Source: Chloroflexota bacterium (GTDB taxonomy: Bacteria; Chloroflexota; Dehalococcoidia; Lucifugimonadales; UBA3495). From it: DNA of 61,897 nucleotides. Below the pieces are notes generated by a model. That model saw nothing but the letters and a program-made list of their open reading frames with translations. It ran no database searches and was not told where the DNA came from. Below are positions 1 through 61,897 of the stretch, one piece after another. The translations under genes were made by a program, and so were the position numbers. Numbering within the stretch: position 1 is the stretch's first letter; each line of letters opens with the position of its first letter. The stretch spans positions 1-61,897 of the forward strand of contig VXOG01000079.1 of assembly GCA_009840165.1 (NCBI GenBank), written 5' to 3'.

Positions 1-228
1 GTTTTGGGGGTCATATTGGTGGTTTTGGCAGGCTGATGGGAGGATTTGGGGGAGCGGTGTTCGAGCGTGGGGCGTGATAGTCAGAATCAGGATTTACGGG
101 ATTTCACGATTAGCAGGATTGGGGGGCTGACAGTTTGAGTTGGGGCGATTGGATAGTGAATGGGTTGTTTTACACGTGTAGGGATAGTATAGAACGTGAG
201 TTCCCTAAACGTCGATAGGCTGGTGTCA
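1..228. other. Left edge, no gene recognised
   Basis: No convincing reading frame is seen here. Positions 81-120 contain a run of related AGGATTT/AGGATT-like words (TCAGAATCAGGATTTACGGG and following), which looks like a low-complexity dispersed repeat. The last ten bases (219-228, GCTGGTGTCA) are the left copy of the direct repeat flanking the MITE-like element. Confidence 0.5.
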
Positions 229-413
229 CAGGGCAATCGCATTTGAAACTTACAGGCCCGTCACTCCGGCGAAAGCCGGAGTCCAGAGGCCACAGAATGA
301 AGACAACGAAAGCGAAACTGGATATTCCAGGCAGTGGATACCGGCTTTCGCCGGTATGACGGTCGCCGAGAGCGCCGGATCAATGACCCAACGGTTGAAA
401 TGCGATTGCCCTG
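229..413. mobile_element. MITE-like element, copy 1 (185 bp)
   Basis: The element begins CAGGGCAATCGCATTT and ends with its exact reverse complement (398-413), giving 16-bp perfect terminal inverted repeats. It is flanked by the 10-bp direct repeat GCTGGTGTCA at 219-228 and 414-423, as expected of a target-site duplication. Two hairpins lie inside: about 269-284 (loop GAAA) and about 340-356 (loop TTTC). It has no coding capacity. A copy of identical length with 9 mismatches is at 59870-60054, also with a 10-bp direct repeat. The mobilising transposase is not in the window. Confidence 0.88.
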
Positions 414-527
414 GCTGGTGTCAGTAGGTTTGTCAGGTTTTTGGCGACCGCTGCCGTACCGGAAGGGATGCCCCAACGTGATAGCATGGCGGTATCTGCA
501 AACCGGATGGAATCCAAGGGCGAAATC

Positions 528-2339
528 ATGGGCAATCTGAACGTAGCGAACCGGACGCTGGCGATCATGGACAACCTGGCGTTTCTGCGCCGGTTGAACA
601 ACGAGTGCATTGACCTGATTGCCATTGACCCGCCCTTTGCCGCCAATGAAACCTTCACCGGCAACCCACGCCCACCCATCAGCGATGCCGAGTACGCAGA
701 GGAAATCGCGCTGGCGCAGGCGCACGGGGTCGAGCACAATGAAGGCCAGGGCCTGACCCGCGTCCACGACATCTGGAGTTGGGACGAGGATGTGCATCCG
801 CAATGGAAAATGCGCATTGAGGACGATTACCCGTCGGTGCACGCGGTGATCCAAGCGGTGGAGGCGTGCGCATCGGAAAACGAGGCGGCGTACATCGCAT
901 TCATGGCGTCAAGGCTGCTGGAATGCCGGCGGGTGCTGAAACCGACGGGCAGCATATACGTCCATTGTGATGGCCACGCCAACAGCTACCTACGGATGCT
1001 GCTGGACGCTGTGTTTGGAGCGGATAGTTACCGGGCGCAAATCACCTGGCAGAGAACATCCGCGCATAATGATTCCAGGACGTTCGGCAACGTGTCGGAC
1101 ACGATTCTTTTCTATAGCCGACAGAATCGCATAAATGTCAACGACGTTAGAGTTCCGCTCGATTCCGAATATGTAGAACGGTTTTACCGTTTTGAGGATG
1201 AGGGCGGAAAGTACCAACTTGGAGACCTAACAGCCGCCGGCGTACGACGCGGTGAGACTGGCGATCCCTGGCGTGGAAACGATCCCAATCGCAACGAAAG
1301 GCATTGGGCAGTGCCAATGACCGGCCTATATGCTGCCTGGATAGAGGAGACCGTCATCCCGGGATATCGGAGTATCAGTAGCCCGCTGGCTCGGCTGGAC
1401 GCGCTGGATAAAGCAGGGCTGATTTATCATCCGGCCGACGGTGGTATGCCACGCCTCAAGCGCTACATCACGGGTTATTCCGGCCAAGTGCCATCCGATA
1501 TGTGGACCGACATTCGTAACTTGTCCGGTCAGTCTGCTGAACGCACGGGCTATGCCACCCAGAAACCACTGGAGCTCTACGAGCGCATAATAAAGGCCAG
1601 CAGTAACCCCGGCGACGTAGTGTTAGACGTATTCGCAGGCTGCGCCACCACCGCGGTGGCCGCGGAGCGGTTGGGGCGTCAGTGGATTGCCTGCGATATG
1701 GCGTATCGGGCGTGGACGATGCTGAAACGGCGGTTCCTGCAAAACGGTTGGAAAATGTCCGACACAACCAACGCCAGCTATGACGCGATGGCAAGAGTCA
1801 GGGCCGCACTACCTGACACGAAGGCCAAGACCATCCACACCCATACCATCGGTCCCGACGAATTGCCGGAGCGGGATGACGTTGACCCGGAGCCGCATCA
1901 CGCTTTGCGCCAGCCCCGCCGGGGAGCGCGGCAAAGCACACAATCGTCCAGTTGGTCGGGGCGCATCCCCAAGGATGAGGCAAAGCGGCTGCTGATGGAC
2001 CGGTTTGGGCCGCGCTGTTGGGGCTGCGGCTACGAACCACGCCGTCCCAACGGCAGCCTGGACGAGACGCTGCTGGAGGTTGACCACATCCGGGCGCGGC
2101 GGGCAACGCAGGGAACCCAGGGCAATGACGAACTTTACAACCTGGCGTTGCTGCATCGAACGTGCAACGGCATCAAACGCAACCGGATGACGCTGGAAGA
2201 GCTGCGGAATCACAACGCGATGAACGGGCTGCTCTACGTGGAGAAGGTGAGCGACCTGGTGGATCTGTACGAGGCGACGCAGTTTGCGGCGGAGCAGATT
2301 GCGATACATACGGCGAGGTATGGGTTGCAGACGGTTTGA
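528..2339 (+). CDS. Site-specific DNA methyltransferase fused to HNH nuclease domain
   Basis: This 603-residue protein joins two activities. The N-terminal part is an amino-methyltransferase: the catalytic DPPF motif (about residues 34-37) precedes the SAM-binding motif DVFAGCATT (about 365-373), the order of beta-class enzymes. The C-terminal 110 residues hold an HNH fold: CWGCG, then EVDHI, then LLHRTCNGIK. I chose the ATG at 528 because AAGGG lies 8 bases upstream and DPPF then sits at the usual distance from the N-terminus; the frame is open back to a TTG at 441. No separate restriction or specificity gene is adjacent, so it may be a self-contained restriction-modification protein or a solitary methylase with a nicking or regulatory HNH domain. 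The MITE-like element lies just upstream. Confidence 0.88.
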   Translation: MGNLNVANRTLAIMDNLAFLRRLNNECIDLIAIDPPFAANETFTGNPRPPISDAEYAEEIALAQAHGVEHNEGQGLTRVHDIWSWDEDVHPQWKMRIEDDYPSVHAVIQAVEACASENEAAYIAFMASRLLECRRVLKPTGSIYVHCDGHANSYLRMLLDAVFGADSYRAQITWQRTSAHNDSRTFGNVSDTILFYSRQNRINVNDVRVPLDSEYVERFYRFEDEGGKYQLGDLTAAGVRRGETGDPWRGNDPNRNERHWAVPMTGLYAAWIEETVIPGYRSISSPLARLDALDKAGLIYHPADGGMPRLKRYITGYSGQVPSDMWTDIRNLSGQSAERTGYATQKPLELYERIIKASSNPGDVVLDVFAGCATTAVAAERLGRQWIACDMAYRAWTMLKRRFLQNGWKMSDTTNASYDAMARVRAALPDTKAKTIHTHTIGPDELPERDDVDPEPHHALRQPRRGARQSTQSSSWSGRIPKDEAKRLLMDRFGPRCWGCGYEPRRPNGSLDETLLEVDHIRARRATQGTQGNDELYNLALLHRTCNGIKRNRMTLEELRNHNAMNGLLYVEKVSDLVDLYEATQFAAEQIAIHTARYGLQTV

Positions 2340-2415
2340 GGTGGACGGGTCGGCGGTGTGAGGAGATTGACCATGAACACAGCGAATATGGTAATTCGAT
2401 ACCTCGATGAATTAG

Positions 2416-2446
2416 GGCCGGCCCGTCGCGCCGGCCTATTTCTTTG
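2416..2446 (+). terminator. Possible intrinsic terminator after the methyltransferase gene
   Basis: A 7-bp perfect stem (GGCCGGC / GCCGGCC, 2416-2422 and 2430-2436) with a 7-base loop is followed by TATTTCTTTG. The T-run is interrupted, so efficiency is uncertain. Confidence 0.4.
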
Positions 2447-2475
2447 CTCCGGCTTGTTGGCGCCGGACCGTACCC

Positions 2476-2501
2476 TGGATTCCGGCTTTCTCCGGAATGA
2501 C
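2476..2501. repeat. Dispersed palindrome TGGATTCCGGC-type
   Basis: One hairpin unit beginning TGGATTCCGGC and ending CCGGAATGAC. The same unit recurs at 38393-38445, 48201-48263, 57542-57627 and inside both MITE-like copies. It fills part of the 322-bp gap between the methyltransferase and the decarboxylase genes. Confidence 0.8.
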
Positions 2502-2584
2502 GGGTGGGGTGCGGGGAGGACGGTAGTGTGAGGAATGGAGGTACGCCGGCTGTTGGCGACGGCCCTCTGCTGTAGGGCGATGAG

Positions 2585-2610
2585 TGGTTCGACAGGCTCA
2601 CCATGAGCGG
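2585..2610. repeat. Dispersed repeat TTCGACAGGCTCACC, intergenic copy
   Basis: A 26-bp sequence starting TGGTTCGACAGGCTCACC and ending GAGCGG, with an internal palindrome CTCACCATGAG. It matches 10663-10688 at 25 of 26 positions, where it is inside a coding sequence. Confidence 0.8.
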
Positions 2611-2623
2611 GGGCGATATGCGC

Positions 2624-2629
2624 TATACT
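2624..2629 (+). promoter_or_regulatory. Possible -10 box TATACT
   Basis: TATACT stands 33 bases before the decarboxylase alpha start, followed by a GAGAGGAG ribosome binding site. No convincing -35 box was found; the upstream DNA is the dispersed repeat. Confidence 0.4.
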
Positions 2630-2661
2630 AGCCCGCGATTTGCAGTGAGAGGAGTTTTCCC

Positions 2662-3168
2662 ATGACTTGGGCAGAGACCATTGTTGACACTCTGAAAAAG
2701 TGGGACACGTCGCTGATCGCGTACGTGCCCGACATATCTATTGACAAGGTTACCAGCATCATCGACGCCGACCCGTTCTTCCACCTGGTGTCCTGCACCC
2801 GGGAGGAGGAGGCCGTCGGCGTCGCGGTGGGCAGCTACGCCGTGGGCCGGAACGCCGCCGTGTTCATGCAGTCGAGCGGATTCGGCAACAGCATCAACGG
2901 CATCGCCAGCCTGTGCTTGCCGTCGCGCACGCCTATCCCCATCTTCATGAACCTGCGCGGGCAGGTCGGCGAGTTCAACATCGCCCAGGTCGCCATGGGC
3001 CGCAACACCAAGCCCATCCTGGACCTGTTCGGCATCGCGCACTACACCATCGAAAGCGAGGACCGGATGGATACGCTGCTGGACGGCGTGATGAAGCTGT
3101 GCCACGCCCACCGGAATCCGGTCGCCATCTGCATGACGCCCATGCTGCACGGAGGAAAAATTGCTTAG
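2662..3168 (+). CDS. Thiamine-diphosphate decarboxylase, alpha subunit (sulfopyruvate decarboxylase ComD-like)
   Basis: This 168-residue protein is the N-terminal PYR half of a split thiamine-diphosphate enzyme. It carries the TREEEAVGVAVG motif (about residues 46-57), whose glutamate activates the cofactor, and the MQSSGFGNSING segment typical of sulfopyruvate and phosphonopyruvate decarboxylases. The start ATG follows a strong GAGAGGAG site. The beta subunit follows with an 8-bp overlap, so the two are probably translated together and form a heteromeric complex in the cytoplasm. The likely reaction is decarboxylation of a 3-substituted pyruvate such as sulfopyruvate; the substrate cannot be fixed from sequence. 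No sulfonate uptake gene is adjacent. Confidence 0.82.
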   Translation: MTWAETIVDTLKKWDTSLIAYVPDISIDKVTSIIDADPFFHLVSCTREEEAVGVAVGSYAVGRNAAVFMQSSGFGNSINGIASLCLPSRTPIPIFMNLRGQVGEFNIAQVAMGRNTKPILDLFGIAHYTIESEDRMDTLLDGVMKLCHAHRNPVAICMTPMLHGGKIA

Positions 3169-3718
3169 GTTCGACGCCACCCAACTGGTCCTGCGCCACG
3201 CCGGCGACTCGCCCATCGTGGGCAACCTCGGCCCCACCAGCGACGAGCTCTATCACGCCGGCCACCGGGACCGCAATTTCTACACCTACGGCAACATGGG
3301 CCTGTGCTCGTCCATTGCGTTAGGCATGGCCCTGTCCACTGACGACAAGGTCATCTCGCTGGACGGCGACGGCTCGCTGCTGATGAATCTCGGAACCATC
3401 GCCACCGTCGGGCGCGAGATGCCCGAAAACCTGGTGGTAGTAGTCTGGGACAACGAGGCGTGGGCGCAAACCGGTGGTCAGCCCAGTCACACCTCCACCA
3501 ACACCAATCTCGAAGACGTCGCCAAGTCGTGCGGCATCAGCAAGACCACCACGGTGGACGACCTGGAAACGCTGGAAGAGGCGTTCGGGCGGGCGATGAA
3601 CGAACCTGGCCCCTGGTTTATCGTCGCCAAGATCGAAGAAGCGGAGCAGTATATGCCGGTTGCGCCGGTGGAGCCGGAGTTCACGCTGTATCGTTTTCGG
3701 AATACCTACGTGGGGTAA
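3161..3718 (+). CDS. Thiamine-diphosphate decarboxylase, beta subunit (ComE-like)
   Basis: This 185-residue protein is the C-terminal PP half of the enzyme begun by the preceding gene. It has the diphosphate- and metal-binding motif GDGSLLMN (about residues 69-76), completed by the DNEAWAQTGG segment. The start is TTG, supported by GGAGG at 3151-3155 and by the 8-bp overlap with the alpha gene. Length fits the beta subunits of sulfopyruvate decarboxylase. Fused single-chain versions exist in other organisms; here the split arrangement is kept. Downstream is an unrelated DUF3800 gene. Cofactor binding is well supported and the substrate is inferred. Confidence 0.82.
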   Translation: MLRFDATQLVLRHAGDSPIVGNLGPTSDELYHAGHRDRNFYTYGNMGLCSSIALGMALSTDDKVISLDGDGSLLMNLGTIATVGREMPENLVVVVWDNEAWAQTGGQPSHTSTNTNLEDVAKSCGISKTTTVDDLETLEEAFGRAMNEPGPWFIVAKIEEAEQYMPVAPVEPEFTLYRFRNTYVG

Positions 3719-3751
3719 TCGTGTAGCCTAGCTTTGGCAGGCAACGCAGGG

Positions 3752-4654
3752 ATGCCGGAGTACAGCGATTACATCATTTACGCGGACGAAAGCGGCGATC
3801 CGAACCCTACGTCCGTAGATTCCGATTATCCGGTTTTTGTCCTGAACTTTTGCGTGTTTCGGAAGGACGTTTATGCTGACTCCGTGCTGCCGGCAGTGGC
3901 GGGGTTCAAGTTCGCGCATTTCGGGCACGACATGGTGGTGCTGCACGAACATGATATACGCCGCCGAAACCTGCCTTTCACGTTCTTGCAAGATGAACAC
4001 AACCGCACCGAATTTATGGAGGGCCTGAGCGGGATAATCGCGGTGATGGATTTCACCATCATCGCAACGGTGATTGACAAACGTCGGATAGCGGAGCAAC
4101 AGACGGCAACAGCGGACCTCTACGAATTGTCCTTTGGATCGTGCTTGACGCAGGCTCATGACTTCCTGCAAAGCCACGGTCAGTACGGAAAAGGCGTCCA
4201 CATCGTGATGGAACGGCGAGGAATTCGAGAGGACAACAGGCTGGAGCGGGAATTTCAGCGCACGCAAGAAAGAGCGACTTCAGCGAACGAGCCATTGTCC
4301 GGCTTTGAGATTATCTTTGCCGACAAGAAGACGAATTCGACGGGGTTACAGATCGCCGACTTGACGGCTCGCCCTATCGGTAGACACTTTGTCGCGCCGG
4401 AACAACCAAACCGAGCGTGGAATTTGCTGAGTCCCAAGTTGTTCAACGGCTCAAACCCCGATTCAGACGAACGCGGTTTGACCGTGCTCCCCGAAACGCG
4501 AAAGGCCCGGAGGTATCCGGGTCCTTTAACAGCGATTGGGAATTACACACGGCCCTCAGCGACAGGTTCGTACTACTCCAAGACCTGCCGCCCGCCGGCT
4601 CTGCCAGCGTTCAACGAAAGGACCCAGTTGCACAGCTCCTTCCGCCGGCCGTAA
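3752..4654 (+). CDS. DUF3800 domain protein
   Basis: The protein opens with YIIYADESGDPN, the acidic N-terminal signature of DUF3800, and contains GLQIADLTARPIGRH further on, a second family hallmark. DUF3800 proteins are thought to have an RNase H-like fold and often occur near mobile or defence genes; their activity is unproven. I prefer the ATG at 3752 over a TTG at 3734 because the domain starts right after it, although no good ribosome binding site is visible. The family core ends near residue 240. The last 60 residues are proline- and arginine-rich and look unlike the rest, so a frameshift or readthrough past the natural end is possible. Confidence 0.8.
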   Translation: MPEYSDYIIYADESGDPNPTSVDSDYPVFVLNFCVFRKDVYADSVLPAVAGFKFAHFGHDMVVLHEHDIRRRNLPFTFLQDEHNRTEFMEGLSGIIAVMDFTIIATVIDKRRIAEQQTATADLYELSFGSCLTQAHDFLQSHGQYGKGVHIVMERRGIREDNRLEREFQRTQERATSANEPLSGFEIIFADKKTNSTGLQIADLTARPIGRHFVAPEQPNRAWNLLSPKLFNGSNPDSDERGLTVLPETRKARRYPGPLTAIGNYTRPSATGSYYSKTCRPPALPAFNERTQLHSSFRRP

Positions 4655-4673
4655 CCATCCCCAATCACAACTC

Positions 4674-4684
4674 TATACTATACT
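4674..4684 (+). promoter_or_regulatory. Possible overlapping -10 boxes upstream of the 2-oxoacid dehydrogenase operon
   Basis: Two overlapping TATACT hexamers (4674-4679 and 4679-4684) lie about 120 bases before the E1 alpha start. The intervening leader contains no other recognisable signal. No clear -35 box was identified. Confidence 0.3.
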
Positions 4685-4801
4685 TGCGCGGTATAAGCGT
4701 CAAACGTCCGGTTTGCCAGCCCTGCCCGGTTGGTCTATCATTGCGTCAGGCGGCTCTGGTCGCCGGCTTACGCTTAATGTAGTCAGGAGACAACCCGCCC
4801 G

Positions 4802-5842
4802 ATGACTCAGGCTAATGTTACCGACGCCGAACCCGCCATTGCGACCGTCGGGAGAAATGCGGAAGCGCCGCTGCCGGCGGGATTGACCGCGGACGACCTG
4901 CTTGAGGTTTGCCGGCAAATGATCCTGGTGCGCGCTATGGACGAGCGCATCTGGATGATGAACCGGCAGGGCAAGGTTCCCATCGCGGCGTCGTGCCAGG
5001 GCCATGAGGCGGCGCAGTTGGGTTCGCTGCTGGCGGCGCAGAAGGATGGCGATTGCTTCCTGTTCCCATACTACCGGGATCTGGCGGTCAAAATGGCCGT
5101 TGGGCTGACGCCGCGCCAGGTAATGCTGTCCTTCATGGGGAAGGACGGCGAACCCTATTCCGGGGCAAGACAGTTTCCGCTCCAGGGCGCTGACCTGCCG
5201 CGCAACATCATCCAGATTTCCAACGTGGTCGCCGCCGGCCTTACCCAGAGCGTGGGGTATGCGTTGGGCTGCAAGATGCTGGGCGACGACACGGTCACAC
5301 TCTGCTATTTCGGCGACGGAGCCACCAGCCAGGGCGAAACCCACGAGGCCATGAACTTCGCGGCGATCCACAATTTACCCGTGGTTTTCATTTGCGAGAA
5401 CAATAAGTTCGCCATCTCAACCCCCCAGGAAATCCAGATGGTGGTGAGCGACGTGGCGGCCCGCGCGGAAGGCTACGGTTTCCCCGGATTCGTGATCGAC
5501 GGTTTGGACGTGATTGCCTGCTACGAGGCGACGCGCCAGGCCATCGAGCACGCCCGCACCGTCGGGCCGGCGCTGATCGAGATGAAGGTGGAGCGGTTCA
5601 TGCCCCACACTACCGACGATGACGACCGCCGTTATCGGGACCGCGACGCGCTGGACGCGGCCCGGCAATTCGACCCGGTGGCCGTATTCCCGGCGCAGAT
5701 GGTTGAGCAGGGAATCGTTACGCAGGCCCGGGTCGACGAATTCCGCGCGGATGCTCAGAGCCAGGTGAACGACGCGACGGATTTCGCGGATGCGGCGCAG
5801 CCGCCGGACGCATCAACGATTTATGACCACCTGTACGTTTAG
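4802..5842 (+). CDS. 2-oxoacid dehydrogenase E1 component, alpha subunit
   Basis: E1 alpha binds thiamine diphosphate and, with E1 beta, decarboxylates a 2-oxoacid and passes the acyl group to the lipoyl arm of E2. The 346-residue chain has the cofactor motif starting GDGATSQGE (about residue 171) and ending ENNKFAIS, and a loop HTTDDDDRRYR near residue 270 resembling the phosphorylation-loop region of branched-chain 2-oxoacid dehydrogenases. This points to branched-chain rather than pyruvate substrates, but that is inference. It is the first gene of an operon with a small membrane protein, E1 beta, E2 and LipB. No E3 (dihydrolipoamide dehydrogenase) gene is in the window. Confidence 0.92.
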   Translation: MTQANVTDAEPAIATVGRNAEAPLPAGLTADDLLEVCRQMILVRAMDERIWMMNRQGKVPIAASCQGHEAAQLGSLLAAQKDGDCFLFPYYRDLAVKMAVGLTPRQVMLSFMGKDGEPYSGARQFPLQGADLPRNIIQISNVVAAGLTQSVGYALGCKMLGDDTVTLCYFGDGATSQGETHEAMNFAAIHNLPVVFICENNKFAISTPQEIQMVVSDVAARAEGYGFPGFVIDGLDVIACYEATRQAIEHARTVGPALIEMKVERFMPHTTDDDDRRYRDRDALDAARQFDPVAVFPAQMVEQGIVTQARVDEFRADAQSQVNDATDFADAAQPPDASTIYDHLYV

Positions 5843-5853
5843 CCGCGCAGGGC

Positions 5854-6324
5854 ATGGCTGGAATAGGCGAGAGCAAAAGCCTGCGGGACCGCTCCCTGCG
5901 CTATCTATGGCGGTTGGTACGCCTGCTTTTGGCGGTGGCTATCTATGCTCTGGTATTATGGTACGGAGTTGAGACAGCACAGAAGCTAGACGCGCCCAGG
6001 GTATTGTCCGGAGTCGCTGTTGCGCTGATTGCTTTGGGGATTGCCGGTAGCACTTACCGAATCCTGATTGACGTAGCAAGAGAAGGGAAAGGAGCCATCA
6101 TGGTACTGGCAGCATTCCTCAACGAAAAACTGGTGGAACCGCAAAGGCGGAGACTTCGAGCCGAGGGACGCGAAGCGGGGCGGGCTGAGGGACGTGAAGA
6201 AGGGCGAGCCGAAGCCCGAGCTGAAGTAATAGCCGAAGGGCGCGCCCGCCTGATAGAGGAGGGCATTGACCCTGACCTCATTTTCCCACTGAAAGAAGGA
6301 AGGGATGATTCCGAACGCTGCTGA
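5854..6324 (+). CDS. Small membrane protein with charged Arg/Glu-rich tail
   Basis: This 156-residue protein is not a known part of a 2-oxoacid dehydrogenase, yet it sits 11 bases after E1 alpha and 33 bases before E1 beta. Two hydrophobic segments (about residues 21-38 and 50-71) are followed by a highly charged stretch of repeated AEGRE/AEGRA units (about 103-131), predicted helical. Similar 'AEGRE' tails occur at the ends of various bacterial proteins of unknown function. The topology suggests an inner-membrane anchor with a cytoplasmic helix. It could tether the complex, or it could be an unrelated insertion in the operon. I do not recognise a family. Confidence 0.7.
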   Translation: MAGIGESKSLRDRSLRYLWRLVRLLLAVAIYALVLWYGVETAQKLDAPRVLSGVAVALIALGIAGSTYRILIDVAREGKGAIMVLAAFLNEKLVEPQRRRLRAEGREAGRAEGREEGRAEARAEVIAEGRARLIEEGIDPDLIFPLKEGRDDSERC

Positions 6325-6357
6325 TTGCTCAGCATCCGTAATTGCAGGCGGCGCTTT

Positions 6358-7341
6358 ATGGCAGAAATGACGGTAATTGAGGCAGTGCGTTCGGCGCTGC
6401 ACGAAGAGATGGAGCGGGATGAGCGCGTGTTCGTCATGGGCGAGGACGTGGGGCAGCGCGGCGGCGTGTTCCTGGCCACCCAGGGATTCATCGAGGACTT
6501 CGGCCCGCAGCGCGTGATGGATACCCCGCTGGCGGAAGCGTCAATCATGGGCATCGCGCTGGGCGCGGCATTCCGAGGGATGCGGCCCATACCCGAAGTC
6601 CAGTTCTCCGATTTCGTGTGGCCCAGCGTCAATCAGCTGATTGGCGAGGCGGCACGCTCCCATTACGGCACCAACGGCGCGCTGAAGGTTCCCATGACGG
6701 TGCGCATCCCTTACGGCGGCGGGATACGCGGCGGACTTTTTCATTCGCAGAACGTTGAGGCTCTGTTCTTTCATACGCCCGGGCTGCTGGTGGTCACGCC
6801 GTCCACGCCCTACGAGGCCAAGGGGCTGCTGAAATCGGCCATTCGCGACGACAACCCGGTGATTTTCCTGGAACACAAGAAGACCTACCGGCTGGTGCGC
6901 GGCGAGGTTCCGGACGAGGAATACACGCTGCCCATCGGCCCCGCGGACGTGAAGCGGGTCGGTTCCGACGTGACCGTTGTGAGTTACGGACTTTCCATGC
7001 ACTACTGTCTGGCCGCGGCGGCGGCAGTGGCCGACGACGGCATCAGCGCTGAGGTGGTGGACCTGCGGACGCTGAAGCCGCTGGACTCTGAGACCATATT
7101 GGAGTCGGTGCAGAAGACGGGCAAGCTGCTGATTGTGCATGAGGATAACATCAGCGGCGGCATCGGCGCGGAGGTCGCGGCGCTGGCGGCGGACGATGCG
7201 TTTGAATATCTGGACGCCCCTATCGCGCGGCTGTGCGGACCGGACGTGCCCACCATGCCCTTCGCGCAATCCCTAGAAGACGCTTATATGCCGAGCCCCC
7301 AGGCGATTGCCGCAGAAATCCGGCGGTTGGCAGCGTACTAG
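6358..7341 (+). CDS. 2-oxoacid dehydrogenase E1 component, beta subunit
   Basis: E1 beta completes the thiamine-diphosphate active site with E1 alpha. The chain opens MAEMTVIEAVRSALHEEM and has the GEDVGQRGGVF segment (about residues 25-35), the LAEASIMGIALG segment that contributes the cofactor-activating glutamate, and the C-terminal transketolase domain with GKLLIVHEDN. The ATG at 6358 is chosen because family alignment begins there; the frame is open back to a TTG at 6325. Length (327 residues) is normal. A dispersed GTCATTGCGAGCG-type repeat lies between this gene and E2. Confidence 0.92.
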   Translation: MAEMTVIEAVRSALHEEMERDERVFVMGEDVGQRGGVFLATQGFIEDFGPQRVMDTPLAEASIMGIALGAAFRGMRPIPEVQFSDFVWPSVNQLIGEAARSHYGTNGALKVPMTVRIPYGGGIRGGLFHSQNVEALFFHTPGLLVVTPSTPYEAKGLLKSAIRDDNPVIFLEHKKTYRLVRGEVPDEEYTLPIGPADVKRVGSDVTVVSYGLSMHYCLAAAAAVADDGISAEVVDLRTLKPLDSETILESVQKTGKLLIVHEDNISGGIGAEVAALAADDAFEYLDAPIARLCGPDVPTMPFAQSLEDAYMPSPQAIAAEIRRLAAY

Positions 7342-7356
7342 TATCCCTGTTGAATT

Positions 7357-7397
7357 GTCATTGCGAGCGTCCGCCTATGGCGGATGGCAATCTCGTT
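7357..7397. repeat. Dispersed repeat GTCATTGCGAGCG...GCAATCTCGTTAC
   Basis: An imperfect inverted unit with ends GTCATTGCGAGCG and GGCAATCTCGTTAC and an inner TCCGCC/GGCGGA stem. It lies in the 73-bp gap between E1 beta and E2 of the operon. Related copies are at 22161-22190, 44613-44642, 58986-59016 with 59041-59076, and 60114-60143. Confidence 0.8.
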
Positions 7398-7414
7398 ACT
7401 ATGAGGACTGATCA

Positions 7415-8848
7415 GTGGCAGAGTTGATTGAGTTGCCCCACGTCGGCGAGAGCGTCGTTGAGGGCACCATTGGGAAGTGGCTGAAACAGCCGGGAGAGCG
7501 GGTCGAACGCTATGACCCGCTGGTTGAGGTGGTCACCGACAAAGTGACCATGGAAGTCCCTTCACCAGTGTCCGGGGAGTTGCTCCGCATCATCGCCCAG
7601 GAAGGCGAAACGGTGCCCATGGGCGCACCCATTGCCGAAGTGGAAACGCAAAACGGGCAACCGATAGCGGCAGCGCAACCCGCTATGCCGACGCCGGCCC
7701 CTGGGCCGGAAATCGAGCCGGCGGCTGCTCCATCGCGAGACACTGGCGGAACGCCGGCCGTTCCCATCGCGTACCTGATTGACGCGCAGCCCGTTGGCCC
7801 CACCGGCGGGTCTGCGGTGGAAGCGCTGGCGGAAGCCGATACCGCCGCGCCTGCGCCAGCAATTGACCCGACGCCAGCGCCGGTTGAAACGATGGCCGCT
7901 GCACCCGCTGTCCGGCCCAACAGGAACGGAAAGGGACCGAACCGCCTGTCTCCGGCAGTGCGGCGGCTGGCGCGAGAGCATAACGTCGATGTGGACAACA
8001 TCGCCGGCACGGGAATGGGCGGGCGCGTGACACGAAATGACGTGCTGCGTCACCTGGAAGCCCCGCCCCCGCCGGCGCAGACTCCCATAGCCCCGGTGGA
8101 AACGCCCGCCGCTGCGCCGGCAGCCCCGACCGGAGCCGACGAGGAACGGGCGCCATTGACCCCGGTGCGGCGCATGATTGCCGAGGCGATGGAACGCTCG
8201 GTGCGGGAGATCCCCCACGCCTGGAGCATGGTTGAGGTCGATGTCTCCGAACTGGTCGCGCTGCGCAATCGGGAACGCGATGGATTCCGGCAGCGCGAGG
8301 GCGTCAACCTGACCTACCTGCCCTTTGCGCTGAAAGCGGTAGCCGGCGCGCTGAAAGACAATCCGACCCTGAACGCCTCGTGGGGTGGTGACCATATCGT
8401 GCTGAAGCGTCGGATCCACCTGGGCATTGCGGTGGCCGCCCCGAGCGGGCTGGTGGTGCCCGTGATCCACGACGCCGACCGGCTCAGCATCGCTGGCCTG
8501 GCCCACGCCGTGGACGATCTGTCGGGCCGCGCTCGAAACGGCAGCCTGCGATTGGAGGACGTGCAGGGCGGAACCTTCACGGTGAACAACACCGGCGCGC
8601 TGGGCAGCATTCTGGGCGGCCCCATCATCAACCACCCGCAGGCCGCGATCATGACCACCGAAGCGTTGCAGCAGCGGCCCGTAGTCGTTGCCAATGAACG
8701 GGGCACGGATGCCATCGCCATCCGGTGGATGATGAACCTGTGCATGTCCTTTGACCACCGCATCAACGACGGCGCCGAGGCCGGAGCGTTCCTGCAATCG
8801 GTAAAGAGTCGCCTGGAAGCGTTCGATGGCGACACTCCAATCTACTGA
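7415..8848 (+). CDS. Dihydrolipoamide acyltransferase, E2 component
   Basis: E2 forms the core of the 2-oxoacid dehydrogenase complex and transfers the acyl group from lipoate to coenzyme A. Domains in order: one lipoyl domain with the modified lysine in DKVTMEVPSP (K43), an alanine/proline-rich linker, a peripheral-subunit-binding domain (about residues 176-216, ending GGRVTRNDVLRHLE), a second flexible linker, and the catalytic domain ending in the DHRINDG motif (about 446-452), which supplies the active-site histidine and aspartate. The start is GTG at 7415, where the lipoyl domain begins. The gene overlaps lipB by 23 bp, which fits co-translation of E2 and the lipoylation enzyme. Confidence 0.94.
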   Translation: MAELIELPHVGESVVEGTIGKWLKQPGERVERYDPLVEVVTDKVTMEVPSPVSGELLRIIAQEGETVPMGAPIAEVETQNGQPIAAAQPAMPTPAPGPEIEPAAAPSRDTGGTPAVPIAYLIDAQPVGPTGGSAVEALAEADTAAPAPAIDPTPAPVETMAAAPAVRPNRNGKGPNRLSPAVRRLAREHNVDVDNIAGTGMGGRVTRNDVLRHLEAPPPPAQTPIAPVETPAAAPAAPTGADEERAPLTPVRRMIAEAMERSVREIPHAWSMVEVDVSELVALRNRERDGFRQREGVNLTYLPFALKAVAGALKDNPTLNASWGGDHIVLKRRIHLGIAVAAPSGLVVPVIHDADRLSIAGLAHAVDDLSGRARNGSLRLEDVQGGTFTVNNTGALGSILGGPIINHPQAAIMTTEALQQRPVVVANERGTDAIAIRWMMNLCMSFDHRINDGAEAGAFLQSVKSRLEAFDGDTPIY

Positions 8849-9518
8849 CGAGTGTCCGGCGGTTGATTCCGGCGTATGCCGCGTTATCAACGCCGGCGTA
8901 GCGCCGTACCGTGAAGCGTGGGACTGGCAGGTAGAGATCGCGCGGCAAGTCCGGGAGGGGTCGTCGCCGGATACCCTGCTGTTGCTGGAACACCCGCACA
9001 CCTACACCAGGGGCCGGCTGGCTCCAGACAGCGACCTGCTGCTGGATACTAAAGCCCTGGCGGCGCGTGGCATCGACGTGGTTGAAACCGACCGCGGCGG
9101 GCTGATCACCTACCACGGTCCGGGCCAACTCGTCGCGTATCCCATCGTCCGATTACGCGGACGGGGTGGCCCCCACTGGTACGTCCGCACGCTGGAGCAC
9201 GTGATTATCAACACCCTGGCCGAATTTGAATTGTCGGCCACAACGGTTCCAGGATTGACCGGCGTCTGGACGGCAGACGGTCGGCGCAAGATAGCCGCTA
9301 TTGGCGTCAAGATAGCCGGCGGCGTGGCGTACCACGGATTCGCCATCAACGTGAATCCCGATTTGACGATGTTCGACGGTATCGTGCCGTGCGGGATTAC
9401 TGACCGGAAAGTTACGTCGCTGGCTGCGGAATTGTGTTTCACGCCGGCTATGGATACGGTGTCTAGCGTGGTAGCGGAGCGGTTCTGCGATGCGTTTTCC
9501 TTATCGCTATTGTGCTAG
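8826..9518 (+). CDS. lipB: Octanoyltransferase LipB
   Basis: LipB moves octanoate from acyl-carrier protein to the lipoyl domain of E2-type proteins, the first step of lipoate attachment. The protein shows the family signature RGGLITYHGPGQ (about residues 89-100), the active-site lysine region IAAIGVKI (about 157-164) and the catalytic cysteine in VPCGITDRKVTSL (about 187-199). Length of 230 residues is usual. It overlaps the E2 gene by 23 bp, placing the modifying enzyme directly with its substrate. LipA is not in the window. Confidence 0.95.
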   Translation: MATLQSTDECPAVDSGVCRVINAGVAPYREAWDWQVEIARQVREGSSPDTLLLLEHPHTYTRGRLAPDSDLLLDTKALAARGIDVVETDRGGLITYHGPGQLVAYPIVRLRGRGGPHWYVRTLEHVIINTLAEFELSATTVPGLTGVWTADGRRKIAAIGVKIAGGVAYHGFAINVNPDLTMFDGIVPCGITDRKVTSLAAELCFTPAMDTVSSVVAERFCDAFSLSLLC

Positions 9519-9567
9519 CATACGGACAGGACAGTAGCGCCTGGTGGCAAATATACTGGGGCTGTAA

Positions 9568-9945
9568 ATGGGCACCGTTTATCAAACAATCGAAGTGGGC
9601 AGTCTCCAAGGTGGGGCTATGATAGAACTCGAAACTATTGTAGATACCGGAGCTGCCGATTCGGTAATGCCTTCGGGGGTACTAGCGGAGTTAGGGATAC
9701 TTCCTGTCGAGGAGATTTCCTGCACCCTGGCCGATGGAAGTACAGTGGACTGGGGCTATGGCAGCGCCATGATACGGATTGACGGACGGCAATGGCCCTG
9801 TCCGGTCATCTTCGGGCCGGATGACCTGGAGTCGTACTTGTTGGGAGCCACCACGTTGGAGATTTTTAAACTGACTGTGGATCCGGTTAACAATCAGTTG
9901 AGGCCGGTGACAACTTCGCGGTTGGGCTGGGGCGGCTCGGTGTAA
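9568..9945 (+). CDS. Retropepsin-like aspartic protease (clan AA)
   Basis: A 125-residue single-domain protein with the aspartic-protease motif IVDTGAADSVMP (D26-T-G-A) and the later hydrophobic segment YLLGATTLEIFKL that in this fold precedes the second conserved glycine. Such one-lobed proteins are expected to act as homodimers. Bacterial members are widespread but few have known substrates. It has no signal peptide or membrane segment, so it is probably cytoplasmic. It lies between lipB and a GMC oxidoreductase on the same strand, with 49 and 28 bases on either side, and may be part of the transcript. Confidence 0.8.
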   Translation: MGTVYQTIEVGSLQGGAMIELETIVDTGAADSVMPSGVLAELGILPVEEISCTLADGSTVDWGYGSAMIRIDGRQWPCPVIFGPDDLESYLLGATTLEIFKLTVDPVNNQLRPVTTSRLGWGGSV

Positions 9946-9973
9946 TCCTCGTTGTTGCTGTGAAAGCTGTAGT

Positions 9974-11560
9974 ATGCGATACGACGTGATCATCATCGGC
10001 GGCGGTTCTGCCGGGTGCGCGCTGGCTGCCCGCCTATCCGAAGACCCAAGCCGCTCGGTACTGTTGCTGGAGGCAGGGCCCGATTTCGTCGAATTTGAGC
10101 GCTGGCCAGTCGAACTGCGGGACGGCTACAGTCAGGAAGCATCTACGCCCGGCGGCCCTTACAACTGGTCCTACCAGGCCATCGGAACGGCGGAACAGAC
10201 GAGGCCCATGCAAATCGCGCGAGGCCGGGCCATCGGCGGTTCCGGCTCGGTCAACGGACAGGTTTTCTTGCGGGGGCTGCCCGAGGACTACGACGGGTGG
10301 GCGGCGTCGGGCAACGACGAGTGGGCCTTTCAAAAGGTGCTGCCCTACTTCCGGCGGCTGGAATCCGACACCGACATTCAGGACGACTTCCATGGCAGCG
10401 ACGGGCCAGTCCCGGTAGTGCGCGCTCCCCGGGAGTCTTGGCACCCGTTCCAGCAGGCGTTCGTAAGTACGTGCGTTGCCATGGGCTACCCCGCCAATAG
10501 GGACATGAACCACCCGGAGTCGGGCGGAGTGGGCGCCGCGCCGATGAATAATCCCGCTGGTATCCGCATGAGCTGCGCGCTGGCCCACCTTGCCACGGCG
10601 CGCCACCGATTGAACCTGACGATTCGGGGAAACGTGGTGGCGCGGCGGATATTGTTTGAACGTGGTTCGACAGGCTCACCACGAGCGGGCGCAGATACAG
10701 CGCCGCGGGCGGTGGGCGTGGAGGCAGAGAGCGGCGGGGAGGTTTTTGAGGCGTTCGGGAACGAGATCGTGGTCAGTTGCAGCGGGATCGCGTCGCCCCA
10801 GTTGTTGATGCTCTCGGGCATCGGGCCGGCGGAACATTTGAAGGAGTTGGGGATCCCTCTGGTGAATCACCTGCCGGGTGTCGGCCAGAACCTCCGCGAC
10901 CACCCTCTCGTGTACGTTGATTCCGCATTGCGGCCAGACTATGTCGAGCCTGATTTCGGTGGCTCCCGGATTCAGACCATGCTGCGCTTTACCACCGCAG
11001 GGTCGTCATCCCGGAACGATATGCAGTTGTATGTGAACAACGTGGCGTCCGGGCCCAGTCCGCTGGGCAGCGGGCCGGGATCTGATCAACCGACGCTGCG
11101 GATGACGTGCATCCTTCAGCAGGCGGAAAGCGCCGGCGTGTTGCGCCTGGTTTCGGCGGACCCTCACGACAAGCCGCACATCGACTATCGCTATTTGCGG
11201 AGCGAACGGGACCGCCGGCGATTGCGCGAGGCGGTGCGCCTGTGTCGGGACATACTGGCGCAGCCTGAATTTGCTGGTATCGTGGGGACGGCGGTGTCGC
11301 CCACCGAAGGCACGTTGGGCGATGATGCCGCGCTGGATGACTGGCTGCTGTACAACGTGTTCACCACGTTCCACACGTCGGGGTCGTGCAAGATGGGTCC
11401 GGCGGACGATGGGATGGCAGTGATTGACCAGTACTGCCGAGTGCATGGCGTGAACAACCTGCGTGTGGTGGATATTTCCATCTGCCCGGACGTGGTGCGG
11501 GCCAACACCAACGCGACGGCGGTGATGATCGGCGAACGCGCCGCCGCGTTTTTCCAATAA
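9974..11560 (+). CDS. GMC-family FAD oxidoreductase with in-frame repeat insertion
   Basis: GMC oxidoreductases oxidise alcohols, for example choline, using FAD. The chain starts with the dinucleotide-binding motif GGGSAGCALAARL (about residues 9-21), continues with LLLEAGPD, and ends with the catalytic region TFHTSGSCKMGP (about 466-477) and RANTNATAVMIGE. The relative at 60159-61706 aligns throughout, but this copy has about 13 extra residues after RRILFE (near residue 227), encoded by the 26-bp repeat at 10663-10688 and a few flanking bases. The reading frame is kept. Substrate unknown. Confidence 0.92.
   Translation: MRYDVIIIGGGSAGCALAARLSEDPSRSVLLLEAGPDFVEFERWPVELRDGYSQEASTPGGPYNWSYQAIGTAEQTRPMQIARGRAIGGSGSVNGQVFLRGLPEDYDGWAASGNDEWAFQKVLPYFRRLESDTDIQDDFHGSDGPVPVVRAPRESWHPFQQAFVSTCVAMGYPANRDMNHPESGGVGAAPMNNPAGIRMSCALAHLATARHRLNLTIRGNVVARRILFERGSTGSPRAGADTAPRAVGVEAESGGEVFEAFGNEIVVSCSGIASPQLLMLSGIGPAEHLKELGIPLVNHLPGVGQNLRDHPLVYVDSALRPDYVEPDFGGSRIQTMLRFTTAGSSSRNDMQLYVNNVASGPSPLGSGPGSDQPTLRMTCILQQAESAGVLRLVSADPHDKPHIDYRYLRSERDRRRLREAVRLCRDILAQPEFAGIVGTAVSPTEGTLGDDAALDDWLLYNVFTTFHTSGSCKMGPADDGMAVIDQYCRVHGVNNLRVVDISICPDVVRANTNATAVMIGERAAAFFQ
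10663..10688. repeat. Dispersed repeat TTCGACAGGCTCACC, intragenic copy
   Basis: Differs from the intergenic copy at 2585-2610 at one position. It is translated as part of RGSTGSPRAG in the GMC oxidoreductase; the paralogue in this window lacks the segment. Confidence 0.85.
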
Positions 11561-11569
11561 GCGCTGCGC

Positions 11570-11575
11570 TATAAT
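11570..11575 (+). promoter_or_regulatory. -10 box TATAAT before the aminotransferase
   Basis: A consensus TATAAT lies 44 bases before the start codon and 10 bases after the GMC stop. An AGGAG site at 11606-11610 precedes the ATG. The -35 region would fall within the end of the GMC gene. Confidence 0.5.
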
Positions 11576-11618
11576 TGCGCGGCAAACCCGCGCCCTGTCC
11601 GCAACAGGAGACTGCCCG

Positions 11619-12803
11619 ATGCCCATATCCGAATACGTCAGCCGCTCCATGGAAGAAGGCGGATGGATCCGCCGCATGTTCGAGGTGGGAATCGCCCTGA
11701 AAGCGCAGTACGGCGATGACAACGTGTTCGACCTGTCGCTGGGCAACCCCATCATGGAACCGCCGGCGGAGTTCCACGCTGAGCTGCTCCGCATCGCCAG
11801 CGCGCCGTCGCCGGGAATGCACCGTTACATGCCCAACGCGGGCTATCCCGAAACCCGGCAGGCCGTGGCCGACACCCTGTCCGGCGAAACCGGGTTGCCG
11901 TTCGGCGTCGGCGACATCATCATGACGTGCGGCGCGGCCGGCGCGGCCAACGTAGTGCTGCGGGCGATCCTGAATACCGGCGACGAGGTGATCATCCTGT
12001 CGCCGTTTTTCGGCGAATACACGTACTACATCCAGAACCACAATGGCGTTCCCGTTATCGTGCCAACGGACGCCGAGTTCGGGCTGGACCTGGACGCAAT
12101 TGACGCGGCTATCACGGCGCGGACGCGGGCGGTTATGCTCAACTCCCCCAACAACCCGTCGGGAGTGGTGTATCCAGAGAAGGATGTGAAAGCGCTGGCC
12201 GACCTGTTGCGGAAGGCCGAGCAGCGGCACGGGTCGGAAATCTTCATCATCAGCGACGAACCGTACCGACGCATCATCTACGACGGGCTGGTTTACCCAC
12301 AGGTGTTCCCCCACTACGAGCGCACCATCGTAGTGAACTCCCACGCCAAGGACCTGGGGCTGCCCGGCGAGCGGATCGGGCATATCGCCGTGCATCCCGA
12401 CTACGCGGGCAAGGCGGAGCTGATGGACGGGTTAGTGTTCTGCAACCGCGTGCTGGGATTCGTGAACGCGCCGGCGTTGATGCAGCACGTGGTGCGGGCC
12501 GTGCAGGACGCCTCGGTGGACGTGGGCGAGTACCAGCGCAAGCGGGATTTTCTGTACGATAACCTGACCGGGATGGGGTACTCGGTAGTGAAACCTCAGG
12601 GCGCGTTCTACCTGTTCCCACGCTCGCCGCTGGACGACGACGAGGCGTTCGTGGCGGCGTTGCAGGAATACAACGTGCTGGTGGTGCCGGGCAAGGGCTT
12701 CGGTACGCCAGGCCACTTCCGCATCTCGTACTGCCTGGACGACCGGGTGCTGGAAGGGTCGATGGACGGGTTCGCCCGGGCGGCGGAGCAGTACTTGGGC
12801 TAA
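11619..12803 (+). CDS. Class I/II pyridoxal-phosphate aminotransferase
   Basis: A fold-type I aminotransferase of 394 residues. Visible landmarks are SLGNPIMEPP near the N-terminus, the cofactor-contact motif NSPNNPSG (about residues 169-176), SDEPYRR (about 212-218), the Schiff-base lysine in NSHAKDLGLPGERIGH (K about 243) and FRISYC near the C-terminus for the substrate carboxylate-binding arginine. The family includes aspartate, aromatic and branched-chain aminotransferases, and the substrate cannot be assigned. It has its own TATAAT and AGGAG signals. Its stop codon overlaps that of the convergent Uma2 gene. Confidence 0.9.
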   Translation: MPISEYVSRSMEEGGWIRRMFEVGIALKAQYGDDNVFDLSLGNPIMEPPAEFHAELLRIASAPSPGMHRYMPNAGYPETRQAVADTLSGETGLPFGVGDIIMTCGAAGAANVVLRAILNTGDEVIILSPFFGEYTYYIQNHNGVPVIVPTDAEFGLDLDAIDAAITARTRAVMLNSPNNPSGVVYPEKDVKALADLLRKAEQRHGSEIFIISDEPYRRIIYDGLVYPQVFPHYERTIVVNSHAKDLGLPGERIGHIAVHPDYAGKAELMDGLVFCNRVLGFVNAPALMQHVVRAVQDASVDVGEYQRKRDFLYDNLTGMGYSVVKPQGAFYLFPRSPLDDDEAFVAALQEYNVLVVPGKGFGTPGHFRISYCLDDRVLEGSMDGFARAAEQYLG

Positions 12804-13282
12804 ACGTCCGGCAAGGTGGCACCTCGAACGAGCGCGAAAATCGGGCTCAGGTCGATGGCGACGCCGGGCATAGCGTCGGAAACCAGCGTGTCGGCGGCGT
12901 GGTAAACACGTTCAAGCGCCAACGATTCGCCGTCACCGATATATATTGAGACCGTCTCGGCTTCGAGATCTACGGTCCACATTTCGCGGACGCCGTTGCG
13001 GGCATACACCGGCAATTTGACGTTTAGATCATGTCGCCGGGTGGATTCGGACAGCACTTCCACCACCACATCGGGCGCGCCGGTAATGCCGTGTCCATCA
13101 AAGATGTGCCGTCGCCCGTTAGATACGTAAAGCAGGTCTGGCTGAAAGGTGTTGATTCCGTCTATGACCACATCAACCGGCGCAATGAACACGTTGCCAA
13201 TACCGAGCGCGTCAATTTGTATCGCCAACCGTATGAACAGCCATCCCGCAAAAATCTGATGTGGCAGGTGAGGGGCAAACAC
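12800..13282 (-). CDS. Uma2-family endonuclease, N-terminally truncated
   Basis: Uma2 proteins have a PD-(D/E)XK nuclease fold and are numerous in Cyanobacteria and Chloroflexota; their role is unsettled. This 160-residue copy keeps the core, with FQPDLLYVSNGR, the APDVVVEVLS motif and a following lysine, but lacks the first 45 or so residues present in its neighbour, including the TADDYM and YQLIEGKL segments. The frame upstream of the proposed GTG start is open to the stop of the neighbouring Uma2 gene and does not encode the missing part. It therefore looks like a decaying tandem duplicate. It may be non-functional because the first conserved glutamate of the fold is in the missing part. 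Confidence 0.72.
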   Translation of the reverse strand: MFAPHLPHQIFAGWLFIRLAIQIDALGIGNVFIAPVDVVIDGINTFQPDLLYVSNGRRHIFDGHGITGAPDVVVEVLSESTRRHDLNVKLPVYARNGVREMWTVDLEAETVSIYIGDGESLALERVYHAADTLVSDAMPGVAIDLSPIFALVRGATLPDV

Positions 13283-13333
13283 GGCAAATACTTTCGTTGA
13301 TGGAGCAGCAATAGCCCGCGTACCAGTTACGAC

Positions 13334-13948
13334 TTACAGTACGCTGATGTCGAAAAGTTCCGCAATGGTTTTCCGGGCGCGAGCGAAAATCGTCCTCAAC
13401 TCAATGGCGACGCCGGGCATGGCATGGGAGGTCAATACCGTGTCAACAGTGAACACGTTACCAGTGGTTGGCGTTGCGCTGTCGCCGGGATGCACGGTTA
13501 CGGATTCGGCTTCCAAGTCCATCGCCCAAATTTCCCGGACTCCCGATTTCCGGTAAATGGGTAGCTTCATTTTCAGATAGCGTCGTCGGGTCGGGTCAGA
13601 CAGTATTTCCACCACCACATCCGGCGCGCCAGTTACGCCGTGCCCATCGAAGATATGCTCCCGCCCGTTGGAAACGTACAGCAGGTCGGGCTGGAAGACA
13701 TTGAAGTCATTGAGCGTCACGTCCAGGGGGGAGACAATGACTTGGCCGATTCCCAAAGCGTTGGCCGGCGGCGCCATTGCTATCAGCCAGTCCCCTACTA
13801 CCGCCTGATGCGGTTCATGCGGGGTAGGAAGTCGGAACAACTTGCCTTCAATGAGTTGGTAGCGTGGGTACGGCGGCTCCGGCGGCGTCATAGCCATATA
13901 ATCCGCTGCGGTTAACTTGGCCTGCGGTTTTGCTTTGGGTTGTGTCAT
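13334..13948 (-). CDS. Uma2-family endonuclease
   Basis: A complete 204-residue Uma2 protein: LTAADYMAMTPPEPPYPRYQ near the N-terminus, LIEGKLFRL, FQPDLLYVSNGREHIFDG, then APDVVVEILSDPTRR with the catalytic acidic residues and following KMKLPIY. The ATG at 13948 follows a GGAGGT site. The partial copy immediately downstream shares several identical stretches, including FQPDLLYVSNGR and TGAPDVVVE, which indicates tandem duplication. The next gene upstream is an acyl dehydratase, 20 bases away, so it may be transcribed from there. Confidence 0.87.
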   Translation of the reverse strand: MTQPKAKPQAKLTAADYMAMTPPEPPYPRYQLIEGKLFRLPTPHEPHQAVVGDWLIAMAPPANALGIGQVIVSPLDVTLNDFNVFQPDLLYVSNGREHIFDGHGVTGAPDVVVEILSDPTRRRYLKMKLPIYRKSGVREIWAMDLEAESVTVHPGDSATPTTGNVFTVDTVLTSHAMPGVAIELRTIFARARKTIAELFDISVL

Positions 13949-13968
13949 GACGACCTCCGGTTGTGCGC

Positions 13969-15102
13969 CTACGGCCAGCCGGCGTTGCCCTCCCGCGACG
14001 GCAGCCGGACGGTGGCGTTGCCCCGCGTAGTTATCTGCTGGCGCTGGTTCTCACCCCAGATGTCCATATCGACCAGATACTCGCCGTCCTCCACCCGCTT
14101 GCCGGTGATCCTGCCCTTGCACCAGGTAGTGTCGCCCACGACGTTGAAGCGTCGCAGTTCCACGTGCATCGCCTTCAGGAACCCGTCGTCGCCCATCCAG
14201 TTGGTCAGCAGGTGGCCCATCCAGCAGCAGCGCTGGCATCCGTAGTCGTACGCGCCGGGCAGGCCGGCTGACTCCGCGGCCTCCTGGATGTCGTGGACGC
14301 GGATGATGGCCTCCTGCGCGCCGGTGTTGGGGTCGGTGAAACCCCACGACGGATGACGCAGCATCTCGCGCAGCTGGATGCCGTGGCTGATGCCGCCGAT
14401 GCAGCCGGCGACGAAAGCGGTGATGTCGCCGTGGCTGAGCGGGCCTTTGACCACCGGGGTCAGCTCGTCGCCTATGTTCACGTCCTCGAACCAGCGGGGA
14501 TTGTTGCCGCGAATTTCCTCGTTGAGCACGGCGTTCTGGATGACTTCCAGCTCGTCGCGGGAATACTGGTACGGCTCGAAGGTGTATTTCTGCCGTTCGC
14601 GGGCGGCGCTGCGCTCGGCGCGGATCTGCCAGCCTTTGGTCTTGGCGAGGGTCTCGCCGCGCTGGTTGAAGTAGCTAGTGACGCTGGACTGGATGATGAT
14701 GCGGCCGGCGAACTCGCTTTCCTTTTCCTCCAGCCCGGTGAACTGTTCCTGTACGCTGATCTGGTCATCAAGATAGATTGGGCGATACCACTCCCAATCG
14801 TTGCCGGCGTGGAACCCGTGGACGCCGGGAAGGCCGCCGGTGCGTCCCGAGCACCAATAGACGCTGTACAGGAAGCAGGGGGGCGCGATGATGTTGCCGT
14901 ACTTGCTGGTCTGAGCGTAGGAACGATCCCAGTAGAGGGGGTTGGTGTCGCCGATGCCCTGGCAGAAGTGCCGGATGGCGCTGCGGGAGGCCTCCTCATT
15001 GAACAGGCCGACGCCGTACTGGCGCGGGCGATTGAAACTGCCCACTCTGCTGCGGAGGCGTTCCAGTCCCTCTTCCGTGATTCTGCCAGATTCGAGTACC
15101 AT
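13969..15102 (-). CDS. MaoC/FAS1-like acyl dehydratase (double hotdog)
   Basis: A 377-residue protein made of two hotdog-fold halves. The first carries GIGDTNPLYWD (about residues 50-60) followed by GNIIAPPCFLYSV, the MaoC-like signature where the aspartate and a histidine act in hydration of enoyl-CoA; here a tyrosine stands at the usual histidine position after NPL. The second half has GPLSHGDITAFV and an unusual cysteine-rich stretch YGCQRCCWMGHLL. It belongs to the FAS1-like or MaoC dehydratase group acting on acyl-CoA thioesters, with substrate unknown. The neighbours include a crotonase, which fits acyl-CoA metabolism. Confidence 0.8.
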   Translation of the reverse strand: MVLESGRITEEGLERLRSRVGSFNRPRQYGVGLFNEEASRSAIRHFCQGIGDTNPLYWDRSYAQTSKYGNIIAPPCFLYSVYWCSGRTGGLPGVHGFHAGNDWEWYRPIYLDDQISVQEQFTGLEEKESEFAGRIIIQSSVTSYFNQRGETLAKTKGWQIRAERSAARERQKYTFEPYQYSRDELEVIQNAVLNEEIRGNNPRWFEDVNIGDELTPVVKGPLSHGDITAFVAGCIGGISHGIQLREMLRHPSWGFTDPNTGAQEAIIRVHDIQEAAESAGLPGAYDYGCQRCCWMGHLLTNWMGDDGFLKAMHVELRRFNVVGDTTWCKGRITGKRVEDGEYLVDMDIWGENQRQQITTRGNATVRLPSREGNAGWP

Positions 15103-15154
15103 GATTGGGTTCCTCCAATGTGTTCACTGGCAGCAGATTATAGCCTACGGGTGG

Positions 15155-16393
15155 CTAAGGCGGCGGCGGGATAGTTAGCACCGGCGTCCGCTGCTCAAGA
15201 TACTGCTCCGTTACGAAGGGCGAGCCGAAGCCGTACTCGTCGGCGCACTGGCGGACCAGGGCCAGGGTCTCCGCGCGCAGCGTCTGGGGCGCGGGTTCCG
15301 CTCCGCCGTCGATGATGCGGCGGATGAGGCGGCCGGCCAAGTCCTGCTTGGTGTCGGGGTGGCCGCAGATTCCTTCGTAGGCCACTCCGCCGCACGGGGG
15401 GCAATACCACCATTCCAGCGTGAGCACCGAACTGATACCGAGTTCGGGCAATTCATTGAAGATTTCATGCGCCGCGTACCGCCCGTAGTAGTCGCCCACG
15501 CCGGCGTGGTCGCGGCCAAACATGTGGTGGGTGCAACCGAGATTTTTGCGAACCAGGGCATGGAAGACAGCTTCCTTTGGGCCGGCGTAGCGCATATCCC
15601 ACAGCAGAGCGGTGGTGCGATGTATCTCGTCGCGGAAGAACCCCTGCGTCCGCAGGTTTTCGTGGGTCAAGATGATGGCCTCGTCGATGTAGTCTCCGAC
15701 CTTTTTTTCGCCGATTACCGCGCTGACCAGAACGCCGTCGGCCTGGGCCTCCATAAATGCCCCTTTCATCAGGTATTCGTGGCCGGAGTGGGGGACGTTG
15801 CGGGTCTGGTGGGCTACGGCGCGCTGCCAGCCCAACGTCTCCAGTTCGGCGCGCAGTTGGGCCGGTGTGCGCCAGTAGCGGTCGAAGGGCGGGCTGATTA
15901 CAGGCTCGCAGACCAGGGTGATGTCGCCGGCGACGAAACGGTTGGCATAACTCAAGGTGCGCTGGACGCCCGGGTGCGCCGGGTCGGTCGTGGCGTAGAT
16001 CTTGCCGGCCAGCTCGGTGAGATCGGCGGTGAAAATCTCGGAGACTTCCAGCGTAGCCAGCGGGTTGCCCTGATGGGTCAGCAACGCGGTGTCGCCCACG
16101 GACACGCCGGCCCGTCGCAACTCCGCGTCGGCGATGTCGAGGACGATGGGAATGGGCCAGACGTAGCCGCTGGCAAGGCGCATGGAATCGGCCACGGACG
16201 CCACATCCGCGCTGCCCATAAAGCCGGTGAGTGGTGAGAAGAAGCCGTAGGCGATGTTGACGCACTCGTGGGCGATTTGCTCGCGGACTTCGATGGCGGG
16301 CAGGCCGGCAACCTCATCGGCGGAGCGCAGGGGCTGCACGCGCTGGATGAGCGTCCCACCGTGCGGAGACAGGCTGTTGTCAACGTTCGCCAT
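15155..16393 (-). CDS. sat: Sulfate adenylyltransferase (ATP sulfurylase)
   Basis: ATP sulfurylase makes adenylylsulfate from sulfate and ATP, or runs in reverse during sulfur oxidation. The 412-residue protein shows the nucleotide-binding motif QTRNVPHSGHEYL (about residues 198-210), the GRDHAGVGDYYG motif (about 292-303) and a cysteine cluster CPPCGGVAYEGICGH (about 329-343) that resembles the zinc site known in some bacterial homologues. It is the monofunctional Sat type without a kinase domain. No APS reductase, APS kinase or sulfite enzyme is adjacent, so its direction in vivo cannot be judged. Confidence 0.95.
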   Translation of the reverse strand: MANVDNSLSPHGGTLIQRVQPLRSADEVAGLPAIEVREQIAHECVNIAYGFFSPLTGFMGSADVASVADSMRLASGYVWPIPIVLDIADAELRRAGVSVGDTALLTHQGNPLATLEVSEIFTADLTELAGKIYATTDPAHPGVQRTLSYANRFVAGDITLVCEPVISPPFDRYWRTPAQLRAELETLGWQRAVAHQTRNVPHSGHEYLMKGAFMEAQADGVLVSAVIGEKKVGDYIDEAIILTHENLRTQGFFRDEIHRTTALLWDMRYAGPKEAVFHALVRKNLGCTHHMFGRDHAGVGDYYGRYAAHEIFNELPELGISSVLTLEWWYCPPCGGVAYEGICGHPDTKQDLAGRLIRRIIDGGAEPAPQTLRAETLALVRQCADEYGFGSPFVTEQYLEQRTPVLTIPPPP

Positions 16394-16418
16394 AATGGTA
16401 GCGCAATGTCAACAATGC

Positions 16419-17243
16419 CTAATGGTCTCGGTACTCGGCGTCGCGCTTTTCCCGGAAGGCGGCCACTCCCTCGATATGGTCCCGAGAGGTGAGCGTGATG
16501 GTCTCCCCGGCGGCGGCCATTTTCATTGCGGTCTCCAGGTCAAATTCCAGGCCCTTGTAGAGCATAAGCTTGGACAACCGGATGGCGATGGGCGGGCCGG
16601 CGGCGATGCGTTCGGCCATCTGCATGGTTGTGGACTCCAACTCGTCCTCGGGTACCAGGCGGTTGAGGAAACCGAGCCGATGCGCCTCATCGGCTTCCAG
16701 AAAATCTCCGGTGAACAGCATTTCGGCGGCGCGGCCCAGGCTGCCGAGGGTTCGAGGGTAAAGCCAAGTGCCACCGAATCCGGGGAACAGGCCGATACGC
16801 ACGTAGGCCGACATGAACCGCGAACGTGGGGCGCCAATGCGAATGTCGCAGGCACAGGCCAGGTCCAGACCGGCCCCGGTGGCAACCCCGTTGACCATGG
16901 CGATCACGGGCTTTTCGCAACGCTGGACGCCCAGGATCATCTCCTGCGCCAACCGGAAACTGCGGCGTACCTCGTCGGCGTTGCCCGAGGTCCAACCTGC
17001 ACCGGAACCGTTGGCAGAGCCGCCCAGATTGTTGAGATCTCCCCCTGCGCAAAAGGCCCGCCCGGAACCGGCAATTATCAAGACCCTGATGTTAGGGTCT
17101 GCGTCAGCCTGCGCTACGGCGTCGGCGATTTCGATCTGCATCTGGTCGTTGAGGGCGTTGAGCCGGTCGGGGCGGTTGAGGGTGATACGAGCAATGCCGG
17201 AATCGTGGTCGGCATGGTAGAGGATCAGGTCGTAAGCGGGCAT
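16419..17243 (-). CDS. Enoyl-CoA hydratase/isomerase family protein
   Basis: A crotonase-fold protein of 274 residues. The oxyanion-hole segments are AFCAGGDLNNLGG and GVATGAGLDLACACDIRIG, and the C-terminal EKRDAEYRDH is typical. Compared with classical hydratase, the second catalytic glutamate is replaced: the family PEILLG position reads AYVRIG, and GGGCEL reads GAGLDL. The AYVRIGLFPGFGGTW pattern resembles isomerase-type members such as PaaG, but the aspartate those use in a PD pair is glycine here. It binds acyl-CoA; the reaction may be isomerisation or another crotonase chemistry. It is 25 bases upstream of sat, same strand. Confidence 0.87.
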   Translation of the reverse strand: MPAYDLILYHADHDSGIARITLNRPDRLNALNDQMQIEIADAVAQADADPNIRVLIIAGSGRAFCAGGDLNNLGGSANGSGAGWTSGNADEVRRSFRLAQEMILGVQRCEKPVIAMVNGVATGAGLDLACACDIRIGAPRSRFMSAYVRIGLFPGFGGTWLYPRTLGSLGRAAEMLFTGDFLEADEAHRLGFLNRLVPEDELESTTMQMAERIAAGPPIAIRLSKLMLYKGLEFDLETAMKMAAAGETITLTSRDHIEGVAAFREKRDAEYRDH

Positions 17244-17319
17244 GAAATCTTTCCTGAGCGCATGTTTTGGGCAATGAGTATAGCACGCCGGGTGCGCGGT
17301 TTCGGTTACGCGATTAGGC

Positions 17320-17325
17320 TATAAT
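17320..17325 (+). promoter_or_regulatory. -10 box TATAAT before the NYN gene
   Basis: Consensus TATAAT 25 bases before the NYN start. A recognisable -35 hexamer is not seen at the right distance, as for other promoters in this window. Confidence 0.5.
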
Positions 17326-17349
17326 GCGGCATCGGCAGCGTAGATCAGA

Positions 17350-18252
17350 ATGACCTTTTGCCCGCAATCGCTACTGGAGGGAATTGACTTGGACGAGTCA
17401 GGTAACGGAGTATTACTCGCCATAGATTGGGAGAACATTCGCAGGGGGGCGCAGCTTTATCAACGGAGCGTCACGCCGCGAACCCTCTATGATGCCATGA
17501 AGAACGTTGGGGAAGTGTTTGGAGAGGTAAAGGGCGGCAAGGCGTTTGGAGATTGGGGATTGCGCCCTGACGACGGGGTGGCTTTCAGCGAAACCGGCAT
17601 TCAACCATACCAGGCGCCCCGCACGATGGCCGGCAAAGACCGGAGCGACCCCGCGATGTTGCTGGAGGTGTATGACTGGCTGCGCGACCGCGATGATTGC
17701 GGGGTTATAGTCCTGGCGTCCGGCGATTCCGATTTCCAGATTCTCGTTGATCGCGCGAGGGACATGGGCCGTCGGATTGTGCTGTGCGCGTTCAGCCAGT
17801 CGGTGGCGCGCGACATGCTGGCGGTTGCGCCGCTGTTTCCGTTGGAGGCGGAGCTTGGGATCCAGCTGGCGGAGCACGGGGACGTGCCGGTACAGGAACA
17901 GCAGGAAGCGGCCGCGCAGGACATTCTTGAGGTGTTTGTACGGGAAATGGGCAGGTTGGAAAGCCGCATGAACTTCGTGGGCTACAATATGCTGTGCAAC
18001 CAGTGGATGCTGGATTGGGGAATTGCCTGGAACGAGTACGAGTGCCGTAAGCTGGTTGACCAGTGGATCTACGATGAGATCATCGAGCGGCATGACGTGT
18101 ACAATCCCAACAACCCCCAGTTCCCCACTTCGGCGATCCGGCTGGTGCGGACCAACGAACTGGTGCGGGACGCGATGGGATTGAACCGACCGAGCATCAG
18201 CAACCCGGTGATGGCAAATGAACCCACCGGAGCACATTACCAAGCGGAGTGA
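17350..18252 (+). CDS. NYN-domain protein with C-terminal helical domain
   Basis: The N-terminal 180 residues are a NYN (PIN-like) ribonuclease domain of the LabA/DUF88 type: LLAIDWENIRRG (D26, N29) and LASGDSDFQILVDRARDMG (about residues 125-143) hold the expected acidic residues. After a linker, residues about 195-290 form a helical, probably winged-helix, domain with QWMLDWGIAWNEYECRKLVD. Such NYN proteins are predicted to process RNA. The stop codon lies three bases before the threonine synthase ATG, so the two are probably translationally coupled, although the functions are unrelated. A second NYN protein is at 19490-20191. Confidence 0.85.
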   Translation: MTFCPQSLLEGIDLDESGNGVLLAIDWENIRRGAQLYQRSVTPRTLYDAMKNVGEVFGEVKGGKAFGDWGLRPDDGVAFSETGIQPYQAPRTMAGKDRSDPAMLLEVYDWLRDRDDCGVIVLASGDSDFQILVDRARDMGRRIVLCAFSQSVARDMLAVAPLFPLEAELGIQLAEHGDVPVQEQQEAAAQDILEVFVREMGRLESRMNFVGYNMLCNQWMLDWGIAWNEYECRKLVDQWIYDEIIERHDVYNPNNPQFPTSAIRLVRTNELVRDAMGLNRPSISNPVMANEPTGAHYQAE

Positions 18253-18254
18253 GC

Positions 18255-19442
18255 ATGGCCGAGTTCAGTTACATAGATCATTTGGAATGCACCATCTGCG
18301 GAAACGAGTTTCCGTACGACGGTTTGGCGACGGTCAGCGATTGCTGCGGCAAAGTGCTGTTCGTGCGGTATGACCTGCCGCGTTTGCGGCGGGAGGTGAA
18401 CCGGGGGGTCTTCGATGGCCGGCCGGCCAATATGTGGCGCTACAACGAACTGCTGCCGGTGTCCGACCCTGGATGTGTTATCACGCTGGGCGAGGGCGGA
18501 ACCCCGTTGCTGGACGCGACGACGCTGGCCCGCGAAGTGGGCATCAGAAGGCTACTGGTCAAAGAGGAGGGATTGAACCCCACGGGGACTTTCAAGGCCC
18601 GGGGCATCGCAGCGGCGGTGTCCAAAGCAGTGGAAGTGGGCGCTACCGGATTCACCATGCCGTCGGCGGGCAATGCCGCCGGCGCGGCGGCCGCATATGG
18701 CGCCAGGGCGGGAACTCCAGTCAAGGTGTTTATGCCCCAGGACGCGCCGGATGCCAACAAGAAGGAATCCATAGTTGCGGGTTCCGAGCTGAACCTGGTG
18801 GACGGGTTGATCAGCGACGCCGGCCGCATTTCGGTGGGCATCGCCGCGGAGCAGGGGCTATTCGACCTGTCCACGCTGAAAGAACCCTGCCGGGCCGAGG
18901 GTAAAAAGACGATGGGCCTGGAGATTGCCCACCAACTGGGTTGGCGGATGCCCGACGCCATCGTGTACCCCACGGGCGGCGGCACCGGCATCATCGGGAT
19001 GTACAAGGGGTTCCAGGAGTTGTTGGAACTGGGCTGGATTGAGGGCAAGCCGCCCCGGTTCTATGCCGTGCAGGCGGAGGGATGCCAGCCCATCGTTAAA
19101 GCATTCAACGATGGCACGGACACTGCCGATCCCTGGCAAAACGCCACCACCAAAGCGGACGGGCTGCGAGTGCCCGGGCCTTTCGCAGACTACCTGATCC
19201 TACAGGCAATACGAGAAACGGGCGGCGGCGCGCTGGCGGTGAGCGACGACGAGATGGTGGAGGCCATGTACCGCCTGGCGACATTGGAAGGAATCATCGC
19301 CTGCCCGGAGGGAGCGGCCACGCTGGTGGGACTGGAGCGGCTGCTGGCCGATGGCAGCATTGGGACCGACGAAGAGGTCGTGCTGCTGAATACCGGCTCC
19401 GGCTACAAATACCTGGACCTGCTGCGAGGGCCGGGGGAATAG
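18255..19442 (+). CDS. thrC: Threonine synthase
   Basis: Threonine synthase converts O-phosphohomoserine to threonine with pyridoxal phosphate. The chain has an N-terminal cysteine cluster (CTICGNEF and DCCGK, about residues 11-35), the Schiff-base lysine in NPTGTFKARG (about 109-118), the glycine-rich phosphate-binding segment SAGNAAGAAAAYG, and TGGGTGIIGMYKG in the C-terminal half. Length of 395 residues is usual. The ATG at 18255 is preceded by GGAG; a GTG at 18249 is also in frame. No hom or thrB gene is adjacent. Confidence 0.9.
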   Translation: MAEFSYIDHLECTICGNEFPYDGLATVSDCCGKVLFVRYDLPRLRREVNRGVFDGRPANMWRYNELLPVSDPGCVITLGEGGTPLLDATTLAREVGIRRLLVKEEGLNPTGTFKARGIAAAVSKAVEVGATGFTMPSAGNAAGAAAAYGARAGTPVKVFMPQDAPDANKKESIVAGSELNLVDGLISDAGRISVGIAAEQGLFDLSTLKEPCRAEGKKTMGLEIAHQLGWRMPDAIVYPTGGGTGIIGMYKGFQELLELGWIEGKPPRFYAVQAEGCQPIVKAFNDGTDTADPWQNATTKADGLRVPGPFADYLILQAIRETGGGALAVSDDEMVEAMYRLATLEGIIACPEGAATLVGLERLLADGSIGTDEEVVLLNTGSGYKYLDLLRGPGE

Positions 19443-19489
19443 GTAGATTTGATTACAGCCCCGGCGGGAGTCAAGACAGTTTTTGAAGA

Positions 19490-20191
19490 CTACTTGAGTC
19501 TGGGGGAACTATTTGCACCCGGTTGTGGGAAGGGACAATACAATTGGTCAATGTGCTCAAACAAGTCTGGGTCCACTCGCTGCCATAGCGGATCGAGAAT
19601 AATCCGGGCACCTTCACGCCGGGCCAATTTAGCCGCTGGCACAAAGTCGCTATCGCCGGTAACGAGAACGATGGTGTCTGCTTGCTTTTTCAGGGTAATT
19701 GAGGCTATATCCAACCCAATTCGTATATCGACGGCTTTCTGTTGAAATCCTGGTACGAAATCAGCGTCGGTCAGGTCAGCCACTGTGCGCCGTCCAGCGA
19801 GCAGGTCATTCTGCGCTTTCTCGCTTATTATCCATTGACGATCACGGCGAACTTCGCCCAACCGTAGAGCAAAGTTAGGACGGTTGCGCAACCTGTCGAA
19901 CAAGCCTAACCGGAACGCAGCTTGAGGAGATTTTGCATAATCCACAGCCTGCTTGCTGACCGGGAAATGTCCTCGTTTGGTGTAAGGATAGGCATCGTAG
20001 AAAAAACACCGGTAAAGGAGAGAATAACGGTTCCCGGCACACTCGACTTGATTGATGCGCTGGAGGTGGCCATCTACCAGCCTGCCGATTTCGCGATTAG
20101 CCCGCTCGGGGTCAGACAAGATGCTCGGGTCAGTGAGACGGGGTAGCCGTCTGAGGAAAAACCCACCGTCAATTAACATCGCGACACGCAT
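19490..20191 (-). CDS. NYN-domain protein, LabA/DUF88 type
   Basis: This 233-residue protein begins MRVAMLIDGGFFLRRL, where D8 is the first acidic residue of the NYN fold. It carries FQQKAVDIRIGLDIASI and VTGDSDFVPAAKLARREG (about residues 180-206), the best-conserved block of LabA-type nucleases. No extra domain is present. It is convergent with threonine synthase and unlike the first NYN protein in length and linker, so the two are not recent duplicates. Predicted RNA cleavage; target unknown. Confidence 0.85.
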   Translation of the reverse strand: MRVAMLIDGGFFLRRLPRLTDPSILSDPERANREIGRLVDGHLQRINQVECAGNRYSLLYRCFFYDAYPYTKRGHFPVSKQAVDYAKSPQAAFRLGLFDRLRNRPNFALRLGEVRRDRQWIISEKAQNDLLAGRRTVADLTDADFVPGFQQKAVDIRIGLDIASITLKKQADTIVLVTGDSDFVPAAKLARREGARIILDPLWQRVDPDLFEHIDQLYCPFPQPGANSSPRLK

Positions 20192-20319
20192 CGGCGATGC
20201 ACCATCTTCAATGAAATATGCCCCAGGATTTTGGCTCGCTCAGGATAACGGGGAGCGTAGCGTACTCTCAAGGGGCGATGTAACTAATTTAACAGAATGG
20301 TATCGGGCAGTCAAACTGG

Positions 20320-21294
20320 CTATCGCCCGCCACTAAACGCCTTTTTGATTCTGCTCACCGCCCGGCGGACGGGGCGGCGGCGCTGATGCAAATTGTTGGC
20401 GATCAGCGGCGCCAGTGTGGGGTTGGCGGCGACCAGCGGCGCGACCCACTTACGGAGTTCGGCCATTGTGGGCGGCTTGTCGTCCCAGGTCGGAGCCAGG
20501 GATTCCATCGGATGCCATTGCTTGCGGCCCGGCAGGCGGGTCATCACAGCGCCACCGGCCTCCTGGACGGCAATCGCGCCGCCCAGCATGTCCCACATGC
20601 GGGGCGCTCCGATGACGGCGAACTGCAACACGCCCATGGCGGTCATGGCAAGCTCGTAGGCAATGCTGCCGGTCACGCGGAGTTGGCCCAGGGGTTGCCC
20701 TTTAAGTCCTTTGCCGACGCGGGTTGACGCGCCGAAAGAACCGGGCAGGCCCACCAGCCGGTCGCCGCGCAACTTGTCGGTCTGATAGACGGATACCGGC
20801 TCACGTACTCCATTAGATCCGACGGCGAAGGCTCCGCCGCCGGCGCGGCAGTGGACGACGATACCGCTGCCTGATGCTCCGGTCAAAGAGCTCGCGGGCC
20901 AGGGAATATACACGGCGCCAGCTACTGGGATGCCCCGGTGCAGCACGCCGATTGAAGATGCGTACACCGGCAGGCCGTTCATGAAGTTGGTGGTGCCGTC
21001 CAACGGGTCGAGCACCCACAGGAAATCGGCGGCAGTAGTGTCCCCGTCCGCGCTGGCGTCGTCCTCCTCGCCCAGGATGCCGTGAGTGGGAAATCGTGCG
21101 GCTATGCGGCGTTCCAGGTAAGCCTGGGTTTCCTTGTCGGCGGCGGTTACCGGGTCCTGCTGCGCCTTGTCCTTGTACTCAACGCTGATGACGCGGCCAA
21201 AATAGCCGGCCAACAGGTCGCCCGCGCCCTGGGCAAACTCCACGGCGGCGGATTCAATGGCGGCGAGGTCTGTGTCTGTGTTGGGCAGTGTCAT
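20320..21294 (-). CDS. Inositol monophosphatase family protein
   Basis: The 324-residue protein shows metal-binding motifs of the Li-sensitive phosphatase family in order: DPVTAADKE, GILGEEDD, WVLDPLDGTTNF (about residues 92-103) and APRMWDMLGGAIAVQEAGG near the C-terminus. Members dephosphorylate inositol phosphates, 3'-phosphoadenosine phosphates or histidinol phosphate, which cannot be told apart here. I set the start at the ATG at 21294, where homology begins; upstream in-frame codons reach into the divergent SDR gene. Its promoter must share the 59-bp gap with that gene. Confidence 0.88.
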   Translation of the reverse strand: MTLPNTDTDLAAIESAAVEFAQGAGDLLAGYFGRVISVEYKDKAQQDPVTAADKETQAYLERRIAARFPTHGILGEEDDASADGDTTAADFLWVLDPLDGTTNFMNGLPVYASSIGVLHRGIPVAGAVYIPWPASSLTGASGSGIVVHCRAGGGAFAVGSNGVREPVSVYQTDKLRGDRLVGLPGSFGASTRVGKGLKGQPLGQLRVTGSIAYELAMTAMGVLQFAVIGAPRMWDMLGGAIAVQEAGGAVMTRLPGRKQWHPMESLAPTWDDKPPTMAELRKWVAPLVAANPTLAPLIANNLHQRRRPVRRAVSRIKKAFSGGR

Positions 21295-21320
21295 TACGGT
21301 TGGGATTGTACACCACCTGC

Positions 21321-21326
21321 TATAAT
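21321..21326 (+). promoter_or_regulatory. Extended -10 box TGCTATAAT
   Basis: TATAAT preceded by TGC makes an extended -10 element. A GAGGAGG site (21341-21347) follows and the SDR start is at 21354, so the leader is only about 20 bases. Confidence 0.55.
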
Positions 21327-21353
21327 CGCCGTCAGCATTTGAGGAGGCGGGCA

Positions 21354-22145
21354 ATGGACCTGGAACTGAATGGCAAAGTGGCGATAGTGGGCGGCGCGAG
21401 CAAGGGACTCGGCAGGGCGTGTTCGGAAGTGCTGGCCGAGGAGGGCGTCCGGGTGGCAATGTGCGCCCGCACCGTGTCGGACCTGGAGCGCGCGGCGGAC
21501 GAGATACGCGCGGCGACGGGAGCGGATATCTACACCTTCGCCGGTGACCTGGACAAGGAAGAGACCATCGCGGAACTGGTGGCGAACACAGCGTCGCACT
21601 TCGGCCAGTTGGACATCATGATCAACAACTCGGGCGGGCCGCCGCAAGCCTACGCCCAGGACTCCACCGAAGAGCTGTGGCAGGTTTCCGCGAATCGCTC
21701 GCTGTTCTTCTTTGCCCGCATGACCCGGGAGGCGCTGCCCCACCTGCGGGCCCAGGGCGGCGGTCGGATCATCAACATCCTGGCCAGCACCGTCTATACG
21801 CCAATCCCGAACCTGGCGCTGTCAGCGGCCACACGGATGGGAGTGATCGGGTTCATGAAAAACCTGGCCGATGACATCGGGCACGAGAACATCTTGATCA
21901 ACAACGTGTGCCCCGGCAGCATCATGTCGGAGCGAATGATGGAGAACGTGGAAGACCGGGCGCGCACCCAGGGCATCCCCATTGAGGACGCGCTGGCCCA
22001 GCGGGCCGAGCAGACCGCGCTGAAGCGCATCGGAGAGCCACGGGAGTTGGCGTACCTGGTGGCGTTCCTGGCGTCCTCGCGCTCCAGCTACATCACGGGC
22101 ACTACCATGCTGGTGGACGGCGGGCTGGTGCGGTCGGTGATGTAA
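21354..22145 (+). CDS. Short-chain dehydrogenase/reductase, atypical active site
   Basis: A Rossmann-fold SDR of 263 residues with the NAD(P)-binding motif GGASKGLGRACS (about residues 14-25), the MINNSGG segment and the C-terminal ITGTTMLVDGGL. The usual catalytic YxxxK is not present: the region after ILAST reads VYTPIPNLALSAATRMG, as in a subgroup of FabG-like proteins where the segment is PNLALSN. The start at 21354 is supported by a strong GAGGAGG. Activity as a reductase is therefore less certain. Divergent from the inositol phosphatase gene. Confidence 0.87.
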   Translation: MDLELNGKVAIVGGASKGLGRACSEVLAEEGVRVAMCARTVSDLERAADEIRAATGADIYTFAGDLDKEETIAELVANTASHFGQLDIMINNSGGPPQAYAQDSTEELWQVSANRSLFFFARMTREALPHLRAQGGGRIINILASTVYTPIPNLALSAATRMGVIGFMKNLADDIGHENILINNVCPGSIMSERMMENVEDRARTQGIPIEDALAQRAEQTALKRIGEPRELAYLVAFLASSRSSYITGTTMLVDGGLVRSVM

Positions 22146-22160
22146 TGGCCGCACTTGCTG

Positions 22161-22190
22161 ACGAAATTGCCACGCTGCGCTCGCAATGAC
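22161..22190. repeat. Dispersed repeat GTCATTGCGAGCG type, supplies a start codon
   Basis: In inverted orientation: ACGAAATTGCCACGCTGCGC followed by TCGCAATGAC. The ATG of the next gene (22186-22188) is inside the repeat. Confidence 0.8.
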
Positions 22191-22548
22191 AACATCAAGG
22201 CCCCAGTTCACTCAGCCGCCTGAGCCGACGACCGCTGAGGAGTACGTCGAGCGGGGCAACCGCTACAGCCGCAACGGGGTGTACGAGCGGGCGATTGCCG
22301 ACTACACGGCGGCCATCGAGTTGGACGCCGGCTGCGCCGACGCCTGGTTCAACCGGGGCGTATCCTGGTACGAAGTGGGCGAATACGCTCAGTCCATTAC
22401 GGACCTGACCGAGGCGATCCGCTTGGATCCCGAGGATGACAACTACTACTCCCGCCGGTCGCTATCGTACCTTTTCAACGACCAGCCGGAGGAAGCGCAG
22501 GCGGATATGGACGCCAGCGAGGAGATCCGGCTGCGGGCATGGGGGTGA
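22186..22548 (+). CDS. Small TPR-repeat protein
   Basis: A 120-residue protein composed mainly of tetratricopeptide repeats: YVERGNRYSRNGVYERAIAD, AWFNRGVSWYEVGEYAQSIT and YYSRRSLSYLFNDQPEEAQA each fit the 34-residue TPR pattern. TPR domains mediate protein contacts; no partner can be named. There is no signal peptide. The start codon lies inside a dispersed repeat and no ribosome binding site is evident, so translation may rely on readthrough from the upstream SDR gene, 40 bases away. Confidence 0.75.
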   Translation: MTTSRPQFTQPPEPTTAEEYVERGNRYSRNGVYERAIADYTAAIELDAGCADAWFNRGVSWYEVGEYAQSITDLTEAIRLDPEDDNYYSRRSLSYLFNDQPEEAQADMDASEEIRLRAWG

Positions 22549-22592
22549 GACGGGTCGCCGACGGTAGAATGTATGCAGACAGGAGGCTAACT

Positions 22593-22907
22593 ATGACTAG
22601 CGCCACAGACAGAAGCGTTCCGAGGCATCCTGATCCGGAGGTGGTGCGCAAAGCAGAGGAAAACTTTGCCATCATGGGGCTGACACCTGAACAGGCCGTT
22701 GCCAGGTTTTACGAGCTGATAGCCGACCACTGTCAACTGTGTCTGAAGACGGGGCGGGTGCCTAACACGGAGACACTGGAGGCTTTGAGCGAACCGAAAG
22801 AAGAGATGGTCGTGTACACCAGCGTCGATGAAATGATGGCGGAATTTTACGATGCGGACCCTACGCACCACAGCCCGGTACCGACGCGACCTCCGACGAG
22901 TGGCTAG
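22593..22907 (+). CDS. Antitoxin of a DinJ/YafQ-like toxin-antitoxin pair
   Basis: The 104-residue protein starts at an ATG with AGGAGG six bases upstream. Residues about 17-45 (VVRKAEENFAIMGLTPEQAV and following) match the ribbon-helix-helix N-terminal region of RelB/DinJ antitoxins, where the GLT motif begins the helix. The C-terminal part is acidic then proline-rich and would wrap the toxin. It overlaps the downstream toxin gene by 56 bp, a strong sign of a coupled module. It is expected to neutralise the toxin and repress the operon. Confidence 0.75.
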   Translation: MTSATDRSVPRHPDPEVVRKAEENFAIMGLTPEQAVARFYELIADHCQLCLKTGRVPNTETLEALSEPKEEMVVYTSVDEMMAEFYDADPTHHSPVPTRPPTSG

Positions 22908-23124
22908 ACGTGGCAAAGACCCTGAACTGTTGAGGTACGTGGTTGATAAGCTGCTTGAAGGGGAGCCGTTGGAGACCCGGTATAGAGCGCACCGATTGAG
23001 CAGTGATATGGCTGGCTGCTGGGAGTGCCACATTGAGTTTGACTGGCTTCTCGTTTGGGAAGATGACGGAGAGGTTATAACGCTGCGGCGTACCGGGACA
23101 CACTACGACATTTTCCGACGATAA
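22852..23124 (+). CDS. YafQ-family mRNA interferase toxin
   Basis: A 90-residue RelE-superfamily toxin. The basic N-terminus RTLRTTARYRRDLRRVARRG, the ECHIEFDWLLVW strand pair (about residues 58-69) and the terminal TLRRTGTHYDIF match YafQ, a ribosome-associated endoribonuclease. The catalytic histidine corresponds to H84 in GTHYDIF, and H46 and H60 are also present. It follows its antitoxin with a 56-bp overlap. The complete length and intact C-terminus suggest a functional gene. Confidence 0.85.
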   Translation: MRTLRTTARYRRDLRRVARRGKDPELLRYVVDKLLEGEPLETRYRAHRLSSDMAGCWECHIEFDWLLVWEDDGEVITLRRTGTHYDIFRR

Positions 23125-23180
23125 GGCGCAGTGAGACCTTGGTGCGGCTTTGAAACCTGCCTTTTTTCGGTTGCCGGGAG

Positions 23181-23864
23181 TTACCGCTGCCAGATGTTGT
23201 ACTGGTAGTTGGCTCCCACCCACCGATCCACCGACAAAGTGTGCTGTGCGATGTCGGGCACGCTACCCTGCACCGCCAGTTCCGCGAAGCATTCGCGTTC
23301 ACCTTTATAGTAGCGATGGCGTTTGGGACAGCAGTAATCAGGTATCGATTGGAAGGTTCTTGAACCCCGCTGATGGTTGGGGTCGTTAGGAATGAAAACT
23401 GTCCCGGAGTTAATAGGAGACAACTCTATCTCGTGCGCGTACTGATAAACCAGCGAACGAGTACACGCCGTGATAACGTCGTGAGGTCGGTTCCTGTGGG
23501 CTGCGGCATTCAAGAAGCCGTTCAGCCTGCTCGGAGTAGGCCAGAAAAACACTTTGCTGTTCAACAGCCTGTACCATCCCCATGGCTTCATATCAGTCAA
23601 TGCGGCTCGCAATTTGTCAGAGGGCATCGGGGTCTGGCGTCGGATCGTTGCGCATCCGTATTCGAGGTGACGGATAATACAGTCCCTCCGTCGGTACTGC
23701 GTTTCGATTTGTGTCCGCCTAGGCTCGGGTACGTCAAATAGATCGAGTAACGCCGAGGTACTGCGCAAGCCACGCTGTCGGATGTTTTCCCATGATCCTG
23801 CTTCAGCCATATGGTATAGCCGAGGATGTCGGGCTATAAGACGTTCCAAGACTTCGATGTTGCT
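23181..23864 (-). CDS. DUF7002-family protein
   Basis: Recognised by LYHMAEAGSWENIRQRGLRS, followed by PWGWYRLLNSKVFFWP and ELSPINSGT, a pattern I associate with DUF7002 proteins of unknown function. The opening H-x(n)-I-x-x-x-G-L arrangement resembles the start of ADP-ribosyltransferase-like folds such as DarT, but I cannot show a catalytic glutamate, so this is speculation. I choose a GTG at 23864 because the upstream in-frame residues overlap the Uma2 gene and look unlike the family; an alternative start extends to 24005. It is downstream of that Uma2 gene with a 40-bp gap. Confidence 0.65.
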   Translation of the reverse strand, partial: SNIEVLERLIARHPRLYHMAEAGSWENIRQRGLRSTSALLDLFDVPEPRRTQIETQYRRRDCIIRHLEYGCATIRRQTPMPSDKLRAALTDMKPWGWYRLLNSKVFFWPTPSRLNGFLNAAAHRNRPHDVITACTRSLVYQYAHEIELSPINSGTVFIPNDPNHQRGSRTFQSIPDYCCPKRHRYYKGERECFAELAVQGSVPDIAQHTLSVDRWVGANYQYNIWQR

Positions 23865-23904
23865 CACCTGCCTTGCCGATTCGCGCTTACCGCAGATTTG
23901 CCTT

Positions 23905-24483
23905 TCACCACGGATCTGCGAAAATGTCCGCCACCGCAATTTCCAGTCCGGGCATGGCGGCGATAATGAGCGTGTCGCCGGGACGATAAAGCCTTTCAGA
24001 CCCATAGGCGCCTTCCCCAGCGTTAACGACCGGTTCGGCCAAGGCTAACAGCGTTTCCTCATGCGGCTCCAGGATCAAATACTCCGGTACGCCATGTCGA
24101 GCATATAGCTCCCGCTTGCGTTCCAAGTCGTGGCGAGGGTTGGATGGGGAAAGGACTTCCACCACCAAATCCGGCGGCCCCTCGCAACCACGTGGCGTGA
24201 TAATGCCACGTCGGCCAGCGCTGACAAACATCAGGTCCGGTTCAACCGCCGTCTCCCCCGGCAGAATCAGGTCAAAACGCGGATGGTAAAGGCGTCCCAT
24301 CCGACGCGGTCGGGTGTGGTCTCCAATCAGATCGCCCAAGTTCTCGGCCACTTCCTGATGCCGCGCGCTTGCTCCTGCTGCCATCTGATATAACACTCCG
24401 TCAATCAACTCCCACCGCTCATCGTCCGGCTTGGCGGCATAGTCCTCGTAGGTGTACTTGCCTTTGGGTTTTGCGATAACCAT
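23905..24483 (-). CDS. Uma2-family endonuclease
   Basis: A complete 192-residue Uma2 protein with YTYEDYAAKPDDERWELIDG, AVEPDLMFVSAGRRG, PPDLVVEVLSPSNPRHDLER and KRELYARHGVPEYLIL, in the family order. The catalytic D-x(n)-ExK-like residues are present. It is only distantly like the 13334-13948 copy, so it represents a different sublineage. It heads a two-gene unit with the DUF7002 gene. Function of the family is not established; sequence supports the nuclease fold only. Confidence 0.87.
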   Translation of the reverse strand: MVIAKPKGKYTYEDYAAKPDDERWELIDGVLYQMAAGASARHQEVAENLGDLIGDHTRPRRMGRLYHPRFDLILPGETAVEPDLMFVSAGRRGIITPRGCEGPPDLVVEVLSPSNPRHDLERKRELYARHGVPEYLILEPHEETLLALAEPVVNAGEGAYGSERLYRPGDTLIIAAMPGLEIAVADIFADPW

Positions 24484-24527
24484 GATGGCCTCCGGTTTGG
24501 GCCGGCTTGTGCGTTAAGTATAACGGC

Positions 24528-26210
24528 TTAGAAGCCCCAACCCGGCTGGTATTCGCCGTACACTTCGCGGAAGACGCCCATCATTTCGCCCAGGGTGGCC
24601 TCGGCTTTGACAGCCTCGATGAGGGGGTACATCAGGTTGGCGTCGCTGCCGGATTGGCGGGCGGCGGATTCCAGGGCGCGGAGGCGGACGGCTACCTCGC
24701 GGTCGTCGCGGCGGCGGCGCACCTCGTTGAGGTGGGCGACGTGGCGCTGCTCGCCGGCTTCGTCCACGCGCAAGATTGGGATGCTGAGGCCCTCGTTTTC
24801 ATCCACGTACTCGTTGACGCCCACAGTGATGCGTTCCAGCCGGTCCTCTTCCTGCTGGTAGATGTAGGCGGCGTCGGCGATCTCGCGCTGGAAGAATCCC
24901 GACTCCAGGGCCGGTATGACTCCGCCGTGGCGATCAATCTGCTGGAAGTAATCGTAGGCGCCGGCCTCGACCTGGTTCGTCAATGCCTCCAGGAAGTAGC
25001 TACCGCCGAGCGGGTCAACGGTGTCGGTTACGCCGGTTTCGTGGGCGATGATCTGCTGGGTGCGCAGGGCCTGGAGGGCGGCATCCGCCGAGGGCAACGC
25101 CCACGCCTCATCCTTGCCGTTGGTGTGCAGCGACTGGCAACCGCCCAGGACGGCGGCCAGGGCCTGCAACGACACGCGCACCACGTTGTTCTCGGGCTGC
25201 TGGGCGGTGAGCGACGCGCCGGAGGTCTGGGCGTGGAACCGCATCCAGCCGGAGCGTTCGTTTTCCGCGCCGAAGGTTTCCCGCATCTCGCGCGCCCAGA
25301 TGCGACGGGCGGAGCGGAACTTGGCGATCTCCTCGAAGAAGTCGTTGTGGACGTTGAAGAAGAAACTCAGGCGGGGGGCGAAGTCGTCCACCGCCATGCC
25401 GCGCTCGACGCAATGGCGCACGTACTCGAACCCGTCGGCCAGGGTGAACGCCAGCTCCTGCACGGCGTTGCTGCCGGCCTCGCGGATGTGATAGCCACTG
25501 ATGCTGATGGGGTTGAAGCGGGGCATGTTGTCGGTGGCGAATTCTACGGTATCGACGACCAGCCGCATGGACGGGTCGGGCGGGAATATGTACTCGTTCT
25601 GAGCGATGTATTCCTTCAGGATGTCGTTCTGGAGGGTGCCGCCCAGCGATGCGATTTTCGCGCCCTGGCGTTCGGCGGCTGCGATGTACATGGCCCAGAT
25701 GATGGCCGCCGGGCTGTTGATGGTCATGGAAGTAGTGACCTGATCCAGCGGAATGTCCTGGAACACGGTCTGCATGTCCTCCAGGCAGGACACGGCCACG
25801 CCGCACTTGCCGAACTCGCCGCGCGCCCGGTCGTCGTCGTGGTCGTAGCCGTAGAGGGTGGGCATGTCGAAAGCGACGCTGAGGCCGGTTTCGCCCTGGT
25901 CCAGAAGGAAACGGAACCGCTCGTTGGTCTCGGCCGGCTCGCCGAATCCCGCGAACATACGCATCGTCCAGAGTCGTGAGCGGTAGCCGGTGGGATGAAC
26001 GCCGCGCAGGTAGGGATACTCGCCGGGCAGGCCGACGTCGCGCAGGTAGTCGCTGTCGGCGACCTCAGGCGGGCCGTACAGCGGCGCGACCGGTATCTGG
26101 CTCAGGGTTTTGTAGGCGGACTTGCGCCCGGGGGCGGCATCGGCGCGCTGCTGCCAGGCGGCGGTGCGCTGCTGGATGGCGTCGTTGTCGTGTTCGTTGG
26201 AGAGAACCAT
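24528..26210 (-). CDS. Methylmalonyl-CoA-mutase-type large subunit (no B12 domain)
   Basis: Acyl-CoA mutases rearrange carbon skeletons with adenosylcobalamin, for example methylmalonyl-CoA to succinyl-CoA. The 560-residue chain covers the TIM-barrel substrate domain: [35 protein letters not shown] and [19 protein letters not shown] are hallmark segments. It stops before the cobalamin-binding domain, so a separate small subunit is required and is not in the window. The start at 26210 has AGGAG upstream. Closely related mutases act on isobutyryl- or ethylmalonyl-CoA, so the substrate is open. It would fit branched-chain 2-oxoacid degradation begun by the operon at 4.8-9.5 kb. Confidence 0.9.
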
Positions 26211-26223
26211 GGGGAGGCTCCTA

Positions 26224-26661
26224 TCAATCATGGATGTCTATAGCCATAATGATGTGGTTCGGGTATTTGGTCAATAAATCGCGGGCAAGCGGTATTTTCG
26301 CCGGGTCGGGCGGATGAAAAATGTCGTAAACGTGGCGCATCAAGTTCAGCCGTTCAACTGGCGTGAAAATTTCGGCCGGCCAGCCTCGTTCGTCAGGATC
26401 GAGCTGTCGAACCACCGTCACGTTTCCCGGAACGTCCCTCCACCATTCGTTTTGCATGTCATGGGGCAGTGGTATGTCATCAACAAGTTCAGGGGCAAAC
26501 TGTCCATTCCAACGACCGCCGATTACATACCAACCAATCCGCTCCTGCTTAGGGTCATCCAGAATTGACTCCATAGATAAGCAAGCCGCCGTCATTTCGA
26601 CAGCGGTAGGAATGGCTTGCTCAGCCTGAACGTCAGTCACAACCCAAGAATATGAGTGCAT
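26224..26661 (-). CDS. Conserved hypothetical protein
   Basis: A 145-residue soluble protein I do not recognise. It contains [12 protein letters not shown], a tryptophan/glycine motif seen in a group of small proteins of unknown function, and several aspartates and tryptophans in the middle. No signal peptide or membrane segment is present. It lies 13 bases upstream of the mutase gene and on the same strand, and downstream of a Uma2 remnant. Base composition is like its neighbours. Confidence 0.6.
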
Positions 26662-26685
26662 GGTGGTATCCAGAACCAGGGGATT

Positions 26686-26778
26686 TTACTTGGTTAGGTT
26701 TGAAGGTCGGGGATGTTCGCCCGCACAGAGCAGGGCCAGCAAGTCGTCAGCGGTGAGCAGCTTTTTGGCGGTGGTCAT
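26686..26778 (-). pseudogene. Uma2 N-terminal remnant (30 codons)
   Basis: A short frame reads MTTAKKLLTADDLLALL..., the typical opening of Uma2 proteins (MTTA-K-LTADDLL), then turns into unrelated sequence and stops at TAA. A good AGGAGG site precedes the ATG. The rest of the gene is gone, so this is best read as the 5' end of a deleted Uma2 gene, or less likely a real small peptide. Confidence 0.6.
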
Positions 26779-26847
26779 TTCCTGACCTCCTGAGCAGGGC
26801 AAGGGATTCAGATAAGCACAGTATATCGCAGTGGGTCATTAGCTCTC

Positions 26848-29592
26848 CTACTCAGCTTCCGACCGCGCCAAATTTAGCGCCAGCAGCCGCTCCAACACCT
26901 CGTCGTCTGCTAAATCCGCCGGCCAGCCGTAGGCGTCTGCCACCGCTGCGTCCAGCGTGGCGTGGGCGTGGGCCAGCCAGGAGGGGTATTCGTTGTAGAG
27001 GTTGGTGAGGGTGCGGCGGCGCAACTGGTCGGCGTTGAGGGCAGGGTTGCCGAACATGTCGGTGGGGTTGCGCCAGTTTTCCCGCAGTTGGTTCAGCTCG
27101 GCGGCGGCAGTGGCGATAGCCTCACGTTGCTCGTCGGTCGGTTCGGGAAATGGGAAGGTCTCAAAGCAGGTGGTGGGTGTGTAACGAGGGCGGCTTTCCA
27201 ACTGCGTACCAATTGCCGATGCCCAAACCATATGCGGGCGGCTTTGTAGCACCCCGAAGAAGTCGTCGTCATCGCTGGCGAATGCAATGATAGTGTTTTC
27301 AGGCAATACATCACAGTCAATCCAGGCAAATATCCTATGTTGAGATACCATGCTGGTGCCTATGTAGCGTTCCAAGCCTGCTAACGCATCGCGCATCTCG
27401 CCGCGGGGACGACCGTGCAGCCACCAGTTCTCTTTTGCCCTGGATTCACGGTGGTTGTCGCGGCTCGGTTTGACGTTGGCTTTCACATATTCAAATGGTG
27501 CCTGGTATAAGGCAGCATCTTCCTCAGACATATCAGTGCCAAAGTCTATAATCCACATATCACGGGATACCTGGTTAATATCCCGTCCAATAAGCCAGCG
27601 CTTGATCACGTCGCTGTTGGGCCTGCTATGAACATTAGGCTGATTCAACATTGCCTGAGCTACTTCATTCTCGATTTCAAACGGGCCGATTTTGGTAACG
27701 CCCATAAAGCTGATGCCGGCGTTCTCCGCCAGCGTCTTGGCTTGCGTCAAGTCGGCGCCGGCGGTGAGGTCGGGATTGATGTTGTTGACCAGTTCGCCGT
27801 CCAGGACGCGGGTTGTCTCGCTGCCGTCGTCAAAGCAGATGATGGAAATGTGTACGTTGGCACCGTCCAGCACCCAGTCCTGATCGGAAACCGCTTCAAA
27901 GATGTCGCCGGTTTCCTTGATGCGCTCCAGCGCCGGGCGGTTGGACTGGAACCGTATCGCTTGCGTCGCCAGTAGGCCGGCCCTGCTCGCCTTGCCGTCG
28001 GCAATCTGAGCGCGGGCCTTTTCCAGCCAATAGCAGCACAGGTCGCTGGAGTTGGGCAGACGGTCGCCGTATAGGTCATACACGGCATTCACATATCTAT
28101 CCCCCAATTGCTCGCGGAAGGGAAAATGGCCCAGGAAGGGCGGGTTGCCAACGATGTAATCTACCGTCGGCCATTCCGGTTCGGTGGGCTGTTCCGGATC
28201 TGCCAGGTCAACGATGGCGTCGCGGCACACGATGGTATTGGACGTGCCGAGCACCGGTTCCTGGTCAAAGCGGTAGCCGTTTTCAATTGACCATTGCAGA
28301 TGCCCTATCCAGAGGGCGGTGTAGGCCAGGCCGCTGGCGTAAGGGTCGATCTCGATGCCGTAAAACTGCTCTGGGGAAACTTCCGGCAGAAAGCCGCTCA
28401 ACCCCAGGTTGGCGGCGATAGTTAAGGTTTCCTTCTCCAAGTCGCGCAGTTGGCGCAATGCCACGTAGAGGAAGTTGCCACTGCCGCATGCTGGATCCAA
28501 TACCCGCAGGGACGAGAGTTTACTCTGGAATTCGGAGAGGATGCGGCGGGCTACGACAGCGTCCTGCGGGCCGCCCGACTGCATCACCCGATAGATCCGG
28601 CTTTCAACGTTCGCCAACTCAGCAAGCAGGGGTCGCATCATCACCGAGGTAATCACGGCCTTGATGTCTGCTTCAGACGTGTACTGCGCGCCCACGAGAC
28701 CCTGCTTTTCGGGATCAATTACCCGCTCGAAAAGAGTACCCAAAATGGACGGCTCAATGTGCGCCCAGTTCTCATGGGACACCTCAACCAGTTTTTCCAG
28801 CTCGGCGTCTATCATCAGGACAGTCCCCGGTTCTTTGAACAGGTCGCCGTTGAAGTGCCGTATCCGCAGGAAACCGAACTGCCCTCCCGCGTTCATATTG
28901 TGGAGCAATTCCCGGAGACCTTGGTCGAACAGCGCTGGCTCTCGATAAAACTCCGCGATCAGTCGAGACAACGCTCGTTCCGGCAGCAACCCTATGTCCT
29001 GGGCGAAGAAGCAGAATACCAGCCGATTGAGAAAACGGGCTACGTCCAAAGAGTCAATGTCGCGCTGGCGCATCGACCGAGCGATTTCTCCAAAAATGCT
29101 GGCAGTGGTTTCTGTGACCTGCTCCGGGCTGATTTCCGGTTCCAGCGCATTGGGATTGTGAAATACGCTACGGAGTATTGCCAGCGATTCCGGCTCGCTC
29201 AAATCTTCCAGCCGGATGGTATGGACAGCAGTCACTTTGTTGGTGAAGTTGGTATGAACCCGAATGGTCTGAAAGTCGGAGACCACCAGCAGGGGAGGGT
29301 TGTTGAGGGACTCCCGGTAACGCTGCAACTGGCGATAGGCTTCGTCCAAGTCACGATGCAGACCCTTGAATTCCCAGGCGAAATAGCCCTGCTTGTACAC
29401 ATCGGCGCGACCCAGGCGACCGGACGCTTCCCGCACCGATCGTTCAAAGGTGTACCACTGCTGGCTGCGATCCATCTCGGCCGGCGTAGGATGCTCCACC
29501 ACCCGGCACAGGTCCAAGAACCATTCCTGTGCCCCGGCCGATTCCTGACCGCGATTGCGGCGCCACTTGGCGATGAATTCCTGGGGTGTCAT
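26848..29592 (-). CDS. MmeI-like type IIG/IIL restriction-modification enzyme
   Basis: A single 914-residue chain for both cleavage and methylation. Residues 64-76 (DVYKQGYFAWEFK) give the exact D-x9-E-x-K nuclease pattern known from MmeI. A helical connector follows, then the gamma-class methyltransferase core: SAM motif LDPACGSGNFLYVAL (about residues 363-377) and catalytic motif VGNPPFLGHF (about 482-491). The region about 620-830 should hold the target-recognition domain. All expected parts are present and the frame is intact. It starts right after the tyrS stop (TAGCCATG), so it is translationally coupled to a housekeeping gene. Recognition sequence unknown. Confidence 0.9.
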   Translation of the reverse strand: MTPQEFIAKWRRNRGQESAGAQEWFLDLCRVVEHPTPAEMDRSQQWYTFERSVREASGRLGRADVYKQGYFAWEFKGLHRDLDEAYRQLQRYRESLNNPPLLVVSDFQTIRVHTNFTNKVTAVHTIRLEDLSEPESLAILRSVFHNPNALEPEISPEQVTETTASIFGEIARSMRQRDIDSLDVARFLNRLVFCFFAQDIGLLPERALSRLIAEFYREPALFDQGLRELLHNMNAGGQFGFLRIRHFNGDLFKEPGTVLMIDAELEKLVEVSHENWAHIEPSILGTLFERVIDPEKQGLVGAQYTSEADIKAVITSVMMRPLLAELANVESRIYRVMQSGGPQDAVVARRILSEFQSKLSSLRVLDPACGSGNFLYVALRQLRDLEKETLTIAANLGLSGFLPEVSPEQFYGIEIDPYASGLAYTALWIGHLQWSIENGYRFDQEPVLGTSNTIVCRDAIVDLADPEQPTEPEWPTVDYIVGNPPFLGHFPFREQLGDRYVNAVYDLYGDRLPNSSDLCCYWLEKARAQIADGKASRAGLLATQAIRFQSNRPALERIKETGDIFEAVSDQDWVLDGANVHISIICFDDGSETTRVLDGELVNNINPDLTAGADLTQAKTLAENAGISFMGVTKIGPFEIENEVAQAMLNQPNVHSRPNSDVIKRWLIGRDINQVSRDMWIIDFGTDMSEEDAALYQAPFEYVKANVKPSRDNHRESRAKENWWLHGRPRGEMRDALAGLERYIGTSMVSQHRIFAWIDCDVLPENTIIAFASDDDDFFGVLQSRPHMVWASAIGTQLESRPRYTPTTCFETFPFPEPTDEQREAIATAAAELNQLRENWRNPTDMFGNPALNADQLRRRTLTNLYNEYPSWLAHAHATLDAAVADAYGWPADLADDEVLERLLALNLARSEAE

Positions 29593-29594
29593 GG

Positions 29595-30815
29595 CTATTC
29601 GACCAGCCGCACGAAGCGGCGGCGGCCGGCACGCACCACATCGCCCGCGGCCAGGGTTGGCGTCTCGCCGGCCGACACGCTCACTCGCTCACCGTTGGGG
29701 TGGATGATTTCGACGGCGCCCTGGGTGATGAGGCGGCGGGCTTCGGCGTTGCTGGACGCCAGGCCGGTCTGGACCAGCAGGCGGCTCATGGGGAGATCGC
29801 TGACATCGGCAAGGCTGACTTCGGGCATGTCGTCAGGGAGGTCGCGGCGTTGGACCACTTGCTCGAAGTGGGATTCGGCGGCGCTGGCGGCGTCGGCGTC
29901 ATGGAACACTGCCGTGATGTATCGCGCCAGGCCCTTCTTGAAGTCCATGGGGTTGGCGGATTCGGAGGCCATGGCCTGCTGCATTTCGGCGATGTCGGCG
30001 TCGGGCACGTCGGTGAGGTATTCGTAGTAGGACGTGATGAGGTCGTCGGGCAGGGACATCAGCTTGCCGTACATTTCCTGCGGCGGCTCCTCCAGTGCGA
30101 CGTAGTTGCCCAGGCTTTTGCTCATCTTCTGGACGCCGTCGGTGCCGACGAGAATGGGCATCATGAAGCACTGCTGGGGCGTCTGCCCCATCATGCCCTG
30201 GAGTTCGCGGCCCACCAGCAGATTGAACATCTGGTCGGTGCCGCCGAACTCCACATCGGACTCGATGACCACGGAGTCGTAAGCCTGCATCAGCGGGTAC
30301 AGCATCTCAGTGATGGCGATAGGCTGGTTTTGGGAGTAGCGGTTGGCGAAGTCCTCGCGGTGCAAGAACTGGTTGATGGTGAAGCGGCTGGTCAGCTCGA
30401 TGACGTTGGCCAGGGTAAACTCGCCAAACCACTGGCTCTGCCATTCCACTTGGGTGCGTTCGCGGTCCACCACCTTGAAGAACTGACGCATGTAGGACTC
30501 GGCGTTTTCGAGAACCTCGGCGTGAGTGAGCATGGTGCGCGTGGCCGAGCGACCGGAAGGATCGCCGATCTGGGCCGTCCAGTCGCCGACGATGAGGATG
30601 ACCTGGTGGCCCAGGTCCTGCAACTGCCGCAGCTTGCGGAGTCCGACGACATGGCCCAAGTGTATGTCGGGACGGCTGGGGTCGAAGCCCATCTTGAGGC
30701 GCAGGGGCCGGCCACGTTGGAGCATCGCCGTGAACTCCTCCTCGGAGATGATGCGGCTGACGCCCCGCCGGGTGATGGGGGACAGGTTTTCGGGAATCTC
30801 TACTCGACTGGTCAC
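29595..30815 (-). CDS. tyrS: Tyrosyl-tRNA synthetase
   Basis: Class I aminoacyl-tRNA synthetase charging tRNA-Tyr. The chain has the HIGH-type motif PDIHLGHVVG (H52-L-G-H55), the VEFGGTDQMFN substrate segment, QKMSKSLGN (about residues 231-239) and a C-terminal S4 RNA-binding domain (SRLLVQTGLASSNAEARRLI). Length of 406 residues is usual for the TyrZ-like bacterial form. It follows ribF with a 29-base gap and is directly coupled to the MmeI-like enzyme downstream. Confidence 0.95.
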   Translation of the reverse strand: MTSRVEIPENLSPITRRGVSRIISEEEFTAMLQRGRPLRLKMGFDPSRPDIHLGHVVGLRKLRQLQDLGHQVILIVGDWTAQIGDPSGRSATRTMLTHAEVLENAESYMRQFFKVVDRERTQVEWQSQWFGEFTLANVIELTSRFTINQFLHREDFANRYSQNQPIAITEMLYPLMQAYDSVVIESDVEFGGTDQMFNLLVGRELQGMMGQTPQQCFMMPILVGTDGVQKMSKSLGNYVALEEPPQEMYGKLMSLPDDLITSYYEYLTDVPDADIAEMQQAMASESANPMDFKKGLARYITAVFHDADAASAAESHFEQVVQRRDLPDDMPEVSLADVSDLPMSRLLVQTGLASSNAEARRLITQGAVEIIHPNGERVSVSAGETPTLAAGDVVRAGRRRFVRLVE

Positions 30816-30844
30816 GCTGTTAACCTCGCCGTTGTCCCGGCCGG

Positions 30845-31831
30845 TTACGCGTTGTCCAGCCGGTCGTGTTCTTCAAGTATCCTGCGGGCGTTATCTACGT
30901 CCCGGTTCATCTGGGTAATGAGCGCGTCGATTCCGTCAAAGGTCTCCTGGCCCCGGAGCCGGGATACGAACTCCAGCCGCAGGTTCTCGTCATAGATGTC
31001 ATCCGAGAAGTCCAGCAGGTGCGCTTCGATGAGGCGCTGGCTGAGGCCAAAGGTGGGGCGGACGCCGATGCTGGTGGCGGCCAGGTGCCGCACACCGTTG
31101 ACGGTGGCGTAGGTGGCGTACACGCCGTCGGCCGGGATGACGAAGTTCTGAGTGGGGATGATGTTGGCGGTTGGGAATCCCAGCTGCCGCCCCATCTTGG
31201 CGCCGTGCACCACGACGCCGTCGGTGGCGTAGGGCCGGCCCAACAGATACTCGGCGCCATCCACGTTGCCGTCGGCCAGTGAGTTGCGCACGCGCCGGCT
31301 GCGGACGGCCTCGCCTTCCAGTTCCAGCGGGGGCACGGTTTCCACCCAGAAGCCCAGGGACGCGCCGCGACGGTGCAGGTATTCCAGGTTGCCGCTGCGG
31401 TTACGCCCCAACGCGAAGTCGGGGCCCGTTACAATTCCTTTCATCTTGAGGCAATCGACCAGCAGGGCGGTGAACTCGTTGGCGTCCAGATTGGCCAACT
31501 CGTTGGTGAATTCCAGGCAGATGACGCGGCCAACACCGGCGTCGTAGAGCAACTGCACCTTTTCTTCGGGAGTGATGATCTTGTTGACGGTGCGGTCAGG
31601 GTTGACCACCTCGGCCGGATGATTGCTGAAAGTAATGACGATGGGGATCAGCGAAGAGCCGGCCAACGCGGACATGCGATCCAGCAAATGGCGATGGCCT
31701 CGGTGGACTCCGTCGAAAACGCCGATGGTGATGACGGCGCCATAGCCGGCCGGCGGCGCAGCGTCAGCGAGGGCCTGGCGAAAACTGCCACCGCCAAGGG
31801 CGCGGGGAGCAGGGTTTTCCGGAGTTGACAT
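30845..31831 (-). CDS. ribF: Bifunctional riboflavin kinase/FAD synthetase
   Basis: RibF makes FMN and FAD from riboflavin. The N-terminal adenylyltransferase domain has VITIGVFDGVHRGHRHLLDR (about residues 33-52); the C-terminal kinase domain has GRPYATDGVVVHGAKMGRQL and GFPTANI (about 200-226). Length of 328 residues is typical. It is the first gene of a ribF-tyrS-restriction enzyme string on the minus strand. Many flavoenzymes in this window (GMC, luciferase-like) depend on its products. The 183-bp upstream gap shows no riboswitch-like pattern that I could identify. Confidence 0.94.
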   Translation of the reverse strand: MSTPENPAPRALGGGSFRQALADAAPPAGYGAVITIGVFDGVHRGHRHLLDRMSALAGSSLIPIVITFSNHPAEVVNPDRTVNKIITPEEKVQLLYDAGVGRVICLEFTNELANLDANEFTALLVDCLKMKGIVTGPDFALGRNRSGNLEYLHRRGASLGFWVETVPPLELEGEAVRSRRVRNSLADGNVDGAEYLLGRPYATDGVVVHGAKMGRQLGFPTANIIPTQNFVIPADGVYATYATVNGVRHLAATSIGVRPTFGLSQRLIEAHLLDFSDDIYDENLRLEFVSRLRGQETFDGIDALITQMNRDVDNARRILEEHDRLDNA

Positions 31832-32014
31832 TGCTGCAGATTGGCCGCGAATTGGATGAACGGACGTAGCGTTGGCCGCAGTTAATCAGGAGCGCCCGGC
31901 GCGTCAGTAAGTGCGAATGTCCGCTGCGGCGTCGCGTAGCATGGCACGAGGATGGTAGCACACCCGCCAACGGGCGGGCAAGCAGAATGCCTCACGGTTC
32001 GCGCTTGCGCAACC

Positions 32015-33184
32015 CTAGCCGACGCGCTCGGCATACGCCTGCCGCGCCCGGTCGATGGCGCGCACCCGTCCGCTGACCAGGTCATCCTGCCGTTCCTTGG
32101 CCCACTGGTTGGACGCCTGCGTGCTGAGCACACTGCCCTGGAAGTGGGGCATCACGTAGCGGGCCATGAGCTCGTAGCTGCGCAGCATTTTCTCCCGGGG
32201 CGCCCAGTCGATGGTCTGCACCAGGAACGCGCCAAAGCCGCCGCTCTGCTCGCCCAGCCGCTCGATGGCCTCGATGCAGTCGTCGGGCGTGCCGATGATC
32301 CAGCTGCCGGTATCGGCCATGTGGTCAATCACTTTGTCCAGGGGGCCGTCGAAGACCGCCTTGCGCCCGTTGGTTCCCTCGCTGTACTCGCGCAAGTAGC
32401 GTCCGGCGCCCATGCGCGCGTCGTTGAGGGCTTCTTCTCTCGATTCGGCCAAGTGGCACGGCAGCACCAGCCGCCAGTCGTCCCGGTTCATGGTGTTGCC
32501 ATGCTCGGCGGCAGACTCCTCGGCGATGCTCCAAAGCCCTTGCAGGTCGGAGGGACCGGCCGACGGGTCGCGCGGCACGGTGATGGTCAGCACCGAGCAA
32601 CCATGTTTGCCCGCCAGGGTCACGCCGGCCGGCGACTGCACCGACGCCACGGCGGTGTGCATGTAGGGCCGCTGGTAGGGCCGCAGTTGCAGCAGTCCTT
32701 CCTTCAGCTCAAACCAGTCGCTCTTGTAGCTGATCGGCTCCGTTTCGGTGAACAGGCGGAGGATGATGCCCAGGGACTCGTCCATGCGTTCCCGTTGCAG
32801 TTCGTGGGGAATGCCCATCATGTAGGCATCGCCGGGCAGGGCGCCGGGGCCGACGCCGAACAGGACGCGGCCGTAGGTCATGTGGTCCAACTGCACCATG
32901 CGGTTGGCCACCATCAGAGGGTGGTGATACGGCAGGCTGACCACGCCGGTGCCCAGCTTGATGCGGTTGGTGCGCTGGGCCGCCGCGGCGATGAACACCT
33001 CGGGCGACGAGATGATTTCCCAGCCCGCGCTGTGGTGCTCGCCGACCCAGGCTTCGTCGAAACCCAGCTTGTCCAGCCACTCGATCAGTTCGAGATCGCG
33101 TTCCATGGCCAGCGTGGGGTTTTCGCCAACGCGGTGGAACGGACCGAGAAAGATGCCAAACTTCATCCGCTCGGGAAACGCCAT
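32015..33184 (-). CDS. Luciferase-like (LLM class) flavin-dependent oxidoreductase
   Basis: A 389-residue protein of the bacterial luciferase superfamily, which uses reduced FMN or F420. Landmarks are MKFGIFLGPFHRVGENPTLA, the WVGEHHSAGWE substrate/flavin segment (about residues 46-56) and GTGVVSLPYHHPLMVANRM, then GRVLFGVGPGALPGDAYMMG. The start at 33184 follows a strong GGAGGAGGT. It reads away from the ABC-transporter genes, separated by a 420-bp AT-richer region. Natural substrate unknown; related proteins cleave organosulfonates or nitrilotriacetate or hydroxylate hydrocarbons. Confidence 0.88.
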   Translation of the reverse strand: MAFPERMKFGIFLGPFHRVGENPTLAMERDLELIEWLDKLGFDEAWVGEHHSAGWEIISSPEVFIAAAAQRTNRIKLGTGVVSLPYHHPLMVANRMVQLDHMTYGRVLFGVGPGALPGDAYMMGIPHELQRERMDESLGIILRLFTETEPISYKSDWFELKEGLLQLRPYQRPYMHTAVASVQSPAGVTLAGKHGCSVLTITVPRDPSAGPSDLQGLWSIAEESAAEHGNTMNRDDWRLVLPCHLAESREEALNDARMGAGRYLREYSEGTNGRKAVFDGPLDKVIDHMADTGSWIIGTPDDCIEAIERLGEQSGGFGAFLVQTIDWAPREKMLRSYELMARYVMPHFQGSVLSTQASNQWAKERQDDLVSGRVRAIDRARQAYAERVG

Positions 33185-33604
33185 ATCAGGACCTCCTCCG
33201 GTTAGGGGATGCAACGGAGCTCCATCCCAATCAAATGACACAGACCGGACGGATCCGTCTGGTAGATGGTCGCCCCAGAATTGCCGTCATTCTGCGCCCG
33301 GCCGTATGTCCTGTCAATGTATGCCGGCTGCCAGGGCTGTCCCATTGGTCTGTGGCTTCCCACTCGCGCAGAAATAACGGGTATTTCGCCGCTCACATAG
33401 GGAATCTCAGGACTTATGACTTATTTCGTCGTTTTGGTACTTTGTGATACGTTTCACTATCATAAAACGTAAATATACAACGAATCAGGTTGTGTATTGC
33501 ACAAAACGTTGCTATAGTGCCGGAACGAAACGACAGCCACGATCAATACGATATTCGTATCAAGCAGCCCTGCTCTTGATGTTGTTGCGGAATGAGGTGC
33601 GATT
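33185..33604. promoter_or_regulatory. Divergent intergenic regulatory region with palindromes
   Basis: This 420-bp gap is AT-richer than its surroundings from about 33360. Palindromic elements: GACGGATCCGTC (33248-33259, perfect 12-mer), TTGTGTATTGCACAA (33490-33504, 5-bp arms) and ATACGATATTCGTAT (33546-33560, 6-bp arms, 3-base spacer). The last lies between the proposed promoter and the permease start and would suit a repressor operator. Confidence 0.5.
33490..33518 (+). promoter_or_regulatory. Promoter of the dpp-type operon
   Basis: TTGTGT (33490-33495) and TATAGT (33513-33518) are separated by 17 bases, with TGC directly before the -10 box as in extended -10 promoters. The permease GTG start follows 87 bases later with GAGG at 33594-33597. 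Confidence 0.6.
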
Positions 33605-34525
33605 GTGCAGCGTTTTATCGTAGTCCGAGTCTTTCATTCCCTGATCGCCCTGGTGGCCATCAGTGTCATCGTCTTTGGACTGGCCAGGATCACCGGAAAT
33701 CCCCTGGACGTGTTGCTGCCCATCGAGGCAACGCAGGAGGATTTCGACCGAGTGGAAAGGGCGTGGGGACTGGATAAGCCCCTGCCGCTCCAGTATTTCA
33801 AATACGTCAGCAATATCCTCCAGGGAGACTTTGGCGACTCCTTCAAGTGGCAAGACAAGACCGCCCGTGAGCTGGTGGTCAGCCGCTTTCCCGCCACCCT
33901 GCAACTGGCATCGCTGGCGCTGGTAATGAGCGTGATCCTGGCCCTGCCCATCGGGGTAATCGTGGCGGTAAAAAAGGACACCGCCATCGACTACCTGGGC
34001 AAGATCGTGGCCCTCCTGGGCCAGTCCCTGCCCTCCTTTTGGCTGGGCATCGTTCTCATGTGGATTTTCGCCGTTCAGTTGGACTTGCTCCCGACGTCAG
34101 GAAAGGGCGGCATCAAGCACATGATCCTGCCGGCCGTGGCCCTGGGCTGGTTCCAGGTGGCGGCCATCATGCGCCTCACCCGCTCGTCGCTGCTGGAGGT
34201 GCTGGACACCGAGTACGTCAAGCTGGCGCGCATCAAGGGCCTCTCCGAGCGCACGGTGATCTGGAAGCACTGCCTGCGCAACGCTCTGATCACACCGCTG
34301 ACCTACTTCGGCCTGATCCTGGGCAGCTTCCTCACCGGCTCCGTGGTCACCGAGACCGTGTTCGCCTGGCCCGGCGTGGGCCTGCTGGCCATCGATGCGG
34401 TGCGCGCCCGCGATTTCCAGGTGGTGCAGACCGTGGTGCTCTTCTTCGCCACAATCTACATCCTCGCCAACCTGTTGGTGGACATCATGTACGCGTACCT
34501 GGATCCGCGCATCCGTTACGACTGA
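33605..34525 (+). CDS. ABC transporter permease, DppB/OppB type
   Basis: An inner-membrane permease of a peptide/nickel-type uptake system. The 306-residue chain begins QRFIVVRVFHSLIALVAISV, has about six hydrophobic helices, and carries the cytoplasmic EAA loop EYVKLARIKGLSERTVIWKH (about residues 203-222) that docks the ATPase. The start is GTG at 33605. The DppC-type permease follows after 43 bases. No ATPase gene of the Dpp type is in this operon or window. Confidence 0.92.
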   Translation: MQRFIVVRVFHSLIALVAISVIVFGLARITGNPLDVLLPIEATQEDFDRVERAWGLDKPLPLQYFKYVSNILQGDFGDSFKWQDKTARELVVSRFPATLQLASLALVMSVILALPIGVIVAVKKDTAIDYLGKIVALLGQSLPSFWLGIVLMWIFAVQLDLLPTSGKGGIKHMILPAVALGWFQVAAIMRLTRSSLLEVLDTEYVKLARIKGLSERTVIWKHCLRNALITPLTYFGLILGSFLTGSVVTETVFAWPGVGLLAIDAVRARDFQVVQTVVLFFATIYILANLLVDIMYAYLDPRIRYD

Positions 34526-34568
34526 CCACGGCGGTTGCCGCTTTCCCAACGTCTAAAAGAGGACCAGA

Positions 34569-35501
34569 ATGGCCAACATCGCGCTGCCAACCCAGTTGCC
34601 CTCGCCCTCCATCTCAGGGACGCGGCGAATCGCTGCGCAGGTGCGGCAATACCCCATTTTCCCCATCACGGTTTTGCTCATCGTGCTGGTGATACCCGCA
34701 ATCTTCGCCGGCCAGATCGCACCCCAAGATCCACTCAAGGGCAGCTTGCGCAACCGTTTGCAGCCCCCGGTCTGGACACCGGCGGAAACCGTCAACGGCG
34801 TCGAGGTCAAGCCTGGCGGGACCTGGCGGCACATATTGGGCACCGACAAGCAGGGCCGCGACATGCTCAGCCGCATCATCTACGGGGCCCGCGTATCGCT
34901 GACCGTGTCCCTCATCGCCGTGTTCATCGCAGGCGTTATCGGCACCTCCCTGGGCCTGGCCGCCGGCTACTTTGGCGGCAGCCTGGACCACCTGGTCATG
35001 CGCATCGTCGATATCGGCTTATCAATACCGGCGATCCTGTTGGCCCTGGTGCTGGTGTCCGCCATCGGCGCAAGTTTCGGCACGGTCATCGCGGTCATTG
35101 CCGGCATCTTCTGGTCGCGCTATGCCCGCATGGTGCGCGGCGACACCCTGAGCATCAAGGCCCAGGATTTCGTGGCGCGCGCCCGGGTGGCCGGAGCTTC
35201 CAACTTCCGCATCATGCTCCGGCACATCTTCCCCAACGTCGTGAACACCGTAATCGTGCTTGGGACGCTGGAAATCGGCCAGGTGATCCTGCTGGAGGCC
35301 ACCCTCAGCTTCCTGGGCGCCGGCATCCCCAAGCCAACGCCGGCATGGGGCCTGATGGTGTCCGACGGCCGGGAACTCATCGTGGAGGCGTGGTGGGTCG
35401 CCATGTTCCCCGGCGTCGCCATCCTGCTGACCGTGCTGTCCCTGAACCTGTTCGGCGACTGGGTGCGCGACAAGCTCGATCCGAAATTGCGCAACGTTTA
35501 A
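34569..35501 (+). CDS. ABC transporter permease, DppC/OppC type
   Basis: The second permease of the system, 310 residues. The segment [20 protein letters not shown] (about residues 77-96) and [12 protein letters not shown] are highly conserved in DppC-type proteins, and the EAA loop reads [20 protein letters not shown]. It pairs with the preceding permease to form the channel. AGAGGA precedes the ATG. The solute-binding lipoprotein follows after 38 bases. Confidence 0.92.
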
Positions 35502-35539
35502 TCGTTCCGTCCAAAAGGTTGTAAAGAGGAGGTTTCGAT

Positions 35540-37366
35540 ATGCGGTTAGGTCTCAATCAATCCAGGATTTTATTGCTCTTGCCGATGATCGCACTCCTCG
35601 CCCTTATCGTGGCCTGTGGCGGGGCAGCTACCGAACCCGCCGAGCCACAGCAGGAAACCGCCGCGACCGCGGCCCCCGCAGCTTCCGGATCCCAGGCCGC
35701 GGCTCAGCCGGCCCAGCCGGCGGCCACCACGCCCCCGCAGGCTCCAGCGCAGGCAGCCGCAGCGACCGCCATGCCCGCAGCGACCGCCGTACCGCAGGCC
35801 ATGGGCGGCGAACCCAAGGTTGACCGCCTCCGCATCGCCTTCACCATACCGCCCAAGGAGACCAACCTGCCCTGGACCGGCCCGCGCAGCCTGCTGACCC
35901 AGCTCAGCCCCATGGTGGAAACCCTACTGGACATCGACCCGGACTCCGGCGCGTACGTCCCAATGCTGGCGTCCGAGTGGGAAATGGCTCCCGACGGCAA
36001 GGCCTGGACCATGCACCTGCGTGAGGACGTCGCCTTTCACCAGGACTTCGGCGGCTTTGACGCCAAGGACGTCGTCCACATGCGCACCATGATGGGACCG
36101 CGCGAGGACAACCTCAACAGCTTCCGCAACACCTGGGCCACCACCGTCGCCGACCTGGAAGTTGTCGACGACTACACCGTAATTTTCCGCCTGGCGAAGC
36201 CCGATCCCGCCCTGGACTTCTTTTTCTCCCTCAGCGGCGACCTGGTCATGCTCAGCAAGGATCAGTGGGACGCCGAGGGTCAGGAAGGCGTTGAGCAGCG
36301 CATCATCGGCACGGGACCTTACCAGTACGGTGAGCGTGAGGTGGGTCAGTCCATCGTGTATGAGCGCGTGCCCTACGAACACTGGCGCATACCTCAAGCA
36401 GACTTCCGTGAAATGGAACAGGTGTGGGCTCCCGAATCCGCCACTCGCCTGGCGATGCTCCTGACCGGCGAAGCTCAAATGGCCGAGCTGCCCCGCGACG
36501 TGTTGGCCCAAGCGGTAGCCGAAGGCATGGAGATCAGCCAGAGCGGATTGGGCGCCATCCTCACCTGGATCAAACTCGGCGGCCAATACTACACCTCCGG
36601 CGACGAAGCCTACGTACAGGCGAACGCCGCGCCATGGGAGGTGACCAGCGACTCAGGACGCCTGGTCCGCCAGGCCTTGAACAAAGCGGTGAACCGCGAC
36701 GACATCAACGAGTTTATCTTCAAGGGAGGCGGGGAGCCCATGCTGTTGCACGGCTACCATCCCACCCTGCCCGGCTGGAACACGGAATGGGAGGATCGCT
36801 GGGAAGAGGAATACGGATACGATCCCGAGGCGGCCAAGGAACTGCTGGCCCAGGCCGGTTATCCTGATGGGTTCAAAATGAAGATATACGGTTCCCACAC
36901 TCTGCCCGGCGTCCCCGAACTTCCCGACATCGCCGAGGCCGTCAGCATTTTCTGGACTGAAATCGGCATCGACATCGAGATCGTCAGCCTGGAATTCTCC
37001 GCGGTTCGGCCCCAGTATCGCACCAAGCAGTTCCACGGCTTCGCGGCCCCGTTCCGCACCGTCCGCCGCCCCCTGCAGGAACAGATCCGTATCTTCAACC
37101 TGCCGGATGGGGTGGTCCACCAGTACGAGTCCGATACCATCACCCAGACGTGGGAGGAACTGTCGCTCACCCTGGATCCCAGCGAGCGCGACCGGCTGAT
37201 CCGTGAAATCGGAAACGAGAAGTTTGACAACTTCGCCATCGTTCCGCTGCTCTGGATCTTCTTCCAAGTGGCCATCGATCCCGACATCATCGCCGAGTAC
37301 AAGTTCCCCGGCACGGCGGCCAGCAACTTCAGCCACCTGGAGACCATCAAGGCGGTGAAGCAGTAG
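35540..37366 (+). CDS. ABC transporter solute-binding lipoprotein, family 5
   Basis: An exported lipoprotein of 608 residues that captures substrate for the two permeases. The signal peptide ILLLLPMIALLALIVAC ends with a lipobox cysteine (residue 28). A low-complexity alanine/proline/glutamine linker follows (about residues 30-90), then the family 5 fold with SPMVETLLDIDPDSGAYVPM and LASEWEMAPDGKAWTMHLRE, as in dipeptide and nickel binders. The AGGAGG site is strong. Being last in a permease-first operon is unusual. The substrate may be a peptide or another small compound. Confidence 0.92.
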   Translation: MRLGLNQSRILLLLPMIALLALIVACGGAATEPAEPQQETAATAAPAASGSQAAAQPAQPAATTPPQAPAQAAAATAMPAATAVPQAMGGEPKVDRLRIAFTIPPKETNLPWTGPRSLLTQLSPMVETLLDIDPDSGAYVPMLASEWEMAPDGKAWTMHLREDVAFHQDFGGFDAKDVVHMRTMMGPREDNLNSFRNTWATTVADLEVVDDYTVIFRLAKPDPALDFFFSLSGDLVMLSKDQWDAEGQEGVEQRIIGTGPYQYGEREVGQSIVYERVPYEHWRIPQADFREMEQVWAPESATRLAMLLTGEAQMAELPRDVLAQAVAEGMEISQSGLGAILTWIKLGGQYYTSGDEAYVQANAAPWEVTSDSGRLVRQALNKAVNRDDINEFIFKGGGEPMLLHGYHPTLPGWNTEWEDRWEEEYGYDPEAAKELLAQAGYPDGFKMKIYGSHTLPGVPELPDIAEAVSIFWTEIGIDIEIVSLEFSAVRPQYRTKQFHGFAAPFRTVRRPLQEQIRIFNLPDGVVHQYESDTITQTWEELSLTLDPSERDRLIREIGNEKFDNFAIVPLLWIFFQVAIDPDIIAEYKFPGTAASNFSHLETIKAVKQ

Positions 37367-37398
37367 GCGCAGCGTCTGGCCAGTCAGGCGGAACGCAT

Positions 37399-37427
37399 GT
37401 AGGGGCGGGTTTGAAACCCGCCCCTAC
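37399..37427. repeat. Palindrome GTAGGGGCG...CGCCCCTAC between convergent genes
   Basis: A 29-bp perfect inverted repeat with GTAGGGGCGGGTTT/AAACCCGCCCCTAC arms and one-base spacer. It is identical to 40587-40615 and lies 33 bases after the binding-protein stop and 35 bases before the end of the convergent lipoprotein gene. It could act as a bidirectional transcription stop or mRNA end. Confidence 0.85.
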
Positions 37428-37461
37428 GTCGTTCGTCGCGCACGGCGCCAAAAATGACTCG

Positions 37462-38514
37462 TTATGAACCTGCCACTTCCATGAGCGCCGTCTCAAGCTC
37501 CGCCAGCGTGGCGAATCCCTCAAACCGCTGGCGGATTATTCCGTCCCCGTCCAGCACGAACACCCACGATTCGTTGGTCCATTCGGGAATTCGGGTGAAC
37601 CCCCATTCGTCGGCGGCGGGCACCAACTGGGCCTGGCTCAAATCCCCCTGGATCTCGGCGGGGTTATCATACAACTCGACGTGGATGTAGTTGGCCACGC
37701 CGGGATGCGCGGCGCGCAGTTCCGCCACGGTGTCCACCTGCGGACCGCACGTCGGGCTGGTGCAGAACGCCGGGGTTGCGAACACGATCACGCTGGGTTG
37801 ACCAGATGCGACGGCATCGGCCACCGAGAGTTCGTAGAGGCCGGCGTCGGGCTGGTAGGCGGTGGTAACGTCGGGCAGTTCCAGTCCGTCGCCCAGGGTT
37901 TTGGTTTGGCTGGCCGGCGGCGTATCTCCCACCGACGGCACCGGAGCGTCCGCCAGCACCATCACCGGGATGTGCGCCTCGCCCTCCACATCGCCGCCGA
38001 CGGGTGTGACGGTCAGCAGGTAATCGCCCGCCTCTGGAAATTCAATCGGCGCGCTGTACGAGCCGCGCACGCCGTAAGGCCACTCGTTGTAGTCGGCGGT
38101 GATCTCCGCTATCTGCTCCAAACCCGGCTGGCGCGACACCTTTATTTGGGACTGGGGCACGTCCACAAGCGCTTTCTGCGTGGATAGCAGGAACGCGACC
38201 CGCTGCGTGCCAACCTCCAGCACCTTGGTGGCGAGGTGTGACTGGATGGCGTCTTGACTGTAATCGGGGGTAGGAACGGTCACGGCCGGCGGCGCCGTTG
38301 CTTCCGGGGCCTGGGCAGGCTCAGCGGATGGGCTTGCGCAAGCGACGGCTGCGATACAGAGCAGGACGGCGATGGCTACACCTGCTGACTTATGGATTCC
38401 GGCCCCGTATCGGAGTACGGGGTGACGTTCTTTCGCCGGAATGACGATATTAATCAGCATGACGGTTGCAAGGTGATTGGCGGTTGCGGGTGATAGCAAT
38501 GTATTCCGCAGCAT
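37462..38514 (-). CDS. Thioredoxin-fold lipoprotein (SCO/redoxin-like)
   Basis: A 350-residue lipoprotein with a hydrophobic segment AGVAIAVLLCIAAVACASPS that ends in a lipobox, and a C-terminal thioredoxin-like domain (about residues 220-345) containing FATPAFCTSPTCGPQVDTV. The CTSPTC pair resembles the cysteines of copper chaperones or peroxiredoxin-like proteins more than classic CxxC. The start at 38514 overlaps the stop of the upstream gene (TGATG). Between this start and the signal core lies translated repeat DNA (38393-38445), giving an unusually long n-region of about 45 residues. Likely extracytoplasmic, paired with the upstream DipZ-like protein. Confidence 0.72.
   Translation of the reverse strand: MLRNTLLSPATANHLATVMLINIVIPAKERHPVLRYGAGIHKSAGVAIAVLLCIAAVACASPSAEPAQAPEATAPPAVTVPTPDYSQDAIQSHLATKVLEVGTQRVAFLLSTQKALVDVPQSQIKVSRQPGLEQIAEITADYNEWPYGVRGSYSAPIEFPEAGDYLLTVTPVGGDVEGEAHIPVMVLADAPVPSVGDTPPASQTKTLGDGLELPDVTTAYQPDAGLYELSVADAVASGQPSVIVFATPAFCTSPTCGPQVDTVAELRAAHPGVANYIHVELYDNPAEIQGDLSQAQLVPAADEWGFTRIPEWTNESWVFVLDGDGIIRQRFEGFATLAELETALMEVAGS
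38393..38445. repeat. Dispersed TGGATTCCGGC-type palindrome inside a coding region
   Basis: Starts TGGATTCCGGC and ends GCCGGAATGAC, with an inner CCCCGTA/TACGGGG stem. It codes for part of the n-region of the lipoprotein at 37462-38514. Confidence 0.75.
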
Positions 38515-39911
38515 CACGGCCCCTCGGCGTAAACGCCGAACGTGAAGGCGAACAGCCCGAAGTCGTCCGAGTCGGAGCGCATGGTGAGGATGGATTCGTG
38601 CAGGTATTGCGGATTGTCCACCAGCGCGTACATCCGCGGCTCGTCCACCAGGATGTAGGAAACGCCGTTTTCGTCCCACTGCACGTCCTCGCCGGCGTTT
38701 TCCGGCGTCATCATCGCGCCGTCCACCGTCATTATCACCCGGTAGGGCTCGCCCGAATCCGACGTCAGAACCGCGTTGACGCTCTTGGCCGCGTAGTTGA
38801 GGGCCAGGTAGTCCTCCAGGTTCTCGGTTTTGCGAGCGTGGCGGATGCGCTCGGGCTCCACGGACCACTGGCCCTGGAAGTACATGGCATGGGGCTGGAT
38901 GTCCTGGGGAACCATCACCTCAATGGTGGCGACGGTGTGTTCAGTCCGGTCCTCTGCGTTCAGGATCGCGTCGAAATACTCCTGCTGGGCGACATACGGG
39001 GGCCGGCCTGCGCGGGCGGTGAGGAAGTTGCGATGCCAGCCGGCGTACAGCTCCGGGGTCACGGCGGCCCGCCCGCTCTGCCGCGCCGACTGGAAAGCCG
39101 GGTCCCGGGCCTGGTCCTGGGGCGCGTTGAACGGGTCGTCCGACAGGTCGGCGCCGGCCTCCACCAAGGCGTTGCGGATGCGTTCCTCGGTCTCGGCGTA
39201 GGCCCCTTCTCCGAAGTGCGAGTAGATCATCTCCCCGCGGACGTTGTACAGGTACTTGGCCGGCCAGTAGCGGTTCTCGAAGTTGCGCCAGGTGGTCATG
39301 TTGTTGTCCTGGGCAACGGGCCAGCCCACGCTGTGGGTCTCGATGGCGTCGGCCACGTTCTGGTAGTCCTTCTCAAACTCGAACTCCGGCGTATGGATGC
39401 CCAGGATCACCAGGCCATCGTCCTCGTACTGCGCCCACCAGTCACGCAGGTAAGGCAGGGTGCGTATGCAGTTGATGCAGGTGTACGTCCAGAAGTCCAC
39501 CAACACCACTTTACCCTCGGCGGCCAGCTGGGCAATCTGGAGTTCCATCTCAGTGTTCAGCCAGGCGTCGATACCCTCAATCGTCGGAATGTCCTCCGCC
39601 GACTGTATCGGGACCGTCTGCGGGCGGGAGGGCGCAGAGGTGGCCGTGGGGTCAGCCGCCGCCTGCTGGTCCGGCGCGGCAGTGGGTTGTTCGCTGGATG
39701 TTCCATCGGTCCGGTTGGCCTTGGTGTCTGCTGACGGTGCGGTAGCGGCGGGCTGGTCAGCTGCTGCTGCGGGCGCGGTGGCAGGGGCCGCTGGCGACGT
39801 TTCGGATGATGCGGCGGGTTCCGCGCTGGGGCCGCAGGCAATCGCGATAGTGAGGAATAGCGCCGTCAGGAAGGCAACGCCCAGTGTGATGCGGCGCATT
39901 TGGAAAGACAT
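38514..39911 (-). CDS. DipZ-like thioredoxin-fold lipoprotein
   Basis: This 465-residue lipoprotein has a signal peptide ending IAIAC and an alanine/proline-rich spacer. The thioredoxin domain contains DFWTYTCINCIRTLPYLRDW (CINC active site) and ENRYWPAKYLYNVRGE, both hallmarks of the C-terminal part of DipZ-type proteins. The remaining 180 residues match the carbohydrate-binding-like domain that follows thioredoxin in DipZ; the CcdA-like membrane domain is absent. It should reduce or oxidise thiols outside the cytoplasm. Starts at 39911 (ATG), 39899 (ATG) or 39923 (GTG) are possible. It is translationally coupled to the second thioredoxin-fold lipoprotein. Confidence 0.85.
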   Translation of the reverse strand: MSFQMRRITLGVAFLTALFLTIAIACGPSAEPAASSETSPAAPATAPAAAADQPAATAPSADTKANRTDGTSSEQPTAAPDQQAAADPTATSAPSRPQTVPIQSAEDIPTIEGIDAWLNTEMELQIAQLAAEGKVVLVDFWTYTCINCIRTLPYLRDWWAQYEDDGLVILGIHTPEFEFEKDYQNVADAIETHSVGWPVAQDNNMTTWRNFENRYWPAKYLYNVRGEMIYSHFGEGAYAETEERIRNALVEAGADLSDDPFNAPQDQARDPAFQSARQSGRAAVTPELYAGWHRNFLTARAGRPPYVAQQEYFDAILNAEDRTEHTVATIEVMVPQDIQPHAMYFQGQWSVEPERIRHARKTENLEDYLALNYAAKSVNAVLTSDSGEPYRVIMTVDGAMMTPENAGEDVQWDENGVSYILVDEPRMYALVDNPQYLHESILTMRSDSDDFGLFAFTFGVYAEGP

Positions 39912-40095
39912 GGCATTACTCACAAAGTTTTATGTATCTGTATCAGATACGCGGTCCGGCGCGGTTCGGATTGATCACCAACGGCCGACAGTATAACCCT
40001 TGACGATGAACCGCCGTTTTTGGGCATCGGGAGAGTTTGTGCTACTATACGTCGAAACGTGTCCGCAACTATCGGACGATGGAGGAAATTAGATA

Positions 40096-40560
40096 ATGGC
40101 AACTATGATTGACGGCGAGTCCTATCTGGGCAAAGTCATGGTACGGCCCCTGAGCAAGCAGGGCGACGTAACGATGTACCTGTGGCCTCTGCGCTGCCTG
40201 AAGGCCAAGTTCGGCGGCCCCACCTTCGGCGTGGACGTGCAGGGCGTTGAGATCATCCGGTTCGACCCCCACGGAGCGCGCGGCCACTGGCACAAGGGCG
40301 GCTACGACAAGCTGGGCGCCGGCGGGTCCCACGTGGACTACCCCGCGGACGTGATGGAGGCTGAGGCGCAGCTGGACTGGTCGCTGGACGTGCTGCGCGA
40401 GCAGACCGCCGATTACCTGACCGAGGCCGGCTATCCCGAGGCTGCCGCCAACCTGGACGCGGAAATGGTGAACGCCGCCGCCGAGGCCATCAAGGCCCAT
40501 CTGGCGGAACAGGGAGACCTGATTCCCGACGCCATCGCCAAGGACCTGATCGCGGCATAA
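40096..40560 (+). CDS. Conserved hypothetical protein
   Basis: A 154-residue soluble protein with no recognised family. The most striking segment is RFDPHGARGHWHKGGYDKLG (about residues 56-75), rich in histidine and glycine and possibly metal binding. The C-terminal half is helical and alanine-rich. A GGAGG site precedes the ATG and the gene has its own short upstream region, diverging from the DipZ-like gene. The sequence is well formed, with codon use like its neighbours, so I regard it as a real gene of unknown role. Confidence 0.7.
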   Translation: MATMIDGESYLGKVMVRPLSKQGDVTMYLWPLRCLKAKFGGPTFGVDVQGVEIIRFDPHGARGHWHKGGYDKLGAGGSHVDYPADVMEAEAQLDWSLDVLREQTADYLTEAGYPEAAANLDAEMVNAAAEAIKAHLAEQGDLIPDAIAKDLIAA

Positions 40561-40586
40561 CGCGCTCAGCAATCCATGTTGGAGTC

Positions 40587-40615
40587 GTAGGGGCGGGTTT
40601 GAAACCCGCCCCTAC
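40587..40615. repeat. Palindrome GTAGGGGCG...CGCCCCTAC between convergent genes
   Basis: Identical in sequence to 37399-37427. Lies 27 bases after the hypothetical gene's stop and 22 bases before the end of argB, again between convergent genes. Confidence 0.85.
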
Positions 40616-40636
40616 CATTTGATTACCTGCACCACG

Positions 40637-41440
40637 TCAGGGCGTAATCCGCGTACCGATGGGCCGGCCGTTGACGCAGTCCATTACCGCGCCCGGCTGG
40701 CGTCCGTCGATGATGTGGGCGCTGGGCACCGCCCGATCCGCGATGGCATCCAGGCACGCCGCCAGCTTGGGCAGCATACCGCCCCGCGCTACGCCGGACG
40801 CTCGCAGGGCCTCCGCTCCGCCGGCGTTCAGCCGTGGGATGACCCTCCCTCCGTTGTCCATCACCCCGGCCACGTCGGTGAGGAATATCATGCTCTGCGC
40901 GCCCATGGCATGGGCGAGCGCGCCGGCTGCGGTGTCGCCGTTCACATTCAGCGGTTGACCGGCGTGGGCGCTCCCATCGCTCACGTCCACCGCAATGGGC
41001 GAAATCATCGGGATGAAACCGGACGACAGGATGGCGTTCACGGGCGTGGGATCCACCGCCACAATCTCGCCGACGTAGCCCAAGTCAGGGTTGGCGACGT
41101 GGGCTTGCAGCAGGCAGCCGTCCATGCCGCTGATGCCGATGGTTGGCCCGCCCAATTGCTGCATCTGCGCGGTCAGTTCCTTGTTGACCAATCCGCCCAG
41201 CACGGCGACGACGATCTCAAGCGACGGCGCATCCGTGACCCGCAGGCCGTTCACGAAGTTGGGCGCCAGATTCTGCCGCTGCATCCACTCGCTGATGACG
41301 TTGCCGCCCCCATGCACGATGACAATGGGCTTGCCATCACGGTGCAGGGCAACCAAGTCTTGCAGCGACGTATCGTTGCCCCCCAGCGTGCTGCCGCCAA
41401 TTTTGACGACAATGGGCGGTTCGGAAGTGGAGAATGTCAT
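40637..41440 (-). CDS. argB: Acetylglutamate kinase
   Basis: ArgB phosphorylates N-acetylglutamate in arginine synthesis. The 267-residue protein has VVKIGGSTLGGND near the start, IVIVHGGGNVISEW (about residues 38-51), the substrate region NGLRVTDAPSLEIV and LNVNGDTAAGALAHAMGA (about 166-183). The ATG at 41440 is chosen since upstream in-frame codons lie in argJ and are not homologous. It is 14 bases downstream of argJ and so co-transcribed. The LysZ-type kinase of lysine synthesis is a possible alternative, but pairing with argJ favours arginine. Confidence 0.9.
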   Translation of the reverse strand: MTFSTSEPPIVVKIGGSTLGGNDTSLQDLVALHRDGKPIVIVHGGGNVISEWMQRQNLAPNFVNGLRVTDAPSLEIVVAVLGGLVNKELTAQMQQLGGPTIGISGMDGCLLQAHVANPDLGYVGEIVAVDPTPVNAILSSGFIPMISPIAVDVSDGSAHAGQPLNVNGDTAAGALAHAMGAQSMIFLTDVAGVMDNGGRVIPRLNAGGAEALRASGVARGGMLPKLAACLDAIADRAVPSAHIIDGRQPGAVMDCVNGRPIGTRITP

Positions 41441-41454
41441 CGGAGCGCGGCCGC

Positions 41455-42681
41455 CTACGTGGTGTACGCGCTGTTGATGATGACGTATTCCTCGGTCAGG
41501 TCGCAGCCGTAGGCCGTGGCTGCGCCGTCGGCCAGGTTCAGGCTCACTCGGAAGTCCACGTGCTCGCCTGACATCAGCGCGACCACCGCGTCCCGGTGGA
41601 AGGGTATCGGTGTACCCGCCTCCATGATGCACACGCCATTCACGAACAGATCAACCTTTTCCTCCGTGGCCTCGGCTCCGCTACGCCCCAACGCCATCAT
41701 CAGCCGGCCCCAGTTGGGATCCGCGCCGTACACGGCGGATTTGACCAGGTTGCTGCCGGCGATGGTCTTGGCGGCGATGCGGGCGTCGGCGTCGCTGCGC
41801 GCTCCGTCCACCTGCACGGTGATGAGTCGGGTTGCACCCTCGCCGTCGCGGGCCAGCATCCGGGTCAGCTCAGACGCAACGGCGTGCAGGGCGGCGCGGA
41901 AGTTATCGGCGTCGGGCGATCGCTCGTCGATAACCGAGTTGCCGGCCTGTCCGTTGGCGAAGGCCAGGTAGGTATCGTTAGTGCTGCTGTCGCCGTCCAC
42001 GGTGAGCATGTTGAAGGTCTCGTCGGCCACGGCCCTGACGGTGGTTTGCAGGAACCCGGGATCAACTGCCGCGTCGGTGGCGGCGAAGGTGAGCATGGTG
42101 GCCATGTTGGGGTGGATCATACCGGAACCCTTGGCCACGCCGCCCACGGTGATGGTCTGGCCGGTGGATGCAACGAAGGATACGGCGGTTTCCTTGGGGT
42201 GAGTGTCGGTGGTCATCATGGCGCGGGCCAGTTCCGGGCCGCCGTCGCCTTTCAGCGCGATCTCGTCCACGCCGGAACGGATCAGCGACATAGGCAACTC
42301 AACACCGATGACGCCGGTGCTGCACACCAGCACGTCTTCGGCGGTGAGACCCAGCTTGTCAGCGGCCAGTCGGGTCATATCCTCGGCGTCCTTGTAGCCC
42401 TGGGCGCCGACGCACGTGTTGGCGATGCCGGCGTTGACGATCAGCGCGCGGCCCCGACCCCTGGCGACGCGCTCTCGGTCCAGGTCAACGGTAGCGGAGC
42501 GGATGGCCGACGTGGTGAACACGCCGCCGATGGAGCACTCGGAATCGGACACCAGCAAGGCCAGGTCCAGCTTGTCCTCGCCTCGCGTCTTGAGGCCGAT
42601 GAACACGCCGCCGGCGGAAAAGCCCTGGGCTGACGTTACGGTGCCGTTGGGAATGGGAGTGATCTCTGCGCTGGCGGGCAT
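41455..42681 (-). CDS. argJ: Bifunctional glutamate N-acetyltransferase/ornithine acetyltransferase
   Basis: ArgJ transfers the acetyl group between N-acetylornithine and glutamate, making the cyclic arginine pathway. The autoprocessing site is visible in KGSGMIHPNMATMLTF (about residues 183-198), where the threonine becomes the nucleophile of the beta chain. TSAIRSATVD and STNDTYLAFANG are further conserved segments, and the C-terminus NSAYTT is the family ending. Length of 408 residues is normal. It is followed by argB; argC and argD are not in the window. Confidence 0.95.
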   Translation of the reverse strand: MPASAEITPIPNGTVTSAQGFSAGGVFIGLKTRGEDKLDLALLVSDSECSIGGVFTTSAIRSATVDLDRERVARGRGRALIVNAGIANTCVGAQGYKDAEDMTRLAADKLGLTAEDVLVCSTGVIGVELPMSLIRSGVDEIALKGDGGPELARAMMTTDTHPKETAVSFVASTGQTITVGGVAKGSGMIHPNMATMLTFAATDAAVDPGFLQTTVRAVADETFNMLTVDGDSSTNDTYLAFANGQAGNSVIDERSPDADNFRAALHAVASELTRMLARDGEGATRLITVQVDGARSDADARIAAKTIAGSNLVKSAVYGADPNWGRLMMALGRSGAEATEEKVDLFVNGVCIMEAGTPIPFHRDAVVALMSGEHVDFRVSLNLADGAATAYGCDLTEEYVIINSAYTT

Positions 42682-42763
42682 GGTGAACGCGCTCCTGATA
42701 GGCCGTGATGAACAAGTATCAAAAATGCCGAATTAATATACCACAGGCGTGTATGCGCGGAGA

Positions 42764-43243
42764 TTATCGCCGGCTACACAATCTGCGGTTCCGGCGATCG
42801 TTGAGAAACTCCCGGTAGTCCGTGGTGGGATAAATCTTGCCGCGCACACCGTCGATGATGGTGCGGTTGGTGAAATCCGTCCGCAGCGCGTCGTCGTTGC
42901 TGTACAGTAGCCGGGCTCCAGTATCCTGAGCCAGAGCGAGAACGTGCGCGTCGTCAGATTGGCAAATTCCCCGTGCCTCAAGATCACTGGCTGCCTCGTT
43001 CACCGCTTCGTCATCATCAGGTTGAGTGACGAGTCCGCGCCTTATAGCGGTGGGAAGCCATCGACGGAAGTTAACGGAACCTGGCTGCTGCGTAGATCCT
43101 CCGAGTTCCTCCCGTAGTTTGGTCCCACCGATCGCCAACCGGCCTTGCCCCTGGTTTATCCATTCGTAGAAATGCCGACCTCTGTCGGTCGGCGCGTTTC
43201 CAAACACTTCATCCCTGGTGCTGTTATCGAGTATCGCGCACAT
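42764..43243 (-). CDS. PIN-domain protein paired with AAA ATPase
   Basis: A 159-residue PIN-like nuclease domain. The acidic residues expected for metal binding are D6 (CAILDNS), E45/E46 (KLREELGG), D97/D98 (SDDAHVLALAQ) and D117/D118 (YSNDDAL). The start codon is two bases after the stop of the AAA ATPase gene, indicating tight coupling. PIN proteins usually cleave RNA and often need a partner to hold them inactive. No VapB-like antitoxin is nearby; the ATPase takes that place in the operon. Role inferred. Confidence 0.75.
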   Translation of the reverse strand: MCAILDNSTRDEVFGNAPTDRGRHFYEWINQGQGRLAIGGTKLREELGGSTQQPGSVNFRRWLPTAIRRGLVTQPDDDEAVNEAASDLEARGICQSDDAHVLALAQDTGARLLYSNDDALRTDFTNRTIIDGVRGKIYPTTDYREFLNDRRNRRLCSRR

Positions 43244-43245
43244 CC

Positions 43246-44568
43246 TTACCCTTTGCGGAGGCCAATCGACCTGCTGACCTCATCCATGAAGAAATTGCCG
43301 TAGGACTTCGGCGCATCAAGCACGTTGCCGGCTTTATCGATTCTGATGGAGTGAATCTTCACTGCCAGGTCGCCCGGCTCGAAGTACAGGATCGAAACGT
43401 CCTCCGGCTTGAGGTCGGTCGTGCCGTCGCGCGCGTCCATGCGGACGCGGTCGATGATGTAGTCACTGTGCGTCTCGATAATCAGCTGCCGGCCGCCGGC
43501 CGCCGTCTGGCAGAACAGTGTACCCAGCGCCGCCTGGGCCTGCGGGTGCAGGTGGACTTCGGGTTGCTGTAGCAGGAACATAGTAGGACCATCAGGGCGC
43601 AGCAGTTCCGTCAAAACGGGCAACGCCTGGCTGACTCCGTAGCCGACATCGATCAGGTTCCGCCAGGAGCCCTTCCGCCGCCTCGACTTCGGGCCACTGT
43701 GCTTACGCACCTGTACCTGGAACGGATCGCCATCCGCCGTGCCGAAGGACCGTACGTTGATCTCGTCGAAAAGCTCGGAAGTGCTGCCGAATTCTTCCAG
43801 CTTGGCCTTTAGCAACTGCCATTCGTCCGCGTTTCTTCGGGAAAGATTAGCAAGATAACTGGGGATGTAATCGCCCTCAGAGTCGTACCTTAGTAATGAT
43901 GGGTCGTACGTACGCAGTGGATTCGACCGTATCGGTGCACTAGCAAATGGCCTACGGTAGAAGTCTTTGTGGAATCTTAACTTGCTTAGGATCACATCCA
44001 ACGTTTCGGAATATCTCTTGGGGTGTCGTTCCGTCGATTCTGGCGTTCGGTCATCTAGCAAGCGAATGGGGTACAAATCACGACTGCCGACCCTGCCCTG
44101 CCAATCAGCCCATTCACCGCAGGATGTACGATACCGCACTCCCTCCTCCGTATGATCTGCCTGGACTCCCAAGGAATACAGTTCTAATCCAACATCCTCA
44201 TATGCGAACCGTCGAGCGATCGGATAAGGTGCGGTGAAGCTATTTGAGAACTTGGTAGCGAATTCCAATTGCCAAGTGCGTAAGTGCGGGGCATTACAGC
44301 TCTCAAAGTTTGCATAGAACTCTCTTGCTCGCCTCCCTCTCCCACCAGGGTCATAAACAATATCGTCCCACGACCCCAAGTCGTAGGGATGCTCGCGGAA
44401 ATTCGGCACTACCTCCCGGAAGGCTACGTCCCACAGGGCGCGGATGAGGGCCAGGAAGGACGTTTTGCCCGTGCTGTTGGGGCCGACCAGCAGAGTCAGC
44501 GGGGCGAGGCACGCTGACTGCTCTTCGCTGCCGAAGCAGCGGTAGTTTTGCAGGGTGATGCGGTCCAT
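43246..44568 (-). CDS. AAA-family ATPase (ABC/OLD-like)
   Basis: A 440-residue ATPase of the SMC/ABC-like AAA_15/AAA_21 group. Walker A is LLVGPNSTGKTS (about residues 27-38), and Walker B is FLLQQPEVHLHPQAQ (about 335-349), followed by LIIETHSDYIIDRVR, the switch region. The C-terminus is DUF3696-like. No nuclease domain is fused; the neighbouring PIN gene follows two bases later. Pairs of such ATPases with nuclease effectors are common in phage defence, and this gene could be the sensor part. Whether this pair is known is not certain from sequence. Confidence 0.85.
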   Translation of the reverse strand: MDRITLQNYRCFGSEEQSACLAPLTLLVGPNSTGKTSFLALIRALWDVAFREVVPNFREHPYDLGSWDDIVYDPGGRGRRAREFYANFESCNAPHLRTWQLEFATKFSNSFTAPYPIARRFAYEDVGLELYSLGVQADHTEEGVRYRTSCGEWADWQGRVGSRDLYPIRLLDDRTPESTERHPKRYSETLDVILSKLRFHKDFYRRPFASAPIRSNPLRTYDPSLLRYDSEGDYIPSYLANLSRRNADEWQLLKAKLEEFGSTSELFDEINVRSFGTADGDPFQVQVRKHSGPKSRRRKGSWRNLIDVGYGVSQALPVLTELLRPDGPTMFLLQQPEVHLHPQAQAALGTLFCQTAAGGRQLIIETHSDYIIDRVRMDARDGTTDLKPEDVSILYFEPGDLAVKIHSIRIDKAGNVLDAPKSYGNFFMDEVSRSIGLRKG

Positions 44569-44612
44569 GAGGTTAGTGTAGCACTAACCCCGATTGCTAC
44601 GTTCCGGGTCCC

Positions 44613-44642
44613 ACGAGGTTGCCGCGCTTCGCTCGCAATGAC
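44613..44642. repeat. Dispersed repeat GTCATTGCGAGCG type
   Basis: Inverted orientation, ACGAGGTTGCCGCGCTTCGC then TCGCAATGAC. It lies in the 100-bp gap upstream of the AAA ATPase gene. Confidence 0.75.
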
Positions 44643-44668
44643 GCTCCTTAACGGGTGGGAGCGCCCCG

Positions 44669-45130
44669 CTATCCCCGGTTCTGCCGTTCCTCGAAGGCCG
44701 CGGTGATGGTCAGTTCGGCGCGCTTGCTGTGGATGGCGATGAATTGCTCCAGGCGGCGGATCTCGGCCTCGGTTTCGCCCGACATGGGCTGACGTCCGGT
44801 TTGCTGTTTCAATCGGGCCAGGGCCTTGCGCGCCTCGTCCACCTGCTGAACCGATTCCAGCGCGGCCAGCTCGTCCTCCGCCGCCTGCTTGATGGTCAGC
44901 ACACGCCGGCGGTTGTCCTCGGCGTCCCGCAGGCGCTCCTCGATCTCGCCCATTGCGGATAGCGCCATGTCCAGCGGCGCGCGTCCGTAGATGGTCTGGC
45001 GCGGCAGTCGACGCAACTGGGTGCGGAACTGCGCGATGGACGCATCGAGCTGCTCTTCCTTGTGGCGAATCTCGGCCAGCGACAGCCGCAGCGCCGCCAT
45101 CGCCTGCTGTAGTTGGGAAACTGATGACAT
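44669..45130 (-). CDS. Coiled-coil protein of unknown function
   Basis: A 153-residue protein that is almost wholly helical. Heptad-like spacing of leucine/isoleucine and alanine runs through residues 5-35 and 60-110 (for example LQQAMAALRLSLAEIRHKEE), with a short break near YGRAPLDMALS. There is no catalytic motif or membrane segment. ATG at 45130 is chosen where the helix begins. It is upstream of the AAA-PIN pair on the same strand, 100 bases from the ATPase start, and might be co-transcribed, but the dispersed repeat between them suggests a boundary. Confidence 0.6.
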   Translation of the reverse strand: MSSVSQLQQAMAALRLSLAEIRHKEEQLDASIAQFRTQLRRLPRQTIYGRAPLDMALSAMGEIEERLRDAEDNRRRVLTIKQAAEDELAALESVQQVDEARKALARLKQQTGRQPMSGETEAEIRRLEQFIAIHSKRAELTITAAFEERQNRG

Positions 45131-45144
45131 GGCTACATATATGC

Positions 45145-45180
45145 GTAGGGGCGAATCCGCCAAAGGCGGATTGCCCCTAC
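45145..45180. repeat. Palindrome GTAGGGGCG...CGCCCCTAC-type, variant
   Basis: Outer arms GTAGGGGC/GCCCCTAC with inner AATCCGCC/GGCGGATT stem. It lies between two tandem minus-strand genes. Confidence 0.8.
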
Positions 45181-45199
45181 CGTTTGGATTTCGGGTATT

Positions 45200-46315
45200 C
45201 TAGCCCTTGAAGCCGACTTTGGGAAGAACGCGCCCTAGCGCCTCCAGCACCTCCGCGATGTCGGACTTGTTGACCCAACCCAGATGCCCGATGCGGAAGC
45301 AGTGTCCGGTGAGCTTGCCCTGGCCGCCGGCCAGCACCACGCCCTCCTCCTCGCGCATCATCGCCATGAACCGGCCGCCGTCGATTTCCTCGGGCATCTT
45401 GATGGCCGTTACAGTGTTCGAGGCGCGGGCCTCATCGTTGGCCAGGAGCGTCAGGCCCAGCGCCTTGACCCCGGCACGGGTGTATTCACCGATCTCGGCA
45501 TGGCGGTCGTACACCGATTCCAGGCCCTCACCCAGGATGCGATCCAGGCCCAACCGCAGGCCGTAGAGCAGGGCAACGTTGGGCGTCCACGGCGTCTGAC
45601 CGCGAACCAGGGAACGCTCGGCGGCCATCAGGTCGAAGTAGAACCGGGGCATCTTGGCGTCCTTGTAGGCTTCCCAGCCGCGCGCGCTGATGCTGATGAA
45701 CGCCAGGCCCGGCGGGATCATAAAGCCCTTCTGCGATCCGGTGGCCACCAGGTCGCAGTCCCAGCCGTCCACGGGCAGGGGCAGGCAGCCCAGGCTGCTG
45801 ACGGCGTCCACCAGCAGCAGCTTGTCGAACTCGCCCTTCACCACGCGTGCGATGGACTCCAGGTCGTGGGTTACACCGGTGGAGGTTTCGTTGTGCGTCA
45901 CCAGCACGGCCTTGATGGACGGGTCCTTTTGCAGCTCGGCACGGATGGCCTCGGGGTCGATGGCATCGCCCCACTCGAAGTCCATGCGCAGGACGTCGGC
46001 GCCGTAGGTATCGGCGATCTGCACGAAGCGGTCGCCGAAGGCGCCGGCGGTACACGCGATCACCCGGTCGCCGGGGGACAGGGTGTTGACGACGGCGGCT
46101 TCCAGCGCGCCGGTGCCGCTGGCGGTGAGGATGTACAGGTCGTCGGTGGTCATAAAGACCTGCTTCAACCCCTCGGTCGTGGCCTCGATCAGCTCCTTGA
46201 ACTCGGGCCCCCGGTGGTTGATCATGGGCAGCGACATTTCCTCGACGATATCGTCGGGGATGGGCGTCGGGCCGGGGGTTCGCAGGTTTTGAGGGGCAAT
46301 CTTGGTCAACGTCAT
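45200..46315 (-). CDS. Class V pyridoxal-phosphate aminotransferase
   Basis: A 371-residue aminotransferase of the alanine-glyoxylate/serine-pyruvate type. Opening LRTPGPTPIPDDIVEEM, the ASGTGALEAAVVNTL cofactor loop (about residues 64-78), DAVSSLGCLPL with the cofactor-binding aspartate, and the Schiff-base lysine in ATGSQKGFMIPPG (about 191-203) are all present. Substrate choice among alanine, serine and phosphoserine cannot be made; phosphoserine aminotransferase is less similar. It has a possible TATAAT upstream on its strand at about 46434-46439, giving a leader of roughly 110 bases. Confidence 0.9.
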   Translation of the reverse strand: MTLTKIAPQNLRTPGPTPIPDDIVEEMSLPMINHRGPEFKELIEATTEGLKQVFMTTDDLYILTASGTGALEAAVVNTLSPGDRVIACTAGAFGDRFVQIADTYGADVLRMDFEWGDAIDPEAIRAELQKDPSIKAVLVTHNETSTGVTHDLESIARVVKGEFDKLLLVDAVSSLGCLPLPVDGWDCDLVATGSQKGFMIPPGLAFISISARGWEAYKDAKMPRFYFDLMAAERSLVRGQTPWTPNVALLYGLRLGLDRILGEGLESVYDRHAEIGEYTRAGVKALGLTLLANDEARASNTVTAIKMPEEIDGGRFMAMMREEEGVVLAGGQGKLTGHCFRIGHLGWVNKSDIAEVLEALGRVLPKVGFKG

Positions 46316-46433
46316 AGAGAAAACTCCTGGGCTTGGCAGCTCGGCTGTTGCTTGCGATTATGCAGCGCGCGGCGTAGTCTAACATCACAAACGGCGTCGG
46401 ATAGCAACGCCGCAAAGCACACACGCGACGGTT

Positions 46434-46439
46434 ATTATA
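46434..46439 (-). promoter_or_regulatory. Possible -10 box TATAAT on the minus strand
   Basis: Reads TATAAT on the minus strand, 119 bases before the class V aminotransferase. On the plus strand the overlapping TATTAT (46433-46438) is a candidate for the hypothetical gene at 46508. Confidence 0.35.
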
Positions 46440-46507
46440 CCAGAAATTACGAAATCTGTCAGTCAGGCCGTCCGCTCTTCTATTCACACCCGACCGGGAG
46501 CCACACC

Positions 46508-47068
46508 ATGACCACCGCAAAACCCCTACCCCGCGGCGAAATCGTCCAGCAGATGGACGGCACCTACGAATTGTTTTCCGTACCCACCGACGAGGACACT
46601 CTGTACGGCATCCTCACCGACTGCCTGGCCGAGTGGGAGCGCATCCGCATTGGGCTACTGATCCCCGGCGCGGTGTGGGAGATCAAGCCGCCGGTGGCGC
46701 CTCGCATCGGTTACTTGGACGGCTACATCACCGTGGACTTCCAGGAGTGGCACATGCACCTGTGCATCGGAGAGCACAAGTCGGCACCGCCGGAGGTCGC
46801 CAAGCTCAGGCGCACCGCCCGGGCGGAGCTGTACCGCCGCCTCAATCCCGACCATCAGCCAACTTCGTGGGGATTCCGCCTGTTCAACGGCGGCGAGCAG
46901 CAGCAGATCACAGTCCTGCTGCCCAATCCCCACCTGGACGAACATCAGAATTATGAGGAGCAACCCAACTGGGAACGGCTATACCTGTGGGACCGGCTCC
47001 GCCTGAAATACCTCGAAACGGGCGAAGACCCGGTTGACCGGTCGGCGTCGGGGTTTTACCACGGGTAG
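46508..47068 (+). CDS. Conserved hypothetical protein
   Basis: A 186-residue soluble protein. Conserved-looking stretches include YLDGYITVDFQEWHMHLCIG and KLRRTARAELYRRLNP, with several histidines, cysteine and tryptophans that may form a metal or heme site. I cannot assign a function. The frame is open far upstream but the ATG at 46508 is where the protein-like composition begins, following a divergent promoter region. The last gene base lies 11 bp before the end of the convergent amidohydrolase gene. Confidence 0.7.
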   Translation: MTTAKPLPRGEIVQQMDGTYELFSVPTDEDTLYGILTDCLAEWERIRIGLLIPGAVWEIKPPVAPRIGYLDGYITVDFQEWHMHLCIGEHKSAPPEVAKLRRTARAELYRRLNPDHQPTSWGFRLFNGGEQQQITVLLPNPHLDEHQNYEEQPNWERLYLWDRLRLKYLETGEDPVDRSASGFYHG

Positions 47069-47079
47069 AGGGCGTCCAA

Positions 47080-48096
47080 TCAATACACAATCCTGTACAC
47101 CCGCACCGCGTTGTCGTGGAACATGGCCGCCCGCTCGCTGGGTGAGTAAGCTGCCGTCATGCGTTTGAAGGCGTTGTACATGATGTTGTACGAGTACGAC
47201 ACCTTGTCAGGCGGGAAGTTGCTCTCGAACAGACAGCGGTCGGGGCCGAACTGCTCGATGCAGTAGTTGATCAGCAGCGCCATCGCCTCCGCCAGCTCCT
47301 CAGACCCGATGGGCCGGTCGCGCAGGTGCCAGTCGAACCCGTAGCGCGGCTGTCCCACGCCGCCCAGCTTCATCACCACGTTGGGACACTCCGCCAGTTT
47401 CGCGATGCCGTCGCGCCACGCCGGCATCACCTCATCGTCCCGGTTGGCGTAGGGGCCGACGCGCGTCAGCCCGCCGATGTGGTTGGAAACGATGGTGAGG
47501 TCGGGCACGGCCTTTGCGAAGTCCGCCAACTCGGCAAGCTGCGGGAAATAGACCACGTTGTCATACGCCAGACCCCGGCTCGCCAGCACCCGAGCGCCGG
47601 CCCGGAAATCGGCGTTGGCCAACTGCCCGTCGAAGCTGCGGCTCTCCACCTCCGGATGCGGGTCCCAACTGGTGTTGTGCCGGATGCCCCGGAACCGGTT
47701 GGGGCTGGCGGTTTGGAGCGCGTCCAGCACCCGCGCCACGTCGTCGCCCAGGTTCAGGTTGGCGTGGCCGACGATGGCCGCGGCCGCCTGACCCGGCCCG
47801 TAGAGTCCGCTGGCGCTGGCCGCCGCCAACCCCTGCACGAACTCCACCTCGCCCACCGGACGCAGTTCCTCCGGCCCGGTCTGCCGATACATCGCCCGCG
47901 CTTCCAGGAACACGGTGGATCGCACGTTATGTCCGCTGTTGATGTCTGCCGCAAGCTCGTGCAGCAGGTAGCGGTGATACGGGACGCGATCCGTCCGGTA
48001 GTCCCAGAAGTGATGATGCGCGTCGCAGATGGGCAGCTCCGGCTCCAGCGTCTCCTCTGCGGTCAGGGCCAGCCAATCGTTATCTCCATAAGGCAT
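47080..48096 (-). CDS. Amidohydrolase-family protein (TIM barrel)
   Basis: A 338-residue member of the amidohydrolase 2 group. The N-terminal metal motif is CDAHHHFWDYR (about residues 24-34), followed by FRGIRHNTSWDP and SNHIGG later in the barrel, and the final catalytic region LFESNFPPDKVSY. These proteins hydrolyse lactones or decarboxylate aromatic acids such as 4-sulfomuconolactone or carboxymuconate derivatives, and the exact substrate is unknown. No signal peptide. The neighbours do not suggest a pathway. Confidence 0.88.
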   Translation of the reverse strand: MPYGDNDWLALTAEETLEPELPICDAHHHFWDYRTDRVPYHRYLLHELAADINSGHNVRSTVFLEARAMYRQTGPEELRPVGEVEFVQGLAAASASGLYGPGQAAAAIVGHANLNLGDDVARVLDALQTASPNRFRGIRHNTSWDPHPEVESRSFDGQLANADFRAGARVLASRGLAYDNVVYFPQLAELADFAKAVPDLTIVSNHIGGLTRVGPYANRDDEVMPAWRDGIAKLAECPNVVMKLGGVGQPRYGFDWHLRDRPIGSEELAEAMALLINYCIEQFGPDRCLFESNFPPDKVSYSYNIMYNAFKRMTAAYSPSERAAMFHDNAVRVYRIVY

Positions 48097-48200
48097 AACA
48101 GCGCCTCCATACCCGTGTGTTGTAGCCCAATCCTAGCACAGCTTCCTTACAGACAGGGAAACCTACTAACTCCGAGTAGCCTGTGTAAAGCAGTAGGTTC

Positions 48201-48263
48201 GTCACTCCGGAGAAAACCGGAGTCCAGAAAAAGCTACTGGATTCCGGCTTTCGCCGGAATGAC
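48201..48263. repeat. Two-hairpin unit GTCACTCCGG...CCGGAATGAC
   Basis: Two hairpins (CTCCGG-CCGGAG and ATTCCGGC-GCCGGAAT) arranged so that the whole unit is also an inverted repeat. The same double unit occurs inside both MITE-like copies and at 57542-57627. It lies in the 214-bp gap before the alpha/beta hydrolase gene. Confidence 0.8.
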
Positions 48264-48310
48264 GAGTCAAATGGCAAGCAAGTTTTGTCCAGGACTATCC
48301 AGGCAACCGA

Positions 48311-49324
48311 TCAGCTCCCCAACAGCTCCTTCAACTGCGCGTCGATAAACGCGGTATCCGCCGGGTTGCGGCCCGGGCCGCCGCCGGTGTGCCCCCAGAT
48401 GGTGGGGATGACGCGCAGTTCGGCGTTGGGCATCATAGACACCTCGATGCGGTTGTCCTCCGGCGGGAAGTACTGGTCGGTTTCTGAGGGCATGACGAAC
48501 GCCTTGGCCTTGATTGAGGCCAGCGCCTTGTCGAAGTCGCCGCCGTAGAGCGGGTTGTCGCTGATGTCGCCGGCCTGCCACGTCGCCACCATGGCCAGGA
48601 TGTTGTTGGCATCATTTTGCAGGTAGCGGCCCTCCCATGAGGTGATCAGGTAGTCCTCCAGCGACGAGTGGCCCAGGTCCAGGTACACCTGCTCCCGGTA
48701 GAACGCCTGCGACGGCGCCCAGCCCGCGTACACTCGCGCCATCGCACGCAACCCCTTTTCCGGCTGGGTTTCGTACCATCCGTCCCGAAATGCGTCGTCA
48801 GCGCACAGCGCAGCCTTCACCCCCTCCAGGAACACAAAATTGTGCCTTGCCGTCCGTGCTGAACCGCACCACGGCGCGATGCGTTCCACCATGTCGGGAT
48901 ACAGCGCGCCCCAGTGGAACGACTGCTGCGCCCCCATGGAGAACCCGCACACCATGGCGATGCGCTCGATGCCAAACTCCTCCGTCACCAACCGGCGCTG
49001 GAATCCGATGTTGTCATAGTACGTGACCTTCGGGAACCGCGCCCTGCCATACGGCGACGGCGTGTTGCTGGGCGACGACGACAGCCCGTTGCCGAAAAGG
49101 TTGGGGATGATGATGAAGTACCGCGTCGGGTCCAGCGCCATCCCCGGCCCGATCATCGGCTCATTTGACGGGTGCTGCGACCCGAAGAAGGTGGGGAACA
49201 CGATGACGTTGTCCTTGCGCGCATTGAGTTCCCCATAGGTCTGATACGCCAAACGCGCTCCGCGCAGCCGCAGGCCGCATTGCAGGTCAACGTCGCCCAG
49301 TTCAAAAATCTTGTGGTCAGTCAT
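48311..49324 (-). CDS. Alpha/beta hydrolase, homoserine O-acetyltransferase-like
   Basis: A 337-residue protein related to MetX-type acyltransferases. Visible features are LAYQTYGELNARKDNVIVFP (about residues 26-45), FIIIPNLFGNGLSSSPSNTP and the nucleophile elbow CGFSMGAQQSFHWG (about 125-138). The late histidine is in WGHTGGGPG. Compared with MetX the GGSMGG elbow is altered to GFSMGA, so true homoserine acetylation is uncertain. It could be a hydrolase of another acyl ester. Divergent from the VOC-family gene. Confidence 0.8.
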   Translation of the reverse strand: MTDHKIFELGDVDLQCGLRLRGARLAYQTYGELNARKDNVIVFPTFFGSQHPSNEPMIGPGMALDPTRYFIIIPNLFGNGLSSSPSNTPSPYGRARFPKVTYYDNIGFQRRLVTEEFGIERIAMVCGFSMGAQQSFHWGALYPDMVERIAPWCGSARTARHNFVFLEGVKAALCADDAFRDGWYETQPEKGLRAMARVYAGWAPSQAFYREQVYLDLGHSSLEDYLITSWEGRYLQNDANNILAMVATWQAGDISDNPLYGGDFDKALASIKAKAFVMPSETDQYFPPEDNRIEVSMMPNAELRVIPTIWGHTGGGPGRNPADTAFIDAQLKELLGS

Positions 49325-49402
49325 ATACGTGCCTCGTTGGGGTTGAATACCATCGCCAAAACCAATAGGCTGCTGACAAGTCTAACAGCGCGGAGGTTCA
49401 TC

Positions 49403-49810
49403 ATGCTGAACAAGGTACATCACGTGACCTACGTTGTGGAAAGCGTAAGCGACATGGCCGCGTACCTCGAGACCAACTTCAACCTCACTCCACTGCGTAC
49501 CGACGAATTCACCGAGCGCGGCTTCAGGTCGATCCTCTACCAGATCGGCGACACCCTGGTGGACTTCTTCGAGCCGCTGCGGGACGACACGCCCATGGCG
49601 GCGCAACTGCGCGCCACCGGCCCAGGCGTGATGCACGTGGCCTGGGGCGTGGACGGTATCGACCAGGTATTCAGCGACCTGCAAACCAAGGGCAACGCCA
49701 TGCGCGGCGACGGCCCGTCCACCAGCCCCTTCGGGTACCAGACGGCCAGCATCGAGACCAGCAGCTCCCACGGCATCTACTTCCAACTGGCCGAGGGGGA
49801 GCATAGCTAA
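49403..49810 (+). CDS. VOC-family (glyoxalase-like) protein
   Basis: A 135-residue vicinal-oxygen-chelate protein with two beta-alpha-beta-beta-beta units: VHHVTYVVESVSDMAAYLET at the N-terminus and GVMHVAWGVDGIDQVFSDLQ in the middle. Metal-binding positions appear as H7 in the first unit and H76 in the second (MHVAWG). It follows GGAGG at 49392-49396. It is two bases upstream of an aldo-keto reductase and probably belongs to one transcript with it. Substrate unknown. Confidence 0.82.
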   Translation: MLNKVHHVTYVVESVSDMAAYLETNFNLTPLRTDEFTERGFRSILYQIGDTLVDFFEPLRDDTPMAAQLRATGPGVMHVAWGVDGIDQVFSDLQTKGNAMRGDGPSTSPFGYQTASIETSSSHGIYFQLAEGEHS

Positions 49811-49812
49811 CC

Positions 49813-50784
49813 ATGGAATACACCCAACTGGGCCGCACCGGCCTGACCGTATCCCGCGCCGGATTCGGCGGCGGCGGAATTGGGCAGGTTTGGGGCCAAA
49901 CCACTGAACGGGAAGCCATCGCCTCCGTCCACCGCGCTCTCGACCTGGGCATAACGTTCTTCGACGTGGCTCCGGCCTACGGGGACGGCAAGGCCGAGGA
50001 GGCGCTGGGCCGGGCGTTGGAGGGCCGCTCTGAACCCGTAGTTATCGCCACCAAGGTGCGGCTGGGAGCCGACGAGATGGACGACGTATCCGGCGCGGTG
50101 CGTCGTTCGGTGGATACCAGCCTCCGGCGCCTGCGCCGGGACTCGGTGGACGTGCTACACGTCCACAACCGCTTCACCGCCATCCGTGGCGAGGTTCCCA
50201 ACTCGCTGTCCGGCGACGACGTACTCGGCCCGGTGCTGGGCGCCTATCGGGAGGTGCAGCAGGCTGGCAAAACCCGGTTCATCGGCCTCTCCGCCATGGA
50301 CCACCACGTGCCGACCATGCGGCGCATCCTGGAAAGCGGCGAGTACGACACCGTGCTGGCGTACTACAACCTGCTGAATTGGACGGCCATGGAACCGCCG
50401 CCGCCCGGCGCAACCTTGTTCGACAACGGACATATCATCCCGCTGGCGAAGAGCCACAACATGGGCGTCATCGGCATCCGTTCTCACGCTGCCGGAGCGC
50501 TGACCGATGTCCTGGATCGGCCACCGCGTCCCGGCGACGCCCTGATGCAGAAGGACCTGGCCAGCGCGGCCAAACTCGGTTTCCTGCTCGACGGGCCGAT
50601 CCGCACGCTGTCCCAGGCCGCCATGGTCTTCTGCCTGATGAATCCCGACATCCACACCACGGTCCCCGGCGTCAAAAACGTGGCGGAGGCTGAGGAGACC
50701 GCCGGTTGCGTGGATTTGCCGCCGATACCCCCTGAACATCTGGCAAGGTTACAGGCGTTGTACAAAAACGACTTTCGGGATTAG
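49813..50784 (+). CDS. Aldo/keto reductase
   Basis: A 323-residue NAD(P)H-dependent reductase fold. It begins MEYTQLGRTGLTVSRAGFGG and shows the catalytic aspartate and tyrosine in FFDVAPAYGDG, the lysine in VIATKVRLG and the histidine in VLHVHNRF. The C-terminal NADP-binding region includes MVFCLMNPDIHTTVPGVKN. The family reduces aldehydes and ketones; the closest types are aldo/keto reductases of the 'galactose-dehydrogenase-like' class. It lies between the VOC gene and the MFS pair, with spacing of 2 and 13 bases. Confidence 0.9.
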   Translation: MEYTQLGRTGLTVSRAGFGGGGIGQVWGQTTEREAIASVHRALDLGITFFDVAPAYGDGKAEEALGRALEGRSEPVVIATKVRLGADEMDDVSGAVRRSVDTSLRRLRRDSVDVLHVHNRFTAIRGEVPNSLSGDDVLGPVLGAYREVQQAGKTRFIGLSAMDHHVPTMRRILESGEYDTVLAYYNLLNWTAMEPPPPGATLFDNGHIIPLAKSHNMGVIGIRSHAAGALTDVLDRPPRPGDALMQKDLASAAKLGFLLDGPIRTLSQAAMVFCLMNPDIHTTVPGVKNVAEAEETAGCVDLPPIPPEHLARLQALYKNDFRD

Positions 50785-50797
50785 CCAGTTGATCCGA

Positions 50798-52084
50798 ATG
50801 CGCAACGTTCCGGTCCTGGTGGTTTTGCAGGACCGAAATTTCCAGTTCCTGTGGGCGGCCCGGTGGATCCACGAGATCTCCCGGCGCATGGAACTGATCG
50901 TCTTGGGCTACCTCATCCTGGAACTCACCGGCTCGGCGTTCGCGGTGGGCTTGATCTCGGTATTCCTCAACGGGCCGCGCCCGCCGCTGGCCCTGGTGGC
51001 GGGGATGCTGGCCGACCGCCTGGACCGTTGGCGGATCCTCGTCGGCATGCACACCGTTTATCTGTTCATCGCCGCCGGCCTCCTCGTGCTCCTGATCTAC
51101 CAACTCGTCGAGCCCTGGCACGTTTTCCTCGCCATCCTGTTGCAGGGAACCGCCAAGGTGCTGGACGACCCCACCCGTCGCGCCGCCTTGTTCGACCTCG
51201 CCGGCCAGGACCGCATCGCGCACGCCATGTCGCTGGAGACCATCACCAACAACGGCGGCAAGGTTATCGGCCCTATGATCGGCGGGTTCATGGTGCAGTT
51301 CTACGGTTTCACCGGGGCGTTTATCGTATTGGTGGCGTTGGACTTGATCGCCGTCTTTCTCATATTCAAAATGCGCCTTCCCGAAGGTTCCGCCCAGATG
51401 GTCAGAGACACCGCTTTCTGGTCGGGCATCAAATCGGGGATCGGCCATTCATTCTCCAACAAGTTCGTGCTGGGTGTCCTGACCATCTCGCTGGTGATGA
51501 ACGGCATGATCCTGCCCCTGCAATACTTCATCCCGGTGGTGGCAACCGATGTTTTGAAGGTGGGCCCGGCCCTGGGCGGGATCCTTGGGGCAGCGGACGG
51601 CATCGGCGCGTTTATCGGCGCTATCATCATCGGCGGACGTTCGAGATACACGTACCACGGACGATATTTCGTCATCGGCGCGCTGATTGTAGGTATTGGC
51701 GTCGCGGTAGTTGCGTGGTCACCCTGGTTCGCGGTGTCTTTCCTGGTTCTGCTTTGTGCCGGCATGGGCCAGTCGGGATTCAGCGTCATGCAGAGCACCA
51801 TCCTGTTGCTGTCCTCGCCGGCCGAAATGCGGGGACGAATCATGGGATCACAGGGCCTAGTGAATGGCCTGGGCCATCTGGTTGGCGGCGTTGAGATCGG
51901 CGCCATCGCCCAGGCATTCACCATCTCGCTCGCCATCGGCATCAACGCCGGCATCGGCATCTTGCTCATGCTCCCGGTGATTCTGCTCACCCCCCTGGTA
52001 TGGCGTCCTGTGGAGGTATACCGTCGTCCCGAGGCCACCGACTCAACACGCCACGGCACAGATTCTGAGGCGACAGTCCCCTGA
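50798..52084 (+). CDS. MFS transporter, tandem copy 1
   Basis: A 428-residue major facilitator transporter with about 12 membrane segments. The first loop motif is GMLADRLDRWRILVG (about residues 70-84), and the first helix region is FQFLWAARWIHEISRRMELI. The closest named relatives are the enterobactin exporter EntS-like group, but no substrate is indicated. It starts at ATG 50798, 13 bases after the aldo-keto reductase. Its stop overlaps the start of a second, very similar copy (TGATG), which shows a recent tandem duplication. Confidence 0.9.
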   Translation: MRNVPVLVVLQDRNFQFLWAARWIHEISRRMELIVLGYLILELTGSAFAVGLISVFLNGPRPPLALVAGMLADRLDRWRILVGMHTVYLFIAAGLLVLLIYQLVEPWHVFLAILLQGTAKVLDDPTRRAALFDLAGQDRIAHAMSLETITNNGGKVIGPMIGGFMVQFYGFTGAFIVLVALDLIAVFLIFKMRLPEGSAQMVRDTAFWSGIKSGIGHSFSNKFVLGVLTISLVMNGMILPLQYFIPVVATDVLKVGPALGGILGAADGIGAFIGAIIIGGRSRYTYHGRYFVIGALIVGIGVAVVAWSPWFAVSFLVLLCAGMGQSGFSVMQSTILLLSSPAEMRGRIMGSQGLVNGLGHLVGGVEIGAIAQAFTISLAIGINAGIGILLMLPVILLTPLVWRPVEVYRRPEATDSTRHGTDSEATVP

Positions 52085-53349
52085 TGCGCATCAGCAACAT
52101 TCCGGTGCTGGTCATCCTCCAGGATCGGAATTTCCAGTTCCTGTGGGCGGCCCGGTGGATCCACGAGATCTCCCGGCGCATGGAACTGATTGTCCTAGGC
52201 TACCTCATCCTGGAACTCACCGGCTCGGCGTTCGCGGTGGGCCTGATCTCGGTGTTCCTCAACGGTCCGCGCCCGCCGCTTTCACTGGTGGCGGGAATGC
52301 TGGCCGACCGCCTCGACCGCTGGCGCATCATGGTGGGGACGCACATCGTCTATCTGTTTATCGCGTCATTCCTGCTGGCGCTGTTGTTCCTGCAATGGGT
52401 GGAGCCATGGCACGTTTTCCTCGCCATCCTGTTGCAGGGCACCGACAAGGTGCTGGACGACCCCACCCGACGCGCCGCCCTGTTCGACATAGCCGGCCAG
52501 GACCGCATCACCCACGCCATGTCGCTGGAGATGCTCACCAACAACGGCGGCAAGATCATCGGCCCGATCATCGGCGGGTTCATGGTGCAGTTCTACGGCT
52601 TCACCGGGGCGTTCATCGTCCTGGTGGTGCTCGACGTCCTGGCCGCTTTCTTCATCTTCAAAATGCGCCTCCCCGAAGGCTCCGCCCGGATGGTCCGGGA
52701 TACCGCTTTCCTCCAGGGCATCAAATCAGGAATCAGCCACTCGTTCTCCAACAAGTTCGTGCTGGGCGTGTTGGCCGTATCGTTGATCATGAACGGGATG
52801 GTGTTTCCCCTGCAATACTTCATCCCCGTGGTGGCCACCGACGTTTTGAAAGTAGGTCCGGCCCTCGGCGGCGTACTGGCCGCTGCTGAAGGAATCGGCT
52901 CGTTCCTGGGAGCCATCGTGCTCGCCGGACGAAACAGGTTCACGTACCACGGCAGGTACTTCATATTTGGCGCCCTCATCGTCGCTGTAGGCGTGGTCAT
53001 TGTCGCGTGGTCGCCCTGGTTCGTCGTATCCTTCCTGGTGCTCTTGACCGCCGGGATGGGCCAATCGGGATTCAGCGTCATGCAGAGCTCCATCCTGCTG
53101 CTCTGCTCTCCGCCCGAAATGCGCGGCCGCATCATGGGCTCCCAGGGGTTGGTGAACGGAGTGGGACACGTGGTCGGCGGCGTCGAGGTCGGCGCCATCG
53201 CCCAGGCGTTCAGCATCTCCATCGCCATTGGCTTTAACGCCGGCATCGGCATACTCCTCATGCTTCCGGTGATCATCTGGACGCCGCTGGTCTGGCGGGC
53301 GGTAGAGGCTTACCGCCGCCCGGAGGCGAGCGGGCAGGCTGCGGACTGA
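52084..53349 (+). CDS. MFS transporter, tandem copy 2
   Basis: A 421-residue transporter about four-fifths identical by eye to the preceding copy over its full length, including FQFLWAARWIHEISRRMELI, GSAFAVGLISVFLNGPRPP and FSVMQSSILLLCSPPEMRGR. The first 250 bases are almost identical in DNA, so the duplication is recent or kept uniform by recombination. Differences cluster in loops and in helix 3 (SFLLALLFLQWVEPW versus GLLVLLIYQLVEPW), which could mean a change of substrate or simple drift. Confidence 0.9.
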   Translation: MRISNIPVLVILQDRNFQFLWAARWIHEISRRMELIVLGYLILELTGSAFAVGLISVFLNGPRPPLSLVAGMLADRLDRWRIMVGTHIVYLFIASFLLALLFLQWVEPWHVFLAILLQGTDKVLDDPTRRAALFDIAGQDRITHAMSLEMLTNNGGKIIGPIIGGFMVQFYGFTGAFIVLVVLDVLAAFFIFKMRLPEGSARMVRDTAFLQGIKSGISHSFSNKFVLGVLAVSLIMNGMVFPLQYFIPVVATDVLKVGPALGGVLAAAEGIGSFLGAIVLAGRNRFTYHGRYFIFGALIVAVGVVIVAWSPWFVVSFLVLLTAGMGQSGFSVMQSSILLLCSPPEMRGRIMGSQGLVNGVGHVVGGVEVGAIAQAFSISIAIGFNAGIGILLMLPVIIWTPLVWRAVEAYRRPEASGQAAD

Positions 53350-53456
53350 AGAGCGCCCGCGTTCACCGCAACCGGCGCCCGCTATCGGGTATAATCCGAC
53401 TCACGGCCGGATTCGACCGCCAATGGGCTGAACTTGCCAACCATTTGAGGTTCCCC

Positions 53457-54200
53457 ATGACCACTACTAAACCTACCCCTATCCCTACCACGCCGCCAAC
53501 CGGGCCCGAGTTTCGCCTGCCCGAGCCGCCGGAGGATCACGAAAGCAAAGTGACCAGTTTCTTACACCTGGCTGCCAACGGCAACGCGCACCACCTGGCC
53601 ATGCACCTGGGCAACCTGGATACCACCCTGGTGGGCGGGGAACGCTACGTAGTGGCGCGCACCACCCGTAACATGGCCGGCAGCCATTATCCCGATTTGG
53701 TGGTGGCCTTTGACGTGAACCTGGCAGCCTACCACGCCAGGAACGGGTACATCATAGATGAACAGGGGAAACCGCCGGATTTCGTCCTGGAAATAGCGTC
53801 GCCCAGTACCGGTAACACAGACATGGATGAGAAGCCGGCCGACTACGCAGCCCAGGGCATTGGGGAGTACTGGACCTTCGACGCAACCGGTGAATACCAC
53901 GGCGTGCGCCTGTCGGGATACCGGCTGGTGGGTGGGGTGTACGTCGCCATTGACATTGAGGAGTTGCCGGACGGCAGTTTGCAGGGATACAGCCCAACGC
54001 TGAACCTGGACCTGCGCTGGGAGTTGGAGCAGTTGGTGTTTTACGACCCGGCGTCCGGCCAGCCTATCGCAACCTTCAACAGCGAGCGCGAACGCGCCGA
54101 TAACGCTGAAGCCCGCGCCGACACCGCCGAAGCCCGCGCTGCCGCCGCTGAAGCCCGCATCCGCGAGTTGGAAGACAAATTGCGGCGGCGCGACGACTAA
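53457..54200 (+). CDS. Uma2-family protein with coiled-coil tail
   Basis: A 247-residue protein with the Uma2 nuclease core (NMAGSHYPDLVVAFDV, PPDFVLEIASPSTGNTDMDE and QGIGEYWTFD). It begins with a proline/threonine-rich stretch and ends in a 45-residue alanine/arginine/glutamate-rich tail (SERERADNAEARADTAEARA and following) that should form a coiled coil. Such tails occur on some Uma2 proteins and may allow oligomerisation. GAGG precedes the ATG. It lies 12 bases before the gamma-glutamyltransferase gene and could be co-transcribed. Confidence 0.82.
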   Translation: MTTTKPTPIPTTPPTGPEFRLPEPPEDHESKVTSFLHLAANGNAHHLAMHLGNLDTTLVGGERYVVARTTRNMAGSHYPDLVVAFDVNLAAYHARNGYIIDEQGKPPDFVLEIASPSTGNTDMDEKPADYAAQGIGEYWTFDATGEYHGVRLSGYRLVGGVYVAIDIEELPDGSLQGYSPTLNLDLRWELEQLVFYDPASGQPIATFNSERERADNAEARADTAEARAAAAEARIRELEDKLRRRDD

Positions 54201-54212
54201 CCAGGAGCAGAT

Positions 54213-56018
54213 ATGGTCATCCAGCAGACTATCCACAATTTCGAACAGGGCGACGTTGTTCTACCCGAAACCGGCCGCCCGGTAGTCCGCTCCAACGAGG
54301 GCGTCATCTCGTCGGGCCACTACCTCACGTCAATGGCTGGCATGAAGATGCTCATGGCCGGCGGGAACGCCTTCGACGCCATGGTCGCGGCCAGCCTGGC
54401 CGCCGCCGTGGTGGAACCCATCGCGTCCTACTCACTGCTCGCGGAGGGCGTGTTCATGCTTTACGACTCGGACAGCGGCGACCTCACCTCACTCAACGGA
54501 CAAGGGGGCGCGCCCGGCGCGGCCACGCCTGAGTTCTACCGTTCCCGAGGACATGAGCGTATCCCAACCGGCCCGGGACTGGACGCTCCGCTGTCCTTCA
54601 CCCAGCCGGGCATTGTCGATGCGTTCACCGCAATGCTGGAACGCTACGGCAGCCTTTCCTTTGCCGAGGTCGTGGCACCGGCCATCAGCTACGCCGAGGA
54701 CGGAATCCCCCACTACGAGTACATGCTGGAACGTCTGAAGTCCCGCTCCGGCCAGGAGCAGTTCGACAACTTCCCGCCCGGCGGTTGGGACGTGTTCTAC
54801 GACGGCCGCCAAGTTCCGGCCCCCGGCGCGCTGATGGTGCAGCCGGGCCTGGCCAACACTCTCAAGACCATGCGCGACGCATCCCTGGCCGAAACCGATT
54901 CCCGCAGCGCCAGCCTCCAGGCTGCCCGAGACGCCTTCTACTGCGGCCCCATCGCCAGGCAGTTCGTCGAGTCCACGAAGGCCGTCGGCGGCATCTTCAC
55001 CATGGAAGACCTGGCTGGCTACCACAGCAAGTTCGCCGAACCCGTAACCACCACGTTCAACGGACACCAGGTCTGGGGACAGGACACCTGGACCCAAGGC
55101 CCCATGCTGATGCAGGCCCTGAACATCCTGGAGAACTTCGACCTCCGCGCCATGGGACACAACAGTCCAGCCTACATCCACACCGTCGCGGAAACGCTGA
55201 AACTCTGTTTCGGCGACCGGGAGGCGTTCTACGGCGACCCCGACTTTGCCGCCGTTCCCATCGACGGCCTGCTCTCCAAAGAGTATGCCGCCGAGCGTGC
55301 CCAGCTCATAGATCCAGAGGGCGCGTATCCCGCGCAGCCCCAGCCGGGCGACCCGTGGAAATACTCCAAGCTCAGCGGCAAGACCGCTCCTCAGGTGATG
55401 GCGGAACCCATCTACGCCGGCCCCGACTCATCGGGCGATGACGGCACGACCCACGTATCCGTCCTGGACAAGCGCGGCAACCTGGTGTGCGGCACCATCA
55501 GCGGCGGCTCGTTCTCCAAGTCGGTGTTCTTCCCCGAGCTTGGGGCATGCCCCAGCACGCGCATCGAGATGTTCAACTGCGAACCGGGCCATCCCAACGT
55601 GGTGGAACCAGGCAAGCGCCCGCGCACCACGCTGGTCAACTACATTGTTGCCAAAGACGGCCAGCCCGTGATGACCGTGGGCTGCCCCGGCGGAGACAAC
55701 CAGGTGCAGGGCAACCTCCAGCTCATCCTGAACTCACTGGTGTTCGGCATGGACCCGCAGCAGGCTGTCGAATCGCCCCGGTTCGCCACCGCCAGCAACG
55801 TTAACTCCTTCTACCCCCACGTGTATTACCCCGGCCAACTCGACCTGGAGGACGGCATACCCGAGCGCACCGCCGACGCCCTGCGCGCGTTCGGCCACAA
55901 AATCCACCGCACCGCCAACTGCGGCCTGGGCGCAACCGTATCGGCCCGCGACCCCAAGACCCGTTCCCTCAGCACCGGCGCCGACCCGCGCCGCGCCTGC
56001 TACGCGCTGGCGTTGTAA
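54213..56018 (+). CDS. Gamma-glutamyltransferase family protein
   Basis: A 601-residue member of the Ntn-hydrolase family that cleaves itself and transfers gamma-glutamyl groups, for example from glutathione. The nucleophile threonine is in DDGTTHVSVLDKRGN (about residue 412), directly after the cleavage point. The N-terminal domain has AGMKMLMAGGNAFDAMVAAS, and the C-terminal part has CPGGDNQVQG. No signal peptide was found, so it seems cytoplasmic or uses another route. The gene name ggt is possible but substrates in this lineage vary. Confidence 0.88.
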   Translation: MVIQQTIHNFEQGDVVLPETGRPVVRSNEGVISSGHYLTSMAGMKMLMAGGNAFDAMVAASLAAAVVEPIASYSLLAEGVFMLYDSDSGDLTSLNGQGGAPGAATPEFYRSRGHERIPTGPGLDAPLSFTQPGIVDAFTAMLERYGSLSFAEVVAPAISYAEDGIPHYEYMLERLKSRSGQEQFDNFPPGGWDVFYDGRQVPAPGALMVQPGLANTLKTMRDASLAETDSRSASLQAARDAFYCGPIARQFVESTKAVGGIFTMEDLAGYHSKFAEPVTTTFNGHQVWGQDTWTQGPMLMQALNILENFDLRAMGHNSPAYIHTVAETLKLCFGDREAFYGDPDFAAVPIDGLLSKEYAAERAQLIDPEGAYPAQPQPGDPWKYSKLSGKTAPQVMAEPIYAGPDSSGDDGTTHVSVLDKRGNLVCGTISGGSFSKSVFFPELGACPSTRIEMFNCEPGHPNVVEPGKRPRTTLVNYIVAKDGQPVMTVGCPGGDNQVQGNLQLILNSLVFGMDPQQAVESPRFATASNVNSFYPHVYYPGQLDLEDGIPERTADALRAFGHKIHRTANCGLGATVSARDPKTRSLSTGADPRRACYALAL

Positions 56019-56069
56019 GGATACTCGTTACAATCCGTTTGGCGATCAGAGCGTTTCCTGGGCGAGGGT

Positions 56070-56097
56070 GTAGGGGCGAGGCATGCCTCGCCCCTAC
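56070..56097. repeat. Palindrome GTAGGGGCG...CGCCCCTAC between convergent genes
   Basis: A 28-bp perfect inverted repeat with inner GAGGCATGCCTC. It stands 51 bases after the gamma-glutamyltransferase stop and 39 bases before the end of the convergent MFS gene. Confidence 0.85.
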
Positions 56098-56136
56098 CGA
56101 TGTCTTCGCTTCGTTTCGCCGGTCCCCGTAACCCTC

Positions 56137-57492
56137 CTACCCCGCCGGCGTAGCAGCTAGTTGCCGGCCTGCCGCCCGCCCTACCCCGAACCACAGCGCC
56201 GTCAACAGGCACAGCCCGGCAGCAACGCTGATGGACGTGGACCATCCGACCCAACCCGCCGCGGCGGCCAGGGGTAGCGCGCCCAGGTGGTGAAAACCGG
56301 GCGTGAAGTGCAGAATCCCCATCACCCGGCCGCGTATCTCGGCCGGGGCGGCCAGTTGCAGGATCGTGGTCGCGAGCGGCCAGACCGTGCCCAGGCTGGT
56401 GGCTCCCACCACCATGAACAGACCCCAGGACACCCAGAAACTGTTAGACCATGCGAACAGCGTCAGGCAGACGCAGAAGACCGTGATGCACGCCAGAAAC
56501 CACCGGTACAGCCACCGACGGCCCATGAACGTGATGCTCAGATTTCCGATGAGCGAGCCAACACCGTTGGCCAACAGCAGCAGCCCGGCCTGATAGGCGT
56601 CGGCGCCCAGATGCTCTTGCGCGAAGGCTGGGAGCGCGGCCAGGTGGCTCATGCCCAGCCCGCCCCAAGAGCAGGCCAGCACGATCACCGTCAGCAGCAC
56701 CGGCGAGCGCCAGATTTGCGCCAGCCCCTCGGTGAAATGGCGCAGTGCCGATTCGGATGCTGACCTGGCGGTTCTTTCCCCAAGCCGTATCCAGTAAACC
56801 GAGAAGACGCTTGCCAGGTAACACGACCCGTTGACGAACAGGGCCGCGCTGATGCTCCAATGGTCGATGACCAATCCGACCAGCGGCGGGCCGACGATCC
56901 TCCCGATGTGTACCGCCGCGTTGAAGTGGGCCACCGCGTCCAGCAGCGTCCGCTGGTCCACCAGATCGGAGATCATCGCCACACGCGCCGGCTGATTCAA
57001 CGCCTGCAACGAACCCAGCAGCACCGCCGCAATGTAGATGTGCCACACTGTCACCAGGCCGGCCAGTGAAAGCGCCGCCAGAGTGGAGATCACGCTGCCA
57101 ACGATGAACTGTATCGCCATCAGCAGCCGCTTGCGGTCGATTGAGTCGGCGATTACGCCGCCCACCATCAGCAGCCCAACGTTGGGCACTCCGTACAGGA
57201 ACAGCACCAGTCCGAATTGCGTCTTGGACCCGGTCACTTCCAGCACCAGCCAACCCAGCACCAGGAACTGCATCCCCTGGGCAAAGGCTTGCGTGGCGGA
57301 ACTGGTCCAGTACCACCGGAAGTTGGACGAACGCCACGGACTCACGGCCCGCCGCAGGTAAGCCGCAACGCCACGCCCGTCGGCCTGCGGCTCTACCAAG
57401 ATATAGACTCTGTCGTGGCCGCTGCCGGACTCGGCAAAGCGTTCAGATGCAACTGGTAAATCACCCGCCGATTGTAATCCATCAAGTCGCAA
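56137..57492 (-). CDS. MFS transporter, EntS-like
   Basis: A 451-residue membrane transporter with about 12 hydrophobic helices. Landmarks are the first helix region WYWTSSATQAFAQGMQFLVL, GGVIADSIDRKRLL (about residues 112-125) in the loop 2-3 motif and APAEIRGRVMGIL in the late half. It is distinct from the duplicated pair at 50.8-53.3 kb. The start is TTG at 57492; the first 50 residues are not typical of the family, so the true start may lie at an internal codon nearer the first helix. Substrate unknown. Confidence 0.85.
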   Translation of the reverse strand: MRLDGLQSAGDLPVASERFAESGSGHDRVYILVEPQADGRGVAAYLRRAVSPWRSSNFRWYWTSSATQAFAQGMQFLVLGWLVLEVTGSKTQFGLVLFLYGVPNVGLLMVGGVIADSIDRKRLLMAIQFIVGSVISTLAALSLAGLVTVWHIYIAAVLLGSLQALNQPARVAMISDLVDQRTLLDAVAHFNAAVHIGRIVGPPLVGLVIDHWSISAALFVNGSCYLASVFSVYWIRLGERTARSASESALRHFTEGLAQIWRSPVLLTVIVLACSWGGLGMSHLAALPAFAQEHLGADAYQAGLLLLANGVGSLIGNLSITFMGRRWLYRWFLACITVFCVCLTLFAWSNSFWVSWGLFMVVGATSLGTVWPLATTILQLAAPAEIRGRVMGILHFTPGFHHLGALPLAAAAGWVGWSTSISVAAGLCLLTALWFGVGRAAGRQLAATPAG

Positions 57493-57541
57493 AGTGGGCT
57501 ACAGCTGTTGAGGCGCACTGAATTATCGGCGCATTGCACCT

Positions 57542-57627
57542 GTCATTCCGGCCTTGAGCCGGAATCCAGGAACTTCCACGATTGCCTATCGCCAGGATTT
57601 GTGGATACCGGCTTTCGCCGGTATGAC
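57542..57627. repeat. Two-hairpin unit, TGGATACCGGC type
   Basis: GTCATTCCGGC...GCCGGAATCCAG followed at distance by TGGATACCGGC...GCCGGTATGAC. It sits in the 265-bp divergent gap between the MFS and luciferase-like genes. Confidence 0.8.
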
Positions 57628-57757
57628 GGTATTGGTTCTCCACGACCAATCCAAGTCTTATCAGTTAGAAGATTGCTTGCCGTCGTGGGAAAGCCAACAA
57701 TATCCCGCAAGCAACCAGTGGTATCATCGCCCCACCCACCAAACGGAGGATCTCAGT

Positions 57758-58603
57758 ATGGACATCGGAGTTACGGCCAGGGCTTCCAGCAATTCGGTTG
57801 ACCCGGCAGAATTGGCAAAGCGCGCCGAGGAATTGGGGTTTGAGTCGTTCTGGCTGCCCGAGCATCCCATCCTGCCGGTGCATACCACATCCCGCTACGG
57901 CGGCACGCCCGACGGCTCAATACCGCCCTCAATGGCTGACATCGGCGATCCGCTCATCGCCCTGTCCATGGCAGCGGCCGTCACCAGCACAATCAAGCTC
58001 GGCACCGCCATCAGCCTGGTGCCGGAGCACAACCCCCTGATGCAGGCCAAGCAGATCGCTACGCTGGACAAGTTCTCCAACGGCCGGTTCCTGTTCGGCA
58101 TCGGCGCCGGCTGGTTGCAGGAAGAGACCGAGATCATGGGCGGCAACTTCCCGCGTCGCTGGGGCCAGACCCGCGAGGCCATCCTGGCCATGAAGGAACT
58201 CTGGACCAAGGACGAGGCGGAGTTTCACGGGACGTTCTTCGACTTCCCGCCAGTCAAATGCTCACCCAAGCCGGTGCAGCAGCCGCACCCTCCGGTATTC
58301 CTGGGCGGCTACGCGGCCAACGTATTCAAGCGCGTGGTGGCCTGGGGCGACGGCTGGATGCCCGTGCGCGTAACCGAGGAGCAGGTGAGGGCCGGCCGCG
58401 CCACCATGGACGAACTGGCCGAGGCCGCCGGCAGAGACCCCAATTCCATCCAGCTAATAGTCTCCAACGTCACGCCTGACCGTGAAGTCATCGCCGGATA
58501 CGAGGCCGCCGGCGCCAACCGCGTAACGGTAGCCCTGCCCCCTGACGCCGGCCCCAACGGTCTGGACGAGTTGGAACGCCTGGCGGAAAAGGTGATGGGC
58601 TAA
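57758..58603 (+). CDS. LLM-class F420-dependent oxidoreductase
   Basis: A 281-residue luciferase-like protein of the TIGR03619 type, predicted to use coenzyme F420 or FMN. It shows GFESFWLPEHPILPVH (about residues 28-43), AAAVTSTIKLGTAISLVPEH (about 73-92), RFLFGIGAGWLQEETEIMG and PPVFLGGYAANVFKRVVAWG. The ATG at 57758 is preceded by GGAGGA. Substrate unknown. The short hypothetical gene downstream is 28 bases away and probably on the same transcript. Confidence 0.88.
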   Translation: MDIGVTARASSNSVDPAELAKRAEELGFESFWLPEHPILPVHTTSRYGGTPDGSIPPSMADIGDPLIALSMAAAVTSTIKLGTAISLVPEHNPLMQAKQIATLDKFSNGRFLFGIGAGWLQEETEIMGGNFPRRWGQTREAILAMKELWTKDEAEFHGTFFDFPPVKCSPKPVQQPHPPVFLGGYAANVFKRVVAWGDGWMPVRVTEEQVRAGRATMDELAEAAGRDPNSIQLIVSNVTPDREVIAGYEAAGANRVTVALPPDAGPNGLDELERLAEKVMG

Positions 58604-58631
58604 AGGAGCCCGAACGACGGCGGCATCCCTT

Positions 58632-58952
58632 ATGGCCAACACTGACTACACCACCCCCTCCGTTGGCCCCCGCGCATGGTCGCTGATGCGCGGCCGGCTG
58701 GACGGCGAAAGCTGGGCCAGCAATCACGCCGAACCCCACGAGCTCATCGCCTGGGCCGACATCGCCGACTTCGAGCATTACATGGGCCCGATGCCCTTTC
58801 CCTACGACAACGCCAGGGCGGTAGAGTTCTACGAGGCCGCCCGATCCGACGCGGCAACCGCCGGCATGCCCTTCACCCACCGGGAATACGCCGGCGGTTT
58901 CCTCCAATCGGTGTACGAAACGCTGCAAGCGAAACTCGGCCTGGACGCATAA
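58632..58952 (+). CDS. Small conserved hypothetical protein
   Basis: A 106-residue acidic, aromatic-rich protein with no family that I recognise. Segments such as LIAWADIADFEHYMGPMPFP and EFYEAARSDAATAG look like a compact helical fold. It lacks signal peptide and membrane segments. It lies 28 bases after the F420-type oxidoreductase gene on the same strand. Composition and codon use agree with real genes, so I accept it, but nothing points to a role. Confidence 0.65.
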   Translation: MANTDYTTPSVGPRAWSLMRGRLDGESWASNHAEPHELIAWADIADFEHYMGPMPFPYDNARAVEFYEAARSDAATAGMPFTHREYAGGFLQSVYETLQAKLGLDA

Positions 58953-58985
58953 TTTCTCGGAGTATCAGCCGTCACTCCCGGGACT

Positions 58986-59076
58986 GTCATTGCGAGCGTA
59001 GCGTGGCAATCTCGTTACGGGAGCAAACACGGCTGCGGGAGCGAGATCGCCGCGTCGCTACGCTCCTCGCGATGAC
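58986..59076. repeat. Pair of dispersed GTCATTGCGAGCG-type repeats
   Basis: 58986-59016 (GTCATTGCGAGCGTAGCGTG and following) and 59041-59076 (GCGAGATCGCCGCGTCGCTA and following) face each other, forming a large inverted repeat between convergent genes. Confidence 0.75.
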
Positions 59077-59115
59077 AAACCGGGTGCGCGGGAGCGTCGA
59101 TCCTGTGCCGGTCAC

Positions 59116-59592
59116 TCACACCGACGTCGCGCCTTCCGGCGCCGGCCCGCGCTCCAGCAGTTCCAGCCAGTTGCCGTCCGGGTCCTGCATGTAGCAGCCT
59201 TTGCGCGCCGCCGGATACACTGGGTTGGGCCGCTCCGCCGGTGGGCTGACGAACCGGACACCCTTCGCCGCGAGCTCTTCGTAAAAGGCGTCCAGGTCGT
59301 CCACCATCACGCCCAGGTGGGTGGCTCCCACCTGGAAACGCTCCGGCATTTCAACTGCCACTCCCGGCGGGTTCAGATACTGGATCAGCTCCACCGAGTG
59401 CCGCATGTCCCCCGGCCCCAGGTACACGATGTGCAGCCGCGCGTCGGGATACCCAACCAGTTCCGATATGAACTCGCCCTCAAGTATCTGGTCCCGCTCG
59501 ATGTTCAGCCCCAGCAGGTCCCGGTAAAAGGTCAGGGAGCGTTCCATGTCGCTGACCACAAACCCCGTGTGGTTCATCCATTGAACTTCCAT
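59116..59592 (-). CDS. VOC-family (glyoxalase/methylmalonyl-CoA-epimerase-like) protein
   Basis: A 158-residue VOC protein with likely metal ligands H8 (NHTGFVVSD), E67 or E70 (HSVELIQ), H93 (ATHLGVMV) and E142 (DGNWLELLE). The overall pattern MERSLTFYRDLLGL and KGCYMQDPDGNWLELLERG fits glyoxalase-type and methylmalonyl-CoA epimerase-like proteins. An epimerase role would match the mutase at 24.5-26.2 kb but they are far apart, so this is only a suggestion. It is followed upstream by a small coiled-coil membrane protein. Confidence 0.85.
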   Translation of the reverse strand: MEVQWMNHTGFVVSDMERSLTFYRDLLGLNIERDQILEGEFISELVGYPDARLHIVYLGPGDMRHSVELIQYLNPPGVAVEMPERFQVGATHLGVMVDDLDAFYEELAAKGVRFVSPPAERPNPVYPAARKGCYMQDPDGNWLELLERGPAPEGATSV

Positions 59593-59604
59593 AGTTGCGA
59601 ACCT

Positions 59605-59793
59605 CTACCCCAGGAAACGATCAATCAGCACGACCGCGGCTCCAACGGCAACAATGAGACTGCCCAGTCGGATCAGCAACCGCGTTTCCATGTGGGCCAA
59701 GTCCGCTTTGGTGGCGTAATATTGAAGTTCGTTCCGCAGATTGCTCACATCGGCCTTGGTAGCCGGGCTGTCAACTATTGACGCCAATTCCAT
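59605..59793 (-). CDS. Small coiled-coil membrane-anchored protein
   Basis: A 62-residue protein: a short helical coiled coil (about residues 10-40, TKADVSNLRNELQYYATKAD) followed by one membrane segment (GSLIVAVGAAVVLIDRFL). The TKADL-ME-L spacing resembles the tails of DUF1640-type coiled-coil proteins. The ATG at 59793 has a GGAGG only a few bases upstream. It is 12 bases upstream of the VOC gene. Function unknown. Confidence 0.6.
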   Translation of the reverse strand: MELASIVDSPATKADVSNLRNELQYYATKADLAHMETRLLIRLGSLIVAVGAAVVLIDRFLG

Positions 59794-59869
59794 TCCTCCA
59801 TTAGCACATCCATGTCTGAGGATTATAGCAGCCGGTTGGCGTGGCGATCTCGCCATGTGCCTGTCGTCG

Positions 59870-60054
59870 CCGGGCAATCGCATTTGAAACTTACAGGTCC
59901 GTCACTCCGGCTTTCGCCGGAGTCCAGAGGCCACAGAATGAAGACAACGAAAGCGAAACTGCATATTCCAGGCAGTGGATACCGGCTTTCGCCGGTATGA
60001 CGGTCGCCGAGAACGCCGGATCAATGAACCAACGGTTGAAATGCGATTGCCCTG
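59870..60054. mobile_element. MITE-like element, copy 2 (185 bp)
   Basis: Same length as 229-413 with 9 substitutions and no gaps. The left terminal repeat has one change (CCGGGCAATCGCATTT) against the right end (reverse complement CAGGGCAATCGCATTT). Direct repeats flank it: CCTGTCGTCG (59860-59869) and CCTGTCATCG (60055-60064), 9 of 10 identical. It lies in a 365-bp gap upstream of the small coiled-coil gene and downstream of the convergent GMC gene. No other gene is in this gap. Confidence 0.86.
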
Positions 60055-60113
60055 CCTGTCATCGTTAGAAGCGACATGGCGATCTCGTCGCCGGAGCCAT
60101 TGTACTCTCAGCA

Positions 60114-60143
60114 ACGAGATTGCCACGCTGCGCTCGCAATGAC
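60114..60143. repeat. Dispersed repeat GTCATTGCGAGCG type
   Basis: ACGAGATTGCCACGCTGCGC then TCGCAATGAC; 15 bases before the end of the GMC gene. Confidence 0.75.
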
Positions 60144-60158
60144 AGTTTGGCGGGAGCG

Positions 60159-61706
60159 TTACCGGCCTTCCTTGACGTAGTCGGCGCACTTCTCGCCGAT
60201 CATGATCGTGGTGGCGTTGGTGTTGGCGCGGATGCAGTCGGGCATGATGGATGCGTCGGCCACGCGGAGGCCCTGCACTCCCTTGACCTTCAGATGCTGG
60301 TCAACCACCGCCAGCGGGTCCGAGTCCGGCCCCATCTTGCAGGTGCCGGAGATGTGGTGGGACGTGCCGGAGTTCTTGCGCAGCCAGTCGTCCAGAAGTT
60401 CGTCAGACGCCAGCTCCTCATCGGAGGGCATCAGCCGTTCCTCGATCAGGTCGGAGAACGGAGGCTTTTCCGCCATCCGCACGCCCAGCCGGATCGCCTC
60501 GCGCATCCGCCGAAGGTCCTCGGGTTCCTGGTAGTAGTTGTAGTTCAGGTTGGGCTGCACGTGGGGGTCAGTGGATTGCAAGGTCAGTTCGCCCTGCCCC
60601 AGCGCCAGTTGCAGGCTGGCGCCCATGCCGATGTAGTTCAGGTCCTCGTCGATGGCGACGTGGGCCGGCCGGTGTTCGCTGGTCATCAGGTTGGGGCTGA
60701 GCTGCATGTCATTGCGCAGGTCGGAACCCTCCACGGTGTAGCGCAAGCCCACCTGGATCACCGGTGCCTGCACGTCCGGCTTCTCGCCCCTGGCCAAGTA
60801 CAGCACCGACGCGGCGGGATGGTCGCGCAGATTCTTGCCCACGCCCGGAGAGTCATGCACTACCGGAATGCCCATGCTGCGCAGGTGCTCGGCCGGCCCG
60901 ACGCCCGACAGCATCAACAGTTGCGGCGACGCCACGGCCCCGCTGCTCACGATGATCTCGTCGGCCTCAACGGTGAAGACCTCGCCGCCGCTTTCAGCCT
61001 CGATGCCCACGGCCCGGTCGCCGTCGAACAGGATGCGCCGTGCCGTGACGCTGCCCCGGATGGTCAGGTTCAGCCGATGGCGGGCGATGTCCAGGTAGTT
61101 GATGGCCATGCTCATGCGCACGCCGTCGATGGTGTTGCGCGCCCGCGGGGACACGCCGGTGGATTCGGGGTGGTTCTGGTCTTCATCGCGCGGGAAGCCT
61201 TCGTCCAGGCAGGCCCGCTCGAACGCCGCTGAGTGGGGCAGCCATTCGCTGCGGGGGGCGCGGCGCACCGGAACCGGCCCGTCGGAGCCGTGAAAGTCGT
61301 CGCCGCCGAAGTCCAGGTCGGTCTCCAGCTTGTTGAAGTACGGCAGCACTCGGGTGAAGCTCCACTCGTCGTTGCCCCATTCCGCCCAGCGGTCGTAGTC
61401 CTCGGGGATACCCCGAAACAGAACCTGGCCGTTCACCGCGCTGGACCCGCCGGTGGCCTTGCCCCGGGGAATCACCAGCTCCATCTGGTCCTCGGTGATC
61501 TTGGCGGTGTAGCCCCAGTTGTGCGGCCCATACGCGGACAGCCACACGTTGTTGCCCATCTTGAGGTCGTCGGGCAAATGCTCGAACACCGGATAGTCCG
61601 GCCCGGCCTCCAGCAGCAGCACCGTGCGGTCGGGGTCTTCCGACAGCCGGCTGGCGATGGTGCACCCGGCGGATCCGCCGCCCACCACGATTACGTCGTA
61701 CTTCAT
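60159..61706 (-). CDS. GMC-family FAD oxidoreductase
   Basis: A 515-residue relative of the GMC enzyme at 9974-11560. It has GGGSAGCTIASRL (about residues 9-21), LLLEAGPDYP, KATGGSSAVNGQVLFRG, and the catalytic end SHHISGTCKMGPDSDP with RANTNATTIMIGEK. AGGAGG stands seven bases before the ATG at 61706. Unlike the first copy it has no repeat-derived insert after RRILFDG. It is a likely alcohol or choline-type dehydrogenase, with substrate unknown. No partner gene is adjacent. Confidence 0.92.
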   Translation of the reverse strand: MKYDVIVVGGGSAGCTIASRLSEDPDRTVLLLEAGPDYPVFEHLPDDLKMGNNVWLSAYGPHNWGYTAKITEDQMELVIPRGKATGGSSAVNGQVLFRGIPEDYDRWAEWGNDEWSFTRVLPYFNKLETDLDFGGDDFHGSDGPVPVRRAPRSEWLPHSAAFERACLDEGFPRDEDQNHPESTGVSPRARNTIDGVRMSMAINYLDIARHRLNLTIRGSVTARRILFDGDRAVGIEAESGGEVFTVEADEIIVSSGAVASPQLLMLSGVGPAEHLRSMGIPVVHDSPGVGKNLRDHPAASVLYLARGEKPDVQAPVIQVGLRYTVEGSDLRNDMQLSPNLMTSEHRPAHVAIDEDLNYIGMGASLQLALGQGELTLQSTDPHVQPNLNYNYYQEPEDLRRMREAIRLGVRMAEKPPFSDLIEERLMPSDEELASDELLDDWLRKNSGTSHHISGTCKMGPDSDPLAVVDQHLKVKGVQGLRVADASIMPDCIRANTNATTIMIGEKCADYVKEGR

Positions 61707-61838
61707 GCTTGGCCTCCTACGGCGTGTGATTCTGGCGCCTGGTAGTCGCGCAAAGTTCTGGCCGGCCTAATAATACCCAACGTTGCATACCTCGCCTAGC
61801 GTTGCAAGACACTTTTCGATGCGTCAAGCCGTCGCCCG
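61707..61838. other. Intergenic, right side
   Basis: Upstream region of the GMC gene, 132 bases. No clear promoter hexamers or repeats were seen. Confidence 0.4.
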
Positions 61839-61897
61839 TCAGGGGGCGCGGGGGAAGGGGTAGTCGCGCCAGCGGATGCTGTTCCAACGGATGCGGT
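61839..61897 (-). CDS. Possible 3' end of a gene cut by the window edge
   Basis: On the minus strand an open frame from the edge reads RIRWNSIRWRDYPFPRAP and stops at TGA (61841-61839). The tail looks protein-like, but 19 codons are too few to be sure. Confidence 0.3.
   Translation of the reverse strand, partial: RIRWNSIRWRDYPFPRAP

Follow-up and report, generated by a model that had tools for sequence, protein, structure and literature searches.

A MITE with ISAs1-family ends and a pair of CGTC REP palindromes in its core

Introduction

Insertion sequences of the ISAs1 family have ends that start with CAGGG and generate target duplications of 8-10 bp. Another type of repeat, the CGTC REP, consists of a CGTC tag, a stem of 8-9 bp, a loop of 4-5 bases, and a tail that is mostly CCA, with almost invariable A-T pairs in stem positions 1 and 2, according to the available passages of Di Nocera et al. 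2013 (PMC3733652). The same passages describe these REPs as occurring mostly in head-to-head dimers, with spacers of 20-100 bp in most dimers, and report them from five phyla. They describe these REPs as apparently lacking a dedicated transposase, with transposase genes nearby only in a few cases regarded as fortuitous, and they leave the mode of movement open, while naming mobilization by a wide range of transposases as an option. One related case is also given, in which CGTC-1 dimers of H. neapolitanus lie inside 41-bp palindromes (PMC3733652).

Certain REPs are known to reside within MITEs. In the portions available of PMC5896051, QMITE2 of Coxiella burnetii is presented as a MITE of 150-190 bp that is flanked by duplications of 7-11 nt and contains a REP, and its smaller copies, which are essentially REPs, are described as truncated MITEs. 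Also, MITEPye1 of Paracoccus yeei is tied to IS1182 in the available part of PMC11578231. The available passages of the ISAs1 and MITE literature include no ISAs1-derived MITE, the families of three Aeromonas MITEs (PMC5756416) aside. Similarly, neither an ISAs1-derived MITE nor a CGTC REP inside a MITE was found in the available parts of the literature searched, which lay outside most subscription journals and ISfinder.

Layout of the element

Two copies, W1 and W2, of a 185-bp element are present in the window, meaning the whole 61,897-nucleotide stretch of Chloroflexota DNA that was analyzed (Table 1). A preliminary description of this DNA had reported the two copies together with their 16-bp terminal inverted repeats and 10-bp target duplications, and all of these features were found again at the same places, with 9 mismatches over 185 positions (95% identity) between the copies. 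Four of these mismatches fall together at 271-274, where W1 has GAAA and W2 has TTTC (59912-59915), and this exchange in a palindrome loop is best read, judging from the two sequences, as one in-place inversion of the hairpin loop. When up to 3 mismatches are permitted, the 16-bp end is found at 4 places in the window, compared to a chance mean of 0.62, and 0/100 shuffles reach this number. The element is too short for a transposase gene and has 16-bp terminal inverted repeats, as is characteristic of a MITE. A single strand of the element folds far better than its shuffled versions (z -8.05), although much of this effect is guaranteed by the terminal repeats and the palindromes. The product of the gene adjoining W1 (window 441-2339) is a DNA methylase that includes an HNH domain (PF01555, PF01844).

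Table 1. Positions in the window of the two element copies and their parts
Feature	Position	Strand	Remarks
W1, copy of the ISAs1-type MITE	229..413	+	185 bp
W1 left target duplication	219..228	+	10 bp, GCTGGTGTCA
W1 right target duplication	414..423	+	10 bp; 10/10 match to left one
W1 left terminal inverted repeat	229..244	+	CAGGGCAATCGCATTT; also found, unchanged, at either end of the 1228-bp ISAs1 elements in G010 (L069, L350)
W1 right terminal inverted repeat	398..413	-	
W1 CGTC-REP palindrome 1	259..285	+	Tag outward; CGTC tag, 8-bp stem, GAAA loop, CCA tail
W1 CGTC-REP palindrome 2	335..361	-	Inverted relative to palindrome 1, giving a head-to-head dimer
W2, copy of the MITE	59870..60054	+	185 bp
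W2 left target duplication	59860..59869	+	10 bp, CCTGTCGTCG
W2 right target duplication	60055..60064	+	10 bp, CCTGTCATCG; 9/10 match to left one
W2 left terminal inverted repeat	59870..59885	+	One change (CCGGGC...)
W2 right terminal inverted repeat	60039..60054	-	
W2 CGTC-REP palindrome 1	59900..59926	+	Loop TTTC, inverted relative to W1
W2 CGTC-REP palindrome 2	59976..60002	-	

The genome that carries the window (G000; 3.76 Mb in 115 contigs, 96% complete) has two further 185-bp copies. One of them (G000:C86:40272-40456) has a duplication matching at 9/10 positions, and the other (G000:C77:42516-42700) is without a duplication and has one end altered to CTGGGG.... Two short elements with variant ends were also encountered in this genome, namely one of 163 bp at C52 with end CAGGGCTATCGCATAT and a duplication with 2 mismatches, and one of 135 bp at C25 with end CAGGGCAAACGCATTC and a duplication matching at 10/10 positions.

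In the loci examined from this and related genomes, a census of target duplications was made from end pairs located 80-260 bp or 1140-1300 bp apart. The pairs were collected with duplications disregarded, and those without a duplication were counted. Identical copies were counted once, which removed one member of the L072 pair, and elements whose ends depart too strongly from the consensus were left out, such as L087 (114 bp, duplication 10/10, no CGTC palindrome). Duplications of 10 bp with at most 2 mismatches flank 26/37 short pairs (22 at no more than 1 mismatch) and 0/111 shifted controls. For the long pairs, the corresponding values are 8/12 (7 at no more than 1 mismatch) and 0/36. Duplications thus have a constant length of 10 bp at independent sites, as is characteristic of MITEs, and the identification of the element as a MITE is firm. 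At L072 (1353-1690, in G014), a 164-bp ISAs1-type MITE occurs twice in tandem without any sequence difference, and the same 10-bp duplication is present three times.

The site of W2 was also compared among relatives. In G015, the orthologous interval (L331, ~2240-2425) is occupied by another ISAs1-type MITE, which has the end CAGGGCTATCGCATAT, one base changed, and its own duplication. This intergenic region has thus received a separate insertion in each of two species. In G009, G007, and G013, the aligned flanks are ~140, ~17, and ~170 bp apart, respectively, and the MITE is absent in each case. None of these four genomes offers an exact empty site for W2, and the boundaries in the last three are too diverged.

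Autonomous ISAs1 partners

The preliminary description noted that the partner transposase is absent from the window, and ISAs1 profile searches likewise gave no match there. It also proposed a search for a transposase gene bordered by the same terminal repeats, which proved successful in a sister genome of the same genus (G010). Two 1228-bp elements of this genome have CAGGGCAATCGCATTT at both 16-bp ends, identical at 16/16 positions to the ends of W1, and are flanked by exact 10-bp duplications (AAGTTTCAAG and GGGACACCGC). One of them (L069) carries an open gene for a 384-aa transposase that matches NF033564 transpos_ISAs1 with 433.7 bits (NCBIfam cut-off 70), as well as PF13808 and PF01609. 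Three segments of this protein, DGKT, DAMG, and W.IEN.LHW, resemble DDE positions and are candidates for them.

Long elements with exact duplications have ends that start with CAGGGC, and their 10-bp duplications fit the range of the ISAs1 family. Because these elements share both the ends and the duplication length of the MITE, neither feature is of a new kind. The preliminary description was thus correct in presenting the element as a MITE, but the 16-bp ends of what had looked like a new family are those of full-length ISAs1-family elements, and the 10-bp duplication that was considered unusual is made by full-length ISAs1 elements in these genomes too. With such ends and duplications, the classification that best suits the element, on the basis of sequence, is that of an ISAs1-family MITE.

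Full-length elements are present in several other relatives. There are 11 whole-profile ISAs1 matches in G016, one of them with a stop, and the two elements whose ends were inspected are 1233 bp long with ends CAGGGCAATCGCGTCT and exact duplications. One 1239-bp ISAs1 element is present in G015, whereas G005 has a 1237-bp element whose ends, CAGGGCAAACGCATTC, fit the 135-bp element of G000. Similarly, the CAGGGCTATCGCATAT end of the 163-bp element has a matching 1155-bp ISAs1 element at L175. Overall, the ISAs1 profile is matched in 22/50 genomes of the family (above the cut-off in 18), and 28/50 have the 16-bp end at no more than 1 mismatch, with 1 match in all for a reversed-pattern control.

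In G000 itself, a profile search of the contigs found no full-length ISAs1 gene but fragments only, and three such pieces are enclosed by CAGGGCAATCGCGTCT-like ends at distances of 461, 471, and 699 bp. The mover thus may have been lost, may lie in an assembly gap, or may have acted in an ancestor or another genome, and present mobility in G000 is doubtful. Since the MITE and the 1228-bp IS have only about their terminal 16 bp in common, descent of the former by internal deletion is unsupported.

The REP palindrome core

The most interesting part of the element, which was overlooked in the preliminary description, is the paired CGTC-tagged palindromes of its core. These palindromes, CGTCACTCCGGCGAAAGCCGGAGTCCA and inverted CGTCATACCGGCGAAAGCCGGTATCCA, have their tags pointing outward and are separated by a 49-bp spacer, and such a head-to-head layout agrees with the published CGTC REP dimers, including their spacer range. 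Both palindromes of W1 and of W2 also fit the published REP anatomy, with the tag, an 8-bp stem, a 4-base loop, and a CCA tail. Stem positions 1 and 2 are both A-T in palindrome 2 and are A-T and then C-G in palindrome 1.

When up to 2 mismatches are permitted, G000 has 306 CGTC REPs (0 with a reversed control), compared to 5 exact places where an end is joined to a REP. Most CGTC REPs of this genome therefore seem to stand alone, outside such elements. Two REP sites in the window, a compact head-to-head pair at 48200-48264 and a single REP at 57602-57628, have no 16-bp-consensus MITE end nearby. Among 166 distinct REPs with four-base loops from the loci examined, the loop is of the GAAA type in 148, is flipped relative to the CGTC tag in 11, and is different in 7. 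The flipped loops suggest that hairpins can be inverted in place.

A search for the Y1 transposase domain PF01797 gave 0 matches in G000, and a control search was positive in 5/14 known genomes. A RAYT origin of these REPs was set aside on this result. The pair also departs from the REPIN/RAYT type in having the tag CGTC instead of GTAG.

If REP pairs are viewed from their own side, the surroundings differ between genomes. In G058 (apparently the genome that is also represented by G014), 24 dimers are present among the 100 REPs listed first, out of 334, and 23 of these dimers were examined blind to their flanks. Of these, 19/23 lie inside inverted repeats scoring at least 13, and for each one 0/200 shuffles reach its score; 99% of the shuffle scores are at most 9, and the largest is 13. 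These 19 dimers are divided among four types of repeats: ISAs1 (2), CAGGGCCTTTTCAAAGT (5), CATAGGACTTACGCA (8), and TAGGGCGTGTCGTCAAA (4). Beyond the 23, this genome has one dimer that is bounded by GTAACTGTTCAG ends and flanked by an 8-bp duplication, and another that is bounded by GAGCCTGTTGACAAA-like ends. An IS5-like or IS66-like label for the CATAGGACTTACGCA, TAGGGCGTGTCGTCAAA, GTAACTGTTCAG, or GAGCCTGTTGACAAA ends would be a guess. The CAGGGCCTTTTCAAAGT type may be a distant branch of ISAs1, because such ends also enclose an ISAs1-like relic of 1198 bp in G000, which has no duplication, and because 3/9 of the CAGGGCCTTTTCAAAGT-type pairs found have a 9-bp duplication.

The spacers of the dimers were also compared. 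Among 45 comparisons, 5 were at or below 10 of 200 shuffles, where ~2 are expected. Two CAGGGCTATCGCATAT elements match each other at 0/200, as expected, and the 163-bp element of G000 matches a 167-bp CATAGGACTTACGCA-type element with unrelated ends at 0/200 as well (score 21), with the other three matches at 2, 5, and 8 of 200 shuffles. Most spacers thus appear to be unrelated, and one REP cassette may be carried by two vehicles.

Terminal repeats above chance were detected around 0/7 dimers that were picked from the REPs of G000, where one further dimer (L309) retains part of a single end, around 0/3 dimers in G057, and around 1/11 alphaproteobacterial dimers. The one positive case is in Azospirillum, and Bradyrhizobium and Sphingomonas together yielded 0/9. 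The alphaproteobacterial dimers, which were picked by their REPs, therefore weaken the general form of the idea that REP pairs are cargo.

Occurrence of the composite

Within the genus of the window, 17 duplication-flanked short elements were examined, drawn from G000, G006, G008, G009, G012, and G014 among the ends listed. At least one CGTC palindrome is present in 17/17, and a clean head-to-head pair is present in 10/17. Three of these elements are the window family's own copies, and 7 were found by similarity to W1; the cores of the G009 copies found in this way are no independent evidence. The seven elements that came from end patterns (L007, L042, L067, L070, L072, L317, and L328) include a clean pair in 4/7.

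The same test detected a palindrome pair in 1/9 duplication-flanked short elements from other genera of the family. Six of the remaining 8 (L310-L314 and L324), all from a second genus (G002 and G001), have inverted repeats of another kind, paired and GTC-tagged, which escape the test. These repeats are of the GTCGCCCTGAGC...CCGAAGGGCC and GTCATTCTGAGCGAAGCCGAAGAATC types and have the same head-to-head layout as the MITE, and the duplications are exact or, in L314, 8/10. The other two elements, L076 and L315, are of the ISAs1 type and have good duplications, with neither CGTC nor GTC-tagged palindromes.

Named genomes were scanned for ends with CGTCAYNCC located 4-34 bp further on, which gave at least 117 stretches, 80 of them listed. 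Among the 80 listed stretches, 14 have paired ends and both palindromes and are flanked by a duplication of 9-11 bp (2 mismatches or fewer). These loci are from Bradyrhizobium (5), Sphingomonas (3), Azospirillum (2), and Chloroflexota (4), and at least one of the latter (L160, which is element L109) is already part of the duplication census. Because the scan selected for the combination of end and REP, it indicates spread rather than frequency or prevalence. The palindromes of the scan loci differ between genera. Moreover, the composite was found in 0/293 genomes of the class sampled outside the family, which indicates a patchy distribution and no general feature.

Several types of scan loci were left uncounted. 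In ten Mesorhizobium-like and Beijerinckiaceae loci, the CGTCAYNCC motif by the end lies in the end of the transposase gene and there is no REP, whereas Reyranella and Methylobacterium loci have paired ends and no REP by the hairpin test. The two palindromes of L165 overlap.

Some additional features of these loci were recorded. The ISAs1-type targets at seven alphaproteobacterial loci (L123, L128, L134, L135, L142, L169, and L175) are palindromic, with the form CCC-N4-GGG or CCG-N4-CGG (e.g., CCCTGAAGGG), and the listed Chloroflexota targets look unlike them. In G006, a 145-bp CAGGGCCTTT-type MITE with a 9-bp duplication lies inside a REP of an ISAs1-type element (L319, 1178-1495, the same as L147), and the palindromes paired in its own core are different ones, of the GTCATTGCGAGCG type.

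Discussion

The element has target duplications, occupies separate sites, shares its ends with full-length ISAs1 elements, and holds a REP pair. There is a strong probability that it is an ISAs1-ended MITE moved in trans by an ISAs1 transposase with 10-bp duplication, and that its REP pair is a passenger. On the simplest view, the pair became enclosed by IS ends and has since been copied along with them. In such a process, the ISAs1 transposase would act in trans on the MITE ends and duplicate 10 bp of the target, whereas REP pairs captured between IS ends would then be multiplied by transposition along with those ends. Some solitary REPs would be remnants of these elements, and it is possible that REPs at large are MITE remnants. 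For some CGTC REPs, the transposases of ordinary insertion sequences are a likely means of spread.

A broader proposal, which we put forward tentatively and consider somewhat improbable in its full form, is that CGTC-REP dimers lack a dedicated transposase because they spread as the cargo cores of MITEs with various terminal inverted repeats, ISAs1 foremost, and that solitary REPs are largely left behind when these repeats decay. The basis for this proposal is that the blind-picked dimers of G058 are found in four inverted-repeat types, and that one spacer seemingly occurs in two vehicles.

Several other explanations must be considered. The presence of two copies on one contig with 95% identity could suggest that segmental duplication or recombination, not transposition, made them, but this origin is scarcely conceivable. 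The similarity stops at the element ends, the flanks differ at all four places in G000, and 3/4 of the 185-bp copies have 10-bp duplications of their own. Segmental duplication is ruled out by these differing flanks and separate duplications, and the separate insertions proposed in the preliminary description were thus upheld. It is also unlikely, albeit far less so, that the REP pair is itself a mobile REPIN-like unit, which a RAYT or similar enzyme put into an existing ISAs1 MITE that served as a landing site. Such a unit would be compatible with the dimers that lack terminal repeats in G000, G057, and the alphaproteobacteria, and with the spacer shared by the 163-bp ISAs1-type and 167-bp elements, as if one pair had entered two vehicles. 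However, G000 has no match to PF01797, and no empty version was encountered among the 17 duplication-flanked short elements of the genus. Furthermore, the tag is CGTC, not the GTAG reportedly cleaved by an E. coli RAYT (available passages of PMC3733652).

Equally doubtful is the notion that REP pairs are a working part of the MITE, with hairpins that stop or stabilize transcripts or that aid the transposase, in which case the association would reflect selection rather than history. Within one genome the layout is found repeatedly although the ends are unrelated and so are most spacers, and it is found again in another phylum. These recurrences would be in keeping with such a role, as would the strong folding of the MITE strand, to the extent that this is not guaranteed by its repeats. 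Nevertheless, end-to-REP distances vary, and the palindromes are evidently not needed, given that the ISAs1-type elements L076 and L315 of the same family have good duplications and no CGTC palindromes.

If REP pairs are passengers of ISAs1-ended MITEs, the fixed spacers and outward tags of some REP dimers would be explained, since these dimers would be the cores of elements that are copied whole. The ISAs1 MITE is a likely and testable route of spread for some CGTC REPs. The option of mobilization by transposases becomes directly testable with REP pairs in elements bounded by terminal inverted repeats and flanked by duplications, together with a matching ISAs1 transposase gene.

Comparison with known systems

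The element resembles ISAs1 insertion sequences in its identical 16-bp ends and 10-bp duplication, and its partner transposase belongs to the NF033564 family. Unlike these insertion sequences, the MITE is without a transposase gene, has only the ends in common with them, and has a REP dimer as its core. REPINs likewise have two REPs in inverted orientation as the repeated unit, but here the tag is CGTC rather than GTAG, terminal inverted repeats and a target duplication surround the pair, and no Y1 domain was found in G000. The nearest published case is QMITE2, which, in the available portions of PMC5896051, is also a short duplication-flanked MITE holding a REP. Its REP is of the GTAG type, however, it comes from another phylum, and no partner transposase is named for it there. 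With the CGTC REPs of Di Nocera et al. 2013, as described in the available passages of PMC3733652, the palindromes of the MITE share the tag, stem, loop, tail, and dimer layout, and they differ in that the dimers reside inside elements that are bounded by terminal inverted repeats and flanked by target duplications.
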